NCBI GenBank assembly: GCA_019637105.1
Contig: JAHBWF010000007.1
Location: forward strand, 41,552 to 105,551
DNA from: Labilithrix sp.
Lineage (GTDB): Bacteria > Myxococcota_A > Polyangia > Polyangiales > Polyangiaceae
DNA: 64,000 nucleotides
Direction of reading: 5' to 3'
Shown here: positions 1 to 64,000 of the stretch, piece after piece
Position numbering within the stretch: position 1 is the first letter of the stretch
Layout of the letters: each line of letters opens with the position of its first letter
Translations under genes and position numbers: made by a program
Notes under the pieces: generated by a model
The model's input: the letters and a program-made list of their open reading frames with translations, nothing else
Told to the model about the DNA's origin: nothing
Databases searched by the model: none

Positions 1-1173
1 GCCGAGCGCGTGTCCGCGCCGCTGCCGCGGGTCGGCGTGCCCGCGGGCCTCGCCGGGTACACGACGACCTTCGACGGCGCGCCGCGCGATCCTTACCGGC
101 AGCCGGGGCTCGGGCCGAACGATCGCCTCCAGACGCTCTCGGGCGTGCAGTTCTTCTTCGATCAGGACTTCGCCGTCGGCGGCCACGCCTACTCGCTCGA
201 CGCGCCGTGGTCGCTCTCGACGCTCAGCATGCAGCGCGCGTGGAGCCGCGTCCCGTTCGTGAAGCGCGACGGCTTCGCCGGCGTGCTCAGCGTCGACATC
301 GGCGACTTCAAGGTGCCCGCGGGGCCGACCCACACGACCGCCTGGGACTCGACCTACGAGGGCCTCGGGGAGGGGGTATGGATGCAGCTCTCGAACGATC
401 TGCGCACGGGGCCGCTCGGGCCGAGCCCGGTCCGCCTGCCGCGGCCGACGTGGTTCCACGTCGACGACAACCTCGAGTTCGGCGACCGCGACGGGAAGAA
501 GGGCGTCGTCGTGCGCAACGGCACGCCCTACCTCGTGCCGATCACCTCGGACTGGCGGCGCCGGCCGGGCCCGGCGCCGTTCGATCCCGACGTCCCCGAC
601 GCGCCCGTCGCGCCCTCGCCGCCGGAGCCCGGCGTGTGGACCGCGCCGCACGGCGGCTACCCCATCCACTGGGGCTCGCTCGTCTACGCGGGCATCTACC
701 TCAAGACGTTCACGCGCATGACCACGATGGAGTCCGCGAACGAGTCGGGGCGCCACGCGGTCAACGCGATCCTCGACCACTACAACGCGCACCACGGCTC
801 CACCGTCGCGCCGCCCGCGCCCCCGCCCGATCGCCGCCCCGACCCGAGCGCGCTCTCGGCCGACGAGGTCCCCCCGACGTTCATCGGCGACTACTGCCGG
901 ATCTGGAACATCGAGCGCTACGAGAACCCGAGCTTCGACGCGCTGAAGGCGATCGACCAGGTGCTCTTCGACCTCGGGCTCCCGCACCTGTTTGACCTCC
1001 TCGGCGTCGAGCTCGTCCCGTCCGTGTTGAGCCACCTCTTCCCGTACCGAGGCGACTGCTCGCCCACGGGAGAGGCGCCGCCGAAGCCGGTCCCCCCGCC
1101 CGCGCCGTGGTGCCCGCCCTTCGCCGGCGACGTCGTGGGCAGGATCGCCCGCTTCCTCCGGCGGAGGCGCTGA
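1..1173 (+). CDS. FAD-dependent oxidoreductase, C-terminal part (cut by window edge)
   Basis: The frame is open from the first base, so the GTG at 10 is probably not the true start and the N-terminal FAD-binding part lies outside the window. About 390 residues remain. They resemble the C-terminal half of flavin amine oxidase/hydroxysqualene dehydroxylase-type enzymes: an early stretch containing APWSLSTLSMQRAW matches the 'PWxLTSISQxQFW' region of that group, and TTMESANESGRHAVNAIL near residue 250 matches the usual C-terminal FAD-contact motif (METANESGRRAVxxIL-like). After it comes a proline-rich linker and a short arginine-rich tail. The substrate cannot be told. It converges with the kinase gene on the other strand, with a 66-base gap. 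Confidence 0.6.
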   Translation, partial: AERVSAPLPRVGVPAGLAGYTTTFDGAPRDPYRQPGLGPNDRLQTLSGVQFFFDQDFAVGGHAYSLDAPWSLSTLSMQRAWSRVPFVKRDGFAGVLSVDIGDFKVPAGPTHTTAWDSTYEGLGEGVWMQLSNDLRTGPLGPSPVRLPRPTWFHVDDNLEFGDRDGKKGVVVRNGTPYLVPITSDWRRRPGPAPFDPDVPDAPVAPSPPEPGVWTAPHGGYPIHWGSLVYAGIYLKTFTRMTTMESANESGRHAVNAILDHYNAHHGSTVAPPAPPPDRRPDPSALSADEVPPTFIGDYCRIWNIERYENPSFDALKAIDQVLFDLGLPHLFDLLGVELVPSVLSHLFPYRGDCSPTGEAPPKPVPPPAPWCPPFAGDVVGRIARFLRRRR

Positions 1174-1239
1174 CTCCGGTGGCTCGAGCGCCGGCGCGGC
1201 GGCCCTCGCCCGGACGGCGCGGCCGCCGGCGCGCGGCGC

Positions 1240-5061
<3,822 letters not shown>

Positions 5062-5155
5062 TCGACGGACCGTCCCTCGCCCCCCGGCCGGGTCCTATCC
5101 TCGTTGGTTCGGTGCGGCCGGTCAACGGCGGTCGTCTCGGGCGGGCCGAGCGCCC

Positions 5156-6292
5156 TCAGCGCGACGGCGGCGCGATCGCCTGGGCCTCGGGCGCGGCGGC
5201 GCGGCGCTTGTCGGCGATGCTCGCGAGGGCCTTGTCGTAGGACGCGGCGAAGGCGGCGATCCCCTCCTCTTCGAGCTCGTCGGCGATCCGCCCGAAGTCG
5301 ATCCCGAGCCGCGCGAGCGCCGCCACCTGCGCGTGTGCGCGCTCCCTGTCGGCGGTGAGGCGGAGCGCCGGATCGCCGCGATCGAGGTAGGCGCGAAAGA
5401 GATCGGGGGTGACCGTGTCGACGGTCTCCGGGCCGACGAGCGCCTCGACGTAGTAGAGGTCCGGGTAGGCGGGGTCCTTCGGCGACGTCGACGCCCACAG
5501 GAGGCGCTGCGGGTGGGCCCCGCGCGCCGCCAGCCGCGCCCAGCGCTCGCTCCCGTACATCCGCTCGTACTCCTCGTAGGCGAGCTTGGCGTTCGCGAGG
5601 GCGATCGCGCCGCGGAGCTCCCTGCCCTCGATCCGGCGATCCCCCTCGAGCCCGTCGAGGGCCTCGTCGACCTTGGTGTCCACGCGCGAGACGAAGAAGC
5701 TCGCCACGGACGCGATGCGCTCGACCGGATCGTTCCGCTCGACGCGCGCCTCGAGCGCGCGGAGGTACGCCTCGACGACCTCGCGGTAGCGCGGCACCGA
5801 GAAGAGCAGCGTGATGTTGATGTTGATGCCGTGCGAGAGGCAGCTCTCGATCGCCGGCAGCGCCGCGCGGGTCCCCGGGATCTTCACCATGAGGTTGGGG
5901 CGCTGGACGAGCGTCCACAAGCGCAGCGCATGCTCGACCGAGGCCGCGCAGTCCTCGGCGATCCGCGGCGGGACCTCGATGGAGGCGAAGCCGTCTCTTC
6001 CGCCCGACGCCTCGTAGACGGGTCGCAACCGGTCACACGCGAGCGCGAGGTCACGCACCATGAGACGCTCGAGCACGCTCGCGTTTCGCTCGGAGGGCGA
6101 GGCGGAGCGGATCAGCTCGTCGTAGTCGCTCGACCCGGCGATGGCCTTCTGGAAGATGGTCGGGTTCGACGTCAGGCCGCGCAGCCCTTGCCCGACGAGG
6201 CGATCGAGGGCGCCCGACGTCAGGAGCTTGCGATCGATGTAGTCGAGCCAGACGCTCTGCTCCAGCTCTTCGAGGCGGCGGATCGGGTTCAT
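5156..6292 (-). CDS. tal: Transaldolase
   Basis: The enzyme transfers a dihydroxyacetone unit between sugar phosphates in the non-oxidative pentose phosphate pathway. The 378-residue length fits the longer Tal class found in actinobacteria, cyanobacteria and myxobacteria. Visible family signatures are the N-terminal GLTSNPTIF, the Schiff-base lysine region LMVKIPGT, and [13 protein letters not shown] followed by FVSRVD. I chose the ATG at 6292, giving [19 protein letters not shown], because this matches the family N-terminus; an upstream ATG at 6352 would add 20 unrelated residues. It is followed on the same strand by the large kinase gene. Confidence 0.93.
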
Positions 6293-6416
6293 GGTGCGCC
6301 ATCGGTGCACCGCGCGTGCCGCCGCAGCGCGGAGCTCTTCCGTGACGCGCATCCCCCGCCGGCTCGCGGCGAAGATCCGCGTCGTGTGCGGAGTTGGATC
6401 GGTCTATCAAGGGGGC

Positions 6417-7067
6417 ATGCTCCCCAAGCACAGCGGCGGCGGCGTCCGGCTCACCGGGCTCGCCCTGATCGCGCTCGGCTGCGGCGGCGGAGGTCACGCC
6501 CCGGCCCCCGCGCTCCCCGTGGCGGCGAAGAACGCCCTGCTCACGCCGCGCGACTTCTCGGCCATCGCGGATCGCGACGATCGCGCGCGGGCGATCTTCG
6601 TCGAGGCGAGCCGCGTGATGCTCCACCCGCGCTGCAAGAACTGCCACCCCGCGGGCGACAGCCCGGCCCAGGGCGACCACGGCCGCCCGCACGATCCCCC
6701 GGTCGCCCGCGGCCCCGAGGACACCGGCGTGCCCGCGCTGGAGTGCACGTCGTGCCACCAGGACCGGAACGCCGAGCTCGCGCGCGTCCCCGGCGCCCCG
6801 AACTGGCACCTCGCGCCGATCGCGATGGCGTGGGAGGGCAAGACCCCCGGCGCGCTGTGCGCGCAGCTGAAGGACAGGGAGCGGAACGGCGACAAGAGCC
6901 TCCGCGAGATCGTCGAGCACGCCGCCTCGGACGAGCTCGTCGCGTGGGGCTGGGCGCCGGGGCACGACCGCGAGCCCGCTCCCGGGACGCAGGCCGCCTT
7001 CGCGGCCCTCGTCGACGCGTGGGTGAACGAAGGCGCGGCGTGCCCGAAGGACGAGGTGAAGCGATGA
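6417..7067 (+). CDS. Haem-c-like lipoprotein of the isoquinoline/aldehyde oxidoreductase operon
   Basis: This 216-residue protein begins with a hydrophobic signal ending in ALGC, a plausible lipobox, so it is probably lipid-anchored in the envelope. It has two CxxCH motifs, CKNCH and CTSCH, both suited to covalent haem c. The rest matches the small proteins annotated as 'isoquinoline 1-oxidoreductase subunit' that sit next to iorAB. Its role would be to carry electrons from the molybdenum enzyme encoded by the next two genes to the respiratory chain. The start at 6417 has the purine-rich AAGGGGG just upstream. The stop overlaps the next start as ATGA at 7064, which points to translational coupling. 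Confidence 0.8.
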
Positions 7068-7515
7068 CGGTTCGACTGCGCGTCAACGGGATCGATCGCG
7101 AGCTCGACGTCGACCCCGAGACGCCGCTGCTCTGGGCGCTCCGCGACGCGCTCGGCCTCACCGGCACGAAGTACGGCTGCGGCGAGGCGCTCTGCGGCGC
7201 GTGCACCGTGCACCTCGACGGCGAGGTCGTGCGCTCGTGCGTGACGCCGGTGCGCCGCGCGGCCGGCAAGCAGGTCACGACGATCGAGGGGCTCTCGCCG
7301 GACGGCTCGCACCCACTCCAGCGGGCGTGGGTCGAGCTGGGCGTCCCGCAGTGCGGCTTCTGTCAGGCCGGGCAGATCATGAGCGCCGCCGCGCTCCTCG
7401 CGAAAAAGCCGAAGCCCACGGACGCCGAGATCGATCGGTCGCTCTCGGGCAACCTGTGTCGATGCGGCACCTACCTCCGGATCCGCGCGGCCGTGAAGAA
7501 GGCCGCAGGTGAGCC

Positions 7516-7519
<4 letters not shown>
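7064..7519 (+). CDS. iorA: [2Fe-2S] subunit of a molybdenum hydroxylase (isoquinoline 1-oxidoreductase alpha-like)
   Basis: The 151-residue protein has the two iron-sulfur domains of the xanthine oxidase small subunit. Plant-ferredoxin-type cysteines are C39, C44, C47 and C59; the second cluster uses C97, C100, C132 and C134 (CGFC and CRC). It should pass electrons from the molybdenum site of the following subunit to the cytochrome-like partner. No FAD subunit is encoded nearby, as expected for the IorAB type, which uses cytochromes in place of NAD. It overlaps its neighbours at both ends (ATGA at 7064, GTGA at 7516). Confidence 0.93.
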
Positions 7520-9771
<2,252 letters not shown>

Positions 9772-9919
9772 GTGTCCCGAGTCCGCAAGGACGTGGGCGC
9801 GGGAAAGGAGAAAGGTAAACGTGTCACGAGTCAGACGCTCGGCTTCGTCGGACCATCGCGAGGCCCTCCCAGGCGAAGCGGGCCTCGCGACGGTCCGACG
9901 AACCATGGGCTCAGGACAC
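9772..9919. mobile_element. 148-bp miniature inverted-repeat element, copy A
   Basis: The element runs from GTGTCCCGAGTCC to the inverted end CTCAGGACAC. Its inner part holds a long hairpin with arms CGTCGGACC-A-TCGCGAGGCCC and its complement. A second copy of the same length lies inverted at 37378-37525; by eye about 20 of 148 positions differ (roughly 86% identity). No open frame is present, so movement would need a transposase from elsewhere. This copy begins directly after the iorB stop TAA and ends just before or inside the start of the mocA-like gene. A TA precedes the left end, but the right flank is GA, so no clean target duplication is left here. Confidence 0.8.
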
Positions 9920-9925
9920 GAGCGG

Positions 9926-10558
9926 ATGGGCCCTCCCGCGTCGGCCCGCCGTCTCCACGGAGTCGTCCTCGCGGCGGGGAGCGGCCTCCGCATGGGCGGG
10001 CCGAAGGCGCTCTTGCGCGTCGGCGGGCGGACGCTGCTCGAGCGCCACCTCGCGCGGCTCCGCGACGCCGGGTGCGCGGACCTCGTCGCGGTCGTCCGTC
10101 CCGCCGACGCCGTCGCGGCGCGCGCCGTCGCGGACCGCCTCCCGTTCGCGGCCCGGCTCGTCGCGGCGGACACGCCGAGCCAGGCGGCCTCGCTCGTCGC
10201 GGCGCTCGGCCGTGTCCGGCTCGCGCCCGACGACGCGCTCGTCGTCACCCCCGTCGATCTCTTGCCCCCGCGCGTCGAGACCCTGCTCGCCCTCGCCGCC
10301 GCGCTCGACGCCCCGTCGGGCCCGGCGGCCGAGGCCCCGCTCGCGGTCACGCCCTCGCACCGCGGCCGGGGCGGGCACCCGGCCGTCGTCCGGGCGCTCG
10401 TCCTCGCGCCCTACCTCCGCGGAGAGACGCCGCCGCTGCGCGATCTGCTGGCCACGCTCGCGCGCCGGAGGCGGCGCCTCGAGGTCGAGGACCCGTCGAT
10501 CGCCGGCGACTTCGACGAGCCCGCCGATCTGCCCCGCCACGCCGGCGGCGCGGGCTGA
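9926..10558 (+). CDS. MocA-like nucleotidyltransferase (molybdenum cofactor cytidylyltransferase type)
   Basis: This 210-residue protein has the NTP-transferase signature LAAGSGLRMGGPKALL and a later PVD metal-binding motif. The segment RGRGGHPAVV matches the 'GHP' motif of MocA/CoxC-like enzymes rather than MobA, so it probably adds CMP to molybdopterin for the adjacent xanthine oxidase-family enzyme. That pairing of gene and client enzyme is common. I prefer the ATG at 9926 because the other in-frame ATG, at 9905, lies inside the inverted-repeat element that ends at 9919. If 9905 is used, the mobile element has supplied the start codon and seven N-terminal residues. Confidence 0.82.
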   Translation: MGPPASARRLHGVVLAAGSGLRMGGPKALLRVGGRTLLERHLARLRDAGCADLVAVVRPADAVAARAVADRLPFAARLVAADTPSQAASLVAALGRVRLAPDDALVVTPVDLLPPRVETLLALAAALDAPSGPAAEAPLAVTPSHRGRGGHPAVVRALVLAPYLRGETPPLRDLLATLARRRRRLEVEDPSIAGDFDEPADLPRHAGGAG

Positions 10559-10686
10559 ATCGACGAGCGTGAAGCTCGATCAAAATTCAGCGCGCGAAGC
10601 GAGCGCCGCGTGAGGTGGGCCCCGAAGAACCGCGCCTTTTTCGGGGGCGGGGCAGCGCGTGCCGCTCCGCGATGACGAGGAGCTCC

Positions 10687-10723
10687 ATGGGCCGAGCGTG
10701 ACTCCGAATCATGCTCGGCCCAT
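10687..10723. terminator. Hairpin between convergent mocA-like and yceI genes
   Basis: A 14-bp stem (ATGGGCCGAGCGTG against CATGCTCGGCCCAT, with one G-T wobble) closes a 9-base loop. It sits midway between two genes facing each other and would serve as a bidirectional terminator. There is no good T-tract on the plus strand, so this is inferred from stem strength and position. A weaker CCCCGAA/TTCGGGG stem lies at about 10619-10647. Confidence 0.55.
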
Positions 10724-10749
10724 TTGGGGCTCGTCGACGGGCGTGAGGC

Positions 10750-11307
10750 TCAGACGGCCGGCGCGGCGGACGCCGTCGGGGCGTCCTCGACCTGCGCGAT
10801 CTGGAAATCGAGCTCGATCTTGACCTTGTCGCTCACGGCCACGCCGCCGGTCTCGAGGACCGCGTGGAAGGCGACCCCGAAGTCCTTCCGGTTGAGCGTC
10901 CCGCGGACGCCGACGCCGGCCACGGTGACGCCGTACGGGTTCTTGGACGTACCGGGGAACTCGACGTCGAGCGCCACCGGCTTCGTGACGCCTCGGATCG
11001 TCAGATCGCCGTGCACCACGTACTCGCCGTCGCCCTTCTCCTCGATCGACGTGCTCTTGAAGAGGATCTTCGGGTGGTTCGCCACGTCGAAGAAATCGTT
11101 CGTTCGGAGGTGGTTGTCGCGATCGGCGTTGCCGGTGTCGATGCTCGCGACGTCGATCTCGCCTTCGAAGGTCGAGCGCTTGAAATCGTGCGGGTCGAGC
11201 TGAGCTTTCGCCTGATAGCTGGTGAAGCGACCACGCACCGTGGTCACCATCATGTGCTTCACCGAGAAGCCGACGTGGCTATGGGCCGAATCAATCTTCC
11301 AAGGCAT
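10750..11307 (-). CDS. YceI-family protein
   Basis: The 185-residue protein is a YceI-like lipocalin-fold beta barrel that binds long isoprenoid or lipid chains in characterised members. The family opening WKIDSAHSHVGFSVKHMM and the later DLTIRGVTKPVALDVE are both clear. There is no signal peptide, so unlike E. coli YceI this one is probably cytoplasmic. The start has a good GGAGGG ribosome site. It follows the alpha/beta hydrolase gene by 63 bases on the same strand and could be the tail of that operon. The C-terminal 15 residues are alanine-rich and not conserved. Confidence 0.9.
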   Translation of the reverse strand: MPWKIDSAHSHVGFSVKHMMVTTVRGRFTSYQAKAQLDPHDFKRSTFEGEIDVASIDTGNADRDNHLRTNDFFDVANHPKILFKSTSIEEKGDGEYVVHGDLTIRGVTKPVALDVEFPGTSKNPYGVTVAGVGVRGTLNRKDFGVAFHAVLETGGVAVSDKVKIELDFQIAQVEDAPTASAAPAV

Positions 11308-11370
11308 GACACCCTCCGGGCTGTATCGAGTTGTGCGTTTGAACGAGAATCGGCGCGGAGGAGCGCCGTC

Positions 11371-12204
11371 TCAGAGTAACCTCGTCCGAGCGCGGCGCGC
11401 GATCGACCGAACCGACGCGTCGAACGCCTCGCTCGACTCGAGCCACGGGAGATGGCCGACGCCGGCGACCAGCGTGGGGTCGCAGCTCGGCGCGAGCGCG
11501 GAGACGAGCGCGCTCATCCGCGGGAGGACGACCTGGTCGGCCTCCCCGTGCACCGTCGCCGTCGGCGCCTCGCAGCGCGCGAGCTCGGGCGAGTAGTCGG
11601 CGCTGTGAAAGAGCAGGGCCCGGCGGACGTGAACCGGCACCCTCAGCATCGCCGCGACCGCGCGCTCGACGTGGGCGCCGTCGAGCGGCGCGGCCGAGCA
11701 GCCGCTCACGAAGGCGCGCGCGCCGGCCTCGTAGGCCGCCGCGTCCGCCGAGAGGAGCGCGCGCGCGTTCGACGTCATCACCGGGCCGAACAGGGCCTGG
11801 GCCGGCTTGCCGACCTGCACCGCCGCCGCGGCCAAGAGGACGCCGCCGAGCGCGCCGCCGCCGTGTCTCCTCAAGTACTCGCCGAGCACGACGCCGCCGT
11901 ACGACCACGCCACGACGACGGGGCGCTCAAGCGCGAGGCCGTGCAGCACGGCGTGCAGATCGTCGCCGAGCCGCTCGCTCGCGTAGGCGCGCTCGTCGTC
12001 GGGCTTGTCCGAGTCGCCGTGTCCGCGGAGGTCCATCGCGACGAGCCGGTGCGTCGCCGCGAGACGACCGTCGCGGAGGCTCGTCCAACTGCCGCGGCTC
12101 TGGGCGAAGCCGTGGACGAAGACGATCGGCTGCCCCTCCGGCTGCCCCATGTCCTCGACGGCGATGGCGAGCCCGTCCGAGGAGGTGACGCGGCGGATCG
12201 TCAT
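11371..12204 (-). CDS. Alpha/beta-fold hydrolase
   Basis: This 277-residue hydrolase has the oxyanion-loop motif VHGFAQSRGSW, the nucleophile elbow AWSYGG (serine in S-Y-G-G context), a late acidic position in ATVHGEADQVV and the catalytic histidine in GVGHLPW. It most resembles epoxide hydrolase/lactonase/haloperoxidase-type enzymes; the substrate cannot be assigned. The start ATG at 12204 overlaps the stop of the malonyl-CoA decarboxylase gene (ATGA), so the two are translated together, and both lie downstream of the GntR regulator gene on the same strand. It may handle an ester or lactone intermediate in the pathway controlled by that regulator. Confidence 0.85.
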   Translation of the reverse strand: MTIRRVTSSDGLAIAVEDMGQPEGQPIVFVHGFAQSRGSWTSLRDGRLAATHRLVAMDLRGHGDSDKPDDERAYASERLGDDLHAVLHGLALERPVVVAWSYGGVVLGEYLRRHGGGALGGVLLAAAAVQVGKPAQALFGPVMTSNARALLSADAAAYEAGARAFVSGCSAAPLDGAHVERAVAAMLRVPVHVRRALLFHSADYSPELARCEAPTATVHGEADQVVLPRMSALVSALAPSCDPTLVAGVGHLPWLESSEAFDASVRSIARRARTRLL

Positions 12205-13229
12205 GAGGCCGCCTCCCCGACGCGTCGACCGTCCACGACGTAAGCGTACGAGGCCATGACGCCGAGCGACTGCTCGAAGCCCTTCGCGGAGCGATCGGCG
12301 TCGACCCGGATCTCGTCGAGGACGGCGCCGTTGCCGAGGTGGAACCGCGCGACGGGATCCCGCGGGCTCCCGTCGGCCCTCTTCGACTCGAGGTAGCAGC
12401 GCGCCAACGACGCGAGCCCGGGGAGGAGGCGGATCCGCGCGTGCTCGGGCCGGTCGGCCTGCCCGTCGACCAACGGCAGCAGCGCGAGCGGCGCGATCCC
12501 GTTCTCCGCGCAGACGCGCGCGACCGCGTCCCCCGGCAGCGACGCGCGGAGCGCGCTCGCCAGCCACGCGCGGAACCCGGGCATCGGCGAGAGCGTGACC
12601 CAACGCCCGACGTGAGGGAACCGCCCCCGGAGCGCGTCGATCATGCGGTCGAGCAACGTCGTCCCCAGCGACAGACCCGCCGTGCCGGCCTCGGTGTTGG
12701 AGATCCCGTAGAAGATCCCCTGTTCGGCGGCCTCCGGCGGGAGGATCGGCGCGTCCGGATCCACGATCCAATCGACGGCGTCCGGCAGCGACTTCACGAG
12801 CGCGACCTCCGCGAAGACGAGCGCCGCGTCGGGCCGGCTCTTGTGGACGAGCGCGTAGACCGCCCGGTCCTCCGCGAGGCGGCGCCTGAGGTCCGCCTCG
12901 CTGACGACCGGATGAACGGCGTCGTGATAGCGAACCGCGTCGAGCAACGCCTCCGGAGAGCCGAGGTCGAGCGGACGGATCACGAGGTTCTCCGGGCGGA
13001 GCGCGTCGGCGAGCCGCGCGCGCAGCGCGTCCTCGAGCTCCGCGCCGGCCGGCGTCGGCGACGACTGGAGGAGCTCCCGCCTCACCGCCAGCGCGAGCGC
13101 GAGGCGGGACGCCGTCGTGTCGGCCGAGCGCAAGAACCGGCGGCGGCGCGGCGGAGGCGCGTCGAAGAAACGCGCCGCGAGCCGAGCAACGAACGCGGGC
13201 AGCGCATCGGCGACGGGCACGGAGAGCAC
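12201..13229 (-). CDS. Malonyl-CoA decarboxylase
   Basis: The enzyme converts malonyl-CoA to acetyl-CoA and CO2. The 342-residue sequence shows the family C-terminal signatures: FYGISNTEAGTAGLSLGTTLL, TLSPMPGFRAWL, and FHLGNGA with the histidine used in catalysis, followed by SYAYV. It is a little shorter than typical bacterial members, mainly at the N-terminus. The start is a GTG at 13229, and an in-frame GTG three codons later is an alternative. It lies 43 bases downstream of the gntR gene and overlaps the hydrolase gene. A TTTGTCGACA half-operator sits about 50 bases upstream, inside the gntR 3' end, so the GntR protein may control it. Confidence 0.9.
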   Translation of the reverse strand: MLSVPVADALPAFVARLAARFFDAPPPRRRRFLRSADTTASRLALALAVRRELLQSSPTPAGAELEDALRARLADALRPENLVIRPLDLGSPEALLDAVRYHDAVHPVVSEADLRRRLAEDRAVYALVHKSRPDAALVFAEVALVKSLPDAVDWIVDPDAPILPPEAAEQGIFYGISNTEAGTAGLSLGTTLLDRMIDALRGRFPHVGRWVTLSPMPGFRAWLASALRASLPGDAVARVCAENGIAPLALLPLVDGQADRPEHARIRLLPGLASLARCYLESKRADGSPRDPVARFHLGNGAVLDEIRVDADRSAKGFEQSLGVMASYAYVVDGRRVGEAAS

Positions 13230-13272
13230 GGACTCAGCGTGCCACGACGCCCGCGTCGTTCAAGGCAAAACG

Positions 13273-14043
13273 TCATTTTGTCGACATTCTCCTGCGCGGC
13301 GGCGACGGAGGCTGAGCCGCGGCCAGCGCGGGGTGCGCCGCGAGGACACGGTCGGTCGTCTTCGCGATGTGCTCCGTGAGGAGCGCGCACGCGCGTTCGG
13401 CGTCGCGGTCGAGCGCGGCGCGCACGAGCGCGACGTGCTCCGCGTCGATGTCGCGCTCGGGCTGACCGTAGGCGGTGGCGAGCCTCCGGTAGCGCTCGCT
13501 CTGATCGAACAGGAGCGAGTGGAAACGGAGCAGCCAAGGCGACTCGCAGGCGCTGAGGAGCGCGACGTGCAGGCGGCCGTGCTCGCTCTCCCACGCGTCG
13601 TCGAGGCGCGCCGGTCCACCTCGACCGGCGGCGGGCTTCGACCGCCGGGTGAGCCGGTGGAGGGCGGCGGTGACCTCGCCCTCCCACGCGAGATCTCCGC
13701 GAGAAATCGAGGCTCGGAGGGCCAGCGTCTCGATCTGCTGCCGGGTGCGCGTCAGGTCGATGAGGTCCGCCCGAGAGATCGGGGTGACGCGGAAGCCTCG
13801 CTGGTCCACGATCGTCACGAGGCCCTCGGAGGCGAGGCGGCAGCACGCTTCGCGGAGCGGAGTGCGACCGACGTCGTAGGTCACCGCGAGGTGCTCGAGG
13901 CGCAGCTTCTCGCCCGGGGCGAGCCTGCCGTACACGATGTCGGCGCGGAGGCGGTCGAGGACGCTGGACGCGAGCGTCGGCTCCGGCGGAGGGAGCGCTC
14001 GGAGCGCGCGGGGGCTCTCGGGGGTCGACTTGGCGCGGGACAT
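13273..14043 (-). CDS. GntR-family transcriptional regulator (FadR/FCD type)
   Basis: The 256-residue protein has an N-terminal winged helix with the GntR signature LAPGEKLRLEHLA and VGRTPLREACCRLASEGLV, followed by an all-helical FCD-like effector domain containing HGRLHVALLSA. Such regulators usually respond to a carboxylic acid of the pathway they control. It is divergent from the VOC protein gene, with the 16-bp palindrome GCTTTGTCGACAAAGC in the intergenic region, and the same core occurs before the FAH-family gene. That arrangement supports self-regulation and control of the whole 11.4-16.3 kb cluster. The ATG at 14043 gives MSRAKSTPESP; longer frames upstream are not conserved in kind. 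Confidence 0.92.
   Translation of the reverse strand: MSRAKSTPESPRALRALPPPEPTLASSVLDRLRADIVYGRLAPGEKLRLEHLAVTYDVGRTPLREACCRLASEGLVTIVDQRGFRVTPISRADLIDLTRTRQQIETLALRASISRGDLAWEGEVTAALHRLTRRSKPAAGRGGPARLDDAWESEHGRLHVALLSACESPWLLRFHSLLFDQSERYRRLATAYGQPERDIDAEHVALVRAALDRDAERACALLTEHIAKTTDRVLAAHPALAAAQPPSPPRRRMSTK
13279..13286 (-). promoter_or_regulatory. Possible third GntR operator (half-conserved)
   Basis: The core TGTCGACA is present with a good left arm (ATTTTGTCGACA) but a poor right arm. It lies in the last codons of gntR and about 50 bases upstream of the malonyl-CoA decarboxylase start. No clear TTGACC/TAG promoter like those at the other two sites is visible here, so this is a weaker call. 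Confidence 0.4.
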
Positions 14044-14104
14044 GTCGCTTCCCACCCTATCACGCGGACGCGTCGACGCTCGACGCGGCGCGTCCAGAAC
14101 GTCC

Positions 14105-14151
14105 GCTTTGTCGACAAAGCGACTTGACCCCCGAACCTTTGAAACTAGCCT
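14105..14151 (+). promoter_or_regulatory. GntR operator plus promoter for the VOC protein gene
   Basis: A perfect 16-bp palindrome, GCTTTGTCGACAAAGC (14105-14120), is followed by a -35 TTGACC (14124-14129), a 16-base spacer and a -10 TAGCCT (14146-14151). The ATG is 22 bases on, after AAGGAG. The same palindrome core, -35 hexamer, spacer and operator-to-promoter distance recur at 15401-15448. An operator just upstream of -35 can either recruit or block polymerase; the sequence does not decide which. Confidence 0.75.
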
Positions 14152-14172
14152 CAGGGGAGCGAAGGAGATCGC

Positions 14173-14709
14173 ATGACCGCACGATTGCCGAGCCGCCTCC
14201 ACCACACGGCGTACGTCTCGAAGGACCTCGAGAAGACCCGAGCGTTCTACGAAGAGATCATCGGGCTGCCGCTCGTCGCGACATGGTGCGAGGCGGACGA
14301 GCTGTTCGGAGAGGTGCGGACCTACTGCCACTGCTTCTTCGGCCTCGAGGACGGGAGCGCGCTCGCGTTCTTCCAGTTCGCGAACGAGCGCGACCAGGCG
14401 CTGTTCGGTCCGCCGATGCCGCCCTCCCCGTTCCATCACATCGCGCTCGCGGTCGACGCGGAGACGCAGAGCGCCATCGAGGCGCGGCTCGAGAAGGCGG
14501 GCTACCGCGCCCCCGACACCTACGTGCTCGAGCACGGCTACTGTCGCTCGGTCTACGTGAAGGACCCGAACGGCATGATCGTCGAGCTCACCCACGACAG
14601 CCCGAGCGCCGTCGTCCCGGCGGTCGAGCAGGCCCGCCGCGCGAACGCGCACCGCGAGCTCGCGCGCTGGCTCGCGGGAGATCACACGTCGAACAACACG
14701 TACCGCTGA
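14173..14709 (+). CDS. VOC-family protein (glyoxalase/extradiol dioxygenase fold)
   Basis: The 178-residue protein has two vicinal-oxygen-chelate modules. The first starts LHHTAYVSKDLEKTRAFYEE; the second has FHHIALAV and ends in the metal-ligand segment GMIVELTHD. The two histidines and the glutamate are suited to holding a divalent metal. Members act as glyoxalases, extradiol dioxygenases, isomerases or resistance proteins, so the reaction is not fixed. Its own operator-promoter pairs it with the FAH-family gene downstream, and a VOC dioxygenase with an FAH-family hydrolase would suit ring-cleavage catabolism. The polysaccharide deacetylase-like gene follows after 11 bases. Confidence 0.85.
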   Translation: MTARLPSRLHHTAYVSKDLEKTRAFYEEIIGLPLVATWCEADELFGEVRTYCHCFFGLEDGSALAFFQFANERDQALFGPPMPPSPFHHIALAVDAETQSAIEARLEKAGYRAPDTYVLEHGYCRSVYVKDPNGMIVELTHDSPSAVVPAVEQARRANAHRELARWLAGDHTSNNTYR

Positions 14710-14720
14710 CGCGCGCACCG

Positions 14721-15377
14721 ATGAGGCGCGCCACGATCACCTTCGACAACGGCCCCGACGCCGCGGTGACCCCGGCGGTCCTCGACGTCCTCCGCCGGAA
14801 GGACGTGCGGGCCCACTTCTTCGTCCTCGGCAAGCACCTCGTCGATCGCGCGGGCCGCGACCTGGTCGCGCGCGCCGTCGCCGAGGGTCACCTCGTCGGC
14901 AATCACTCGTTCAACCACGAGGTCCCCCTCGGTGACGATCCGCGTCCCGACGCCGTCGCGGCGGAGATCGCGGCGACCGAGGCGCTCCTCGCGCCGCTCG
15001 TCCCGGGGCCGAGGCGCTTCCGTCCCTTCGGCGGCGGCGGGGCCATCGGGCCTCACCTCCTCAGCCCGGCCGCCGTCGATCACCTCGTCGCGCGCGGCTA
15101 CTCCTGCGTCCTCTGGAGCTCGGTGCCGCGCGATTGGGTGGACCCCGTCGGCTGGCCGGCGCGCGCGCTCGAGGACTGCCTCGCGCAGCCCCACGCCGTC
15201 GTCGTCCTCCACGACATCCCCGACGCGTGTCTCGCCGGCCTCGAGGGCTTCCTCGACGCGGCACGGCGCGAGGGGATCGACCTCGTCGCGGAGCTCCCGC
15301 TCGCCGTCACGCCGATCGTCGACGGCGAGGTGGTCGGGGACCTCGGGCCCCTCGTCGCGAGCGCCGGCCGCGGCTGA
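14721..15377 (+). CDS. Polysaccharide deacetylase-family (NodB-homology) protein
   Basis: The 218-residue protein has the NodB fold. Motif 1 reads TFDNGPD where most members have TFDDGP, so the second, metal-binding aspartate is replaced by asparagine. Motif 2 HSFNH keeps both histidines, and LHDIPDA near the C-terminus fits motif 5. There is no signal peptide, so it is probably cytoplasmic. It may act on a small amide or N-acetyl compound rather than a wall polymer; members such as PuuE work on purine breakdown products. It follows the VOC gene closely and is likely co-transcribed with it from the GntR-controlled promoter. Confidence 0.8.
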   Translation: MRRATITFDNGPDAAVTPAVLDVLRRKDVRAHFFVLGKHLVDRAGRDLVARAVAEGHLVGNHSFNHEVPLGDDPRPDAVAAEIAATEALLAPLVPGPRRFRPFGGGGAIGPHLLSPAAVDHLVARGYSCVLWSSVPRDWVDPVGWPARALEDCLAQPHAVVVLHDIPDACLAGLEGFLDAARREGIDLVAELPLAVTPIVDGEVVGDLGPLVASAGRG

Positions 15378-15400
15378 CGCCCCGTCACCGTCGGTCGCGA

Positions 15401-15448
15401 CGTTTTGTCGACAAAACGCATTGACCGCGGGGGCGGATGGCCTAGGTT
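15401..15448 (+). promoter_or_regulatory. GntR operator plus promoter for the FAH-family gene
   Basis: A perfect 18-bp palindrome, CGTTTTGTCGACAAAACG (15401-15418), precedes a -35 TTGACC (15421-15426), a 16-base spacer and a -10 TAGGTT (15443-15448). The palindrome centre lies 11.5 bases from the start of -35, exactly as at 14105-14151. GGAGG and a TTG start at 15467 follow. Confidence 0.75.
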
Positions 15449-15466
15449 GAAGTCCGGAGGTGGACG

Positions 15467-16336
15467 TTGAAGCTCTCGTCGCTCTACGCGAACAAGGAAC
15501 CCTTCGTCGGCGCGCGCCGCGCCGACGGGATCGTGAACTTGAACGCCGCCATCCCGTCGCTGCCGCGGGACGTCGGCGCGCTCCTCCGAGCGCCGGACTA
15601 CGACCTGCGCCGGATCGCGGAGGTCGTCGAGCGCACGGCGGCGGGCTCGCTCTTGCGCCCCGGCGACGTCACCTTCCGGCCGGTGATCCCGGCTCCGGGG
15701 AAGCTCCTCTGCCTCGGGCTCAACTACGTCGAGCACGCGAAGGAGAGCGCGCACCAGAAGCCGGACTACCCGGTCGTCTTCGGGCGCTACCCGACGAGCC
15801 TCGTCGGTCACGACGAGCCGCTCGTGCTGCCCTCGGTGTCCTCCCACTTCGACTACGAGGCCGAGCTCGTCGTCGTCATCGGGAAGACGGGCCGCAGGAT
15901 CGCGCGCGATCGGGCGCTGGACCACGTCGCCGGGTACACGCTCCTGAACGACGGATCCATCCGCGACTACCAGGTGCGGACCGCGCAGTGGACCATCGGG
16001 AAGAACTTCGACGCCACCGGAGCGCTCGGCCCCGAGCTCGTCACGCCCGACGAGCTGCCCCCCGGCGCCGAGGGCCTCGTCCTCCGCGGGACGCTCAACG
16101 GAGCGGTCATGCAGGAGGCGAACACCTCCGACATGATCTTCGACGTCGCCGACGCGATCGCGATCCTCTCCGAGGCGATGACGCTCGAAGCGGGCGACAT
16201 GATCGCGACGGGCACCCCCGGCGGCGTCGGCTTCGCGCGGAAGCCGCCGGTCTACATGAAGCCGGGCGACGTGTTCGAGGTCCACGTCGAGCGCGTCGGG
16301 ACCCTGCGGAACCGCGTCGTCGCCGAAGGCGACTGA
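15467..16336 (+). CDS. Fumarylacetoacetate hydrolase-family protein
   Basis: The 289-residue protein has the FAH fold typical of fumarylpyruvate hydrolases, 2-hydroxyhepta-diene-dioate isomerases and acylpyruvases. Signatures are LGLNYVEHAKES, FDYEAELVVVIGKTGR with the acidic metal ligands, GYTLLNDGSIRDYQ and TGTPGGVGF. Catalysis uses a Mg or Mn ion to cleave or decarboxylate a beta-diketo acid. The start is a TTG at 15467 behind GGAGG; no better in-frame start fits the family opening. It has its own GntR operator-promoter, so it appears to be a second unit of the same regulon as the VOC, malonyl-CoA decarboxylase and hydrolase genes. Confidence 0.9.
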   Translation: MKLSSLYANKEPFVGARRADGIVNLNAAIPSLPRDVGALLRAPDYDLRRIAEVVERTAAGSLLRPGDVTFRPVIPAPGKLLCLGLNYVEHAKESAHQKPDYPVVFGRYPTSLVGHDEPLVLPSVSSHFDYEAELVVVIGKTGRRIARDRALDHVAGYTLLNDGSIRDYQVRTAQWTIGKNFDATGALGPELVTPDELPPGAEGLVLRGTLNGAVMQEANTSDMIFDVADAIAILSEAMTLEAGDMIATGTPGGVGFARKPPVYMKPGDVFEVHVERVGTLRNRVVAEGD

Positions 16337-16375
16337 GCGCTCGCCGGAGGCGGCGTCGCGCGAGGGCGGCGCCGC

Positions 16376-17641
<1,266 letters not shown>

Positions 17642-17721
17642 ACCGACCGAGATTGCAAGGGCGGGGCCGTCAAAACCATGACGCCAACCGCGCCAAGTCG
17701 TTGAAATTGAATGGGGTAACC

Positions 17722-17736
17722 TTGACCCCGGGTCAA
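17722..17736. promoter_or_regulatory. Inverted repeat upstream of the sigma-54 activator
   Basis: TTGACCC and GGGTCAA flank a single base, about 80 bases upstream of the activator start. It could be an operator for that gene. The surrounding 17642-17923 gap holds no gene I can support. Confidence 0.4.
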
Positions 17737-17923
17737 AAACGACCTCACTCCTCGACCCATCCCCCTCCCCGCCGGCGCGTCGGACGCGCAGGACAGCGCC
17801 TCTCGCGCCGCGCGCGCTCGACCGTCGCGGGGCCACGCCGTCGCCGTGCCGGGCTCGCGCCGCGCTCACGACGCGGACGGCGACCGCCCGGGTCGCCGAC
17901 GCGAAGCGACGCTCCTCCGCGGC

Positions 17924-20302
17924 TCAGAACAGGCTCGTCTGCGCGCCGGCGATCTTCTCGAAGGACGTGCCGAGGAACGCGAGGACGACGTCGCACGCGG
18001 GCGCGAGCTGGCGCTCGAGGTAGTGGCCGTAGTCGATCGGGTGAGCGCGGAGCGCGACCGGCTCGGGGCCCCGCGTCGTCATGACGTACGCCACGTCGGG
18101 CGCCTGCGACTCGCCGTCGTTCGCCTCGAGCATCCGCGCGGCCTGCACGTGCGGGGGCGCGCCGGAGCCGCTCCCTCCCTGCGCGTACGCGTCGAGGCTC
18201 CGGCGGACGCGCCTGCGGTAGACGAGCTCGCCGTCGAGCCGGCCGGCGGCGACGTCCCGCGCGATCGCGACGAGCCACTCCTCGAACGGCTCGTCCGACA
18301 GCGCGCGCCGGAGGAGCTCGAGCTGCACGCGGCGCGCGAGCGGGGTCCAGTCGCGGCGCACCGCCTCGAGCCCGCGCACGACGAGCGCGACCGAGCCGTC
18401 GGCGTTGCGCACCGTGCCGGCGTAGCGCTTCTTCGAGCCGCGCTCGCTCCCGCGCGTCGTCGGCATCAAGAAGCGCAGGTAGTGGGACTCGAAGCGGAGC
18501 TCGAGCCGGCTCTCGACGCGCGCCTCCGCCGCGATCTCGGCCGCGAGGACGTCCGTCAGCTCCTCCGCGAGCGCGCGGGCGCGCGCGGCGACGGCGTCCT
18601 CGGCCGCGGCGTCGCCGACGTGGACGAAGAGCGAGTCGGTGTCGCCGTAGATCACCGGGAGGCCCGCGCCCTCGAAGAACGCGCGCGCCCGCTCGATGAT
18701 CGCGTGGCCACGACGGGTGATCGACGTCGGGAGCCGCGGGTCGAAGAAGCGGCAGCCCGGGGTCCCGAGCACGCCGTAGAACGAGTTCATCAGGATCTTG
18801 ATCGCGCGCGAGAGCGCCGCGTTCTTCGACTCCATCGCCGCGGTCCGCGCGTCGTGCAGCGTGGTCACGAGGTCGGGCAGGATCGCGCCCTCGCGGGCGA
18901 AGCGCGCGCCGTCGTCGCCGGGGACGGGATCGACGCCGGGCTGCGCGAGGCCGAGCGGATCGACGCGAAACGTGCGGATGATGCTCGGGTACAGGCTGCG
19001 GAAATCGAACGCGACCACGCCGCGATAGAGGCCGGGGACGGAGTCGAGGACGTGGCCGCCCGGGCTCGGCGCCACCTCCATCTCGTGTCCGACGTCGCGC
19101 GCGACCACGCCCCGCCGGTGCAGACGCGGCAGGTAGAGGTGATCGAACGCGGCCACCGAGCCGCCTTGCCGATCCATCGGGAGCCCGGTGAGGCGCGCGC
19201 GCTCCATCGCGAAGCCGAGGAGGTCCGCCGCGGCGAAGACGTCGAGGACCAGGCGGCAGTCCTCGAGGTTGTACTCCGCCAGCGCCTCGACGTCCTCGGC
19301 GTGCATGCGCCGGATCTCCGCGACGGGATCGGCGGTGACGGCGATCTTCTTCCCGCGGCCGAGGAGCTCGCGCGCGACGTGCTCGAGCGTGAAGCGCTCG
19401 AAGTCGTAGGTCGCCGACTTGAGCGTCGCGATGCCGTCGAGGACCACGCGGCCGGGGACGCGCGCGATCGACGCGCGCCCCGGCGTCGCGCCGGGCAGGA
19501 TCCGCGCGCGCTCCCCTGCCCGGCCGACGGCGAACGGCACGCCGAGGGAGCGGGCGCGGGCGTCGAGGTAGGCGAGATCGAACTCGAGGACGTTCCACCC
19601 GCAGATCACGTCGGGATCGAGCGCGACGATCTCGGCGAAGAGCTTCGAGAGCAGCTCCCGCTCGTCGCGCGCGAAGACGATCGAGGCGCCGGCGCCGCGC
19701 GCGCCCGACGCGGCGCTCGCGCCCGACGCGCCGCGGCCTCGCTCATGGGGCGCGCCGCGACCGCGCACGAAGACGCGCTCGCGCCCCGCCGTCGCCACCG
19801 CCGCGGAGAGGAGCGGACCGTCGAAGCCGTCCGTCTCGATGTCGAGCGCGAGCAGCGAGAGGTCGACGCGCGCGTCCGCGGACCTGATCCGCGGGTCGTC
19901 GAAGCAGAGGACGCCGCGGCGCTCGCGCGCGACGCCCTCGACGCGGAGCGCGCCGGTGACGAAGCGCTCCATCACGTACCGGTCGGACGGCTTGACGTCG
20001 GACTCGAGGGTGGGCTCGCCGAGCTCCCGCAAGCGCGTGCGCTCCTCGACGAGGTCGCGCTGCCGCCGGAAGTACACCGCGTCGACGGGCTCCCCCTCCA
20101 TCGTCGTGAGCGCGCGCGGCGCCCGACGCCCCGCGCGCGTGATGGTCGTCCGCGGGACGAACATCACCGCCTCCTGCCGCGTCAGCCGCGCCCGCACGGG
20201 CGCCTCCCGCGCGCGCGCCCAGAGGACGATCTCGACGCCGTCGTCCGCGTCGCGCCACTCGCGCGAGAGGAGGAACGCGTCGATCTGCCGCGTCGGGGCC
20301 AT
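17924..20302 (-). CDS. polB: DNA polymerase II (family B)
   Basis: The 792-residue protein matches E. coli PolB in length and opening (FLLSREWRDADDGVEIVLW). All proofreading exonuclease motifs are present: DIETDG, GWNVLEFDLAYL and YNLEDCRLVLDVF. All polymerase motifs are intact too: DFRSLYPSII, KILMNSFYGVLG and YGDTDSLFV. It is therefore an active polymerase with proofreading, of the kind used for replication restart and DNA-damage bypass and usually SOS-induced in E. coli. No LexA-like box was recognised upstream. A short glycine/alanine-rich insert (GRGASGASAASGARGAG) lies between exonuclease motifs I and II. The ATG at 20302 gives the family start; an ATG at 20413 would add 37 unrelated residues. 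Confidence 0.95.
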   Translation of the reverse strand: MAPTRQIDAFLLSREWRDADDGVEIVLWARAREAPVRARLTRQEAVMFVPRTTITRAGRRAPRALTTMEGEPVDAVYFRRQRDLVEERTRLRELGEPTLESDVKPSDRYVMERFVTGALRVEGVARERRGVLCFDDPRIRSADARVDLSLLALDIETDGFDGPLLSAAVATAGRERVFVRGRGAPHERGRGASGASAASGARGAGASIVFARDERELLSKLFAEIVALDPDVICGWNVLEFDLAYLDARARSLGVPFAVGRAGERARILPGATPGRASIARVPGRVVLDGIATLKSATYDFERFTLEHVARELLGRGKKIAVTADPVAEIRRMHAEDVEALAEYNLEDCRLVLDVFAAADLLGFAMERARLTGLPMDRQGGSVAAFDHLYLPRLHRRGVVARDVGHEMEVAPSPGGHVLDSVPGLYRGVVAFDFRSLYPSIIRTFRVDPLGLAQPGVDPVPGDDGARFAREGAILPDLVTTLHDARTAAMESKNAALSRAIKILMNSFYGVLGTPGCRFFDPRLPTSITRRGHAIIERARAFFEGAGLPVIYGDTDSLFVHVGDAAAEDAVAARARALAEELTDVLAAEIAAEARVESRLELRFESHYLRFLMPTTRGSERGSKKRYAGTVRNADGSVALVVRGLEAVRRDWTPLARRVQLELLRRALSDEPFEEWLVAIARDVAAGRLDGELVYRRRVRRSLDAYAQGGSGSGAPPHVQAARMLEANDGESQAPDVAYVMTTRGPEPVALRAHPIDYGHYLERQLAPACDVVLAFLGTSFEKIAGAQTSLF

Positions 20303-20459
20303 CGGCGCGGGACGATAGCGCGCGCCGGCGCCGATCCCGCGGGCGGACGACGCGCGCGTCGACGACCCGAGTCGTTCCGACGTGTTGGGCCCCTTCGCCG
20401 GAGCGCGGGTCACGCCCGCCTCCCACGCGCGCGGGCGGCGGCAGCGCGATCGCGCCCGC

Positions 20460-21107
20460 TCAGATCCCGCGGCGCGCGGGCGACGGGAGCGCGATCTCGC
20501 CGGTGAAGTCCGCGGCGCACCGGCGCGGGTTCACCGACATCACCGCGCAGCGTCGCAGCGCGGCGTCCGCGCCGCCGTCGTCGCCGGACGCGCGCCGCGC
20601 GCGCGCGAGCGCGAGGTACGCGTACGGGCTCCCGAGCAGATCGCGCCGGTCGAGGTCCTCGAGCACGCGGACGCCCTCGCCGCGCGTCCGCGGGAGGCGG
20701 GTCCGCGCCTCGGCGAGGTCCGCCTGCGAGCGCGGATCGTTCGGGCGCCGCGTGTCGAGATCCGCGAGGGTCTCGACCGCCCACTCGAGGTTGCCCCATC
20801 GGGCCCAACCGAGCTGGGAGTCGAGCTGCCCGTCGGCGCGCACGAGGGCGAGCGCGTAGATGCGCTGCGCGCGCTGCGCCAGCGGGGGCGCGGCGCCGTC
20901 GAGCGAACGGATCGACGGATAGCGCACGCGCACGCGGTGCGTCGCCTCTCCGAGCCGCGCGTCGTCGAGGTCCTGCTCCGCCGCGGCGATCTCCTGCACC
21001 GGCGTGAGCTGACGCTGCACCTCGTTGATGCACGCCGACGACGACCGAGGCGGCGACGCTACCGCGAGGAGCACGCCGACGCCCGAGAATACGTGGAGGA
21101 GCCTCAT
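20460..21107 (-). CDS. Exported protein of unknown function with helical repeats
   Basis: From the ATG at 21107 the 215-residue product starts with a signal peptide (MRLLHVFSGVGVLLAVASPP). The body is alanine/arginine-rich and helical, with TPR-like spacing (LGWARWGNLEWAVETLADLD, PYAYLALARARRASGD), as expected of a secreted tetratricopeptide-type protein. A longer in-frame start at 21179 overlaps the AraC gene's stop as ATGA and would place 24 extra residues, including two arginines, before the hydrophobic stretch; that start would imply coupling to the AraC gene. No family assigned. Confidence 0.6.
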   Translation of the reverse strand: MRLLHVFSGVGVLLAVASPPRSSSACINEVQRQLTPVQEIAAAEQDLDDARLGEATHRVRVRYPSIRSLDGAAPPLAQRAQRIYALALVRADGQLDSQLGWARWGNLEWAVETLADLDTRRPNDPRSQADLAEARTRLPRTRGEGVRVLEDLDRRDLLGSPYAYLALARARRASGDDGGADAALRRCAVMSVNPRRCAADFTGEIALPSPARRGI

Positions 21108-21175
21108 GGAGGGCCGCGACAACGCCCGGCGGGAGAAGTTCCCGCGCGCCTCCCGGAGAACGACGGGAGCCCGCG

Positions 21176-21652
21176 TCATGCGGCGGCGCGAAAGACGGCC
21201 GCGACGCCCAGGACGACCGGCACGGCGCCGAGACCGAAGGAGGCGCGCGCGCGGCGCCGATACACCGCCGGCGCGACGCCCACGACGCGCTTGAACGCCT
21301 TGGAGAAGGCGAACTCCGAGCCGTAGCCGATCTCGGCGGCGATCGCCGCCAGCGCGAGCTCGCCCTCCGCGAGCCGCTCGCCGGCGAGGGCCGCGCGATG
21401 CCCGGCGAGCCAGCGCAGCGGCGCCGTGCCCGTGGCGCGGCGGAAGCGGCGCGCGAACGGCGCGCGGGACAGGCCGGCGGCGCGCGCGAGCGCCGCCACC
21501 GTCCAGCGCCGCGCGGGGTCGGCCTCCATCGCCGCGAGCGCGCGCTCCACGTACGCGTCACGCGCGTGGACGTCGTTGGCGCTCGCTTCGCGTCTCGTCC
21601 GGATCACGCTCGGGAGGGCGACGTCTCGGCCAGGCAGCGCTCGCTCGCTCAT
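21176..21652 (-). CDS. AraC-family transcriptional regulator (DNA-binding domain only)
   Basis: The 158-residue protein is little more than the AraC double helix-turn-helix: RRWTVAALARAAGLSRAPFARRF, then LALAAIAAEIGYGSEFAFSKAFKR and VGVAPAVYRRRAR. There is no N-terminal ligand-binding domain. The last 20 residues are hydrophobic (FGLGAVPVVLGVAAVF), which is unusual and may form a membrane anchor or a dimer contact. It is divergent from the ClpP-like gene, and the 160-base region between them holds a two-copy tandem repeat, so it may act there. Target genes are otherwise unknown. Confidence 0.85.
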   Translation of the reverse strand: MSERALPGRDVALPSVIRTRREASANDVHARDAYVERALAAMEADPARRWTVAALARAAGLSRAPFARRFRRATGTAPLRWLAGHRAALAGERLAEGELALAAIAAEIGYGSEFAFSKAFKRVVGVAPAVYRRRARASFGLGAVPVVLGVAAVFRAAA

Positions 21653-21693
21653 CGCGATCAGGATGACGCTTTGTCCGGCGCGCGTCGAGAGCG

Positions 21694-21772
21694 CCGGACG
21701 AATCGAGACGCACGGACATGCCTCGGGCGCTCCCCGGACGAATCGCGACGCTCGGACATGCCTCGGCGCTCC
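21694..21772. repeat. Two-copy tandem repeat in the araC-clpP intergenic region
   Basis: A 40-base unit beginning CCGGACGAATCGAGACGC (21694-21733) is followed by a 39-base second copy (21734-21772) differing at about four positions, and then the first bases (CCGGACATG) of a third. It occupies most of the divergent promoter region and could hold duplicated regulator sites. It may equally be neutral slippage. Confidence 0.6.
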
Positions 21773-21814
21773 CCGGACATGGCGCGGGCGGCCCGCGGGC
21801 GGCATCTTCGCCCG

Positions 21815-22432
21815 ATGCCGGAACGAGTCGAAGCCCCCCGCGTGTCCCTGCCGGAAGGCGCCTTCTTCGATCGCGCCGCCGACGCGCTCTTCGCCGCGCG
21901 GACCGTCCTCGTCTACGGCGAGATCGACACGAAGCTCGCGCGCGCGGTCTCCGCCCAGCTCGTCGCGCTCTCCGCCTCGAGCGGCGCGCCGATCCGGGTG
22001 ATCGTCCACTCGCAGGGCGGGCACGTCGAAGCCGGCGACACGATCCACGACGTCGTCCGCGCGGTCGCGCCCGACGTGATCATGCTCGGCACCGGGTGGG
22101 TCGCGAGCGCCGGCGCGCTCATCTACTCGGCCGCCCGGAAGGAGAACCGCTTCGCCCTCCCGAACACGCGCTTCCTCCTGCACCAGCCGCTCGGCGGCAC
22201 CGGAGGGCGCGCCTCCGACATCGAGATCGAGGCCAACCAGATCCTCCGGATGCGCGAGCGGCTCAATCGCCTCTTCGCCCGCGCGACGGGGCAGGACTAC
22301 GAGAGGATCACGCGCGACACCGAGCGCAACTTCTGGATGAGCGCCGCGGAGGCCTGCGAGTACGGCCTGGTTCATCGCGTCGTCGAGAGCTTCGCCGATC
22401 TCCCGACGTCCCACGCGACGCGAGACGGTTGA
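21815..22432 (+). CDS. ClpP-like serine protease subunit with Asn in place of the catalytic Asp
   Basis: The 205-residue protein aligns with ClpP along its length. The nucleophile motif GWVASAGAL gives S98 and the histidine motif NTRFLLHQPLGG gives H123. Aligned to E. coli ClpP (S97, H122, D171), the third triad residue falls at N172 in RDTERNFWMS. An Asn in this place is known in Listeria ClpP1, which depends on a partner ring for activity. No ClpX or ClpA gene is adjacent, so this is likely an accessory subunit. It has no N-terminal propeptide-like extension beyond about 10 residues. Divergent from the AraC-type regulator. Confidence 0.85.
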   Translation: MPERVEAPRVSLPEGAFFDRAADALFAARTVLVYGEIDTKLARAVSAQLVALSASSGAPIRVIVHSQGGHVEAGDTIHDVVRAVAPDVIMLGTGWVASAGALIYSAARKENRFALPNTRFLLHQPLGGTGGRASDIEIEANQILRMRERLNRLFARATGQDYERITRDTERNFWMSAAEACEYGLVHRVVESFADLPTSHATRDG

Positions 22433-22457
22433 CCGCGAGCACGCCTCGAGCGACGGC

Positions 22458-22790
22458 TCACGCGCGACGCGGGGCGGCCGACGACGGCGGCGCCTCGAGC
22501 GACGCGACGGCCTGACGGAGCGCGGAGACGGACGCCGACTTCAGGTACACGACGGGCGCGTCGTCGGGGACGATCGACTTTGCCTGATCGCGGAGCGAGT
22601 GCGAGACCATCCCTACCATCACGATCACCGCCGCCACCTTGCCGAGGATGCGGCGCGTCCCGTTCGGCACGCGGTTCTCGAAGTGGCGGAGCTCGAGGCC
22701 GCGCGCCTCGACCACCTCGCGGTAGCGCTCCGACATCCCGCCGCTGCCGCCGACGACGATCACCGCGGCCTTGTCTTCGCTCTTGCGCAT
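22458..22790 (-). CDS. DUF2325-domain protein
   Basis: The 110-residue protein starts MRKSEDKAAVIVVGGSGGMSE and reads as a small Rossmann-like domain of the DUF2325 family: the GG at the N-terminus, a central ENRVPNGTRR and a later MVSHSLRDQAK resemble the 'GG..SxxxxxY...H' and 'SHdaxxxvK' elements of that family. Function is unknown. It is preceded by AGGGACC at the ATG and converges with the ClpP-like gene, leaving 25 bases. Longer open frames upstream are arginine-rich and not credible. Confidence 0.75.
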   Translation of the reverse strand: MRKSEDKAAVIVVGGSGGMSERYREVVEARGLELRHFENRVPNGTRRILGKVAAVIVMVGMVSHSLRDQAKSIVPDDAPVVYLKSASVSALRQAVASLEAPPSSAAPRRA

Positions 22791-23395
22791 GGTGGTCCCT
22801 CGAGCAAGACGAGAGCCAACCTCCGGCCCCCCCGAGATCCCGCGAGAACGGCGTGGGCGCCGTCTATTCCCCGCAATTTTGGCAACGACGAGCGCCCCGC
22901 GATGCTCGGCTCCGGACAAGCTGTCCGGCGTCCGACAGCGCGGAGACGATGCCGCGCGCGGCCCCCGCCCCGTCGGCGCGCGGCGGGGTTCGACGATCGC
23001 GAGGGGCGCGCGCCGCGCGGCGCTCTGGCGCGTCGAAATCGTCACGACGATCCGCGCGGCGCGCGCGGAGGCCGAGACCCGAGGCCTCGCTCCCGTGCTG
23101 AGACGCGAATGAATTCCATCGTCACGGCTCGCGTCCAGTCACGACGAAGCGACGGGGATCGTCGCGCGGGCGATCGAACGCAGCGTTCGCAGGACGACAA
23201 GTCGTCACAATCGCTAGACTTTTTCGCCGTCACGCCCCGCCGTCGGGCCGCGCCGCGCGCTCCTTTTCCAATTTGGAAAAGGTCCGTTTCCCGGCCCGGA
23301 CATTGTCGAGGTTGCTCGAGGCAGGCAGAAGGAGCCGTCGCTTTGCGTGTGGGGTACACGCAAGCCGCGGTGTCACCGGACAGGAGGAGAGGGAA
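22791..23395. other. Non-coding stretch upstream of the metalloprotease gene
   Basis: No open frame here looks like a protein; those present are arginine-rich shadows. The only structured element seen is the inverted repeat at 23262-23282. A less GC-rich patch at about 23196-23230 (GTCACAATCGCTAGACTTTTT) may belong to a promoter. Confidence 0.5.
23262..23282. promoter_or_regulatory. AT-rich palindrome upstream of the metalloprotease lipoprotein
   Basis: Arms CCTTTTCCAA and TTGGAAAAGG flank one central base, a perfect 10-bp inverted repeat. Such an A/T-centred palindrome stands out against the surrounding GC-rich DNA. It lies about 114 bases before the start codon of the metalloprotease and probably binds a dimeric regulator. 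Confidence 0.55.
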
Positions 23396-24979
23396 ATGCG
23401 CGCATCGACCGGACTCGGGCTCTTCGCGATCATCAGCCTCGTCGCGTGCGCGGCGTCGGGCGTCGTCGACGGCGCGACGGCCGCAGGCGGCGGCGCGGAG
23501 GAGAGCGGCTCGGGCGCCGATCCGAACGCGCCCGGTGAGAACGCCGACCCGACCGATCCCGAGAAGGCGCCCTCGCCCCTCGTCTCGAACATCTCCGTCA
23601 CCGGCGTCGCCGTCTTCCAGGGCGTGCAGGTCGACGTCGTGAAGGACGGCGCGTTCGTCGCGCGCTCCAAGCGCAACGCCCCCGTCGTCGTGAACCGCCC
23701 GGGGTTGATCCGCGTCTACGTCGAGCCCGGCGCCGGCTGGAAGAGCCGCGAGCTGACCGCCGAGGTGCGCCTCGTCTCCGGCGACGAGAAGTTCCCGATC
23801 CTCCGCGAGACGAAGACGATCCGCGCCGCGTCCGAGGACGACGATCCGAAGTCGACCTTCAACCTCGAGGTCCCCGCCGAGCACCTCCTCCCGGACGTCA
23901 CCTTCCAGGTCGCGCTCACCGCGGCCGACGGCGAGCTCGTGGAGGAGGGCGTCGAGAACGAGGCGCGGTTCCCCCGCGACGGATCGTTCGAGGAGCTCGG
24001 CGCGGAGCGCTCGGGCAAGCTCAAGGTCGTCCTCGTCCCCTTGCGGTACGACGCCGACGGCTCCGGCCGCACGCCCGACGTCGGCGCGACGCAGCTCGCG
24101 CTGTACAAGAAGACGCTGATGCAGCGCTACCCCGCGTCGGACGTCGAGGTCACGACGCGCGCGCCTTACCCGTGGACCACGACGATCGCGCGGAACGGGA
24201 CGGGCTTCTCGTCCGTCCTCCGCGCGATGCACCAGCTCCGGCAGCGCGAGCAGGCCGACGACGACGTCTACTACTACGGCCTCTTCGCTCCGACGACGTC
24301 GATGAGCTCCTTCTGCGGTGGCGGGTGCGTCACCGGGCTCAGCACGGTCGCCGACGAGAACACGCCCGTGCTGCGCGCGAGCGTCGGCCTCGGCTTCGTC
24401 GGCGCCGAGGCGGCGAACACGATGGCCCACGAGCTCGGCCACGCCCACGGCCGCGAGCACGCGCCCTGCGGCGGCGCCTCGGGCGTCGACCCGTCGTTCC
24501 CCTACCCGCAGGCCCAGCTCGGCGTGTGGGGCTACGACATCTTCGACAAGACGCTGATCTCGCCGACCCGCGGGCGCGACATGATGGGTTACTGCCCCAA
24601 CGAGTGGGTCAGCGACTACACGTACAAGGCGCTCTTCAAGCGCATCAGCGCGATCACGACCGAGAAGATCGCCCTCCAGAACGCCTCCGCGTCGGGCGGC
24701 GCGTCGAAGCAGCCGGCGGCGCGCTACAAGCTGGCCTCGGTCAACGCCGCCGGCGAGCTCGAGTGGGACGCCGGCGACGTCGACGTCGTGGAGACCCTGC
24801 GGGGCGGCTCGACGGTCCCGGCGCGCTTCCTCGCCGCGAACGGCGCGGAGCTGACGACCCGCGAGGCGCGCTTCTTCCGCTTCGACCACCTGCCCGGCGG
24901 CATCCTCTTCGTCCCCGAGGACGCCAGCGCGTGGAAGTCGCTCCGGGTCGACGGCTACCGCGAGCAGCTCGTCCGCTGA
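23396..24979 (+). CDS. Metzincin-type zinc metalloprotease lipoprotein
   Basis: The 527-residue protein has a signal with lipobox LVAC (C18), then a glycine/acid-rich linker to about residue 60, so it is likely anchored at the cell surface or outer membrane. The catalytic zinc motif HELGHAHGREH (345-355) is of the HExxHxxGxxH type, and DMMGYC (395-400) supplies the methionine turn, as in metzincins. The stretch between them contains an extra cysteine pair that may form a disulphide. The region N-terminal to the protease core is beta-rich and unassigned. The ATG has AGGAGGAG upstream. It is convergent with the histidine kinase gene. The natural substrate is unknown. Confidence 0.85.
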   Translation: MRASTGLGLFAIISLVACAASGVVDGATAAGGGAEESGSGADPNAPGENADPTDPEKAPSPLVSNISVTGVAVFQGVQVDVVKDGAFVARSKRNAPVVVNRPGLIRVYVEPGAGWKSRELTAEVRLVSGDEKFPILRETKTIRAASEDDDPKSTFNLEVPAEHLLPDVTFQVALTAADGELVEEGVENEARFPRDGSFEELGAERSGKLKVVLVPLRYDADGSGRTPDVGATQLALYKKTLMQRYPASDVEVTTRAPYPWTTTIARNGTGFSSVLRAMHQLRQREQADDDVYYYGLFAPTTSMSSFCGGGCVTGLSTVADENTPVLRASVGLGFVGAEAANTMAHELGHAHGREHAPCGGASGVDPSFPYPQAQLGVWGYDIFDKTLISPTRGRDMMGYCPNEWVSDYTYKALFKRISAITTEKIALQNASASGGASKQPAARYKLASVNAAGELEWDAGDVDVVETLRGGSTVPARFLAANGAELTTREARFFRFDHLPGGILFVPEDASAWKSLRVDGYREQLVR

Positions 24980-24988
24980 GCCGAGGCG

Positions 24989-26383
24989 TCAGATCGCCTC
25001 CGCGCGGAGCGTGACCACGAAGCGCGTGGGGGCCCCGGGCGAATCCATCACGAGGTCGCCGCCGTGACGCCTCGCGATCTCGCGGGCGATCCCGAGGCCC
25101 AACCCGGCGCCCGGCTCCTGGCGCGCCGTCGCGCCGCGATGGAACGGCTCGAACAGGTGCCCGCGGTCCTCGACCGCCACGCCCGGGCCGTCGTCCTCGA
25201 CTTCGATGCGCGCGAGCGCGGCGCGTCCGTCGTCGGAGCGCCGCACGCGCACGCGCACGCCGCCGTGATCCAGCGCGGCGCCGTGGACGACGGCGTTGTC
25301 GATCAGGTTCCGCAGCATCCGCACGAGCGCCACGCGGGCGCCGCGCACGACGACGCGCTCCTCGGCGGCGTCGACCACGACGTCGTCCGACGCCCGCGCG
25401 ACGGACGCGGCGACGGCGTCCTCGACGAGCGACCGAGCGTCGATCTCTTCGGCGCGCTCGTCGCCGGCGGCGCTCTCGACGCGCGCGACCACGAGCAGGT
25501 CCTCGGCGAGGTCGACGAGGCGGTTCGTGTCCTCGAGGGCGTCTCGGAGGATCGCCTCGTACTCCTCGCCGGTCCGCTTTCGACGCAGCGCGAGCTCCAG
25601 CTCGCCGCGCAGCGCGGCGAGCGGAGAGCGGAGCTCGTGCGCGGCGTGCGACGCGAAGCGCCGCTCGGTCTCGATGAGCCCCTTCAGCCAGGCGACCATC
25701 TCGCGCAGCGCGCGACCGAGCGCCGCCACCTCGTCGTCGCCGGGCGCGCTCGACGAGAGGTCCATGTCGAGGTCGCCCGCGGTCACCCTCCCCGCGGCCG
25801 CGGCGAGCGTCTCGACGCCCTCGGTCATCCGCCGGCCCAGCAACCAGCCGAGCGCGAGCGAGAACGGCAGGCACGCCGCGACGATCCACCACCCCAGCGC
25901 CAAGAGCTGGCGCGCGTCGTCGTCGATCTCGCGCCGCGACGCCGCCAAGAGCAGGTACTGGCCCTCGACGCCGCCTCGACCGGGCAGCTCGACGATGACG
26001 CCGCGGAGCGTCTTCCCGCGAAAGCGAAAGTCGAAGCACGCGCCCGACGTCGCGGCGGCGACGCCGAGCTCGTGGAGCGCCGGCGCGTGGGCGAACGACG
26101 TCGTGTCGGCGACGACCGTGCCGTCGGCGCGATAGAGCGCGCCGTAGGTGACGAGCTGCTCGAGCGGATCGGCGTCGTCGTCCGAGACGCGCTCCCGCTC
26201 GAGCGCCGTCCTACCGAGCAGCGCGACCTCGTCGCTCTCCTCGCGGGCCCGCGCGCGGAGGCCCTGATCGAGCTCGTACTCCTGGAGCCGCGTGAACGAG
26301 ACGATCGTGACGACCCGCGCGAGCACGAGCGTCCCGAGCGACGCCAGCGCGAACGTCAGCGCGAAGCGATGGCGCAGCTTCAT
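24989..26383 (-). CDS. Sensor histidine kinase
   Basis: The 464-residue protein has membrane helices at about 8-30 and 161-183 flanking a periplasmic sensor region of about 130 residues, then HAMP, a phospho-acceptor box HAAHELRSPLAALRGELEL (H249), an asparagine box NLIDNAVVHG, and the G boxes DDGPGV and GAGLGLGIA. It is a typical inner-membrane EnvZ/CpxA-class kinase. The start overlaps the stop of the response regulator gene (ATGA at 26380-26383), so the two are a cognate pair. The sensor region has a single cysteine (TSGACFDF) and gives no hint of the signal. Confidence 0.93.
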   Translation of the reverse strand: MKLRHRFALTFALASLGTLVLARVVTIVSFTRLQEYELDQGLRARAREESDEVALLGRTALERERVSDDDADPLEQLVTYGALYRADGTVVADTTSFAHAPALHELGVAAATSGACFDFRFRGKTLRGVIVELPGRGGVEGQYLLLAASRREIDDDARQLLALGWWIVAACLPFSLALGWLLGRRMTEGVETLAAAAGRVTAGDLDMDLSSSAPGDDEVAALGRALREMVAWLKGLIETERRFASHAAHELRSPLAALRGELELALRRKRTGEEYEAILRDALEDTNRLVDLAEDLLVVARVESAAGDERAEEIDARSLVEDAVAASVARASDDVVVDAAEERVVVRGARVALVRMLRNLIDNAVVHGAALDHGGVRVRVRRSDDGRAALARIEVEDDGPGVAVEDRGHLFEPFHRGATARQEPGAGLGLGIAREIARRHGGDLVMDSPGAPTRFVVTLRAEAI

Positions 26384-27054
26384 CTCGAGAGCTCGCCGGC
26401 CGCGAGCCGGTAGCCCGCGCCGCGCACCGTCTCGAGCGCCGGGGCGGTGGGCCCGAGCTTCTCGCGCAGGTTCTTGACGTTCACCTCGACGAGGTTGCTG
26501 CCCGCGTCGTGCGTCAGGCGCCACACCTGCGCGAGGATCTCGCTCCGTGACAGCGTCCTGCCGGCGTGCCGCGCGAGCAGCAGGAGCAGCGCGTACTCGC
26601 GCGGCCGCAGGTCGACGCGCTTGCCGTCCACGAGCACGATGCGGTCGACGACGTCGAGCGCGAGCGTGCCCACCCGGAGCGCGCGCTCCTCGACGCGCCC
26701 GCGGCGGATGGCGGCTCGGACGCGCGCGAGCAGCTCGTCGAGGTGGAACGGCTTGACGAGGTAGTCGTCGGCGCCCGCGTCGAGCGCGATCACGCGCTCG
26801 GCGATGTCGACCCGCGCGGACACCATGACGATCGGCACCGCGCTCCCCGCGCGCCGGATCTCGCGACACACGTTGATGCCGTCGAGCTCGGGCAACATCC
26901 AGTCGAGCACGACGAGCGCGTAGGTGTTGCGGGCCGCCTGCGCGAGCGCCTCGCGACCGCTCTTGCACGCGTCGACCACGTAGCCCTCCTCCGAGAGCGC
27001 CTTCGCGAGGAAGCGCGACAGCTTCCGGTCGTCCTCGACGACGAGCAGCCTCAC
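26380..27054 (-). CDS. OmpR-family response regulator
   Basis: The 224-residue protein has a receiver with phospho-acceptor D51 (VVLDWMLPELDG), the N-terminal acidic pair EDD and lysine in LVKPF, then a winged-helix output domain (RPREYALLLLLARHAGRTLSRSEI). It starts with GTG at 27054, overlapping the stop of the acetyltransferase gene (GTGA). The order is acetyltransferase, regulator, kinase in one operon. Two copies of ATGAATTCTSTTTCAT in the divergent region upstream of the operon are candidate binding sites for it. Confidence 0.93.
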   Translation of the reverse strand: MRLLVVEDDRKLSRFLAKALSEEGYVVDACKSGREALAQAARNTYALVVLDWMLPELDGINVCREIRRAGSAVPIVMVSARVDIAERVIALDAGADDYLVKPFHLDELLARVRAAIRRGRVEERALRVGTLALDVVDRIVLVDGKRVDLRPREYALLLLLARHAGRTLSRSEILAQVWRLTHDAGSNLVEVNVKNLREKLGPTAPALETVRGAGYRLAAGELSR

Positions 27055-27632
27055 GCGCGCACCTCGACCTCGCGCCACGCCGCGCGATGCTTGTCGCGGA
27101 AGGTCGCCGCCGCGAGCGAGAACGTCTCGGCGTCCGGCCCGTCGGCGAACGCGCGCGCCCGCGGGCTCTCGTCGCGTTCGTAGCCCAAGAACGCGTTGAG
27201 CGCGTGAACCCTGTGGTTGTCGCGGCGCGGGGGGACGAAGACCCGCTCCAGCCCGAGCTCCCGGAACGCGAAGACGTGGATCATCGACGCGAGCGTGCGG
27301 CCGATCCCGCGTCCCTTCTCCGCCGCCGGCCCGATCATCAGGGCGAACTCGGCCGCGCCGTCGCCGATGCTCCGGAGGTCCGCGTCGCCGACGAGCCGCC
27401 CGTCCACGAATCCGAGGAAGCCGCGGCCCCCGGAGGCGCGGAGATCGCGCCAGAACTCGACGACGTCGTCGCGAGTCATGACGCCCGATCCCTCCATCAT
27501 CGAGGCGTTGTCGTGCGCGTTGTACCAGTCGCGGAGCCGATCGGCGAACCGCGCGACGAGCGCGGCGTCGGGCTCGACCGCCTCGAACGAGCGATCCTCT
27601 CGATCCCAGGTGAGGCGAAGCGATGGTGGCAT
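27051..27632 (-). CDS. GNAT-family N-acetyltransferase
   Basis: The 193-residue protein has the acetyl-CoA site of GNAT enzymes: the R/Q-x-x-G-x-G/A element appears as EKGRGIGRTLASMI, followed by LERVFVPPRRDNHRVHALNAFLGY. It is of the RimJ/RimL-like type that acetylates amines. I prefer ATG 27632 to 27674, since the extra 14 residues are not conserved in kind. It is first in an operon with a two-component system and divergent from the kamA operon. In archaeal osmolyte synthesis a lysine aminomutase (AblA) works with a beta-lysine acetyltransferase (AblB), so a link to KamA is possible but unproven. Confidence 0.85.
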   Translation of the reverse strand: MPPSLRLTWDREDRSFEAVEPDAALVARFADRLRDWYNAHDNASMMEGSGVMTRDDVVEFWRDLRASGGRGFLGFVDGRLVGDADLRSIGDGAAEFALMIGPAAEKGRGIGRTLASMIHVFAFRELGLERVFVPPRRDNHRVHALNAFLGYERDESPRARAFADGPDAETFSLAAATFRDKHRAAWREVEVRA

Positions 27633-27672
27633 CGGCGAAGGACAGGATGGCAGACCCCGAGCGCCGCCCCAC

Positions 27673-27688
27673 ATGAATTCTGTTTCAT
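27673..27688. promoter_or_regulatory. Operator-like repeat 1 in the GNAT-kamA divergent region
   Basis: ATGAATTCTGTTTCAT, an inverted repeat with ATGAA/TTCAT arms, 41 bases upstream of the acetyltransferase start. A near-identical copy lies 75 bases away (27748-27763). Both are strikingly A/T-rich for this genome. Confidence 0.6.
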
Positions 27689-27747
27689 GAGCGCCGACGG
27701 CTCTGCCGCGAGGTGATTAACGACGCTTCATGCGCGCCGGCGCGGAG

Positions 27748-27763
27748 ATGAATTCTCTTTCAT
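27748..27763. promoter_or_regulatory. Operator-like repeat 2 in the GNAT-kamA divergent region
   Basis: ATGAATTCTCTTTCAT differs from repeat 1 at one position (G to C) and has the same ATGAA/TTCAT arms. It is 213 bases upstream of kamA. The rest of the 343-base divergent region shows no gene. Confidence 0.6.
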
Positions 27764-27975
27764 CGGTCGAGCGCTATCTCGTCGATTCGCTTGCTCATCG
27801 GTCTCGACGAGCCGCGATCGCGACGCGGAGCGCTTTGACCGGTCATCGGTCGAAACGCAGACTCGCCGGCGATGCTCACCACCGGTTCCCGATCCACAGA
27901 TCGCTACGCCCGCCGCAGCGCGGTCGGCGTCGGGTGTCACGTCGCAGATCGCGCGGAGGAGGCCGAGCGCAACCG

Positions 27976-29346
27976 ATGAGCGCGCTCGCGTCCCTCCCGC
28001 TCACGAGCTCCACCTCTTCGCTCCACCGTGAGCTCCGCGGTGGCGAGTTCTGGAGGCGCATCCCCGCCTACGCCGACGTCGCGGAGCGCGACTTCCGCGA
28101 CCACACCTGGCAGGCGAAGAACACGATCACCAACGCGACCAAGCTCGTCGCCGCGCTCCGAGGGCTCGCGCCGCCCGAGCTCGTCGCCGACGTGGAGGAG
28201 GGGCTCGCCCGCTCCCCGATGTCGGTGCGCGTCACGCCGTACGTCATGAGCTTGATCGACTGGGAGGACCCGGTGGCGGACCCGCTCCGCGTCCAGTTCA
28301 TCCCGCTCGCGTCGCGCCTCCTCCCCGACCACCCGGAGCTCGCGCTCGACGCGCTCCACGAGCAGGCCGACTCACCCGTGCCCGGCCTCACGCACCGCTA
28401 CAGCGACAAGGCGCTCTTTTTGGCGCTCGACACGTGTCCCGTCTACTGCCGCTTCTGCACGCGGAGCTACGCGGTCGGCGTGGACACGGAGCAGGTCGAG
28501 AAGGTCAGCCTCAAGGTGTCGAACGAGCGCTGGGCGCGCGCCTTCGCCTACGTCGCCTCGCGCCCCGAGATCGAGGACGTCGTCGTCTCCGGCGGCGACG
28601 CCTACCAGCTCCGCCCGGCGCAGATCGAGGAGATCGGCGACGCGCTGCTCGCGACGCCGGGCGTGAGGCGCATCCGCTTCGCGACGAAGGGGCTCGCGGT
28701 CATGCCGCAGAAGATCCTGACGGACGCCGCGTGGACCGACGCGCTCACCCGCGTCGTCGACAAGGGCCGGAGGATCGGCAAGCAGGTCGCCGTCCACACG
28801 CACTTCAATCACCCGTCGGAGATCACCGCCGTCACGGAGGAGGCGACGCGCGCGCTCTTCGGCCGCGGCGTCATCGTGCGGAACCAGAGCGTCCTCCAGC
28901 GCGGCGTCAACGACACCCCCGAGGTGATGACGACGCTCGTGAAGCGCCTCGGGCACGTCAACGTGCAGCCGTACTACGTCTACGTCCACGACCTGGTGCG
29001 CGGCGTCGAGGACCTCCGCACGTCCGTGGACGTCGCCGTCCGCATCGAGAAGCACGTCCGCGGCTCCACAGCCGGCTTCAACACGCCGCTGTTCGTCGTC
29101 GACACCGCCGGCGGAGGCGGCAAGCGCGACGTGCACTCGTACGAGCACTACGACCGCGAGACGGGGATCAGCGTCTACGAGGCGCCGAGCGTCAAGCCCG
29201 GCCGCCTCTTCACGCACTTCGATCCGCTCCACGCGCTGTCGGCCTCCGCGCGGCAGCGCTGGGCCGACGCGCGCGAGCGGAGCGCGATGATCGGCGCGGC
29301 GCTCGCGGCGGCCGGAGGAGGGAGGCGGGCCGAGTCATGCGCGTAG
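27976..29346 (+). CDS. KamA-family radical SAM aminomutase (lysine 2,3-aminomutase-like)
   Basis: The 456-residue protein has the radical-SAM triad CPVYCRFC (C154, C158, C161) and the PLP lysine in a GGGGK motif (K383; TAGGGGK). Two aspartates that hold the side-chain amine of lysine in the clostridial lysine 2,3-aminomutase are conserved here as D339 (HDL) and D376 (VVD), so L-lysine to beta-lysine is the best guess for the reaction. It starts at ATG 27976. The stop overlaps the start of an ATP-grasp ligase gene by 10 bases. A second ligase and an exporter follow, which suggests its product is built into a small peptide rather than catabolised. EpmB, a translation-factor enzyme, is a relative, but no efp or epmA gene is here. 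Confidence 0.88.
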   Translation: MSALASLPLTSSTSSLHRELRGGEFWRRIPAYADVAERDFRDHTWQAKNTITNATKLVAALRGLAPPELVADVEEGLARSPMSVRVTPYVMSLIDWEDPVADPLRVQFIPLASRLLPDHPELALDALHEQADSPVPGLTHRYSDKALFLALDTCPVYCRFCTRSYAVGVDTEQVEKVSLKVSNERWARAFAYVASRPEIEDVVVSGGDAYQLRPAQIEEIGDALLATPGVRRIRFATKGLAVMPQKILTDAAWTDALTRVVDKGRRIGKQVAVHTHFNHPSEITAVTEEATRALFGRGVIVRNQSVLQRGVNDTPEVMTTLVKRLGHVNVQPYYVYVHDLVRGVEDLRTSVDVAVRIEKHVRGSTAGFNTPLFVVDTAGGGGKRDVHSYEHYDRETGISVYEAPSVKPGRLFTHFDPLHALSASARQRWADARERSAMIGAALAAAGGGRRAESCA

Positions 29347-30347
29347 GCGTCGCGTTCAACCTGAAGCGGGTGAAGCCCGAGGCGGGCGGCGCCCACGACG
29401 ACGAGGCCGAGTACGACGCGCCGTCGACGATCGAGGCGATCGCGGGGGCGATCTCGTCGCTCGGCCACGACGTCGTCCTGCTCGAGGCCGACGCGACGTT
29501 CCCGGCGGCGGTGCTGGCGGCGCGGGTCGACGTCGTGTTCAACGTGTCCGAGGGCGCGCGCGGGCGGAGCCGCGAGGCGCAGGTCCCGGCCGTGCTCGAG
29601 CTCCTCGGCATCCCGTACACCGGCTCGGATCCCGCGGCGCTCGTGACGACGCTCGACAAGGCGCTGGCGAAGGGCGTCGTCCGCGACGCCGGGATCTACA
29701 CGCCGACGGCGGTCGTGATGACCACCGGCGACGAGCCGTTGCCCGCGGGCTTCGCGTTCCCCGCGATCGTCAAGCCGGTCGCCGAGGGGAGCAGCAAGGG
29801 CGTCCTGCCGGCGAGCGTGGCGACGTCGGAGGACGAGGCCCGGAGCCTCGCGCGGCGCGTCGCGGCGCGCTACGCGGAGGGCGCGCTGGTCGAGGAGTAC
29901 CTCCCGGGCCGCGAGCTCACGGTCGCCGTGCTCGGGGAGAGCGTCCTCCCGCCGATGGAGATCGTCCTCCGGACGCGCGATCCGTACCCGGTCTACAGCT
30001 TCGATCACAAGCTCGAGCCGACCGACGAGGTCGCCTACGAGGCGCCGGCGCGGATCTCGAGCGAGCTCGATCGCGCGGTCCGAGCGCTCGCGGCCCGCGC
30101 GTTCGCGGCGCTCGGCTGCCGCGACGTGGCGCGCGTCGACGTCCGCCTCGACGCCGCGGGACGTCCGGCGTTCATCGAGTGCAACCCCCTCCCCGGGCTC
30201 ACGCCCGGCTGGTCGGACCTCTGTCTCATCGCGGAGGCCGCCGGCGTCGACTACCCGACCCTCATCCGCCGGATCCTCGAGCCCGCGACGAGGCGCGCGC
30301 GGAGGGCCCCCGGCCCCGATCCCGCGGGCCTCGTCGCGTCGATCTGA
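29337..30347 (+). CDS. ATP-grasp ligase (D-Ala-D-Ala ligase-like), first of two
   Basis: The 336-residue protein belongs to the Ddl-type ATP-grasp family, which joins a carboxylate to an amine through an acyl phosphate. Motifs: IVKPVAEGSSKGV (ATP loop), EEYLPGRELTVAV and the metal-binding FIECNPLPGLTPG with the asparagine. It starts inside the last codons of kamA, so the two are co-translated. The N-terminal substrate domain opens VGVAFNLKR and contains VVFNVSEGARGRSREAQVP, in which 'E-G' resembles the D-Ala-binding region of Ddl but is not identical. There are no wall-synthesis genes nearby. Ligation of beta-lysine or another amino acid is an inference from the operon. Confidence 0.85.
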   Translation: MRVGVAFNLKRVKPEAGGAHDDEAEYDAPSTIEAIAGAISSLGHDVVLLEADATFPAAVLAARVDVVFNVSEGARGRSREAQVPAVLELLGIPYTGSDPAALVTTLDKALAKGVVRDAGIYTPTAVVMTTGDEPLPAGFAFPAIVKPVAEGSSKGVLPASVATSEDEARSLARRVAARYAEGALVEEYLPGRELTVAVLGESVLPPMEIVLRTRDPYPVYSFDHKLEPTDEVAYEAPARISSELDRAVRALAARAFAALGCRDVARVDVRLDAAGRPAFIECNPLPGLTPGWSDLCLIAEAAGVDYPTLIRRILEPATRRARRAPGPDPAGLVASI

Positions 30348-30441
30348 CCGACTGACCCACGACCTGATCGACCGCCCCACGGTCGACCGACCACCCACGA
30401 CCCGACCACCCCACGACCCCGTCCGACCGACCCACCACGCC
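30348..30441. repeat. Low-complexity GACCGAC/CCCACGACC spacer between the two ligase genes
   Basis: This 94-base spacer is made of short imperfect repeats of GACCGACC and CCACGACCC. It breaks the tight packing of the operon but holds no terminator hairpin. Confidence 0.5.
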
Positions 30442-31506
30442 ATGAACCGCCGCCCCCTCTCCGCCCCGCCGCGCCCGCGCCCCTGGCGGCGGCTTCGTGG
30501 CGCCGCGCGGCCCGGCCCGCGGCGGACGCGCGTGCTCCTCGTCACGCCGCTCGATCCGGCGCCGCGCCCCGACACCGACCTCGGCGCGGTCGCGCGCGAT
30601 CTGACGCGCTCGCTCCGCGCGCGCTGGGACGTCGTCCACGCGCCGATCGCGGGCCTCGGCGATCTCGAGCTCGCGCTCCACGAGCTCCGCCCGGACGTCG
30701 TCTTCAACGCGTGCGAGTCGCTCGGCGGGCGAAGCGCGGACGAGCCGCTCGTGCCGCTCCTGCTCGAGGAGCTCGGCGCCCCGTTCACCGGCAGCTCCTC
30801 GCGCTGCCTCCGCCTGTGCCTCGACAAATCCGCCGCGTCGAGCGCGCTCGCCCGCGCGGGCGTCCTCGTCCCGGCCACCTACCGCGTCGGCGCCGGGGTC
30901 GACGCGTCGGCCTTCCCGCTCATCGTGAAGCCGGAGCGCGAGGACGGCTCCGTCGGCGTGGACGCCGACTCCGTCGTCCACGACGAGCCCTCTCTGGCGC
31001 GCAAGGTCGCGGCCCTGGCCGCCGAAGGCCGACCGGCGATCGTCCAGGAGTACGTCGACGGTCGAGAGATCTCGCTCTCGCTCCTCGGCGGGGAGCCCGC
31101 GCGCGTCCTCTCGCCGGGGGAGATCGTCTACGACGAGCGCGCCTTCTCCGGACGGGCGCGCATCCTGACGTACGCGTCGAAGTGGGACGAGTCGTCGGTC
31201 GACTACGTCTCGACCCGCTCGGTCGCCGCGGCGCTGACGCCGGAGCTTCACCGGCGGCTCGCGACGCACGCGCGCCGCGCCGCCGCGGCGCTCGGGATCC
31301 GCGACTACGGGCGGATCGATTTCCGCGTCGACCGGGCCGGGCGCGCGTTCGTCATCGACGCGAACCCGAACTGCGATCTGTCCCTCGACGGGGGCTTCAT
31401 GCTCGCGGCGAACCGGGCCGGTCTGGACCACGAGCAGGTGCTCGCCGCGCTGGTGACGGGCGCGCTCGCGCGCGCGGCGGCGCGGGAGCGCTCGATGACG
31501 GGATGA
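30442..31506 (+). CDS. ATP-grasp ligase (D-Ala-D-Ala ligase-like), second of two
   Basis: The 354-residue protein is again Ddl-like but only distantly similar to the preceding one. Motifs: LIVKPEREDGSVGV, VQEYVDGREISLSLLG and FVIDANPNCDLSLDGG. Asparagine and the second metal-binding position are present, so it should be active. The first 27 residues are arginine/proline-rich and may not be translated; no closer start with a good ribosome site is evident. Its stop overlaps the MATE gene start (ATGA at 31503). Two ligases in one operon would allow two successive peptide-type bonds. Confidence 0.85.
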   Translation: MNRRPLSAPPRPRPWRRLRGAARPGPRRTRVLLVTPLDPAPRPDTDLGAVARDLTRSLRARWDVVHAPIAGLGDLELALHELRPDVVFNACESLGGRSADEPLVPLLLEELGAPFTGSSSRCLRLCLDKSAASSALARAGVLVPATYRVGAGVDASAFPLIVKPEREDGSVGVDADSVVHDEPSLARKVAALAAEGRPAIVQEYVDGREISLSLLGGEPARVLSPGEIVYDERAFSGRARILTYASKWDESSVDYVSTRSVAAALTPELHRRLATHARRAAAALGIRDYGRIDFRVDRAGRAFVIDANPNCDLSLDGGFMLAANRAGLDHEQVLAALVTGALARAAARERSMTG

Positions 31507-32903
31507 GCGACGCCCTCGCGGACGACGTGTTCGCGAGGAGGACGCCGGCTCGCGCGGTGCTCCTCATCGCGCTGCCGCTCGCGACGAGCGCGGCGATTCG
31601 CTACGCCGTCGAGCTGTCGACGGCCTACTGGATCGGCAAGCTCGGCGTCGCGGCGCTCTCGATCGCGACGGGGCTCGGCACGTTCATGTCGCTCTCGCGC
31701 ATGTTCGCCGGCCTCACGTGCGCGGGGACGTCGGCGGTCATCGGGCGCATGCTCGGCGAAGGCCGCCGGCGCGACGCTTCACGCACCGCGCAGAAGGTCA
31801 CGGCCGTCGCGCTCGTCCTCGGCGCCGCGATCGCCGGCGCCGCGCTCGTGGCCTCGCCGCGCGCCCTCGACGCGCTCGCGATGTCCGGCGACGCGCGCGT
31901 CGAGGCGTCGCGCTATCTCCACGTGCTGCTCCTCGGGCTCCCGTTGTCCTTCGGGATGATGGCGATGAACGGCGTGCTCGTCGGCCTCGGCAGGCCGCGC
32001 GCGAGCATGATCGCGAGCTCCGCGTCGTTCGCCGTCACGTTCGTCACGACGCCGCTCCTCTTGCGAGCGCTCGGCGCGGGCGTCTGGGGCGCCGGCGCGG
32101 CGCAGGTCGCCGGAGACGCCGTCGGCTACGCCATCGGGCTGCGCGCCCTCGGCGCGTACACCGGCGCGGCCGGCGTCATGCCGTGGCGCGAGCGCCTCGC
32201 GCGCGTCGGGGAGCTCTGGCCGGTGCTCCGCGTCGGCGCGCCGCTCACCGCCGACGCCGTCGTCCACGGCGCGGTGTGGTTCGTCCTCGTCGCGTTCCTC
32301 TCGCGCTACGGCGGCGAGTACGTCGCGGCGCAGGGGACGGAGGAGCGGCTCACGCAGATCCTCGACATCCCCACGGACGGCGTCGCCCCGGCGGCGGCGA
32401 CGCTCGTCGGGTACAACCTCGGGCGAGGCCGCCGGCGCGAGGCGGTCCGCGTCGTCGGCCTCGCGCTCGGCGTGGTCGTGTCCGTCGCGATCGGCGGAGC
32501 GCTCGTCCTCCGGCTCGCGCCCGGGCCCGTCGTGGCGTGGATCTGCAGCGAGCCCGCCTTCGTGCACGTCGGAGCCCAGGTCCTCGCGGTCGCCTCCTTC
32601 GGACTCGTCTTCGTCGGCGCGCGCTCCGTCCTCGAGGCCACGTTCGGCGCCACGGGCGACACCGTCCCGCCCGTCGTCGTCGGGCTCGTGATCGCCCTCG
32701 CGCGGATCCCGCTCGCCTACCTGTTCGCGGTGAAGATGGGAAAGGGCGGCCTCGGCGTGGCGTGGGCCGTCAACTCGACGCTCGCGCTGCAGACCCTGGC
32801 GCTCGGCGCGCTCCTCGTCCTCCGCTTCGATCGCGCGAGGTCGGAGGCGCCCGCGCGCCTCCCGCGAGGCCCCGCCGTCGCCTCGATCGACGCGGCGCCG
32901 TAA
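31503..32903 (+). CDS. MATE-family efflux transporter
   Basis: The 466-residue inner-membrane protein has about 12 hydrophobic helices and the two-fold repeat of MATE antiporters (ALPLATSAAIRYAVEL near the start; RVGAPLTADAVVHGAVWF at the second half). MATE proteins export cationic organic compounds using a Na+ or H+ gradient. It ends the kamA operon by translational overlap and is a natural exporter for a basic, beta-lysine-type product. The last 25 residues are charged and cytoplasmic. Confidence 0.9.
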   Translation: MSDALADDVFARRTPARAVLLIALPLATSAAIRYAVELSTAYWIGKLGVAALSIATGLGTFMSLSRMFAGLTCAGTSAVIGRMLGEGRRRDASRTAQKVTAVALVLGAAIAGAALVASPRALDALAMSGDARVEASRYLHVLLLGLPLSFGMMAMNGVLVGLGRPRASMIASSASFAVTFVTTPLLLRALGAGVWGAGAAQVAGDAVGYAIGLRALGAYTGAAGVMPWRERLARVGELWPVLRVGAPLTADAVVHGAVWFVLVAFLSRYGGEYVAAQGTEERLTQILDIPTDGVAPAAATLVGYNLGRGRRREAVRVVGLALGVVVSVAIGGALVLRLAPGPVVAWICSEPAFVHVGAQVLAVASFGLVFVGARSVLEATFGATGDTVPPVVVGLVIALARIPLAYLFAVKMGKGGLGVAWAVNSTLALQTLALGALLVLRFDRARSEAPARLPRGPAVASIDAAP

Positions 32904-32911
32904 CCGCGGCC

Positions 32912-32993
32912 GCGACCCGAGCCGACCGCGACCCGGGCCGACCGCGCCGGCGACCCGAGCCGACCGCACCGGCGACCCGGGCCGACCGCGACC
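32912..32993. repeat. Four imperfect copies of GACCCGRGCCGACCGC downstream of the MATE gene
   Basis: Units of 16 bases separated by 0-6 bases repeat four times with alternating CGAGCC and CGGGCC. They begin directly after the operon stop. No transcription terminator hairpin is evident; the array probably arose by slippage. Confidence 0.5.
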
Positions 32994-33079
32994 CCGCGCT
33001 GCAGAGCTCGCGCGGCGAGCCCGCGGGCCAGGCCGCGACGGGTTGGCGGCGAGCGCGCCGTTGGGAGTAGCCTAGGAGC

Positions 33080-33688
33080 ATGGCGAACGACGCGCGGCAC
33101 CTCGATTTCGTCCTCTCACGTCGCAGCGCCACCAAGCTCGACGCGCCGGGTCCGTCGCGCGAGCAGCTCGAGCAGGTGCTGCTCGCGGCCGGCGCGGTCC
33201 CCGACCACGGGCTCCTCCGCCCCTTCCGCTTCGTCATCGCGGAGGGCGACGGCCGCGCTCGGTTCGGCGACGCGCTGGCGGCGGCGGCGGCCGAGCGCCG
33301 GCCCGAGGCTCCGGCGGCCCTGCTCGAGAAGGTGCGCGAGAAGGCCTTCCGATCGCCGACCGTGGTGGTGCTCATCGCGTCGCCGAAGGCCGGCAAGATC
33401 GAGACGTGGGAGCAGCACGCGACGGCCGCCTGCGCGGGCTACGCGATCGTGCTCGCCGCGCACGCGCTCGGCGTCGGGGCGGTGTGGAAGAGCGTGCCGT
33501 TCACGAAGGGCAAGGCCCTCGCCGAGACGCTCGGCCTCGACGAGAACGAGGAGATGCTCGGATGGATCCACCTCGGCACGGCGACGCGCGAGGGGGAGCT
33601 CTCGCCCCGCGCGCCGCTCGCGCTCGGCGAGATCGCCTCCGTGCTCGACGGCGCGGGGCGGAGGCCTTACTCCGGCGCGTCCGACTAG
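33080..33688 (+). CDS. Nitroreductase-family flavoprotein (YdjA-like)
   Basis: The 202-residue protein is a short FMN nitroreductase. The opening LSRRSATKLDAPGPSREQLEQVL and LLRPFRFVIAEG contain the usual FMN-phosphate arginine and proline, and the C-terminal half has GVGAVWKSVPF and GWIHLGTA. Length and lack of a long insertion fit the YdjA subgroup, which reduces nitro groups with NAD(P)H. The start ATG follows CCTAGGAGC. The RelA/SpoT-type gene begins 77 bases downstream on the same strand. Confidence 0.88.
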   Translation: MANDARHLDFVLSRRSATKLDAPGPSREQLEQVLLAAGAVPDHGLLRPFRFVIAEGDGRARFGDALAAAAAERRPEAPAALLEKVREKAFRSPTVVVLIASPKAGKIETWEQHATAACAGYAIVLAAHALGVGAVWKSVPFTKGKALAETLGLDENEEMLGWIHLGTATREGELSPRAPLALGEIASVLDGAGRRPYSGASD

Positions 33689-33765
33689 ACCGCCGCGCCG
33701 GTCGCTTCGCCGCCCTCCGCCGGGCGCTCGACGGTGGCGGGCCTTTCCGCCAAGATGACCGCTCG

Positions 33766-34863
33766 ATGGCCTACGAGGCGCTGCTCGAGCAATACGACGT
33801 CCTCCTGTCCGCCCTCCGCGCGCGGGGGGAGGCCCTCGTCGCCGAGCTCACCGCGCTGCTCGCGTCCGATCCCACGCTCAAGGTGCACTCCGTGACGTTG
33901 CGGCTGAAGAGCCGCGAGAGCCTGGCGCAGAAGCTCGCGCGGCCGGATCGCAGCCACCGCGAGCTCTGGACGATCACCGATCTCATCGGCATCCGCGTGA
34001 TCATGTACTTCGAGGACGCCGTCGACCGCGTCGGCGGGCTCGTCGAGTCGCGGCTGCCCGTCGATTTCGTGCACTCGAGCGACAAGCGCCGCCGCGAGCC
34101 GACCGAGTTCGGCTACCGCTCGCTCCACTACGTCTGCCGCGTCGGCGGCGACCTCCCGGCGAGCGCCCGCTTCGAGATCCAGGTGCGCACGGTGCTCGAG
34201 CACGCGTGGGCGGAGATCGAGCACGACCTCGGGTACAAGGCGACGGAGGCCGTGCCCGCCGGCGTCCGCCGGCGCCTGAACCGCCTCGCCGGCCTCCTCG
34301 AGCTCGCCGACCAGGAGTTCTGCGCGATCCGCCGCGACCTCGAGAGCTACGCCGCCGCGCTCCCCGCACGCATCGAGGCCGCCGCCGCGCCCGTGCAGCT
34401 CGACCGGCTCTCGCTCCTCGCGCTCCTCGACTGCGCCGAGGTGAAGGCGCTCGATCGCGCGATCGCCCTCGTCCTCGAGAAGGAGCTCGGCGACGAGCCC
34501 TTCTACCCCGACTACCTCCTCAAGATGCTCGCCTCGAGCGGCGTCCGCACGGTCGCGGAGGCGCGCGCGGGCGTCGAGCGGCACGAGGACGCCATCGTCG
34601 CGATGGTGAAGCCCTACTTCGCCTTCGCGTGGGAGACCTGGCAGCTCTCGCCCGATCGCATGGCCCGCATCTTTCGCGGCTACTCGCTCTTCTTCCTGGC
34701 CCACGTCGAGGTGCTCCGGACGTCGGCGCTCCGGATCGACAAAACCGAGCGCCTGGCGCGCCTCTACCGCGAGCTCGACTACCCCGACGACGCCGGCACG
34801 GCGCACCGCGTCGCGAGCACGCTCGTCGACGCCTTCGGGGACGTCGGGCTCGACGCCCGATGA
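33766..34863 (+). CDS. RelA/SpoT synthetase-domain protein without hydrolase domain
   Basis: The 365-residue protein has a complete (p)ppGpp synthetase core in its first 210 residues: RLKSRESLAQKLAR, ITDLIGIRVIMYFED, EFGYRSLHYV and FEIQVRTVLEHAWAEIEHDLGYK, with the catalytic Asp, Gly-Tyr and EIQVRT glutamate present. There is no HD hydrolase domain. A helical C-terminal extension of about 150 residues is unlike the ACT/TGS domains of RelA, so it is a small-alarmone-synthetase-type enzyme with an unknown accessory region. Some such enzymes are toxins that modify nucleotides or tRNA; no small antitoxin gene is adjacent, so a housekeeping or stress role is as likely. Starts at ATG 33766. Confidence 0.88.
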   Translation: MAYEALLEQYDVLLSALRARGEALVAELTALLASDPTLKVHSVTLRLKSRESLAQKLARPDRSHRELWTITDLIGIRVIMYFEDAVDRVGGLVESRLPVDFVHSSDKRRREPTEFGYRSLHYVCRVGGDLPASARFEIQVRTVLEHAWAEIEHDLGYKATEAVPAGVRRRLNRLAGLLELADQEFCAIRRDLESYAAALPARIEAAAAPVQLDRLSLLALLDCAEVKALDRAIALVLEKELGDEPFYPDYLLKMLASSGVRTVAEARAGVERHEDAIVAMVKPYFAFAWETWQLSPDRMARIFRGYSLFFLAHVEVLRTSALRIDKTERLARLYRELDYPDDAGTAHRVASTLVDAFGDVGLDAR

Positions 34864-34912
34864 ACGAGGAGGACGCGGCCGTGCGTTATCGGGGCATGAG
34901 CGGGCGGGCGCG

Positions 34913-36199
34913 ATGATCTCGACGGCGGCGAGGTGGATGCCCGCGGCGCTGCTGGCGGTGACCGTGATCGGTTGCGGCCGCCTGACGACACGACCGAAGC
35001 CCTCGGACGGCCCGTCGTCGAGCGCCGTCGCCGACGCCCCGCCGCGTCCGGCAGGCGGCCTTGCGCCGCTCGACGCGGCCGACGGCCGCGAGGACGCCGA
35101 CGAGGTCGCGGAGGTCCGATCGATCCCGCTGGAGGGAGGGAGCTCGATCACGCTCCGCCCCGTCGGCGCCGCGCTCATCGAGCTCACGCTCGAGGCGGCG
35201 GCCGCAGACTCGGGGAGCTGGCGACGGGTCGAGATCGAGCGCCGGCGCGCGCCGGCCGCCGACGCCGGCGAGACGACCCAACGCGACGCGTTCGAGCGGC
35301 CCCCGGCGGGGAGCCGCGATCGCGGCTGGAAGCGACGCCTCCACGCGGCGGTGAGCGGGGCGACCTACGCGTACCGCGCGCGCAGCGCCGGGGCGTGGTC
35401 GACGGAGGTGACGGTACGCGCGCCGGCGCCGAGCGGTCCCCCCGGCGCGCCGCGCTCCGTGCGCGTCGACGCCGTGACGCCGTTCGCGGCTCGGATCGCG
35501 TGGGACGCCGAGACGCGCGGCGTGGCGGGGTTCGAGGTGCTGGCACGACCGAGCGACGCGCCCGACTTCACCCGAGTGGCGCTGCTCGGCCCCGAAGCCC
35601 GCGAGCTCGTCCACCACATGCGGGTCCCCGGAGAGCGCCTCGACTACCGGGTGCGCGCGTTCAACGGGCGGGGTCCGTCGGCCGCCGTCGCCGGCGCCGC
35701 CTTCACCATGCCGACCGGCCCCGATCCGACGAGCCGCGACGCCCGCGCGATGGGCCCGTGCGTCGCCCCCGTTCGCGCTCCGCCGAAGAGCGCCGGGTGC
35801 AACCCGTCCGTCGAGACGCTCGACGACGGGACCGGGCACGCCGTCACGAACGCCCCCAGCGCCGGCGACGGCTGCCGGCGACGGCTGCTCGGCACCTATG
35901 CGGGCTGCACGCGCGAGCTCGGCGTGTTCGAGCTTCAGGCCGACGTCGTCGCCGTCCCCGGCCACGCCGACGAGGGCTTCCCGCTGCTCCGCGCGGTCGC
36001 GGGCGCCGGCCAGTACGTCGGCGCGCGCGTCCAGACGCTCCGCTTCGCGCGCGGCCGCTACGTCGTCGCCGACGAGGCCGCCCTCTGCGGCGAGAACGAC
36101 CCCGACGACATCGCTCCGACGACCGGCACGGTCGACGACGACGTCACCCGGAGCTCGCCGCCCTTCGCCGCGTGCCAGTGGGGACCGACGCCCTGGTGA
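34913..36199 (+). CDS. Lipoprotein with fibronectin type III-like domains
   Basis: The 428-residue protein has a signal ending in lipobox VIGC (C21). About residues 150-250 carry one fibronectin III-like fold (PSGPPGAPRSVRVDAVTPF, then RIAWDAET and YRVRAFNGRGPS), and the region before it is another beta-sandwich candidate. The C-terminal 130 residues have six cysteines in the pattern of short disulphide-linked loops. It is probably a surface protein that binds polymer or other cells. It begins 49 bases after the RelA/SpoT-type gene. No enzyme motif seen. Confidence 0.75.
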   Translation: MISTAARWMPAALLAVTVIGCGRLTTRPKPSDGPSSSAVADAPPRPAGGLAPLDAADGREDADEVAEVRSIPLEGGSSITLRPVGAALIELTLEAAAADSGSWRRVEIERRRAPAADAGETTQRDAFERPPAGSRDRGWKRRLHAAVSGATYAYRARSAGAWSTEVTVRAPAPSGPPGAPRSVRVDAVTPFAARIAWDAETRGVAGFEVLARPSDAPDFTRVALLGPEARELVHHMRVPGERLDYRVRAFNGRGPSAAVAGAAFTMPTGPDPTSRDARAMGPCVAPVRAPPKSAGCNPSVETLDDGTGHAVTNAPSAGDGCRRRLLGTYAGCTRELGVFELQADVVAVPGHADEGFPLLRAVAGAGQYVGARVQTLRFARGRYVVADEAALCGENDPDDIAPTTGTVDDDVTRSSPPFAACQWGPTPW

Positions 36200-36371
36200 G
36201 ACGATCGCCGCGCGCGGCGGCCTCGTTCGAGCACGCACGCCGCCGTCCGGATGACGCGCGACGTAGGCGGGCTTCACGGCTCGACGACGCGAGCTCGAGG
36301 ACGCGGCGGCGCGGTCGACGAAGACGAGGACCGGCTCCACTTAATCGATCAATATTCTCAGCCGCTTGCGC

Positions 36372-36399
36372 CACGCCCAGAAAAAGTGCTCCGGGCGTG
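36372..36399. terminator. Hairpin before the YCII-family gene
   Basis: CACGCCC and GGGCGTG form a 7-bp stem with a 14-base A-rich loop (36372-36378 and 36393-36399), downstream of the FN3 lipoprotein gene. It may be that gene's terminator, or lie in the leader of the YCII-family gene. The A/T-rich TTAATCGATCAATATT just before it could be a promoter. Confidence 0.35.
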
Positions 36400-36478
36400 T
36401 CGATCTCGGTCGGGGTCGCGCGTCGTCTCTACGAACGGCCCGCGAGACGGCGCGGGCTTCGAGCGAAAGGACAGGACG

Positions 36479-36928
36479 ATGAGGGTCATGGTGATCGTGA
36501 AGGCGACGAAGAACAGCGAAGCGGGCATCATGCCGGGCGAGAAGCTCCTCGCCGAGATGGGCAAGTACAACGAGGAGCTCGTCAAGGCCGGCGTCATGGT
36601 CGCGGGCGAGGGGCTTCACCCGAGCGTGAAGGGCAAGCGCGTCGTCTTCTCGGGGGGCAAGCGCCACGTCGTCGACGGTCCCTTCATCGAGACGAAGGAG
36701 CTCGTCGCCGGCTTCTGGCTCTGGCAGGTCCAGTCGATGGAGGAAGCCGTCGCGTGGGCGAGCCGATGCCCCGATCCGATGCCGGGCGAGGACGCCGAGC
36801 TCGAGATTCGGCCCGTCTTCGAGGCCGAGGACTTCGGCGCGGAGTTCACCCCCGAGCTCCGCGCGCAGGAGGATCGCCTCCGCGCCGAGATCGAGGCGGC
36901 CCATCAGCGCAAAAATCAGAGCAAGTAG
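36479..36928 (+). CDS. YCII/DGPF-domain protein
   Basis: The 149-residue protein is a YciI-like ferredoxin-fold (dimeric alpha/beta barrel) protein of the DGPF class: MVIVKATKNSEAG at the start, then VVDGPFIETKELVAGFWLW, which contains the DGPF element. These proteins often sit beside ECF sigma factors or act as small dehalogenase-like enzymes; no sigma factor is seen here. The C-terminal helix is charged. Its 3' end overlaps the following convergent gene by 13 bases. Confidence 0.88.
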   Translation: MRVMVIVKATKNSEAGIMPGEKLLAEMGKYNEELVKAGVMVAGEGLHPSVKGKRVVFSGGKRHVVDGPFIETKELVAGFWLWQVQSMEEAVAWASRCPDPMPGEDAELEIRPVFEAEDFGAEFTPELRAQEDRLRAEIEAAHQRKNQSK

Positions 36929-37362
36929 ACCTCGGCCGACCGCGCCTCGAGCGCCTCGATCGCGCGGTAGGCGCCGAGATCGGCGAGGGCGCGGACGAAG
37001 CGCTCGACGAGGCTGCCCGCGGGCGCGCCGGCGGGCACGGCCGCGCGGACGCCGTCGGCGGGTGCGCGCGCCGGGATCACCCGCGGCAGGAGCACCTGCA
37101 CCTCGTAGCCGCGGAGGTCCTCGCCCGCGCCGTCCGGGGCGCCGCGATCCGTGAAGCGCGCCTCGAGGCGCGCGACGCGTCCGTCGTCCTCGTCGAACGC
37201 GAACTCGAACGACCAGAGCCTTCGGGCGCACGGGAGCGACGAGACCTCGAGGAAGACGCGCGTCACGTCCGCCACCACCAGCGAGCGGAGCTCCGCGATC
37301 CGCTGGCACAGGCGCTCGTGGAGCGCCTCGACCTCGAAGCGCGAAGGTGGGACCCGGACCAT
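36916..37362 (-). CDS. Conserved-looking protein of unknown function
   Basis: The 148-residue protein is soluble and alternates beta-rich and helical sequence (RLWSFEFAFDEDDGRVARLEARF, then RGYEVQVLLPRVIP). There is no signal peptide, membrane segment or recognised motif. Convergent with the YCII gene, with a 13-base overlap of the two ends. Its start codon lies within CGGACCATCGCGAGGC on the plus strand, a 16-base string that recurs inside the adjacent inverted-repeat element, 16 bases away. The element may therefore have shaped the gene's 5' end. Confidence 0.6.
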   Translation of the reverse strand: MVRVPPSRFEVEALHERLCQRIAELRSLVVADVTRVFLEVSSLPCARRLWSFEFAFDEDDGRVARLEARFTDRGAPDGAGEDLRGYEVQVLLPRVIPARAPADGVRAAVPAGAPAGSLVERFVRALADLGAYRAIEALEARSAEVYLL

Positions 37363-37377
37363 CGCGAGGCGCCCCTA

Positions 37378-37525
37378 GTGTCCTGAGTCCATGGTTCGTC
37401 GGACCATCGCGAGGCCCGCTTCGCCTGGGAGGGCCTCGCGATTCCCCGACAAAGCCGAACGTCCGACGCGGGACACGCTACGTTTTCTCATTTCCCGTGC
37501 CCGAGTCCTCGCGGACTCGGGACAC
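37378..37525. mobile_element. 148-bp miniature inverted-repeat element, copy B
   Basis: This is the inverted counterpart of the element at 9772-9919 and has the same length. Its ends are GTGTCCTGAGTCC and GGACTCGGGACAC, flanked by CTA and TAG, so the insertion looks like a TA (or CTAG) target duplication as made by IS630/Tc1-type transposases. The inner hairpin arms are TCGCGAGGCCC and GGGCCTCGCGA. It lies between two divergent genes (DUF4336 gene and 148-residue protein) and could influence either promoter. It codes for nothing. Confidence 0.8.
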
Positions 37526-37621
37526 TAGTAGCAAACGCGGCGACCGGCCGACGAGCAGGATCGTACGCGCCCGACCGGACCCACACTGGACCCCCGCCGC
37601 CCCGGCCCCTAGGAAGGGCTC

Positions 37622-38290
37622 ATGCTCGCGCCCTTCGCGGAGGACGTCTGGATCGAGGCCCGCCCGCTCCGCTTCTTCGGCGTCGAGGTCGGCACGCGGA
37701 TGACCGTCGTGCGCATGCGCGACGGCGGGCTGTTCGTCCACTCGCCCGTCGCGCTCGACGACGCGACCCGCGAGGCCGTCGACGCGCTCGGCGAGGTGCG
37801 GGCGATCGTGGCGCCGAGCCTGTTCCACCACCTCTACGTCGGCGAATGGGCGAGCGCGTACCCGAAGGCCACGCTCGGCGCGGCCCCGGGGCTCGAGGTG
37901 AAGCGCGCGGACGTCGCGTGGACGCACGTGCTCGGCGACGCCCCGCTCTGGGCGGACGACTTCGACCAGGTCCACGTGAGCTCGCGGACGATGGAGAACG
38001 AGGTCGTCTTCTTCCACCGCGAGAGCCGCACGATCGTGTCGTGCGACATCATCTTCAACCTCGCGAGCCACCCGTCGTGGGTGACGCGCGCCGTCGGGCG
38101 CCTGCTCGGCGCGCGCGAGCCCGGCCCGACGGTGCTCGAGCACGTGATGATGCGGAGGCGCCGCGCGAAGGCGCGGGAGGAGATCGATCGCGTCGTCGCG
38201 TGGGGCGCGGAGCGCCTCGTCATCGCCCACGGCGATCCGATCGCGTCGAACGCGAGCGACGTCCTCGCGCGCGGCTTCTCCTGGCTGTAG
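37622..38290 (+). CDS. DUF4336 protein (metallo-beta-lactamase-like)
   Basis: The 222-residue protein matches the DUF4336 pattern: RPLRFFGVEVGTRMTVVRMR, GGLFVHSPVAL, IVAPSLFHHLYVGEW and a late LVIAHGDPIA. The fold resembles metallo-beta-lactamases, but the full HxHxDH zinc motif is absent; the single HH and the HGD may still hold metal. Function unknown. No signal peptide. The ATG at 37622 is 96 bases from the end of the inverted-repeat element. Confidence 0.82.
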   Translation: MLAPFAEDVWIEARPLRFFGVEVGTRMTVVRMRDGGLFVHSPVALDDATREAVDALGEVRAIVAPSLFHHLYVGEWASAYPKATLGAAPGLEVKRADVAWTHVLGDAPLWADDFDQVHVSSRTMENEVVFFHRESRTIVSCDIIFNLASHPSWVTRAVGRLLGAREPGPTVLEHVMMRRRRAKAREEIDRVVAWGAERLVIAHGDPIASNASDVLARGFSWL

Positions 38291-38352
38291 GGCGAGGCAC
38301 GAGCGCCGCGGCGGATCCGTCGCCGGGGCCGCCCGCGACGTCGACGCGGCCG

Positions 38353-38421
38353 GTCGGACGAGGCGGCGCGGAGAAGTCGGACGCGGCGGCGCGGAGAAGT
38401 CGGACGCGGCGGCGCGGAGAA
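38353..38421. repeat. Three tandem 23-bp units
   Basis: Units of GTCGGACG-M-GGCGGCGCGGAGAA at 38353-38375, 38376-38398 and 38399-38421 are identical except for one base in the first. They fill the gap between the converging DUF4336 and decarboxylase genes. Confidence 0.75.
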
Positions 38422-38442
38422 GACGAGGCGCCGGCGAACGCG

Positions 38443-39888
38443 TCAACCGCGGCGGGCCGCGGCGCGCGCCTGGTCGAGGGCGTCGACGAGGCGATCGATG
38501 TCGCGCTCCTCGGTGCGATGGTTGTTCACGCAGGCGCGGAGCGCGCGGGCGCCGCTCGCGAAGCGGGGCACGGAGATCCATCCTCCGGCCGAGCCGATCG
38601 TGGCGCGCGCGACGGCGTCGAGGAACCGATTGTCCCGCGCGCCGCTGCCCTCCGACGCGTCGACGAAGCACACGATCGGGAGCGGCGTGTCGTTGACGAT
38701 CCGCCACCGGCGCGCGCGCAGCCCTTCGCGCAGCCGATCCGCGAGCGCCACCTGCCGGCGGAGCGACGCCGCGTAGCCGTCCCACCCGAGCGTCGCGAGC
38801 GGCAAGAGGAGCCTCAGCCCGAGGAAGCGGCGCGACCACTGGATCGATCGCGCGTAGGGATCGCTCGAGCCGTCGCGCGGCATGTAGCCGGTGTTGGCGC
38901 CGAAGACGCGCTCGAGGATCCCCTCGCGGCGCGTGAGGAACGTGCCCGTGCCGATCGGCGCCGACATCACCTTGTGCGCGTCGAACGTGATCGAGTCGGC
39001 GCGCTCGACGCCGTCGATCGCGGAGCGGAGCTCGGGCACGAGCGCCGCGAGGCCGCCCCACGCCGCGTCGACGTGCAGCCAGCAGCGCTCTCGCGCCGCG
39101 ATCGTCGCGATCTCGTCCAGCGGGTCGATGCCCCCCGAGCTCGTGGTGCCTGCGGTGGCGACGACGAGGAGCGGCAGCGCGCCGTTCCTCCGGTCGTCCG
39201 CGATCGCCTCGCGGAGCGCGGCGGGCTTCATCCGGTGCGCGGCGTCGGCCGAGACGACGCGCACGGCGCCCTCTCCGATGCCCGCGAGGCGCGCCGCGCG
39301 GCGGACCGTGGCGTGCCCCTCCGTCGACACGTAGACGCGCGGCTCGGCGGGGAGCGCGCGGACGCCGCGCTCCCCGACCTCCGGGGAGGTCGCGAAGAGC
39401 GCGCACGCGAGCGCCGTCATGTTGGCCTCGCCCCCGCCGGTGGTGAACGCGCCGCGGCACGCGCTCGGCGCCCAGCCGAACCGCGCTCCGAGCTCCGCGA
39501 TCAAGCGCTCCTCGATCGCGACGGGCCAGGGGGCGTGCCCGCGCGTGGCGAGCTGCGCGTTGTAGGCGGAGACGATCGCGTCCGCGACGACCGTGAGCGC
39601 CGCCGGCGCCGAGTTGAAGAGCCCGAAGTACCGCGGATGGTCCGTATGCACGACGCCGTCCTCGAGCGCGCGCACGACCTCGTCGAGCAGGGCGCCGGGC
39701 TCGCGCGGGCCGTCGAGGTCGAGGCGTCCGACCTCCTCCGCGATCGCGTCGTTCGAACGACCCGGCACGAGCGGCGCGTCGGGCTCGGAGAGCGCGACGA
39801 CGTGCTGCTCGAGGAGCTCCGCCACGCGACGCCAGAGCGCCGCGCGCGCCTCGGGATCGAGATCGAGCGCCGAACCGCGTCGCTTCAT
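38443..39888 (-). CDS. PLP-dependent group II decarboxylase (aromatic-amino-acid/glutamate type)
   Basis: The 481-residue protein has the group II decarboxylase fold with PLP lysine K306 in ITFDAHKVMSAPIGTG, the preceding HVDAAWGG and a GGGEANMTAL anchor region. Conserved surroundings fit L-2,4-diaminobutyrate, tyrosine/DOPA or glutamate decarboxylases; the substrate cannot be fixed without alignment. Product amines are often used in siderophore or polyamine synthesis. It is transcribed towards the tandem repeats. The UvrA-like gene lies 55 bases upstream on the same strand, so they may share a transcript. Confidence 0.85.
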   Translation of the reverse strand: MKRRGSALDLDPEARAALWRRVAELLEQHVVALSEPDAPLVPGRSNDAIAEEVGRLDLDGPREPGALLDEVVRALEDGVVHTDHPRYFGLFNSAPAALTVVADAIVSAYNAQLATRGHAPWPVAIEERLIAELGARFGWAPSACRGAFTTGGGEANMTALACALFATSPEVGERGVRALPAEPRVYVSTEGHATVRRAARLAGIGEGAVRVVSADAAHRMKPAALREAIADDRRNGALPLLVVATAGTTSSGGIDPLDEIATIAARERCWLHVDAAWGGLAALVPELRSAIDGVERADSITFDAHKVMSAPIGTGTFLTRREGILERVFGANTGYMPRDGSSDPYARSIQWSRRFLGLRLLLPLATLGWDGYAASLRRQVALADRLREGLRARRWRIVNDTPLPIVCFVDASEGSGARDNRFLDAVARATIGSAGGWISVPRFASGARALRACVNNHRTEERDIDRLVDALDQARAAARRG

Positions 39889-39943
39889 CGCGCGACGAGC
39901 ATACCCTCACGCGACCGCCGGCCCATCGGCGCGCGACGGACGG

Positions 39944-42388
<2,445 letters not shown>

Positions 42389-42560
42389 GTCATCACGGCC
42401 TGCGCGTCCTGCACCATGGCGACGGCGTGGACGACGACGGCCCCCGTAGAGGCGATGGACACCGGGCGGCGGAGCTGCCGGACCCGTTGGTTCCAGCTCG
42501 AGCGGACCTCCTCCGAAGACGAGCCCGACGCGGCCCGCGGGGGCACGAACCTCGACCGGC

Positions 42561-43001
42561 TCACGAGATCCTCGGGAGCAGGTCGACGAGCTTTCCGCCC
42601 ATCATCTTCCACCCGTAGCGCGCGCCGCCGAAGTTCTGCTTCTGGTCCGGCTTGAAGCCCGTGTGCACGAGCGACAGGCGCGTGCCCGACGCCGTGGGCG
42701 TGAGCGTGAAGGTCACGACGGTGTCCATGTCGCCGACGACCCACGTGTAGCTGAGCCTCCGGTGCGCCTCGATCTCGAGCATCCGGCAGTTCACGAGGCC
42801 GTCCCAACCGGGCTGCGGCTGCGCCTTGAACGTGAACGCCGCCCCCGGCTCGAGCCTGAGATCGACGACGGGCAGGAGCCACTCCACGAGCAGCGTCGGG
42901 TCGGTGAGCGCGCGCCACACTTTGTCCGGCGGGTGCTGCAAATCGAGCTCGAACGAGAGGGTTTCCGTCTGCGCTTTTGCGGTCTTGTCGGAGAGCGTCA
43001 T
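42561..43001 (-). CDS. SRPBCC/AHSA1-family protein
   Basis: The 146-residue protein has the START-like fold of AHSA1 family members: LDLQHPPDKVWRALTDP, then LEIEAHRRLSYTW and a late FTLTPTASGTRLSLVHTGF. Proteins of this type bind hydrophobic small molecules. It overlaps the ArsR-type regulator gene by four bases (ATGA). The ArsR-SRPBCC pair is a very common two-gene unit in which the regulator controls itself and its partner. The function of the pair is not generally known. Confidence 0.9.
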   Translation of the reverse strand: MTLSDKTAKAQTETLSFELDLQHPPDKVWRALTDPTLLVEWLLPVVDLRLEPGAAFTFKAQPQPGWDGLVNCRMLEIEAHRRLSYTWVVGDMDTVVTFTLTPTASGTRLSLVHTGFKPDQKQNFGGARYGWKMMGGKLVDLLPRIS

Positions 43002-43327
43002 GGATCCATTTTCTCCAGCAGTCGTTCGAGGCGATCGACGCGCTCGGTCCAGAAGGCGCGGTAGTGCGCGATCCAGTCGATGAGCGGCTTCATCCCGCGC
43101 GGCTCCACCCGGTAGTAGACGCAGCGCCCCGCGCGCCGGCCGTTCACCAGGCCGGCGTCCTTCAACGCGGCGAGGTGCTGCGAGACCGCCGGCTGCGAGA
43201 TGTCGAAGCGCGCCGTGAGGTCCTTCACCGCCGCTTCCCCGCGCGTGAGCGACTCGAAGATCGCCCGGCGGCTGGGATCCGCCAGCGCCTGGAAGATCTT
43301 GTTCTCGGCCGCCGCCACGCTCTGCAT
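42998..43327 (-). CDS. ArsR-family transcriptional regulator
   Basis: The 109-residue winged-helix protein has FQALADPSRRAIFESL and the recognition helix ISQPAVSQHLAALKDAGLV (43-61). It lacks the CxC metal-binding motif of ArsR/SmtB, so it probably senses something other than a thiophilic metal. I chose ATG 43327 because the next upstream start, GTG 43348, lies inside the spacer of the promoter. With that promoter, transcription would start at or next to the ATG, so the mRNA may be leaderless. Followed by an overlapping SRPBCC gene. Confidence 0.9.
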   Translation of the reverse strand: MQSVAAAENKIFQALADPSRRAIFESLTRGEAAVKDLTARFDISQPAVSQHLAALKDAGLVNGRRAGRCVYYRVEPRGMKPLIDWIAHYRAFWTERVDRLERLLEKMDP

Positions 43328-43333
43328 GCTCAA

Positions 43334-43362
43334 CTCATAAGCCAACACTTATCGATTGTCAA
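43334..43362 (-). promoter_or_regulatory. Promoter with ArsR-type operator
   Basis: On the minus strand, a consensus -35 TTGACA (43357-43362), a 17-base spacer and -10 TATGAG (43334-43339) precede the ArsR start. The inverted repeat ATAAG-N6-CTTAT (43337-43352) spans the spacer and -10 and is the probable autoregulatory operator. Predicted transcription start is at about 43327, the A of the ATG. Confidence 0.65.
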
Positions 43363-43571
43363 CCGCGCAGAGGGCGGCGCCCGGGATCGCGGAACGTGGC
43401 CAGCAGCCTCCCTCCGATCCGTGCAGCGTTCAGCTCACGGCGTCGACGTTCACCGCTTCACGGCTCCGTCGAACGAAGGGTTGGGAGCTTCGAAGCCATG
43501 ACACCCGCGACTACGCCCGTTCAAGCAGCGCGTTGCGCTCGAACTGGAGAGCACGAAGAAAGGACGCGTGA

Positions 43572-43790
43572 TACACGTGCTCGAAGAGCGCGCGAATTGC
43601 CGCCGTCGTCGCCGTAACGTGGATACTGTTCGCGGGGGCCGCGAATGTCGTCCTTTACGGGTCCCCCCTCCACCGGTTCGGCGGCGTCGAATACCTCCCT
43701 CGAGTCATCGTGCTGAAGGTCTCAGGCGTTTGGGGCGCTTGGGGAGCGGCAGTGGCGACCTCTTTTCGTCGTAGCGGGCCACTTCCATGA
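43572..43790 (+). pseudogene. Possible decayed small membrane protein gene
   Basis: After a stop at 43569 a 72-codon frame reads as a plausible protein with the hydrophobic stretch IAAVVAVTWILFAGAANVV, then LHRFGGVEYLPRVIVLK and a short basic tail. It has no ATG, GTG or TTG near its beginning, and a neighbouring frame (from GTG 43568) supplies a start, so one frameshift would link them. This suggests a broken gene, or a chance frame in DNA that is less GC-biased than elsewhere. Confidence 0.3.
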
Positions 43791-43797
43791 TCGGGTC

Positions 43798-43950
43798 ATG
43801 TCCACGACGACCGACCCGTCACCTGGGAACGCTGAATTGCGACGACCGCACTCACGCGCCAAGTCGGCACTCATCGCAGCCTTGGCTGTTCCCGTGCTGT
43901 ATGTCCCCGTGAGTGCGCTCGCGCTCTCGAGCGCAGGCTTGGTCGCTTGA
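43798..43950 (+). CDS. Small hydrophobic protein, unrecognised
   Basis: A 50-residue frame with a polar N-terminus (MSTTTDPSPGNAELRRPHSR) and one membrane segment (ALIAALAVPVLYVPVSALAL). There is no convincing ribosome site. It begins just after the preceding open frame ends. Could be real or a remnant of the same decayed locus. The stretch from here to 44229 shows no gene I can support. Confidence 0.35.
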   Translation: MSTTTDPSPGNAELRRPHSRAKSALIAALAVPVLYVPVSALALSSAGLVA

Positions 43951-44229
43951 GGCTGGCTAAGAATTCCGCCGCGCGACTTCCTCGACCCCATCGAGACAGC
44001 ACAGATTCAGCGCGGATGGCTCCTCGCCTTCGCATAGGGTGCGGCCTCTGTCCTCTACGAAGAGGTGGCGTCGTTCGTCTACTCGTGACGCGTAACGCCG
44101 TCGAATCGTCGCGGCTTCGATCATCACGCGACGCCTCCGACAGCCGCGGGGCTTCGAGTCCTCTCTCGGCGCGGCTTCGGACGGGAAGCCGCCAAGGTTG
44201 CTCGGCGCCTGGGTGTTCACGAAGTCTGG

Positions 44230-45681
44230 ATGGGATTGACCAGACGAAGCTGGCTGCTCGGAGCAGGAACGCTCCTCGCCGCCGCATGCACTCCGCGCGA
44301 TGCGCGTCGCGCTGCGCCGCGCGCCGCGCACGCGCGGAGACCGATCGTTGTGATCGGCGCGGGCCTCGCGGGCCTCGCCACTGCCCTCGAGCTCGTCGAG
44401 GCGGGGCGAGACGTGATCGTCCTCGAGGCGCAGGGGCGACCGGGTGGCAGGATCCTGACCTTGCGCGAGCCTTTCGCCGACGGTCTCCACGTGGAAGCGG
44501 GAGCGACGCACGTCGTCCGCGATCCGGATCTGCTCACGCTGCTCGCGAAGGTCGGCGTGCACGTGACCCAGCCGAAACGTACGAGCGGACTCGCGACGAT
44601 CGAGGTCAGGGACGGAATCCGAAGACGCTTCGCGCCCACCGAGGAGCCTCCTTCGCACGAACGTCTCTCCGACGAAGAGAGGAGGCTCGGATTCGTCGGG
44701 TGCCTCGAGAAGTACTTCGCCGACGTAAAGGACGTCGATCCGGCGACACCATGGCCGGCGCACGTGCTCGCGCACCACGACGCGCAGAGCGCCGCCGAAC
44801 TGCTGCTCCAGAGGGGCGCCTCCCAGGGCTACGTCGATGCATTCGGATTCACCGCCGAAGAGCTATCGACCGTGTCGGGAGCGTTCGTCCTCCGCGAGAT
44901 GGCTGGCGTCTTCCGTGACATGGCGCTTCCAAGAGACGGGCGGATCGAGGGTGGAGCGGATCGCCTGCCGATCGCGCTTGCCGGACGGCTCGGTACGCGC
45001 GTTCGGTATCATGCCGTCGTCAAGCGCATCGAGCGCGGCGAACGGGGCGTGCGCGTCACCTTCCTCGAGCGAGGCTCGCTGCAGGAGCTCGAGGCCGCGC
45101 GCGTCGTGTGCGCGATACCGTACTCGGTCCTGCGATCCATGGAGGTGTCGCCTCCGTTCTCCCCCGGGAAGGCCAAGGTCATCCGCGAACTACGAATGGT
45201 CTCCACAGTGCGCATGTTTGCCGAGATCAACTCGCGAATCTGGGAGGTGCGAGGCGAATCCGGAGACGCCGAGACCGATCTCCCCGTAGGCGTGGTGCGC
45301 GACGAGACGAAGTTTCAGCCGGGCAAACGTGGCGTGCTCGGCGCCTACGTCTCGGGTGATCGAGCACGACGGATCGGTCCCTTGACCGAAGCGCAACGAC
45401 TGCAGCTCTTCCTCGATGCCGCTGACGCTGTCCACCCGGGGGCGAAGGCGCGCTACGTGCGTGGGATCACTCATTCCTGGGACGAAGATCCGTTCGCTCG
45501 GGGCGCTCACGCGTGGTTCGCCCCCGGCGAGATGAGCGCGTTCGGACCGTTCCTCGCGGGTGCGGAAGGCCGGGTGCATTTCGCGGGGGATCACACGTCG
45601 CATCGACCAGGATGGATGCACGGCGCCCTTGCGAGTGCCAAGCGCGCTGCGCGCGAGGTGCTCGCAGGCACGGACGTTTAG
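44230..45681 (+). CDS. Tat-exported flavin amine oxidase-family lipoprotein
   Basis: The 483-residue protein begins TRRSWLLGAGTLLAAAC, a twin-arginine signal ending in a lipobox cysteine (C20), so it is probably exported folded with FAD and lipid-anchored. The dinucleotide motif GAGLAGLATALELVEAGRDV starts at residue 43, followed by EAQGRPGGR. The C-terminal FAD contact VHFAGDHTSHRPGWMHGALASA is clear. It resembles monoamine oxidases and phytoene desaturase-like proteins. The codons here are a little less GC-biased than in the flanks. The substrate is unknown. Confidence 0.88.
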   Translation: MGLTRRSWLLGAGTLLAAACTPRDARRAAPRAAHARRPIVVIGAGLAGLATALELVEAGRDVIVLEAQGRPGGRILTLREPFADGLHVEAGATHVVRDPDLLTLLAKVGVHVTQPKRTSGLATIEVRDGIRRRFAPTEEPPSHERLSDEERRLGFVGCLEKYFADVKDVDPATPWPAHVLAHHDAQSAAELLLQRGASQGYVDAFGFTAEELSTVSGAFVLREMAGVFRDMALPRDGRIEGGADRLPIALAGRLGTRVRYHAVVKRIERGERGVRVTFLERGSLQELEAARVVCAIPYSVLRSMEVSPPFSPGKAKVIRELRMVSTVRMFAEINSRIWEVRGESGDAETDLPVGVVRDETKFQPGKRGVLGAYVSGDRARRIGPLTEAQRLQLFLDAADAVHPGAKARYVRGITHSWDEDPFARGAHAWFAPGEMSAFGPFLAGAEGRVHFAGDHTSHRPGWMHGALASAKRAAREVLAGTDV

Positions 45682-45984
45682 CCCGGCATCACGGGTGACA
45701 AGGCGCGCGACGCTCCAGCGCCCCGAGTCGAGGCGATTGCGCGTGCCGCAGGTTGAACCCGCGGGTGAGCTTTGTTGGACCGACATCCGGTACCGCGCTC
45801 TCTGCCCCCGACAGGCCCGACGCCGCGCGTCGTCGCGGACGGACCCTTCGGACGGTTGGCCACGCCGCCGCGGGACGCACAGAAAATGGGGCGAGCGCCT
45901 CGACAAAGTCCGATCCGCGATGTAGGGAAACGTCCCCTGTAGAAGAGCTAGCCACGCTCTTCCTCGCGGAGGCCAAGGGTTCCA
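45682..45984. other. Intergenic stretch without a recognised gene
   Basis: About 300 bases between two lipoprotein genes on the same strand. Open frames in it are short and arginine-rich. No strong hairpin or promoter pattern was recognised. Confidence 0.4.
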
Positions 45985-46725
45985 GTGAAGAAGCTCCTCA
46001 TCGCACTGTTCGTGGGCGTGCCGCTGGTCGGCTGCACCGAGAAGATCATCGTCAAGAAGGCCCCCGCGGCCGCCACTCCGGAGGACGCGACCGACGCGGA
46101 TCCCGACGAGTCCACGGACGGTACGGAGTCCGAGCCGGACGCGACGAACGACGACGAGGATGGGCCCGCGGCCTCCAAGGCCCCGGAGGATCGCTGCCTC
46201 GACGGGCAGGACATGGACGCGGCCGACGTCGACGTGAGCGCGTGCCCCGAGATCCCGTCCATCCCCGCGGACGCGCCGCTCGGAGAGGCCAAGATCAGCC
46301 TCGGCGCGTGGGAGATCGGCACGACCGCCGACGGCGAGACCTACAAATACGGCACGCTCTCCGCGCCGGGCACGAACCCGCGCGTCCTGAGCTACGACGG
46401 TGGCTCGGTGGCGGTCAACGCCGAGAACCTGGAGTGCTGGGCCAAGGGGTACTACCGCCTTCGCAAGATGCTCCAGGACGCTCCAGCCGAGTACGTGGCG
46501 CTACGCAAGGCGGGCTTCCAGTATCGGTTTTTCCAGTTCCAGTCGGACCTCCGCAACGGCCCCACCGGATACAAGAAGATCTCTTCGTTCCAAGATCACC
46601 TCGTGAAGTGGGTCACCGTGATCAACGCCCAGGGCGTCTGCGAGCAGCCCACGCTGACCAAGTTCCGAGAGTACGCGAAGAGCGAGCTCACGCGGCGGGG
46701 CATCCCGCAGCCCGGCGCGAACTGA
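45985..46725 (+). CDS. Lipoprotein of unknown function
   Basis: The 246-residue protein has a clean lipoprotein signal (MKKLLIALFVGVPLVGC, C17), a 45-residue acidic linker rich in D, E and T, and a globular C-terminal half with four cysteines (CLDG, SACPE, LECW, GVCEQ) likely paired as disulphides. The start is a GTG at 45985. No domain recognised. Such acidic-linker lipoproteins are typical of myxobacterial surfaces. The following gene is convergent, 84 bases away. Confidence 0.7.
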   Translation: MKKLLIALFVGVPLVGCTEKIIVKKAPAAATPEDATDADPDESTDGTESEPDATNDDEDGPAASKAPEDRCLDGQDMDAADVDVSACPEIPSIPADAPLGEAKISLGAWEIGTTADGETYKYGTLSAPGTNPRVLSYDGGSVAVNAENLECWAKGYYRLRKMLQDAPAEYVALRKAGFQYRFFQFQSDLRNGPTGYKKISSFQDHLVKWVTVINAQGVCEQPTLTKFREYAKSELTRRGIPQPGAN

Positions 46726-46809
46726 CCTCGCGTTGCGCTCGAGGCGCGGGAGTCTCTCGGCCCGGACCGAGAGGCTCCCGTCGTCTGCCGTCGGGGGCCC
46801 GCGCGTGAG

Positions 46810-48306
46810 CTACGCCGCGGTCGGCGGGCCGAACCACCGGGTCAGGGCGTCTCGAAGCCCCCGGTCCGATCCGTCTCCGACCCACGCGACGTACCCGTCC
46901 GGTCGAATCAAGACGGCGGCGGGAGCCGGGACCGCGCCGAGCACCGGGAGCTCCCACGCGCCGGCGTATCGAGCCTCGACCCGGCGCACCCGATCCGCCC
47001 ATGGAGCGACGTCCAGAGCGCCGCGCTCACCGAGGTCGAGCAGCACCGGCCGGGCGTCGTGCAGCAGGGAGAACGCTCGCCGCGGACCGCCTCCGGTGAC
47101 CAGATCGAGATCGGGCATGCGACGCCCGAGCAGCGGGTGGCCCTCACCGAGATCGTAGCGAACGTCGAGGCCCGACATCATCGCGCCGTATCGCTTGCGC
47201 GGCTCGTCCATCTGCAGCAGCTCGGACACGTTCTCGCGCAGGGCCTCCGTGCGATCGTCCCCGCGGCCGAGCGCGGTTTGCGCCATGGTGAGGCGGAGCA
47301 CGCGCGCACCGACGGGATGCCGCTCGGCGTGGTAGGTGTCGAGGAGGCTGTCGGGCGATGTCCCTTGGACCACCTGGGCGAGCTTCCAGCCCAAGTTCAC
47401 GGCGTCCTGAACGCCGATGTTGAGCCCCTGCCCGCCCGAGGGGGCGTGCACGTGCGCCGCGTCGCCGGCCAAGAGGACCCGTCGATCTCGGTAGGACGCC
47501 GCCTGCCGAGCCATGTCGGTGAACCTGGACAGCCAGCTCGGGTCACGGACACCGAAGTCCGTCCCGTAGACGGCGATGAGCGCCTCGCGGAGATCGCCCA
47601 GCGTCGGCTCGTCGCCCCGACCGACGCGCGGCTCGACCAACACGACGCGCGCGCGCTTCCCGTCCCCCAGCTTGCCCAGAGCGTTGACGCCCTTCTCGCC
47701 GCGGCGGACGCCCCGCGCGGGCTCTTCGGCCACCTCGACCTCGGCGATCAGGTAGCTGGTCGACGCGTCCCACCCCGGGAAGTCGATGCCGGCCACCTTG
47801 CGAACCAGGCTGCGGCCCCCGTCGCACCCGACGAGATACGCCGCGCGCAACGATCGGCCGTCGGACAGCTCGACGTCGACGCCGGCGTCGTCCTGCGCAA
47901 AGCCCGTCACCTCGCGTCCGCGATAGATCGTCGCCGGCAGCTCGCCGAGCCAGTCGGCCAGGATGCGCTCGAAGCGCTCTTGCCAGAGCCCGAGCCCGTA
48001 GTTGTGGCGCGTCGGGAAGTCGCTGATGTCGAGGGGGATGAACGAGAAGCCCGCGACCTGACCGACCCGTCCTTGCGAGAGGAAGCGATCGGCGACGCCC
48101 CGCTGATCGAGCACCTCGATCGTGCGTGCGTGCAGACCGCCGGAGCGCGAGCCGGCGAGGTCCTGGCTCTCGCGTCGCTCGACGACGGCGACGTCGACGC
48201 GCGAGAGCGCCAGCTCGGCCGCCAACATCATGCCCGTCGGGCCTCCTCCGGCGATCACCACCGCGTGATCCGCGGGCGTCACACTGCGTCCGGATTCGTC
48301 GTGCAT
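46810..48306 (-). CDS. FAD-dependent aromatic-ring monooxygenase (PheA/TfdB/PgaE-like)
   Basis: The 498-residue protein belongs to group A flavoprotein hydroxylases: GGGPTGMMLAAELAL (FAD dinucleotide site), YLVGCDGGRS (DG motif) and LLAGDAAHVHAPSGGQGLN (GD motif). A C-terminal thioredoxin-like domain (about residue 390 on, with LLDLGERGAL) matches polyketide-tailoring hydroxylases such as PgaE/RdmE and phenol hydroxylases. It uses NAD(P)H and O2 to hydroxylate an aromatic compound. The ATG at 48306 has AGGAGGAGG upstream. There is no polyketide cluster nearby, so detoxification or catabolism is as likely. Confidence 0.9.
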   Translation of the reverse strand: MHDESGRSVTPADHAVVIAGGGPTGMMLAAELALSRVDVAVVERRESQDLAGSRSGGLHARTIEVLDQRGVADRFLSQGRVGQVAGFSFIPLDISDFPTRHNYGLGLWQERFERILADWLGELPATIYRGREVTGFAQDDAGVDVELSDGRSLRAAYLVGCDGGRSLVRKVAGIDFPGWDASTSYLIAEVEVAEEPARGVRRGEKGVNALGKLGDGKRARVVLVEPRVGRGDEPTLGDLREALIAVYGTDFGVRDPSWLSRFTDMARQAASYRDRRVLLAGDAAHVHAPSGGQGLNIGVQDAVNLGWKLAQVVQGTSPDSLLDTYHAERHPVGARVLRLTMAQTALGRGDDRTEALRENVSELLQMDEPRKRYGAMMSGLDVRYDLGEGHPLLGRRMPDLDLVTGGGPRRAFSLLHDARPVLLDLGERGALDVAPWADRVRRVEARYAGAWELPVLGAVPAPAAVLIRPDGYVAWVGDGSDRGLRDALTRWFGPPTAA

Positions 48307-48641
48307 TTCGAGCCTCCTCCTGCACGTCCTCGCGTGCGGCCGCTGAATGTGCGGCACGACCCGGGGCTTGCCGCAAGCCCCCGGCTCTGGCATAGATTGG
48401 GAGTGAGAGGAGCGCCGGACGCGCTCCTCTTCTCGTTCCATGGCGCGGCCTCTTCGCGAACGGCGCCGCGCCGAATTCGATGCGACCGGGGACTCGACCT
48501 CGAGCCGGCGCCTTCGACGTCACTCGCGCCGTGATCGCGCCCCCGCGTCGGCTCCGACACCGCCCTCGGCCGCGCGCTCGAGCGCGAGGTCGGCGCGCGC
48601 GCCTCGGACCGCTCTCGATCGACCTCTGCTACGTTGGACGA
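48307..48641. other. Non-coding stretch with two strong hairpins
   Basis: GGGGCTTG/CAAGCCCC (48363-48370 and 48374-48381) and AGAGGAGCG/CGCTCCTCT (48406-48414 and 48422-48430) form stems upstream of the monooxygenase gene, which reads away from them. They could be leader structures or operators for that gene. The arginine-rich frames here are shadows. Confidence 0.45.
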
Positions 48642-48788
48642 ATGCGTCTTCTTGCTTGGTTGATCGCGGCGTTCACCGCGGCCTCCGTGTCGTGTGTGGT
48701 CTACGGCGAAAGCAGGAACGAGAGCGACGCCGTCGGGGACGCGGGCCGCGAGCCCTCGACCGAGGGGGACGACGCGCGCCCGTACTGA
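48642..48788 (+). CDS. Small exported peptide with lipoprotein-like signal
   Basis: A 48-residue product with hydrophobic signal MRLLAWLIAAFTAASVSC and an acidic tail (ESDAVGDAGREPSTEGDDARP). The cysteine context SVSC is not a perfect lipobox. Acidic linkers after the cysteine are normal in this genome, so this may be a truncated or genuinely tiny lipoprotein. A TACGTT hexamer at about 48630 may be part of a promoter. Confidence 0.4.
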   Translation: MRLLAWLIAAFTAASVSCVVYGESRNESDAVGDAGREPSTEGDDARPY

Positions 48789-48934
48789 ACGAACCGTCCG
48801 CGCGCCGAGCCCGACACCGTGTCGTCCTCGCGGCGTGCACACCGGGCAGGCGGGGGATCGAGCGGCGACCCGCGTGAACCGCTCGAACGCGAGCCCCTTG
48901 CGTGGACGGGGGGCCCAAAGGACAATTCGGGCCG

Positions 48935-49876
48935 ATGCGCCTGCGCTCATCCGACCGTCTCGGGCGAAGTCGCCTCCGCGGGCAGCTCCCTGCCCTCCGC
49001 TTCCTCGGAGCCGCGCTCGTCGCCGCCGCCTGCGCGGCCCCGACCGCCGACGCGACCGACCTCCGGCGGGGGGCGGGCCCCACGGACGGCGCTTCGACGC
49101 CGGGAGGCCCCGGCGACGACGCCTCGACCGGCGGCGGATCGTCGGGAACCACGCCGACGCCTCCTCCGCAGCCCGGCACCGGGGACTTGAAGCCGGGCAG
49201 GACCACGGTCTCGTGGACGGCCGCCGGTCAGGCACGCAGCGTCGTGCTCATCGTCCCGTCCGCGATCACGACGCAGCAGGTGCCGCTCGTGATCGCGCTT
49301 CACGGGAACGGCGACACCGCGACGAACTTCGTGGCGACGCGCGGGCTCGAGCAGCTCGCCGAGTCGAAGGGCTTCGTCGTCGCCGCGCCGCAAGGGATCG
49401 TCCAGGACATCAGCGTCGGCGGGCAGCAGGTGAACGACGTGAGCTGGGACGCGTACCGTACGCCTTCGGCCGGCAACATCGACCTCGCGCTCCTCGAGGA
49501 GATCCAGGCAGAGCTCGTGACCCCCGGCGGTCAGATCGACGCCAAGCGGGTGATCGTGTTCGGCTACTCGCAGGGCGGCTATCTCTCCTTCCGCTACGGC
49601 ATCGACGCGTCGGCGAAGCTGGCCTGCGCGGCGGTCGTCGCCGCCGCGAACCCGCTCGGGAGCGCGTACGTCGAGAACGCGACCCGCAAGATCCCCTACG
49701 CCCTCAGCATCGGCGCGAACGACTTCGCCGTCGCCCAGGCACGCGCGGCGAAGGCCGCCCTCGAGGCCGCCGGGCACCCCCTGCAGTACCGCGAGATCGC
49801 GGGCGCCGGGCACGCACCGTTTCCGGGCAGCACGGCTGAGCCTCTCGACTACTGCTTGGAGAAGTCCTTGCCTTAA
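48935..49876 (+). CDS. Secreted esterase lipoprotein (PHB depolymerase/LpqC-like)
   Basis: The 313-residue protein has a basic N-terminus, a hydrophobic signal and a lipobox-like LVAAAC (C33), then a glycine/serine/proline linker to about residue 85. The alpha/beta hydrolase domain shows PLVIALHGNGDTATNF (oxyanion loop), the nucleophile elbow VFGYSQGGY, an aspartate in IGANDFAV and a histidine in GAGHAPFPG. This is the pattern of polyhydroxybutyrate depolymerases and feruloyl esterases. The start at 48935 was chosen because an upstream GTG at 48902 adds only 11 unlike residues. A hairpin at 49945-49979 probably ends its transcript. Confidence 0.82.
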   Translation: MRLRSSDRLGRSRLRGQLPALRFLGAALVAAACAAPTADATDLRRGAGPTDGASTPGGPGDDASTGGGSSGTTPTPPPQPGTGDLKPGRTTVSWTAAGQARSVVLIVPSAITTQQVPLVIALHGNGDTATNFVATRGLEQLAESKGFVVAAPQGIVQDISVGGQQVNDVSWDAYRTPSAGNIDLALLEEIQAELVTPGGQIDAKRVIVFGYSQGGYLSFRYGIDASAKLACAAVVAAANPLGSAYVENATRKIPYALSIGANDFAVAQARAAKAALEAAGHPLQYREIAGAGHAPFPGSTAEPLDYCLEKSLP

Positions 49877-49944
49877 GGCGCAACTCGGTTGCGCCGATCC
49901 TGGAACGTCAGGAGCCGTGAGCAGAGATCAGGCTCCTGACCGGA

Positions 49945-49979
49945 GATTCGCGCCGCTCGCCCATCGGGCGGCGCGAATC
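49945..49979. terminator. Strong hairpin downstream of the esterase gene
   Basis: A perfect 12-bp stem, GATTCGCGCCGC against GCGGCGCGAATC, with an 11-base loop. It lies 69 bases after the esterase stop and before the fluoride operon. A smaller AGGAGCC/GGCTCCT stem precedes it. No long T-tract is seen. Confidence 0.6.
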
Positions 49980-50103
49980 GGAGGCTCAGATCAACCGATC
50001 ACGGCTATAGTGCTCGCGGCGGCGCGGTGCGGGCGGGGGTCGACTCGTCGCCGCAGCGCTTTCGCGCATTGACGGCGAGGCATCCGCCTGCGAGCCTTCA
50101 GCG

Positions 50104-50192
50104 AGGGCGGTGGAGTCCGCCCACATCCGTTCGTCGCCCTCGATGGCGGCGAGCCAATGACTCCTACGGCAGTGCCATGTCGGCGCCGTAGG
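50104..50192 (+). ncRNA. Fluoride riboswitch 1 (crcB RNA)
   Basis: The RNA begins GGGCGGTGGAGTCCGCC, matching the GGCGAUGGAGUUCGCC element of the crcB motif with one change (GAUGG to GGUGG). An 8-bp stem TCGTCGCC/GGCGGCGA follows, and then CCAATGACTCCTACGG, matching the conserved 3' element (CUGAUGACUCCUAC). Just past the aptamer, CCTACGGC (50163-50170) can pair with GCCGTAGG (50185-50192), which would take away the aptamer's 3' strand; this is the likely switch. It is followed by a hairpin that hides a ribosome site and then by a CLC-F gene, the known target class of this riboswitch. Confidence 0.82.
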
Positions 50193-50196
50193 GTCC

Positions 50197-50229
50197 AAGA
50201 CCTCCGGCGCTCGACGAACCGGAGGTCTT
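50197..50229 (+). promoter_or_regulatory. Ribosome-site-sequestering hairpin downstream of riboswitch 1
   Basis: AAGACCTCCGG (50197-50207) pairs perfectly with CCGGAGGTCTT (50219-50229). The GGAGG in the right arm is the ribosome site of the GTG at 50234. This suggests control of translation rather than, or as well as, transcription. Confidence 0.65.
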
Positions 50230-50233
50230 CAAC

Positions 50234-50470
50234 GTGCTCTCCAACATCCTCGGTCGAGATCGCTCCCGGCCGGCCGCGGCCAGAGGTCGCCCGCGATCGA
50301 TCGCGCGGATCTACCGCCGTCGATCGCGCAAGGCCGGCGGTCCTTTCACGCCCACGTCCTCGCCGCAGCTCGCGCGGCGTCGGATCGAGCAGGCGCTCCG
50401 GCAGGGCGTCCTCCTCGAAGGAGTCGCGATCCGCGTCACCGGCCTCGAGGGTCGCGGAGGCGGCGCGTGA
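50234..50470 (+). CDS. Small basic protein leading the fluoride operon
   Basis: A 78-residue, arginine-rich soluble frame starting with GTG behind GGAGG and ending in a GTGA overlap with the CLC gene. Its opening (MLSNILGRD) and the later ARRRIEQALRQGVLLEGVAIR look like helices. No domain recognised. The coupling and ribosome site suggest it is translated, perhaps mainly to bring ribosomes to the CLC start. Alternatively, the CLC gene is the only real product and this is a leader peptide. Confidence 0.55.
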   Translation: MLSNILGRDRSRPAAARGRPRSIARIYRRRSRKAGGPFTPTSSPQLARRRIEQALRQGVLLEGVAIRVTGLEGRGGGA

Positions 50471-51792
50471 AGGCTCGCGCGCACGCCCTCCTTCAGTGGA
50501 TGGGGCTCGGCGCGGCCGTCGGGGCGGCCTGCGGTCTCGCCTCGGCGCTCTTCCTCGTGCTGCTCGAGCGGGCGACCCAGCTCCGTGAAGCGCACGAGTC
50601 TCTCGTCTACGCGCTGCCGTTCGCCGGCCTCGTCATCGGCGCGGTCTACGAGCGGTGGGGAAGACCCATCAAGGGCGGCAACAACCTCGTCCTCGACACG
50701 ATCCACGAGAACTCGCCGCAGATCCCGCTCCGGATGGCGCCGATGGTCCTCGTCGGCACCGTCCTCACGCACGTCTTCGGCGGAAGCGCCGGGCGCGAAG
50801 GGACCGCCGTCCAGATGGGGGCGGGCCTCGCCGACGAGATCGCGCACCGGCTTCGCGTGGCGTGGGACACGCGCCGGCGTCTGCTCGCGGCGGGGATCGC
50901 CGGCGGCTTCGGTTCGGTCTTCGGGACTCCGATCGCCGGCACGATCTTCGGGATGGAGGTCGTGTCCGTCGGTCGCATCGAGTACGACGCGTTCCTCCCC
51001 GCCCTCGTCGCGGCCATCGTCGGCGATCTCGTCACGCGCGCCCTCGGCGTCGTCCACACGCCGTACCCGCACGTCGCGCACGTGGAGCTGACGCCGCTCG
51101 TGCTCGGCAAGCTCTGCGTCGTCGGCGTCGCGATGGCCCTCGCCACCACCGCGTTCGTGGAGCTCACCCACCGGCTGAAGCGCCTCCTCGAGGCGAAGAT
51201 CCCGCGGCTGCCGGCGCGGATGTTCTTCGGCGGCGTGACCGTCGTCGTCATGTGGAAGTTGGTCGGAACGAGCGACTACCTCGGCCTCGGTGTGCCGACG
51301 ATCGTCCGCTCGTTCACGGATCCCGACCTCCCGTGGTTCGCCTTCGCCGCGAAGCTCGTCTTCACGGCGGTGACGCTGTCCGCGGGGTTCCTCGGCGGCG
51401 AGGTCACGCCGCTGTTCTTCGTCGGCGCGACGCTGGGGAGCGTCCTCGCCCGCGTGCTCGGGTTGCCGATCGAGCTCGGCGCCGGCGCCGGCCTCGCCGC
51501 CGTCTTCGGCGCGGCCGCCAACACGCCCGTCGCGCTGTCCATCATGGCGGTGGAGCTCTTGGGGGTCGCCGCGTTCCCGCACGTGATGATCGTCGCGGTC
51601 ATCGCGTACATCCTGACGGGCCATCGCGGGATCTATCCGGCGCAGCGGCTCTACCTCCGCAAACAGGGCGGGTTCCTCCGGCCGCCGATTCCGCTTCGGG
51701 ACTATCGAGACTCGGTCGTCCCGCCGCCCGATCCAGGACCGCCGTACGACGAGCCCGCCGAGAGCGCGCGGAGCGCGAGACATGGCGAGTGA
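50467..51792 (+). CDS. CLC-F-type fluoride channel/antiporter
   Basis: The 441-residue inner-membrane protein has the CLC fold. In the first filter region the usual GSGIP is replaced by GGNNLVLDTIHE (70-81), typical of the fluoride-exporting CLC-F clade, and the gating glutamate is kept in GREGTAVQMG (E111). The helix N region GGEVTPLFFVGATLGSVLA and the inner tyrosine region are recognisable. A tail of about 40 polar residues follows the last helix. It should expel fluoride by F-/H+ exchange, and the upstream fluoride riboswitch supports this. The start overlaps the small protein's stop; the end overlaps the MFS gene by 11 bases. Confidence 0.92.
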   Translation: MKARAHALLQWMGLGAAVGAACGLASALFLVLLERATQLREAHESLVYALPFAGLVIGAVYERWGRPIKGGNNLVLDTIHENSPQIPLRMAPMVLVGTVLTHVFGGSAGREGTAVQMGAGLADEIAHRLRVAWDTRRRLLAAGIAGGFGSVFGTPIAGTIFGMEVVSVGRIEYDAFLPALVAAIVGDLVTRALGVVHTPYPHVAHVELTPLVLGKLCVVGVAMALATTAFVELTHRLKRLLEAKIPRLPARMFFGGVTVVVMWKLVGTSDYLGLGVPTIVRSFTDPDLPWFAFAAKLVFTAVTLSAGFLGGEVTPLFFVGATLGSVLARVLGLPIELGAGAGLAAVFGAAANTPVALSIMAVELLGVAAFPHVMIVAVIAYILTGHRGIYPAQRLYLRKQGGFLRPPIPLRDYRDSVVPPPDPGPPYDEPAESARSARHGE

Positions 51793-53017
51793 GCCTCCGG
51801 CCGCGGCTCGCTGGCTCAATCGAACGGTGCTCGGGATCGGGCTCGCGAGCCTCTTCTCGGACGTCGGACACGAGATGGCGACGAGCGCGATGCCTGCGCT
51901 CCTCGCGTCGCTCGGCGCGGGCTCCGCGACGCTCGGCGTCATCGAGGGCGTCGCGGACGGTCTCTCCAGCTTCGCGAAGCTCGCGGCGGGGCACTACTCG
52001 GACCGACTGCGTCGCCGTAAGCCGCTGGCGGTGATCGGGTACTTCATGACGGCGTCGGGGATGGCGAGCTTCGCCCTGGCGACGCAGGCCTGGCACGTCC
52101 TCGTCGCCCGCGTCTTCGGCTGGGTGGGGCGCGGCGCGCGAACGCCGGTGCGCAACGTCCTCTTGACGGAGGCGACGACCCCGGAGACGTACGGTCGTGC
52201 GTTCGGGCTCGAACGCACGATGGACAGCGCCGGGGCGATCGTCGGTCCGCTCCTGGCTCTCGTCTTCGCCACCGTCCTGTCGGCGCGGCACGTCTTCGTC
52301 TTGACCTTGATCCCCGGCGTCGTCGCCGCGCTCCTCGTCGCGCTCCTCGTGAAGGAGAAGGCGCACGAGCGCGGTCCGGCGCGACCCTTCGTCGCGAACG
52401 CCCGCGCGTTGCCGCGAAGCTTCCGGAGGTTTCTCGCCGGGGTGGGCGTCGCCGGCCTCGGCGACTACTCGAACACGCTCCTCATCCTCTGGGCGACGCA
52501 GGCCTGGACTCCGCGGCTCGGAGCTCATCGCGCGGCCACCCTCGCGATGGCGTTCTACGTCGGTTACAACGTCGTCTACACGGCGTCGTGCTCGCTCGCC
52601 GGCTGGCTCGCGGACCGATACGCGAAGCATCGCGTCCTCGCCCTCGGATACTCGCTCGCGGTCGTGCCCGCCGTCGCGCTCCTGCTCCCGGGCGACGCCT
52701 ACCTGAAGTTCGCCGTCGTGTTCGGGATCTCGGGTCTGTACATGGGCTTCTGGGAGACGGTCGAGAGCACGATCGCCGCGACCCTGCTGCCGGACGACGC
52801 CCGAGGATCGGGCTTCGGGGTCCTCGCGACGGTCAACGGTCTCGGGGACCTCGTCTCGAGCGTCCTCGTGGGCAGCCTCTGGGCGCTCTCCCCGTACCTC
52901 GCCATGGGGTTCGTCATCGTGACCTCGCTGGCCGGCGCGACGGTCATCGTCTCCGCCCCCTCCGGCGCGGAGGCGCATGCCGCTCGCGGCTCGACCGAAG
53001 AAGAGGAGCGCTCATGA
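51782..53017 (+). CDS. MFS transporter in the fluoride operon
   Basis: The 411-residue protein has 12 predicted helices and the MFS motif DRLRRRKPLAVIGY after helix 2. It resembles sugar/drug-type MFS proteins with SDVGHEMATSAMPALL near the start. Its 11-base overlap with the CLC gene places it in the fluoride operon. The substrate is not known; export of fluoride or of a metabolite that builds up when enolase is blocked are both possible. The stop directly abuts that of the convergent CLC gene (53012-53014). Confidence 0.85.
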   Translation: MASEPPAAARWLNRTVLGIGLASLFSDVGHEMATSAMPALLASLGAGSATLGVIEGVADGLSSFAKLAAGHYSDRLRRRKPLAVIGYFMTASGMASFALATQAWHVLVARVFGWVGRGARTPVRNVLLTEATTPETYGRAFGLERTMDSAGAIVGPLLALVFATVLSARHVFVLTLIPGVVAALLVALLVKEKAHERGPARPFVANARALPRSFRRFLAGVGVAGLGDYSNTLLILWATQAWTPRLGAHRAATLAMAFYVGYNVVYTASCSLAGWLADRYAKHRVLALGYSLAVVPAVALLLPGDAYLKFAVVFGISGLYMGFWETVESTIAATLLPDDARGSGFGVLATVNGLGDLVSSVLVGSLWALSPYLAMGFVIVTSLAGATVIVSAPSGAEAHAARGSTEEEERS

Positions 53018-54319
53018 CGAAGATGACGAGGAGCGCTCATGACGTCCGCTCATGCGAGCGTGCCGGCGGCCCGTCTTGGCCGGGGTGTTGGCGAGGCCCT
53101 CGCCGATCCACGCCGCGACGAGCACGGCGACCCACGCGAGCTTCAAGAGCTCGGTCCCGCCCCACTCGGCGGCGAGCGCGATGGCGGTGAGCGGAGCGTT
53201 GTAGTTCGCGGCGAGGTAGGCGCAGACGCCGATCGCGCACGCCGTCGCGGGCGTCAGGCCCGGGAGGAACGGCTGGCACGACGCGCCGAGGAGACTGCCG
53301 ACCGTCAGCGTGATGACGAGCAGCCCTGCGACCCCGGAGGTGCCGAACGTCGCCCAGACGGAGACGAGCTTCAAGACGAGAAGTCCCGCCGCGGCGGCCC
53401 CGATGAACTTCGCCGTGAACACCGCGTGGGCGAGGGGCAGGCCCGCCTGGAAGGTCCAGGTGTCGCCGAACAGGATCCACGCGATGTAGCCGCTCAGCGA
53501 CGTCACCGCGCCGCCGCCCAGGGCGCGCCAGTACCACGGCAGGTGGCCCGTCCGAACACGAACCCAGACGAGCACGCGCTGAAAGCGCCGCGACAGGAGG
53601 CCCGCGACGACGCCGATCACGAGCGCGCCGAGGAAGGCATCGGGCCGGGTGCTGACCTCGCTCGGAAAGGGCAGCAGCGGATCGTTGTCGAGAATGGCGC
53701 CGTGCACGAGGTGCGCGACGAGCGCCGCCAGCGACGCCGGCACGAGCGCGGTGGAGTCCATGTCCTTCGAGAACGGGGTCTCGAGGGCGAGCAGCGTTCC
53801 CGCGAGCGGCGCGCGGAAGATCGCCGACACGCCCGCCGCGGCCCCGATGAGGAGCCCGTTCGCCGCCGCGATCCCACGAAGCGGCCGGTGACGCTTCAGC
53901 GTGTAGAGCACGTAGAGCGCGACGCGGGCGCCGAGCCACTGGCTCGGACCGCCGAGCCCCGCCGAGGCGCCGAGCCCGACCGTGGCCATGCATGCCCCGA
54001 CCTTCATGGCGTCTTCGCGGGCCGAGAGCGACTCCGGAGGCTCATGGTAGTGAACGACGACCTCGTTCAACATGCCGACCGTGCGGACCCGAAGTCGGTG
54101 AAGGATCGCGCCCGAGATCAAGAGGCCTGCGATCGGCCACACGACGCGTACCTCGACCGGCGTGGAGCCGAGGTGGCCCCAGAGCAGCTCGTTGCAGACG
54201 AGCTCGAGGCCGGCGACGCCGAGCCCGGAGGCGACGCCGACGGGCAGCGCGTAGGCGACCATCCTCCGCAGCTCGACGATCTTGCGCTGCCAGCGCGGCG
54301 GAAGCTTGAGCGGGGGCAT
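53012..54319 (-). CDS. Divergent CLC-family protein lacking the gating glutamate
   Basis: The 435-residue membrane protein has the CLC fold, but the motif aligned to GREGP is GLGGPSQ (121-127), so the glutamate that gates antiporters is missing. The first filter region reads RTVGMLNEVVVHYHEPPES with a Gly-Met pair (82-83), and a Met at this place is known in some CLC-F proteins. Loss of the glutamate would favour an open, channel-like pathway. It lies three bases downstream of the enolase-like fragment and shares its fluoride riboswitch. The terminal RSSSSSS run arises from a short repeat (GAGGAGCGCTCATGACG) shared with the end of the convergent MFS gene. Confidence 0.85.
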   Translation of the reverse strand: MPPLKLPPRWQRKIVELRRMVAYALPVGVASGLGVAGLELVCNELLWGHLGSTPVEVRVVWPIAGLLISGAILHRLRVRTVGMLNEVVVHYHEPPESLSAREDAMKVGACMATVGLGASAGLGGPSQWLGARVALYVLYTLKRHRPLRGIAAANGLLIGAAAGVSAIFRAPLAGTLLALETPFSKDMDSTALVPASLAALVAHLVHGAILDNDPLLPFPSEVSTRPDAFLGALVIGVVAGLLSRRFQRVLVWVRVRTGHLPWYWRALGGGAVTSLSGYIAWILFGDTWTFQAGLPLAHAVFTAKFIGAAAAGLLVLKLVSVWATFGTSGVAGLLVITLTVGSLLGASCQPFLPGLTPATACAIGVCAYLAANYNAPLTAIALAAEWGGTELLKLAWVAVLVAAWIGEGLANTPAKTGRRHARMSGRHERSSSSSS

Positions 54320-54322
54320 CTC

Positions 54323-54628
54323 TCACTCGGCGTCTCGCGAGGGGACGGCTCGTCGAGGTGTCGGATCGGACCGCCAGCGCGGGTGCTCGCCCGAGGATCG
54401 GCTCGAACGCTCGAACGCGACCTCGTGAGCGCCGAGCGCCGGCGCGAACGCTCCTTCGTCGCCGACGCCGCTCGCGAGGCGCGCGGGCACCGAGGCGGCT
54501 CCTGCACGCCCGTCCTCGAGGACGACGTCGACCTCGACCGTCGGCAGCGCGCGGGAGTCGAGGATCTCGCGCGCCCGGATCGCGCGGACCCGCGTGGGAT
54601 GACGCTCGTGCTTCCGCTCCTCCGCCAT
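54323..54628 (-). CDS. Miniature enolase-like protein (internally deleted enolase) under a fluoride riboswitch
   Basis: The 101-residue frame opens like enolase ([20 protein letters not shown]; classic REILDSRGNPTVEVDV at 20-35), keeps a degenerate form of the following PSGASTG loop (VPARLASG), and then jumps directly to [19 protein letters not shown], the VGDEGGFAPNL segment found about 150 residues further on in normal enolases. All later domains are missing, and the tail is low-complexity. Normal enolase has about 430 residues, so this cannot be an active enolase. Yet it has an intact ATG, a GGAGG ribosome site and a fluoride riboswitch, and ends three bases before the CLC gene. Enolase is the classic fluoride-inhibited enzyme and a known riboswitch target. 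It may be a decaying gene or a reused fragment. Confidence 0.75.
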
Positions 54629-54644
54629 ACGGTCCTCCGTACTC

Positions 54645-54710
54645 GGTAGGAGTCATCATCCCTGCCAGGTCACCCGGCGGGGCGGTTCAGGCGGAACTCC
54701 ATCGCCTTCC
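54645..54710 (-). ncRNA. Fluoride riboswitch 2 (crcB RNA)
   Basis: Read on the minus strand, GGCGATGGAGTTCCGCC and TGAACCGCC are near-perfect crcB consensus. A hairpin follows (CCCCGCC against GGCAGGG with one mismatch), and then ATGATGACTCCTACC, the conserved 3' element. The 3' CTCCT of the aptamer can also pair with the AGGAG of the ribosome site (GGAGG) just ahead of the ATG, giving a simple on-off switch for translation: ligand-bound aptamer holds CTCCT and frees the site. It precedes the miniature enolase and a CLC gene. Confidence 0.9.
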
Positions 54711-54713
54711 CGC

Positions 54714-54741
54714 AACATGGTCACCGAGCGCGTCGCGTCAA
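54714..54741 (-). promoter_or_regulatory. Candidate promoter of riboswitch 2
   Basis: On the minus strand TTGACG (54736-54741), a 16-base spacer and CATGTT (54714-54719) would start transcription at or just before the aptamer's first bases. Confidence 0.45.
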
Positions 54742-55379
54742 CGTGACGAGACGCCACGAGCCGATCGCGGCGACGGCGAAGGGCCTCCCAGCTCGGCTCC
54801 ACGAGGAGACCGCCGCTCTCGGCGCGAGCTGCGCAAGAGGACCACGCCCCACTCCTCGTCGTGAGGATGCGAAGGCGACGCTCGAAGCTCAACGTGGAGC
54901 TCACCGCCGTCGAGGACGCCGCGCGGAGACGACGCCCCCCCGAGCGACGAGGCCGCGCGCGTCCCGAGGCTCGGCGGTTGAGTGACGCGAAGTCCGGGCG
55001 GCGCGACGAGCGACGAGGCCGCGCGCGTTCCTGCTCTCGGCGGCCGAGTGACGGAAGACGGGGCGGGACGTGCCCGTCGCGACTCCTCGCGGGACATCGC
55101 GAGGCTCCGTTGCGTGTCCGCGTCCATCGCATGCTACGCTCGCTTCGAGCGGCGGCCTCTCGTCGTCCACGTCGAGGTTGAATGAGACGACGACCGGCAT
55201 CCTCTCTGCGCGCGCGCTCGACCCCCGAGAACGGCGTCGCCTCGAGGGAGAGTCGCGGGCGTCCGAGCTCGTCGCGGCCCCCTTCCCCGACGTCGAAGCC
55301 GTAACGCCGTGCCCGAGACGGCGATCGCAGCCTCATCGAGGCGGGACGCCCCGGACAGGCTGGAGGGAGGCCATCCTCG
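54742..55379. other. Non-coding stretch between riboswitch 2 and the ankyrin gene
   Basis: About 640 bases with only arginine-rich or repeat-derived frames, none with a family match. A degraded direct repeat at 54941-55054 is the main structure. It probably holds the promoter of the ankyrin gene near 55300-55379, although no clear hexamers are visible. Confidence 0.4.
54941..55054. repeat. Two imperfect 47-bp direct repeats with 67-bp period
   Basis: CGAGCGACGAGGCCGCGCGC opens both copies (54941-54987 and 55008-55054), each ending in GAGTGACG; about 6-8 positions differ in the middle. Confidence 0.6.
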
Positions 55380-56504
55380 ATGAGCTCTTCAGACGTCCCG
55401 GTCGAGGTTCGAAGGGCGCTCTACGAGGGGGTCACGTCGGGCGCGCTGGACGCGATCCGTGCCGTGCACCGGCAGCACCCCGACGCGCTGCGGCAAGGCT
55501 GGTCGGGGCTCGGTTCACCGAGCTACCTCCACCTCGCGGCGCGCAAGGGCCAGCTGGACATGTGCCGCCTCCTCGTCGACCTGGGGATTCCGGTCGACGA
55601 CGCGTGCGTCGCGCAGGGGCGATGCACGCCGCTCTCGGAGGCGGCCGTCGCGGGGCATCTGCCCATCGTTCGCTTCTTGCTGGACGCGGGCGCGACGGCG
55701 GACGGCCCCGAAGACGCCGACTCGACGCCGCTCATGGGTGCCGCGATGGAAGGCCATCGGGAGGTCGTTCAGGCGCTCGTCGCCGCGGGTGCGGACGTTC
55801 ACCGTGAGAGTTTGAGGGTGCCGCAGACGGCGTTGGACTTCGCGGTCGTCTACGCGCACAAAAAGGCCGGCCATCACGTGGAGGTGGCCGAATTCCTGCG
55901 CGCCCGGGGGGCCATTCGGCCGTACCTGGAGAAGCACGACTGGAGCGGCGTCGATCAGCAGCTCTACGTCGAGCACGTCGAACGCGCCCTTCAGGGGTTC
56001 GTGAACCCGCGGCCCCTCGTGTCGGTCGAGCGCGAGGAACGGACGCCGGTCGTCGTGCGCAAGGCGTGCATCCCCTCCAGATACGAGCTCCAGTTGATCT
56101 TCACGGCAGGGTTCGAGCCCGGTCGAAGGGAGCTGGCGATCGTGCTGCCCGCCACGTGGCCACTCCACGATGCCAGCCTGCGGTCACCCCACCATTCCGC
56201 GCCCGTCGACACGTTGGCCGCGCTGGCTCGGTGCGATGCGAAGAGTGGCGATTGGCTGCGCCACGGCGGTTGGAAGGAGAGCGCGCCCGGTGCCGAGGGC
56301 GCCTCGCCGTGGCTCGCCACGCTCGCCGCGCCCCTCGAGCAGGAGCGCGAAGGCGACGATCGCCTGGCGCGCACGTTGTTCATCGTTCCCTTCAAGCCGC
56401 GTAAGTCGACGAGAGATCTCGGGACGGAGGCGGCTTCGAGGGCGGACAAACTCATGCAAAAGCCGTGGAAGCACTTGGCCTTCGCCGGCCTGACGGCTCG
56501 ATGA
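55380..56504 (+). CDS. Ankyrin-repeat protein with a C-terminal SUFU-like region
   Basis: The 374-residue protein has three or four ankyrin repeats in residues 45-150 (SYLHLAARKGQLDMCRLLVDLG; TPLSEAAVAGHLPIVRFLLDAG; TPLMGAAMEGHREVVQALVAAG). The C-terminal 170 residues read like the suppressor-of-fused-type domain common beside bacterial toxins and immunity genes (YELQLIFTAGFEPG, then LAIVLPATWPLHD), but this assignment is tentative. No signal peptide. It lies alone between non-coding stretches. An immunity or protein-binding role is plausible. Confidence 0.75.
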   Translation: MSSSDVPVEVRRALYEGVTSGALDAIRAVHRQHPDALRQGWSGLGSPSYLHLAARKGQLDMCRLLVDLGIPVDDACVAQGRCTPLSEAAVAGHLPIVRFLLDAGATADGPEDADSTPLMGAAMEGHREVVQALVAAGADVHRESLRVPQTALDFAVVYAHKKAGHHVEVAEFLRARGAIRPYLEKHDWSGVDQQLYVEHVERALQGFVNPRPLVSVEREERTPVVVRKACIPSRYELQLIFTAGFEPGRRELAIVLPATWPLHDASLRSPHHSAPVDTLAALARCDAKSGDWLRHGGWKESAPGAEGASPWLATLAAPLEQEREGDDRLARTLFIVPFKPRKSTRDLGTEAASRADKLMQKPWKHLAFAGLTAR

Positions 56505-56702
56505 GCCTGGAGCGGAGCGAGCCGCGCCCCGAGGCGGCTCGTACGCCCCGTTCGGCCGGTCGCGCACGTTTCGCGCGGAGCGACGCTCTCGGCGAACACC
56601 ATGACCGTCTCCGAGAGGAAGCAGCGCCGAGGAGACCGCGGCGCGCCTCGCGGGCCTCGGGTCCCCCGGCGTGGAGGAACGCCGTCGAACGGAGCGCGCG
56701 CG

Positions 56703-57011
56703 TCAGCGCCGGCGCCGGCTCGTCACGTGGAGCAAGCGGACCACCAGGTCCTGGACGTCCTCCGGTGAGGCGTCGTAAGCCCGCCCGACCTCGTACGCGG
56801 CCGGGCTGAGGTCCTTCACGGGGCCGAGGAGCTCGCCGGCCGCGACGCGCAGGCCCTTGGCGAGCGCGAGGACCGTCGAGAGCGACGGATCGCGTCGGCC
56901 GTTCTCGACCGTGCCGATGTAGTTCGGGGAGAGCTTCGAGCGCTCGGCGAGCTGCTCGAGCGTCCACCCGAGAGCCTCCCGCCTGCGCCTGACCTCGTCG
57001 CCGAACGACAC
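56703..57011 (-). CDS. XRE-family transcriptional regulator
   Basis: The 102-residue protein has an N-terminal helix-turn-helix (GWTLEQLAERSKLSPNYIG and VENGRRDPSLSTVLALAKGL) and a short C-terminal region with PAAYEVGRAYDASPEDVQ. It is of the small Cro/CI-type class. The upstream gap (57012-57276) has an A/T-rich patch at about 57055-57100 that probably carries its promoter. Target unknown; the ankyrin gene next door points towards it, so control of that gene is possible. Confidence 0.88.
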   Translation of the reverse strand: MSFGDEVRRRREALGWTLEQLAERSKLSPNYIGTVENGRRDPSLSTVLALAKGLRVAAGELLGPVKDLSPAAYEVGRAYDASPEDVQDLVVRLLHVTSRRRR

Positions 57012-57276
57012 GGCTCCGAGGTTCGTGGATGCATGCGGTCAGGTGAACGCCCGATCGAATTGATATGCAACCTTATTGTGTTGAAGCAAAATTGACGCGA
57101 GCGGTCGACGCGGCCCGGCGAAGGCGAGCACGCTCGACTCCGGGGTGAGGAGCGCGGTGGAGGAAGGCCGGATCGGGGAGGACGAGGACGACGGCGCCTC
57201 GTTCGCGTGAGGAGGGGATGCGGGGCATCCCGCCGGCACGTGGGCTCGGCCAAAGATCAACTCTCGGTGGTCCTGG

Positions 57277-57807
57277 CTAAGGAGCGCTTTGACCAGGGCA
57301 CGGCGCCGTGCTCGCGATGAGCGCCGATGTCTCGACAGGGGGACAGCCCGTCCAGTCCGGGCCGAGTTTCATGCCGACGGACGACGACGTCAGGACGATG
57401 ACTCCGTCCGCACGCTTGAAGCAGGCAGCGTCGCTGTTCATCGGGCCGCTCCAGCAGCCGACCACGACCGACGAGCGGCATCGGTTCGCTTCGTCGAACC
57501 GCCATCCAGCCACCGGACCACAGCGATCCGGGCAGGTGGACGCTGGGATCGGGCAAGGGGCCTGAAGCTGAAGCTCCAAGAGCGACGGATTGAACGGCTC
57601 TCTCGACGTTTGCGTCGGTTCGGCCGCGGGCGCCGCATCCGAGCGGTGCTCGCCCGCGTTGGGCGGCTCGGACGCCCCCCGAGCCGCCGCAGGCGCCGCC
57701 GTGTCGCCGTCCTTCGTCGCCGAGCCCGGTGTCGGCGCACGTTCCGAAGAAGTGCAGCCCGCGATCAAGAGGGAGGCAACGGTTCCAAGCCTCACGGCCA
57801 TCTTCAT
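57277..57807 (-). CDS. Lipoprotein of unknown function
   Basis: The 176-residue protein begins with a lipobox signal (LLIAGC, C18) and an alanine/proline/glutamate linker to about residue 70. The C-terminal half has eight cysteines in close pairs (PCPIPASTCPDRC, VGCWSG, AACFKR, TGCP), as in a small disulphide-rich domain. Nothing homologous is recognised. Divergent from the MFS gene at 58147. Confidence 0.65.
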   Translation of the reverse strand: MKMAVRLGTVASLLIAGCTSSERAPTPGSATKDGDTAAPAAARGASEPPNAGEHRSDAAPAAEPTQTSREPFNPSLLELQLQAPCPIPASTCPDRCGPVAGWRFDEANRCRSSVVVGCWSGPMNSDAACFKRADGVIVLTSSSVGMKLGPDWTGCPPVETSALIASTAPCPGQSAP

Positions 57808-58113
57808 GGAGATCGGTCGTGCAAGCTGCACACCGGCGCCCGGATGGGGTTGCGAGGCAGGTTGACGCGACTCCCCGGCAACCGACGGGGAAGCGACCGC
57901 ACGTCCCTGCACTCGCGCTCGGGCAGCCCTCGGCTCGGGCCACCGCCGGTCGGTCCCATCGTCGATCGTCACCTCGCGATCGCCCTCACCTTCGCGGGGG
58001 CCATCGCGGCGCGCCACCGTCGGTGGGTCCCCATCGTCGATCGTTACCCGCCTTCCCCGGTCGGTGTGAGCGCCGGGCCTTCGGCACGTCACGTCCAGGA
58101 GCTCCCCCTTATT
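57808..58113. other. Divergent intergenic region with a 19-bp direct repeat
   Basis: CCCATCGTCGATCGTCACC (57955-57973) recurs with one change (C to T) at 58030-58048, 75 bases apart. No gene. The Fur-like box at 58114 follows. These may be binding sites for a regulator of the flanking lipoprotein or MFS gene. Confidence 0.5.
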
Positions 58114-58132
58114 GAAAATGAATTTCATTTTC
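58114..58132 (+). promoter_or_regulatory. Fur-like box
   Basis: GAAAATGAATTTCATTTTC is palindromic and matches the Fur consensus GATAATGATAATCATTATC at 14 of 19 positions. It lies 14 bases before the MFS start codon, where a bound repressor would block transcription or initiation. Confidence 0.65.
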
Positions 58133-58146
58133 GATAACCTCGAGAC

Positions 58147-59325
58147 GTGTCGAAGGACGCAACGCCGTTTCGGTTGTGGCCGCTCGCGGTCGAGACCTTC
58201 GTCTCCACCGTCGCGGTGATGTCGTTCGTCGCGCTGGTCGGTCCCCTGTCGCGTACGCTCGGGCTCGCCGAGTGGCAGGCGGGCGCGACGGTCACCGGCG
58301 CGGGCATGGCCATGGTGCTCTTCTCGCGTGCGTGGGGCACGGCGAGCGATCGGCACGGACGCCGTCGTGTGCTCCTGGTCGGTGTCGTCGGCTTCGCGCT
58401 CGCGTATGCCGCGCTCTCCGCCGCCATCGTGGCGTCGCTCGTTGCTCGCCCCTCGCCGTGGCTCGTCTTTTCGCTGTTCTTCGTCCTCCGAACCATGGCC
58501 GGCGGCTTCTACGCGGCCGTCCCCTCGACGGGAGCGGCCTTGGTCGCCGATCACGTCGACCAAGCGGACCGGGCGAAGACCATGGCGAAGCTCGGCGCCG
58601 CGAGCGCCGCCGGCATGTTGGTGGGGCCGGGCATGACGGGCTCGTTGGCCTCGTACGGGCTCTCCGTGCCGCTCTACGTGACGGCGCTCCTCCCGGCGGG
58701 AGCGTGCGTCGTGCTCTGGCGCACCCTCCCGAACGAGGCCCCACGAGGACGCGAGGACGCGCGCCCTCTACGCCTGACCGATCCGCGCCTGCGGCGGCCG
58801 TTGGTCACCGCCTTCGTCGCGACCTCGAGCGTCATCGTCGCGCAGGTCTCGGTCGGGTTCTACGCGATCGATCGGCTGCGATGCTCCGAGGAGGAAGGCG
58901 CGCGCGTGGCGGGGATCGTCCTTACCTCCGTGGGGGTCGCGCTCATCCTCTCTCAGGTGCTCGTGCAAAAGCTGGCGTGGCCGCCGCTCCGCCTGATCCG
59001 CGTGGGAGGCTCCGTCGCGGCCGTGGGGTTTCTCGCCGTAGCCTGGGCGGATCGCCCGCTGCTGCTCTACGCGAGCTACTTCGTCGCGGGTGCCGGGATG
59101 GGCTGGGTGTTCCCGTCGATGTCCGCGCTCGCCGCCAACGCCGTGCAAGCCCACGAGCAAGGCCGCGCCGCCGGCACGATGGCCACCGTCAACGGGGTCG
59201 GGCTCATCCTCGCGCCCCTGATCGGTACCGGGCTCTACACGCTCGACCCGCGCGTCCCCTACTGCGTCATCGGCGCACTCTTGATCGTCCTGATGCCCTG
59301 GCCCGCCCGAAGGTCGCCCGCGTGA
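58147..59325 (+). CDS. MFS transporter, probably iron-regulated
   Basis: The 392-residue inner-membrane protein has about 12 helices and the MFS loop motif GTASDRHGRRRVLLVGV after helix 2, then RTMAGGFYAAVPSTGAALVADHV at helix 4. It starts with GTG at 58147. The Fur-like palindrome just upstream suggests iron-dependent repression, as seen for siderophore exporters of the EntS type. No siderophore synthesis genes are nearby. The substrate is an inference from that site. Confidence 0.85.
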   Translation: MSKDATPFRLWPLAVETFVSTVAVMSFVALVGPLSRTLGLAEWQAGATVTGAGMAMVLFSRAWGTASDRHGRRRVLLVGVVGFALAYAALSAAIVASLVARPSPWLVFSLFFVLRTMAGGFYAAVPSTGAALVADHVDQADRAKTMAKLGAASAAGMLVGPGMTGSLASYGLSVPLYVTALLPAGACVVLWRTLPNEAPRGREDARPLRLTDPRLRRPLVTAFVATSSVIVAQVSVGFYAIDRLRCSEEEGARVAGIVLTSVGVALILSQVLVQKLAWPPLRLIRVGGSVAAVGFLAVAWADRPLLLYASYFVAGAGMGWVFPSMSALAANAVQAHEQGRAAGTMATVNGVGLILAPLIGTGLYTLDPRVPYCVIGALLIVLMPWPARRSPA

Positions 59326-59390
59326 CGGTCGTTGGAGACGCCTCTGCGTTCGCACGATGAGGGCATCGCATCCGACCCCATCGAACACCA

Positions 59391-62300
59391 TCAGTTGATG
59401 GCCGGATTTCCCTCCGCCGTCCTCGTCGTAGGCTCCTTCTTTTGGGTCACCGCCGCCTGCGCCGCAAGCTTGATCTGCTCGAGCCAGCGCGCCGGCTCAC
59501 GAACCAGTTGCGGCGTCCAGATGCGCACGAAACTCCAGCCCTGACCGGCGAGAATGCGGCTCCGGAAGAGCTCCCATTCGACCGGGTCTTCCGCCTTGTC
59601 GAAGCGGGTGTTGTCGCAGAGCACTCCGACCGTGACATCCTCCGGAACGGTCGGATGGTGGAGCGCGACGTCGACGCAGAAACCGTCGTTTCCCCAATGC
59701 ACATCGGACGAGAGGCCATCGGGATCCGCCAGGCGCTTTGCCAGCGACTCCGCGATCTTCGAGGGGACGGCCGTCGGCCGAACGACGACCGTGCCTTTCG
59801 TCGCGACCTTCGCTCGCGCGAGCCGCTCTCCTTCCTCTCGGTAGCTCTCCTCGAGCTGTTCTGCGTACCTCAGATAGGAGAAGAGGAGCCACGCGCCGTT
59901 CGGTGACGCACCGAGCGCAACGGGCGGGAGACTCGAATAGACCTCACGCGGAATGGAGGTGACGAGGTGCACTTCCTGGCGGGCGCGTGTCACGAGCACG
60001 TTGAGGCGCCGCCCTCCGCCGGCGGCAGCGAGCGGACCGAAGCGGCGATAGAAACGGCCTCTGGGATCCGGTCCGTAGGTCGTGCTGATGATCATGTGAT
60101 CCCGTTCGTCACCTTGAACGTTCTCCAAATTCTTCACGAACAGACCTTCGAACGACGCAACGCCCTTCCGCGAGCGCGCTGCTGCGAGGCGCGACGCGAA
60201 GTCCGAGTCTTGTGCCGCGGCCTGATCGAGCGCATCGACGATCGCATCGCGCTGCACGAGGTTGAAGCAAGCGATGCCGATCGACGGAGGCAACGGGCGT
60301 GCGAGGAGCTCGCGCACGATCGTCACGACCGCCTTCGCCTCCGCGACGTTCACGCGCTTGTCGTAGATACCGTCTATCGGGACGAGCTTCAGCGGCGGCA
60401 CCTTCGCCCGATTGCGCGGATGGCCGGGGATCGCCTGAAGTCGAGAGTCGTAGAAGTTGTGGTTCGAGAATTCGATGAGGTCTGCGTTCTGCGACCGATA
60501 GTGCACGTCGAGGTAGCATTGCTCGATCTCGAGATTCAGCGCGGCACCGAGCAGATCTTCGGTGTCGGACTGCTGCTCTTCGAAGAGCCCTTGTTCCGTG
60601 CCGTCGAGCTCCGTGTCTTGACTCTGCGTGACCGCTGACTCGAAGAAGCGCGTCGGCGGCAACTGTTTCGGATCGCCGGCGATGACGACACGGCGAGCGC
60701 GCGTCAGGACCGGGAGCGCCTCCTCGAGACGGCACTGCGAGGCTTCGTCGAATACGACGACGTCGAAAATCGCGTGACGGGGGAAGATTTGAGCCACGGT
60801 CTCCGGGCTCGCCATCCAAACAGGGCGCAGATCGAACAACGGATCCCCCCCGTCGACGTCTATTCCTGCTGCAATCACCTGACGAAGTCGCATCGCTCGC
60901 TGACCGCGCAGCATGAGACGGCGTTTCATCTCCGCGCCGGCACCATTGAGACGCGAGCCGGTCGTAGCGAGGAGACGGGTGCGCTGTTTCGAGATCCACG
61001 TCTGGTGCACCGTATCGACCACGAGAGCGCGCTTTCGCGATTCGATGGCGTGAATGCGCTCATGGTACGTCCTAAGGCGGTCGCCATCCATTTCGTGGAG
61101 CGAGCTGTTCGCTTCGATGCGCGCGTGGATCTGTCCCGCGAGCACGGCCTTCTTCACCGCATTCCAACCCGCGTCGGCTGTCGCCCCGCGTTCGGCGAGC
61201 TTCGTCAGGAGCTCCGCGATGGGCGGCGGGATCTCTTCGAGCGCCTTCTGAATCCGAAGAAGTCCTTCGACGTTCGTGAACGAGTGTTCCAGCGCGGAGA
61301 CCGTAGCGAGGATCGGATCGTTGGTACGGAGCGACGCAGCAAGGTCCTTCTGAAAGCGGCCCGAAAGGAGACCGCTCTTCGATGCACACTCGGCCACGGC
61401 GGCGATCGCTCGCGCCCTGTGCGTCGCGAGGCGCATACCCTCAAAGAGATTTGCATGCTCCCCGGCGTCTCCCAGCCGCCGTTTGATCTCCTTCGCGCTC
61501 TCACCGAGCGGATTCGGCGGCTCCAGCTCGACGAGTGCGGCGAACAGCTCCACGTAGTCTGCGAGAGTGGTGAGGAGCCCTTCGGCGCCGAGCTCGGAAG
61601 CTTTCCTCCCAGGAGCAAGCGTCTGCTCGTAGCAGTCGGCGAGGATACGATGCGCGCGCTCCCGCTCGAGGAACATGGCGAGCCGCTGCGCCGTGTCGAC
61701 AGCGACCGTGAGCCCGAAACGCTGGAGAACCTCCAGCGCCTGGCGCTTCCTCCCGAAGAAGAGAAATCCGTACCACTTGCGTGCGATCGCAAGATACGCG
61801 GCGAGCTTACCTACCCAAAGGACGAGGTCGCTGACCTTCGGTGAGTCGGAGCGCAGCAAGAGCGACAGCTCCGCGTCCGCGCCGCCTGCCGCGATGAGCT
61901 TCGTTTGCTGCTCGACCGCGGCGATGGCGGCTGCAGCCTTCTTGACCGCGGCGATCGGCTGCGTCGCCCAGTGCACGACGGTGGCTGATCCGAGTCGCTC
62001 GACGACGGGGGCCAGGCGCTTCGCGAGCTGCTCGCGAGCGGCGCCTTCTGCGACCAGGTCACCATCTCCGAAGGGAAGGATCCGAGGATCGACGAGTTGA
62101 TCGGCGGCGCGCGCCGCGGCGTGCAGCGTGTCCATACGCTCGCGCCATTCGTCGACGGGTTTCGCGAGATAAGTCGTAAGCGATAGTCCCAGTGCGTCGC
62201 ACCAGACGTTCGACGGATAGCCGTCGACGCGACTTCGCTCGAGTACCTCGCGGCCCTCTCGCTCGAGAGCCACGAGCGCAGCAAGGGTCGTCCCACGCAC

Positions 62301-63731
62301 TTCGCGAATGACCTCGAGCTCTCCGGGGACGTCGAGAGCGAGCCAGTCACCTGTGAGCTCGTGGAGCGATGGTGACTCGCCGCCATCCGGTCGCTCCGAG
62401 AGCGCGGCGTGGTGCTCTCGGAGCTTTGCGTAGAGCTTCTCCAATTCTTCGTCGAGCGTGCGGAGCTCGGTGGCGGAGGCCGAGTTGGTCTTGGCGTCCG
62501 GGAGGGCGTCGAGCTGCTCGCGGATGCTCTTGTAGAGGTCGCGTTGATCGCGCTGTGCATCGTGAACGATGGCGCAAAGCTGACCAAAGCCGAGGCTCGT
62601 GAGGCGATGCAGCACCACGTCGAGAGCTGTCCGCTTGTCGCAAACGAAGAGGACACGCTCGCCGCGAGCGAGGTGATCGCCGATGACGTTCGTGATCGTC
62701 TGCGACTTGCCGGTCCCGGGCGGTCCATGTACGACGAGCCCGGTGCTCTCCCGCGCGAGTCGAACCGCGCGCGTCTGACATGGGTCGGCCGACGTGACGA
62801 GGCGCTCGGGCGCTCTCCTTTCCTTGTCGCTGGCGCTTTCCGGCCGGCCGAGCCCAACACCGACCTTCACGAAACTCTCGAGCGGTCCCTTGAAGGGCTC
62901 CCCGCCGACGAGGGCCTCGAGATCTCGGAGAAGGTTTTGGTTCGTGACGGGGAAAAGGCCAAGCACCGCGCTCGGTAGGATGCACGGTTCGCGGACGTCT
63001 TCGTCGTCCGCACGGGGAGTCGCGACCAGCGGCGTATCCGCACCGATGGTCGGACGCTCTCGAAGCTCGAGTGCAGTAGCGACACGTTCGAGGATCTCTC
63101 GGATCTCCCGCCACGGGTCGCTGCCCTCTTCATCTGCGAACAGCTCCGAAAACTTCTTCCCGGTCTTTTGTTCGATCCATGCGAGGAGGGCAACGTTCGG
63201 GATGACCAGGTCCGCGCCCTCGCCCGCGCAGGAGAGGGTGACGGATTGCGGGCGCGTGAGCTTGATCGACAGCGTGATGGGGACGAACGCGATCGGAGCG
63301 AGGACACGCTTGGTCGAGCCGGATCCACCCGCGCCGCGCGCATCGGGCGGGAGATTCAGCACCGGGAGGCCGATGTAGAGCACTTGCGCGCCGGTATCTT
63401 GCTCGTAGGTCTTCGCATCCTCGGCGATGGACCGCAGCTTGGCGAGAAGCGTTTGCTGCTCTTGCCAAGCGTCGCGCTGACCGCGCTCCTCGTCCGTCAT
63501 CTCGGTAACGAGACGGTCACGTGGCGGCCCTGCGGACCCGACGAGCTTTGCTTCCCTGCCCGGCCCGAGCAGGCGTGCGCAGATCGACGCGGGGGACGAG
63601 CCGTCCAGTCGGGCGAGCTGGGTGAGATCGATGCGCTGCCGGCTCGAGTGAGGTCGACAGTTCATGACGGGCCCCGATGTGAGCGACGTGTATAGCCGCT
63701 CAAGCATCTTGTTGAGAATCTTGTCCGTCAT
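59391..63731 (-). CDS. SF1 (DNA2/UPF1-like) helicase with DUF4011-like N-terminus and C-terminal nuclease-like domain
   Basis: The 1446-residue protein has an N-terminal DUF4011-like region (residues 15-290), then a UPF1-type helicase: Walker A GPPGTGKSQT at 336-345, an insert of about 550 residues with coiled-coil content, motif II FDEASQ, AGDPKQLPPTRFF, QGDERDHMIIST (V) and NVLVTRARQEVHLVTS (VI). The last 120 residues (DVALHHP, then TVGVLCDNTRFDKAED and WSFVRIWTP) resemble the Vsr/MTES_1575 restriction-endonuclease fold found at the end of this family. Such large helicase-nuclease proteins are linked to antiphage defence. Starts at ATG 63731. Its GC bias is visibly lower than that of the flanking DNA. 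Confidence 0.87.
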   Translation of the reverse strand: MTDKILNKMLERLYTSLTSGPVMNCRPHSSRQRIDLTQLARLDGSSPASICARLLGPGREAKLVGSAGPPRDRLVTEMTDEERGQRDAWQEQQTLLAKLRSIAEDAKTYEQDTGAQVLYIGLPVLNLPPDARGAGGSGSTKRVLAPIAFVPITLSIKLTRPQSVTLSCAGEGADLVIPNVALLAWIEQKTGKKFSELFADEEGSDPWREIREILERVATALELRERPTIGADTPLVATPRADDEDVREPCILPSAVLGLFPVTNQNLLRDLEALVGGEPFKGPLESFVKVGVGLGRPESASDKERRAPERLVTSADPCQTRAVRLARESTGLVVHGPPGTGKSQTITNVIGDHLARGERVLFVCDKRTALDVVLHRLTSLGFGQLCAIVHDAQRDQRDLYKSIREQLDALPDAKTNSASATELRTLDEELEKLYAKLREHHAALSERPDGGESPSLHELTGDWLALDVPGELEVIREVRGTTLAALVALEREGREVLERSRVDGYPSNVWCDALGLSLTTYLAKPVDEWRERMDTLHAAARAADQLVDPRILPFGDGDLVAEGAAREQLAKRLAPVVERLGSATVVHWATQPIAAVKKAAAAIAAVEQQTKLIAAGGADAELSLLLRSDSPKVSDLVLWVGKLAAYLAIARKWYGFLFFGRKRQALEVLQRFGLTVAVDTAQRLAMFLERERAHRILADCYEQTLAPGRKASELGAEGLLTTLADYVELFAALVELEPPNPLGESAKEIKRRLGDAGEHANLFEGMRLATHRARAIAAVAECASKSGLLSGRFQKDLAASLRTNDPILATVSALEHSFTNVEGLLRIQKALEEIPPPIAELLTKLAERGATADAGWNAVKKAVLAGQIHARIEANSSLHEMDGDRLRTYHERIHAIESRKRALVVDTVHQTWISKQRTRLLATTGSRLNGAGAEMKRRLMLRGQRAMRLRQVIAAGIDVDGGDPLFDLRPVWMASPETVAQIFPRHAIFDVVVFDEASQCRLEEALPVLTRARRVVIAGDPKQLPPTRFFESAVTQSQDTELDGTEQGLFEEQQSDTEDLLGAALNLEIEQCYLDVHYRSQNADLIEFSNHNFYDSRLQAIPGHPRNRAKVPPLKLVPIDGIYDKRVNVAEAKAVVTIVRELLARPLPPSIGIACFNLVQRDAIVDALDQAAAQDSDFASRLAAARSRKGVASFEGLFVKNLENVQGDERDHMIISTTYGPDPRGRFYRRFGPLAAAGGGRRLNVLVTRARQEVHLVTSIPREVYSSLPPVALGASPNGAWLLFSYLRYAEQLEESYREEGERLARAKVATKGTVVVRPTAVPSKIAESLAKRLADPDGLSSDVHWGNDGFCVDVALHHPTVPEDVTVGVLCDNTRFDKAEDPVEWELFRSRILAGQGWSFVRIWTPQLVREPARWLEQIKLAAQAAVTQKKEPTTRTAEGNPAIN

Positions 63732-63801
63732 CGGATCATCCTGGTGCAGCTTCGGAGGAGACCACACTCGCTTCGGGGTGAGAAGGCAGGTTCCGGTAGG
63801 G

Positions 63802-64000
63802 CTAGCTGCAACGCGACAACGCGTGGAGCCAGTGTCGTTCGACCTGGGTTCGGAACGTCTGCATCGAGTGCACGTTCGTGGGGACAGCGTGGGACGCGAT
63901 GTATCCGCGGACCACGTGGCCAAGCCACGCTCCCTGGATCGGGATGGCTAGATGTGGACGGCGCATCAAGGCGATCCTCCGCTCTTCGAGCGTCGCGCGC
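63802..64000 (-). pseudogene. C-terminal remnant of a group II intron reverse transcriptase/maturase (runs off the window)
   Basis: On the minus strand from about 63998, the frame reads LEERRIALMRRPHL, then IPIQGAWLGHVVRGYIASH, AVPTNVHSMQTFRTQVERH and WLHALSRCS before a TAG at 63802-63804. This is the late 'QGxWLxxVVRGxxxYxAVPxN' region before the maturase C-terminal end of group II intron RTs, where intact copies go on as RRSQ and about 30 further residues. The glutamine codon position reads TAG, so the protein is cut by a premature stop. No intron 3' end was recognised, since the adjacent DNA leads straight into the helicase start. The upstream part lies outside the window. Confidence 0.72.

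Follow-up and report, generated by a model that had tools for sequence, protein, structure and literature searches.

Fluoride inhibits enolase, and the placement of enolase genes under fluoride riboswitches is established, both according to PMC11139923, while for E. cloacae FRM PMC5533749 describes an enolase in a fluoride-riboswitch operon that rises 176-fold. A second type of system that bears on the present locus is that of ppe2 in M. tuberculosis, for which PMC11260477 describes translation of an upstream open reading frame (uORF) in a B12 riboswitch leader as essential for the downstream gene, mainly through termination-reinitiation. Among the open-licence PMC papers listed, no title or opening part of an abstract was found to describe either a truncated enolase or a uORF controlled by a fluoride riboswitch.

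The locus described here lies in a 64-kb stretch of a Labilithrix sp. contig (hereafter the window). It resembles the GI3 operon of E. cloacae FRM (PMC5533749) and a unit in the related genome G027 in that a fluoride-riboswitch unit includes an enolase N-terminus, which in G027 follows the aptamer directly, but it differs from both in that the catalytic body of the enolase is gone and a CLC gene starts three bases further on. The enolase remnant is an open reading frame (ORF) of 101 codons from ATG to TGA (54323-54628, minus strand), identified by ORF calling, Pfam and phmmer. Residues 12-48 (segment 1; 54485-54595, minus) are recognised by Pfam, phmmer and an enolase alignment as the N-terminal part of the enzyme (REILDSR to PTVEV), residues 50-73 (segment 2; 54410-54481, minus) are recognised by phmmer and the alignment as the VGDEGGFAP loop and the residues following it, and the tail (residues 74-101; 54326-54409, minus) holds no recognisable enolase beyond a weak gapped extension, segment 2 aligning with a gap up to residue ~83 in some of the 36 enolases compared. 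Residues 15-54 are assigned to Pfam Enolase_N at 38.9 bits (E 1.1e-9; cut-off 35), but over model positions 2-41 of 131 only, and the NCBIfam model of full-length enolase, TIGR01060, gives 42.8 bits with its best stretch at positions 2-38 of 425, so that the remnant stays far under the equivalog cut-off of 300 bits.

Compared by phmmer with the solved enolase 4rop, remnant residues 12-55 correspond to enolase residues 3-46 and residues 50-73 to residues 197-220, as two separate stretches. The frame joins enolase residues of about 3-40 to those of about 199-220, with the ~150 residues between them absent, which bears out the preliminary description of this DNA, in which the N-terminal segment was said to be fused to the loop with about that number skipped. 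A degenerate pattern of this junction occurs once in the window and in none of 100 shuffles. Everything past enolase residue ~220 is gone as well, a loss that the preliminary description had folded into its remark on the lacking catalytic barrel. The Mg ligands and catalytic lysines, which we take to be D246, E295, D320, K345 and K396 in yeast numbering, fall in the lost part, leaving only the GDEG loop. A catalytically competent small enolase was rejected on these grounds: judged by its sequence, the remnant cannot be a working enolase, because the barrel and the Mg ligands are missing, and the suggestion that it binds Mg-fluoride-phosphate is not supported, because the ligands and lysines are in the lost part.

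When all frames of 53901-54800 were compared with the 36 enolases, the matches left after the two segments and the weak gapped extension were set aside did not exceed those in three shuffles. Outside the two segments 20 rows had E < 0.05, mainly gapped stretches of segment 2, compared with 26, 12 and 11 rows in the three shuffles (best shuffle E 1.8e-4). Survival of C-terminal enolase pieces in another frame was rejected as well, the matches being at shuffle level: 12 rows align the C-terminal end of enolase with a different frame (54300-54470), with a best E of 0.7 and overlapping segment 2, and are taken as chance. The enolase set itself was adjusted in three places, i.e. L016, whose frame breaks after 338 aa, was dropped, the full frame of the G192 enolase took the place of a fragment, and the G124 enolase was left out (cut by a contig end).

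Upstream of the remnant stands a fluoride riboswitch aptamer (RF01734; 54640-54715, minus), which the covariance model scores at 52.9 bits (window-wide E 8.2e-12), well above the gathering score of 34 bits; the riboswitch had been described as kept, and this is borne out. Across 184 genomes of the order the aptamer ranks first among the 30 listed places, and in a phylum sample it ranks second among 26 riboswitch places. The remnant ORF starts 11 bases 3' of it, with a Shine-Dalgarno (SD) sequence GGAGG (54634-54638, minus) 6-10 bases ahead of the ATG and an anti-SD duplex of -9.5 kcal/mol, so that the start and ribosome site are as clean as first reported. With an aptamer that outscores the other 29 listed for the order, the control end shows no sign of decay; from the sequence, the aptamer, the ribosome site and the CLC gene still look maintained.

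The minimum free energy (MFE) fold predicts a hairpin (54617-54652, minus) in which CUCCU of the aptamer 3' strand pairs with AGGAG in codons 3-4, thereby enclosing the ribosome site and the ATG. The 56 bases of 54605-54660 fold at -20.3 kcal/mol (z -3.64, with 0 of 200 shuffles as good), and the hairpin is also present in the MFE fold of the 126-nt leader. By sequence, ACUCC of the aptamer 3' strand could pair either with GGAGU in the aptamer loop or with the start region, and the two pairings are therefore predicted to compete. With GACUCC blocked, the outer helix is lost and the energy goes from -20.3 to -12.6 kcal/mol; an inner hairpin holds two SD bases and two ATG bases in both states, and the computed accessibility of the SD is unchanged. 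The model of the ACUCC switch is thus incomplete, which counts against its simplest version.

At the other end of the frame, the remnant abuts clc1 (53012-54319, minus), a gene of 435 aa for a divergent CLC-type channel or transporter (PF00654, E 4.9e-47) with gene-like codon use. The junction reads GAG TGA GAG ATG, so that the three-base spacing from stop to start stands as originally reported; the preliminary description had not mentioned that the remnant and clc1 share one frame, with only TGA and GAG between them. The anti-SD duplex of the remnant start is equalled by that of clc2, the other CLC gene of the window, whereas that of clc1 is weak (-5.1 kcal/mol) and ends beside the start codon, abutting the ATG. 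A strong SD on the uORF and a weak one on the main gene (-9.5 vs -5.1 kcal/mol) is the pattern looked for in a uORF-dependent gene. The shared frame would also allow readthrough of the TGA, yielding a remnant-CLC fusion protein, but a shared frame has a one in three chance of arising and clc1 has its own ATG, and this is the least probable of the readings considered.

We consider with moderate confidence that the remnant is a translated leader passing the riboswitch signal to clc1. An in-frame internal deletion would have removed ~150 codons of a full-length, fluoride-regulated enolase, a second lesion, possibly in that order, would have removed its 3' half, and the frame would then have run on through 28 non-coding-looking codons to the TGA just before clc1, while the control end (i.e. 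aptamer, ribosome site and start codon) was kept. Fluoride binding would stabilise the aptamer, upon which ACUCC of its 3' strand would pair inside the aptamer and not with the start region, allowing ribosomes to load on the remnant, to terminate at its TGA and to restart three bases on at the ATG of clc1, a gene with hardly any ribosome site itself. The remnant peptide would have no catalytic role, and selection may have acted on the coupling. In the preliminary description, a pseudogene whose translation opens the CLC start and a leader peptide were offered as two readings; in effect they are one, and as such they fit best with the strong SD of the remnant, the three-base spacing and the weak SD of clc1.

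Going by PMC11260477, the likeness to ppe2 of M. tuberculosis lies in a short ORF in a riboswitch leader, a tight junction of stop and start, and a downstream gene without a good SD. The two systems differ in that the dependence of ppe2 has been shown by mutation, that its riboswitch turns translation off in response to B12 and that its stop and start overlap (PMC11260477), whereas for the remnant leader the ligand would be fluoride, stop and start do not overlap, the ORF is the remnant of a gene, and the coupling is proposed from the sequence. If the coupling is real, a dead enzyme gene would have been turned into a regulatory relay, its riboswitch and start site captured by the transporter gene behind it, which would be a simple route for riboswitches to acquire further targets. 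An unusual CLC that lacks the gating glutamate would then also be marked as probably fluoride-regulated.

A less probable account, although one of real weight, is plain decay, i.e. that the enolase died by deletion and its remnant has no role, the riboswitch acting on the transcript or clc1 being translated on its own, with high GC and the recency of the loss accounting for the open frame. The strong SD of the remnant, the weak SD of clc1 and the three-base spacing all speak against it, as does the fact that the best-scoring aptamer among those listed in the order stands ahead of the remnant. In its favour is first of all the distribution of the remnant: no homologue with the same junction, the absence of which the preliminary description had named, together with stops or frameshifts in close strains, as pointing to simple decay, was found in the genome_contigs collection or among the listed matches of the 184 genomes. 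The exact junction DNA pattern gave 0 matches in genome_contigs; this pattern fixes GACTC in the DSR motif and so misses other codon choices, and the collection may leave out the genome itself. The remnant was matched in 150 of the 184 genomes of the order (its own included), none of the listed matches (to about E 4.7e-4) being a complete but short enolase frame, and no other short enolase was found within ~1.5 kb of 48 riboswitch places in the order and the phylum sample. By their coordinates, the short enolase frames encountered stand near contig starts (G103, G165, G081, G073 and G145) or run into contig ends (G124, G130 and G076), while that of G001 (349 aa) belongs to an almost complete enolase interrupted by a single frame change, and weak matches in G035 and G023 are not to segment 1. 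That the remnant is seen in one genome only also counts against the leader reading. In G001, which belongs to the same genus, the broken enolase (L136, C39 4000-9000) is the only one matched, with the frame change after residue ~312, and represents either a draft error or a real break.

The composition of the frame also fits plain decay in part. With in-frame windows of five genes of the window as the yardstick, codons 1-48 are gene-like (462 of 1813 gene windows score no higher), as are codons 49-73 (1231 of 1928), while a score as low as that of tail codons 74-101 is reached by just 2 of 1913 in-frame gene windows. Across the three codon positions the GC of the tail is even (0.71/0.79/0.71 vs 0.83/0.50/0.90 in codons 1-48). 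Since its codon use is not gene-like and its codon-position GC is flat, the tail would most simply be former non-coding sequence that is now read through by the broken gene, and plain decay gains from a tail that is not coding-like. The gene-like codon use on both sides of the junction, together with the deletion being in frame and the position of the locus inside a 105-kb contig, speaks against an assembly error or chimaera, which the draft state of the genome (334 contigs) might otherwise suggest and which we regard as extremely improbable.

Outside the junction, the remnant keeps 24 of 27 columns that are at least 95% invariant among the 36 enolases, the exceptions being V14, A27 and A60. 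This count excludes residues 49-54 as part of the junction, and with them the remnant keeps 25 of 33. Taken at face value, the retention of 24 of 27 invariant columns suggests that the deletion is recent relative to the age of the enolase lineage, with some drift since, which suits plain decay in that there would have been too little time for stops to appear. In a neutral simulation with an assumed indel rate of 7% of substitutions, an open and unshifted frame was left in 15%, 6% and 2% of cases at 0.10, 0.15 and 0.20 substitutions per site, and 57% of random 28-codon tails at the GC of the remnant were open. The simulation leans weakly towards upkeep of the remnant frame and proves nothing, and an open frame at 72% GC is weak evidence.

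Finally, decay behind fluoride riboswitches does occur, as follows from G192, where the first gene behind such a riboswitch is plainly decayed, with its pieces out of frame, which again fits plain decay of the remnant. In G192 (L129 4293-5385), the riboswitch is followed 14 nt on by a 60-residue frame with a GGAGG, another part lying in a different frame; by similarity, the 60-residue frame resembles the start of a cation/proton antiporter and the next frame looks universal-stress-protein-like.

The same retained residues could be read differently, namely as those of a functional microprotein that adopts the N-terminal hairpin fold of enolase and attaches to the full enzyme (e.g. at the dimer interface) in fluoride stress. 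Many invariant residues of segment 1 are indeed kept (A19, R20, L23, D24, S25, R26, P29, T30 and E32), and an effect of fluoride on enolase is given by its inhibition of the enzyme (PMC11139923). However, the remnant is confined to one genome as far as seen, a recent deletion would leave these residues in place in any case, and the arginine-rich tail is without gene-like codon use, all of which makes such a protein quite improbable. A more elaborate form, which is less probable again, has the microprotein made only at high fluoride and docking on full enolase at the enzyme's own N-terminus site, where it would shield or rebuild the enzyme, while its stop would hand the ribosome to a CLC that is uncoupled, channel-like and devoid of the gating glutamate.

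Returning to the translated leader, its parent was likely a fluoride-regulated enolase, although which one the sequence alone does not say. The genome itself holds two full enolases on other contigs, neither with a riboswitch. Recent duplication of either was rejected, since over segment 1 the remnant shares 21 and 22 of 43 identities with them and neither has a riboswitch. A fluoride riboswitch was matched in 24 of the 184 genomes of the order (its own included), and the proposed check of relatives for an intact eno gene under the riboswitch found one in G027, where a full-length enolase (423 aa) stands directly behind a fluoride riboswitch, its ATG 67 nt past the aptamer. Because of this gene, decay of a fluoride-regulated enolase is likely. 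In G124 an enolase stands 1.35 kb from a fluoride riboswitch and in G192 one is directly upstream of it. Among the 60 listed of 88 plasmid records with a match, the highest identities to segment 1 were 63.6 and 62.8%, both of Pseudomonas enolases. Two Pseudomonas plasmid enolases adjoin, by gene annotation, CLC and DUF190 genes and ppa, and one of them also crcB; of the other four of the six plasmid places, three have ordinary surroundings (the first-ranked, H1, included) and one is without annotation. When both segments are scored together, the P. syringae plasmid enolase and an ordinary one of G016 (L006) tie at 185 each.

The gene that would receive the signal is itself unusual. Like the CLC-F fluoride/proton antiporters, clc1 belongs to the CLC family, and its best PDB sequence matches are CLC-F chains (6d0k and 6d0j, E 1.2e-7). 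It differs from them at the GREG/GVEG site, which we take to be that of the gating glutamate, and at GNNL, presumably the GNN motif of CLC-F: where relatives have GREG or GVEG, clc1 has GLGGP (GLGGPSQ), with glycine at the aligned glutamate position, and at the position aligned with GNNL it has MLNEVV, whereas clc2 in the same window has both GREG and GNNL. A glutamate stands at the gating site in 21 of 21 aligned relatives, clc2 included, 1 of the 22 rows being unaligned. From these residues, clc1 is possibly a channel rather than an antiporter. At E 1e-30 no relative of clc1 was found in any other of 377 genomes of the phylum (its own included), nor was any found in genome_contigs or, at E 1e-5, in plasmids; at E 1e-9 it has matches in 95 of 290 genomes of the class (its own included), the best-scoring foreign match being 29% identical.

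On the opposite strand, a second, sub-threshold fluoride riboswitch (50097-50173, plus; 28.3 bits vs the gathering score of 34) lies ahead of clc2 (50467-51792, plus; PF00654), a CLC of the type that commonly follows fluoride riboswitches in the order; at 14 of 28 foreign riboswitch loci the CLC is 53-81% identical to it. A gene for an MFS transporter (51782-53017, plus; PF07690, E 1.3e-36) sits between the two riboswitch units, relatives of which gene stand near a riboswitch in genome G166 and which may be part of the clc2 fluoride unit. The window thus looks like it holds two convergent fluoride units, i.e. riboswitch, clc2 and MFS gene on the plus strand and riboswitch, remnant and clc1 on the minus strand. 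No CrcB was found in the genome, which is 91.5% complete. The 208 bases between the clc2 riboswitch and clc2 (50251-50458) are missing in G006 of the same genus, where the flanks abut, and are single copy in the genome studied here.

The genes directly behind riboswitches were examined at 46 of the 48 places (L103 and L104 were left out, and L098 was taken at a wrong position). Three of these (L089, L090 and L091, in G184, G276 and G279) have a dynamin-family GTPase of 489-494 codons (PF00350, E 1.5e-22 to 3.1e-30) directly behind the fluoride riboswitch, with ORFs starting 17-33 nt past the aptamer; no report of a dynamin in this position was found among the open-licence PMC papers listed. 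G027 holds several fluoride riboswitches near a full enolase (L036, C26 21000-33000), together with antiporter-like (cation/proton) and CrcB-like genes and apparent CBS-domain proteins, and a further one (L064, C26:42503-42576) 11 nt ahead of an ORF of 445 codons that is HEAT-repeat-like by eye.
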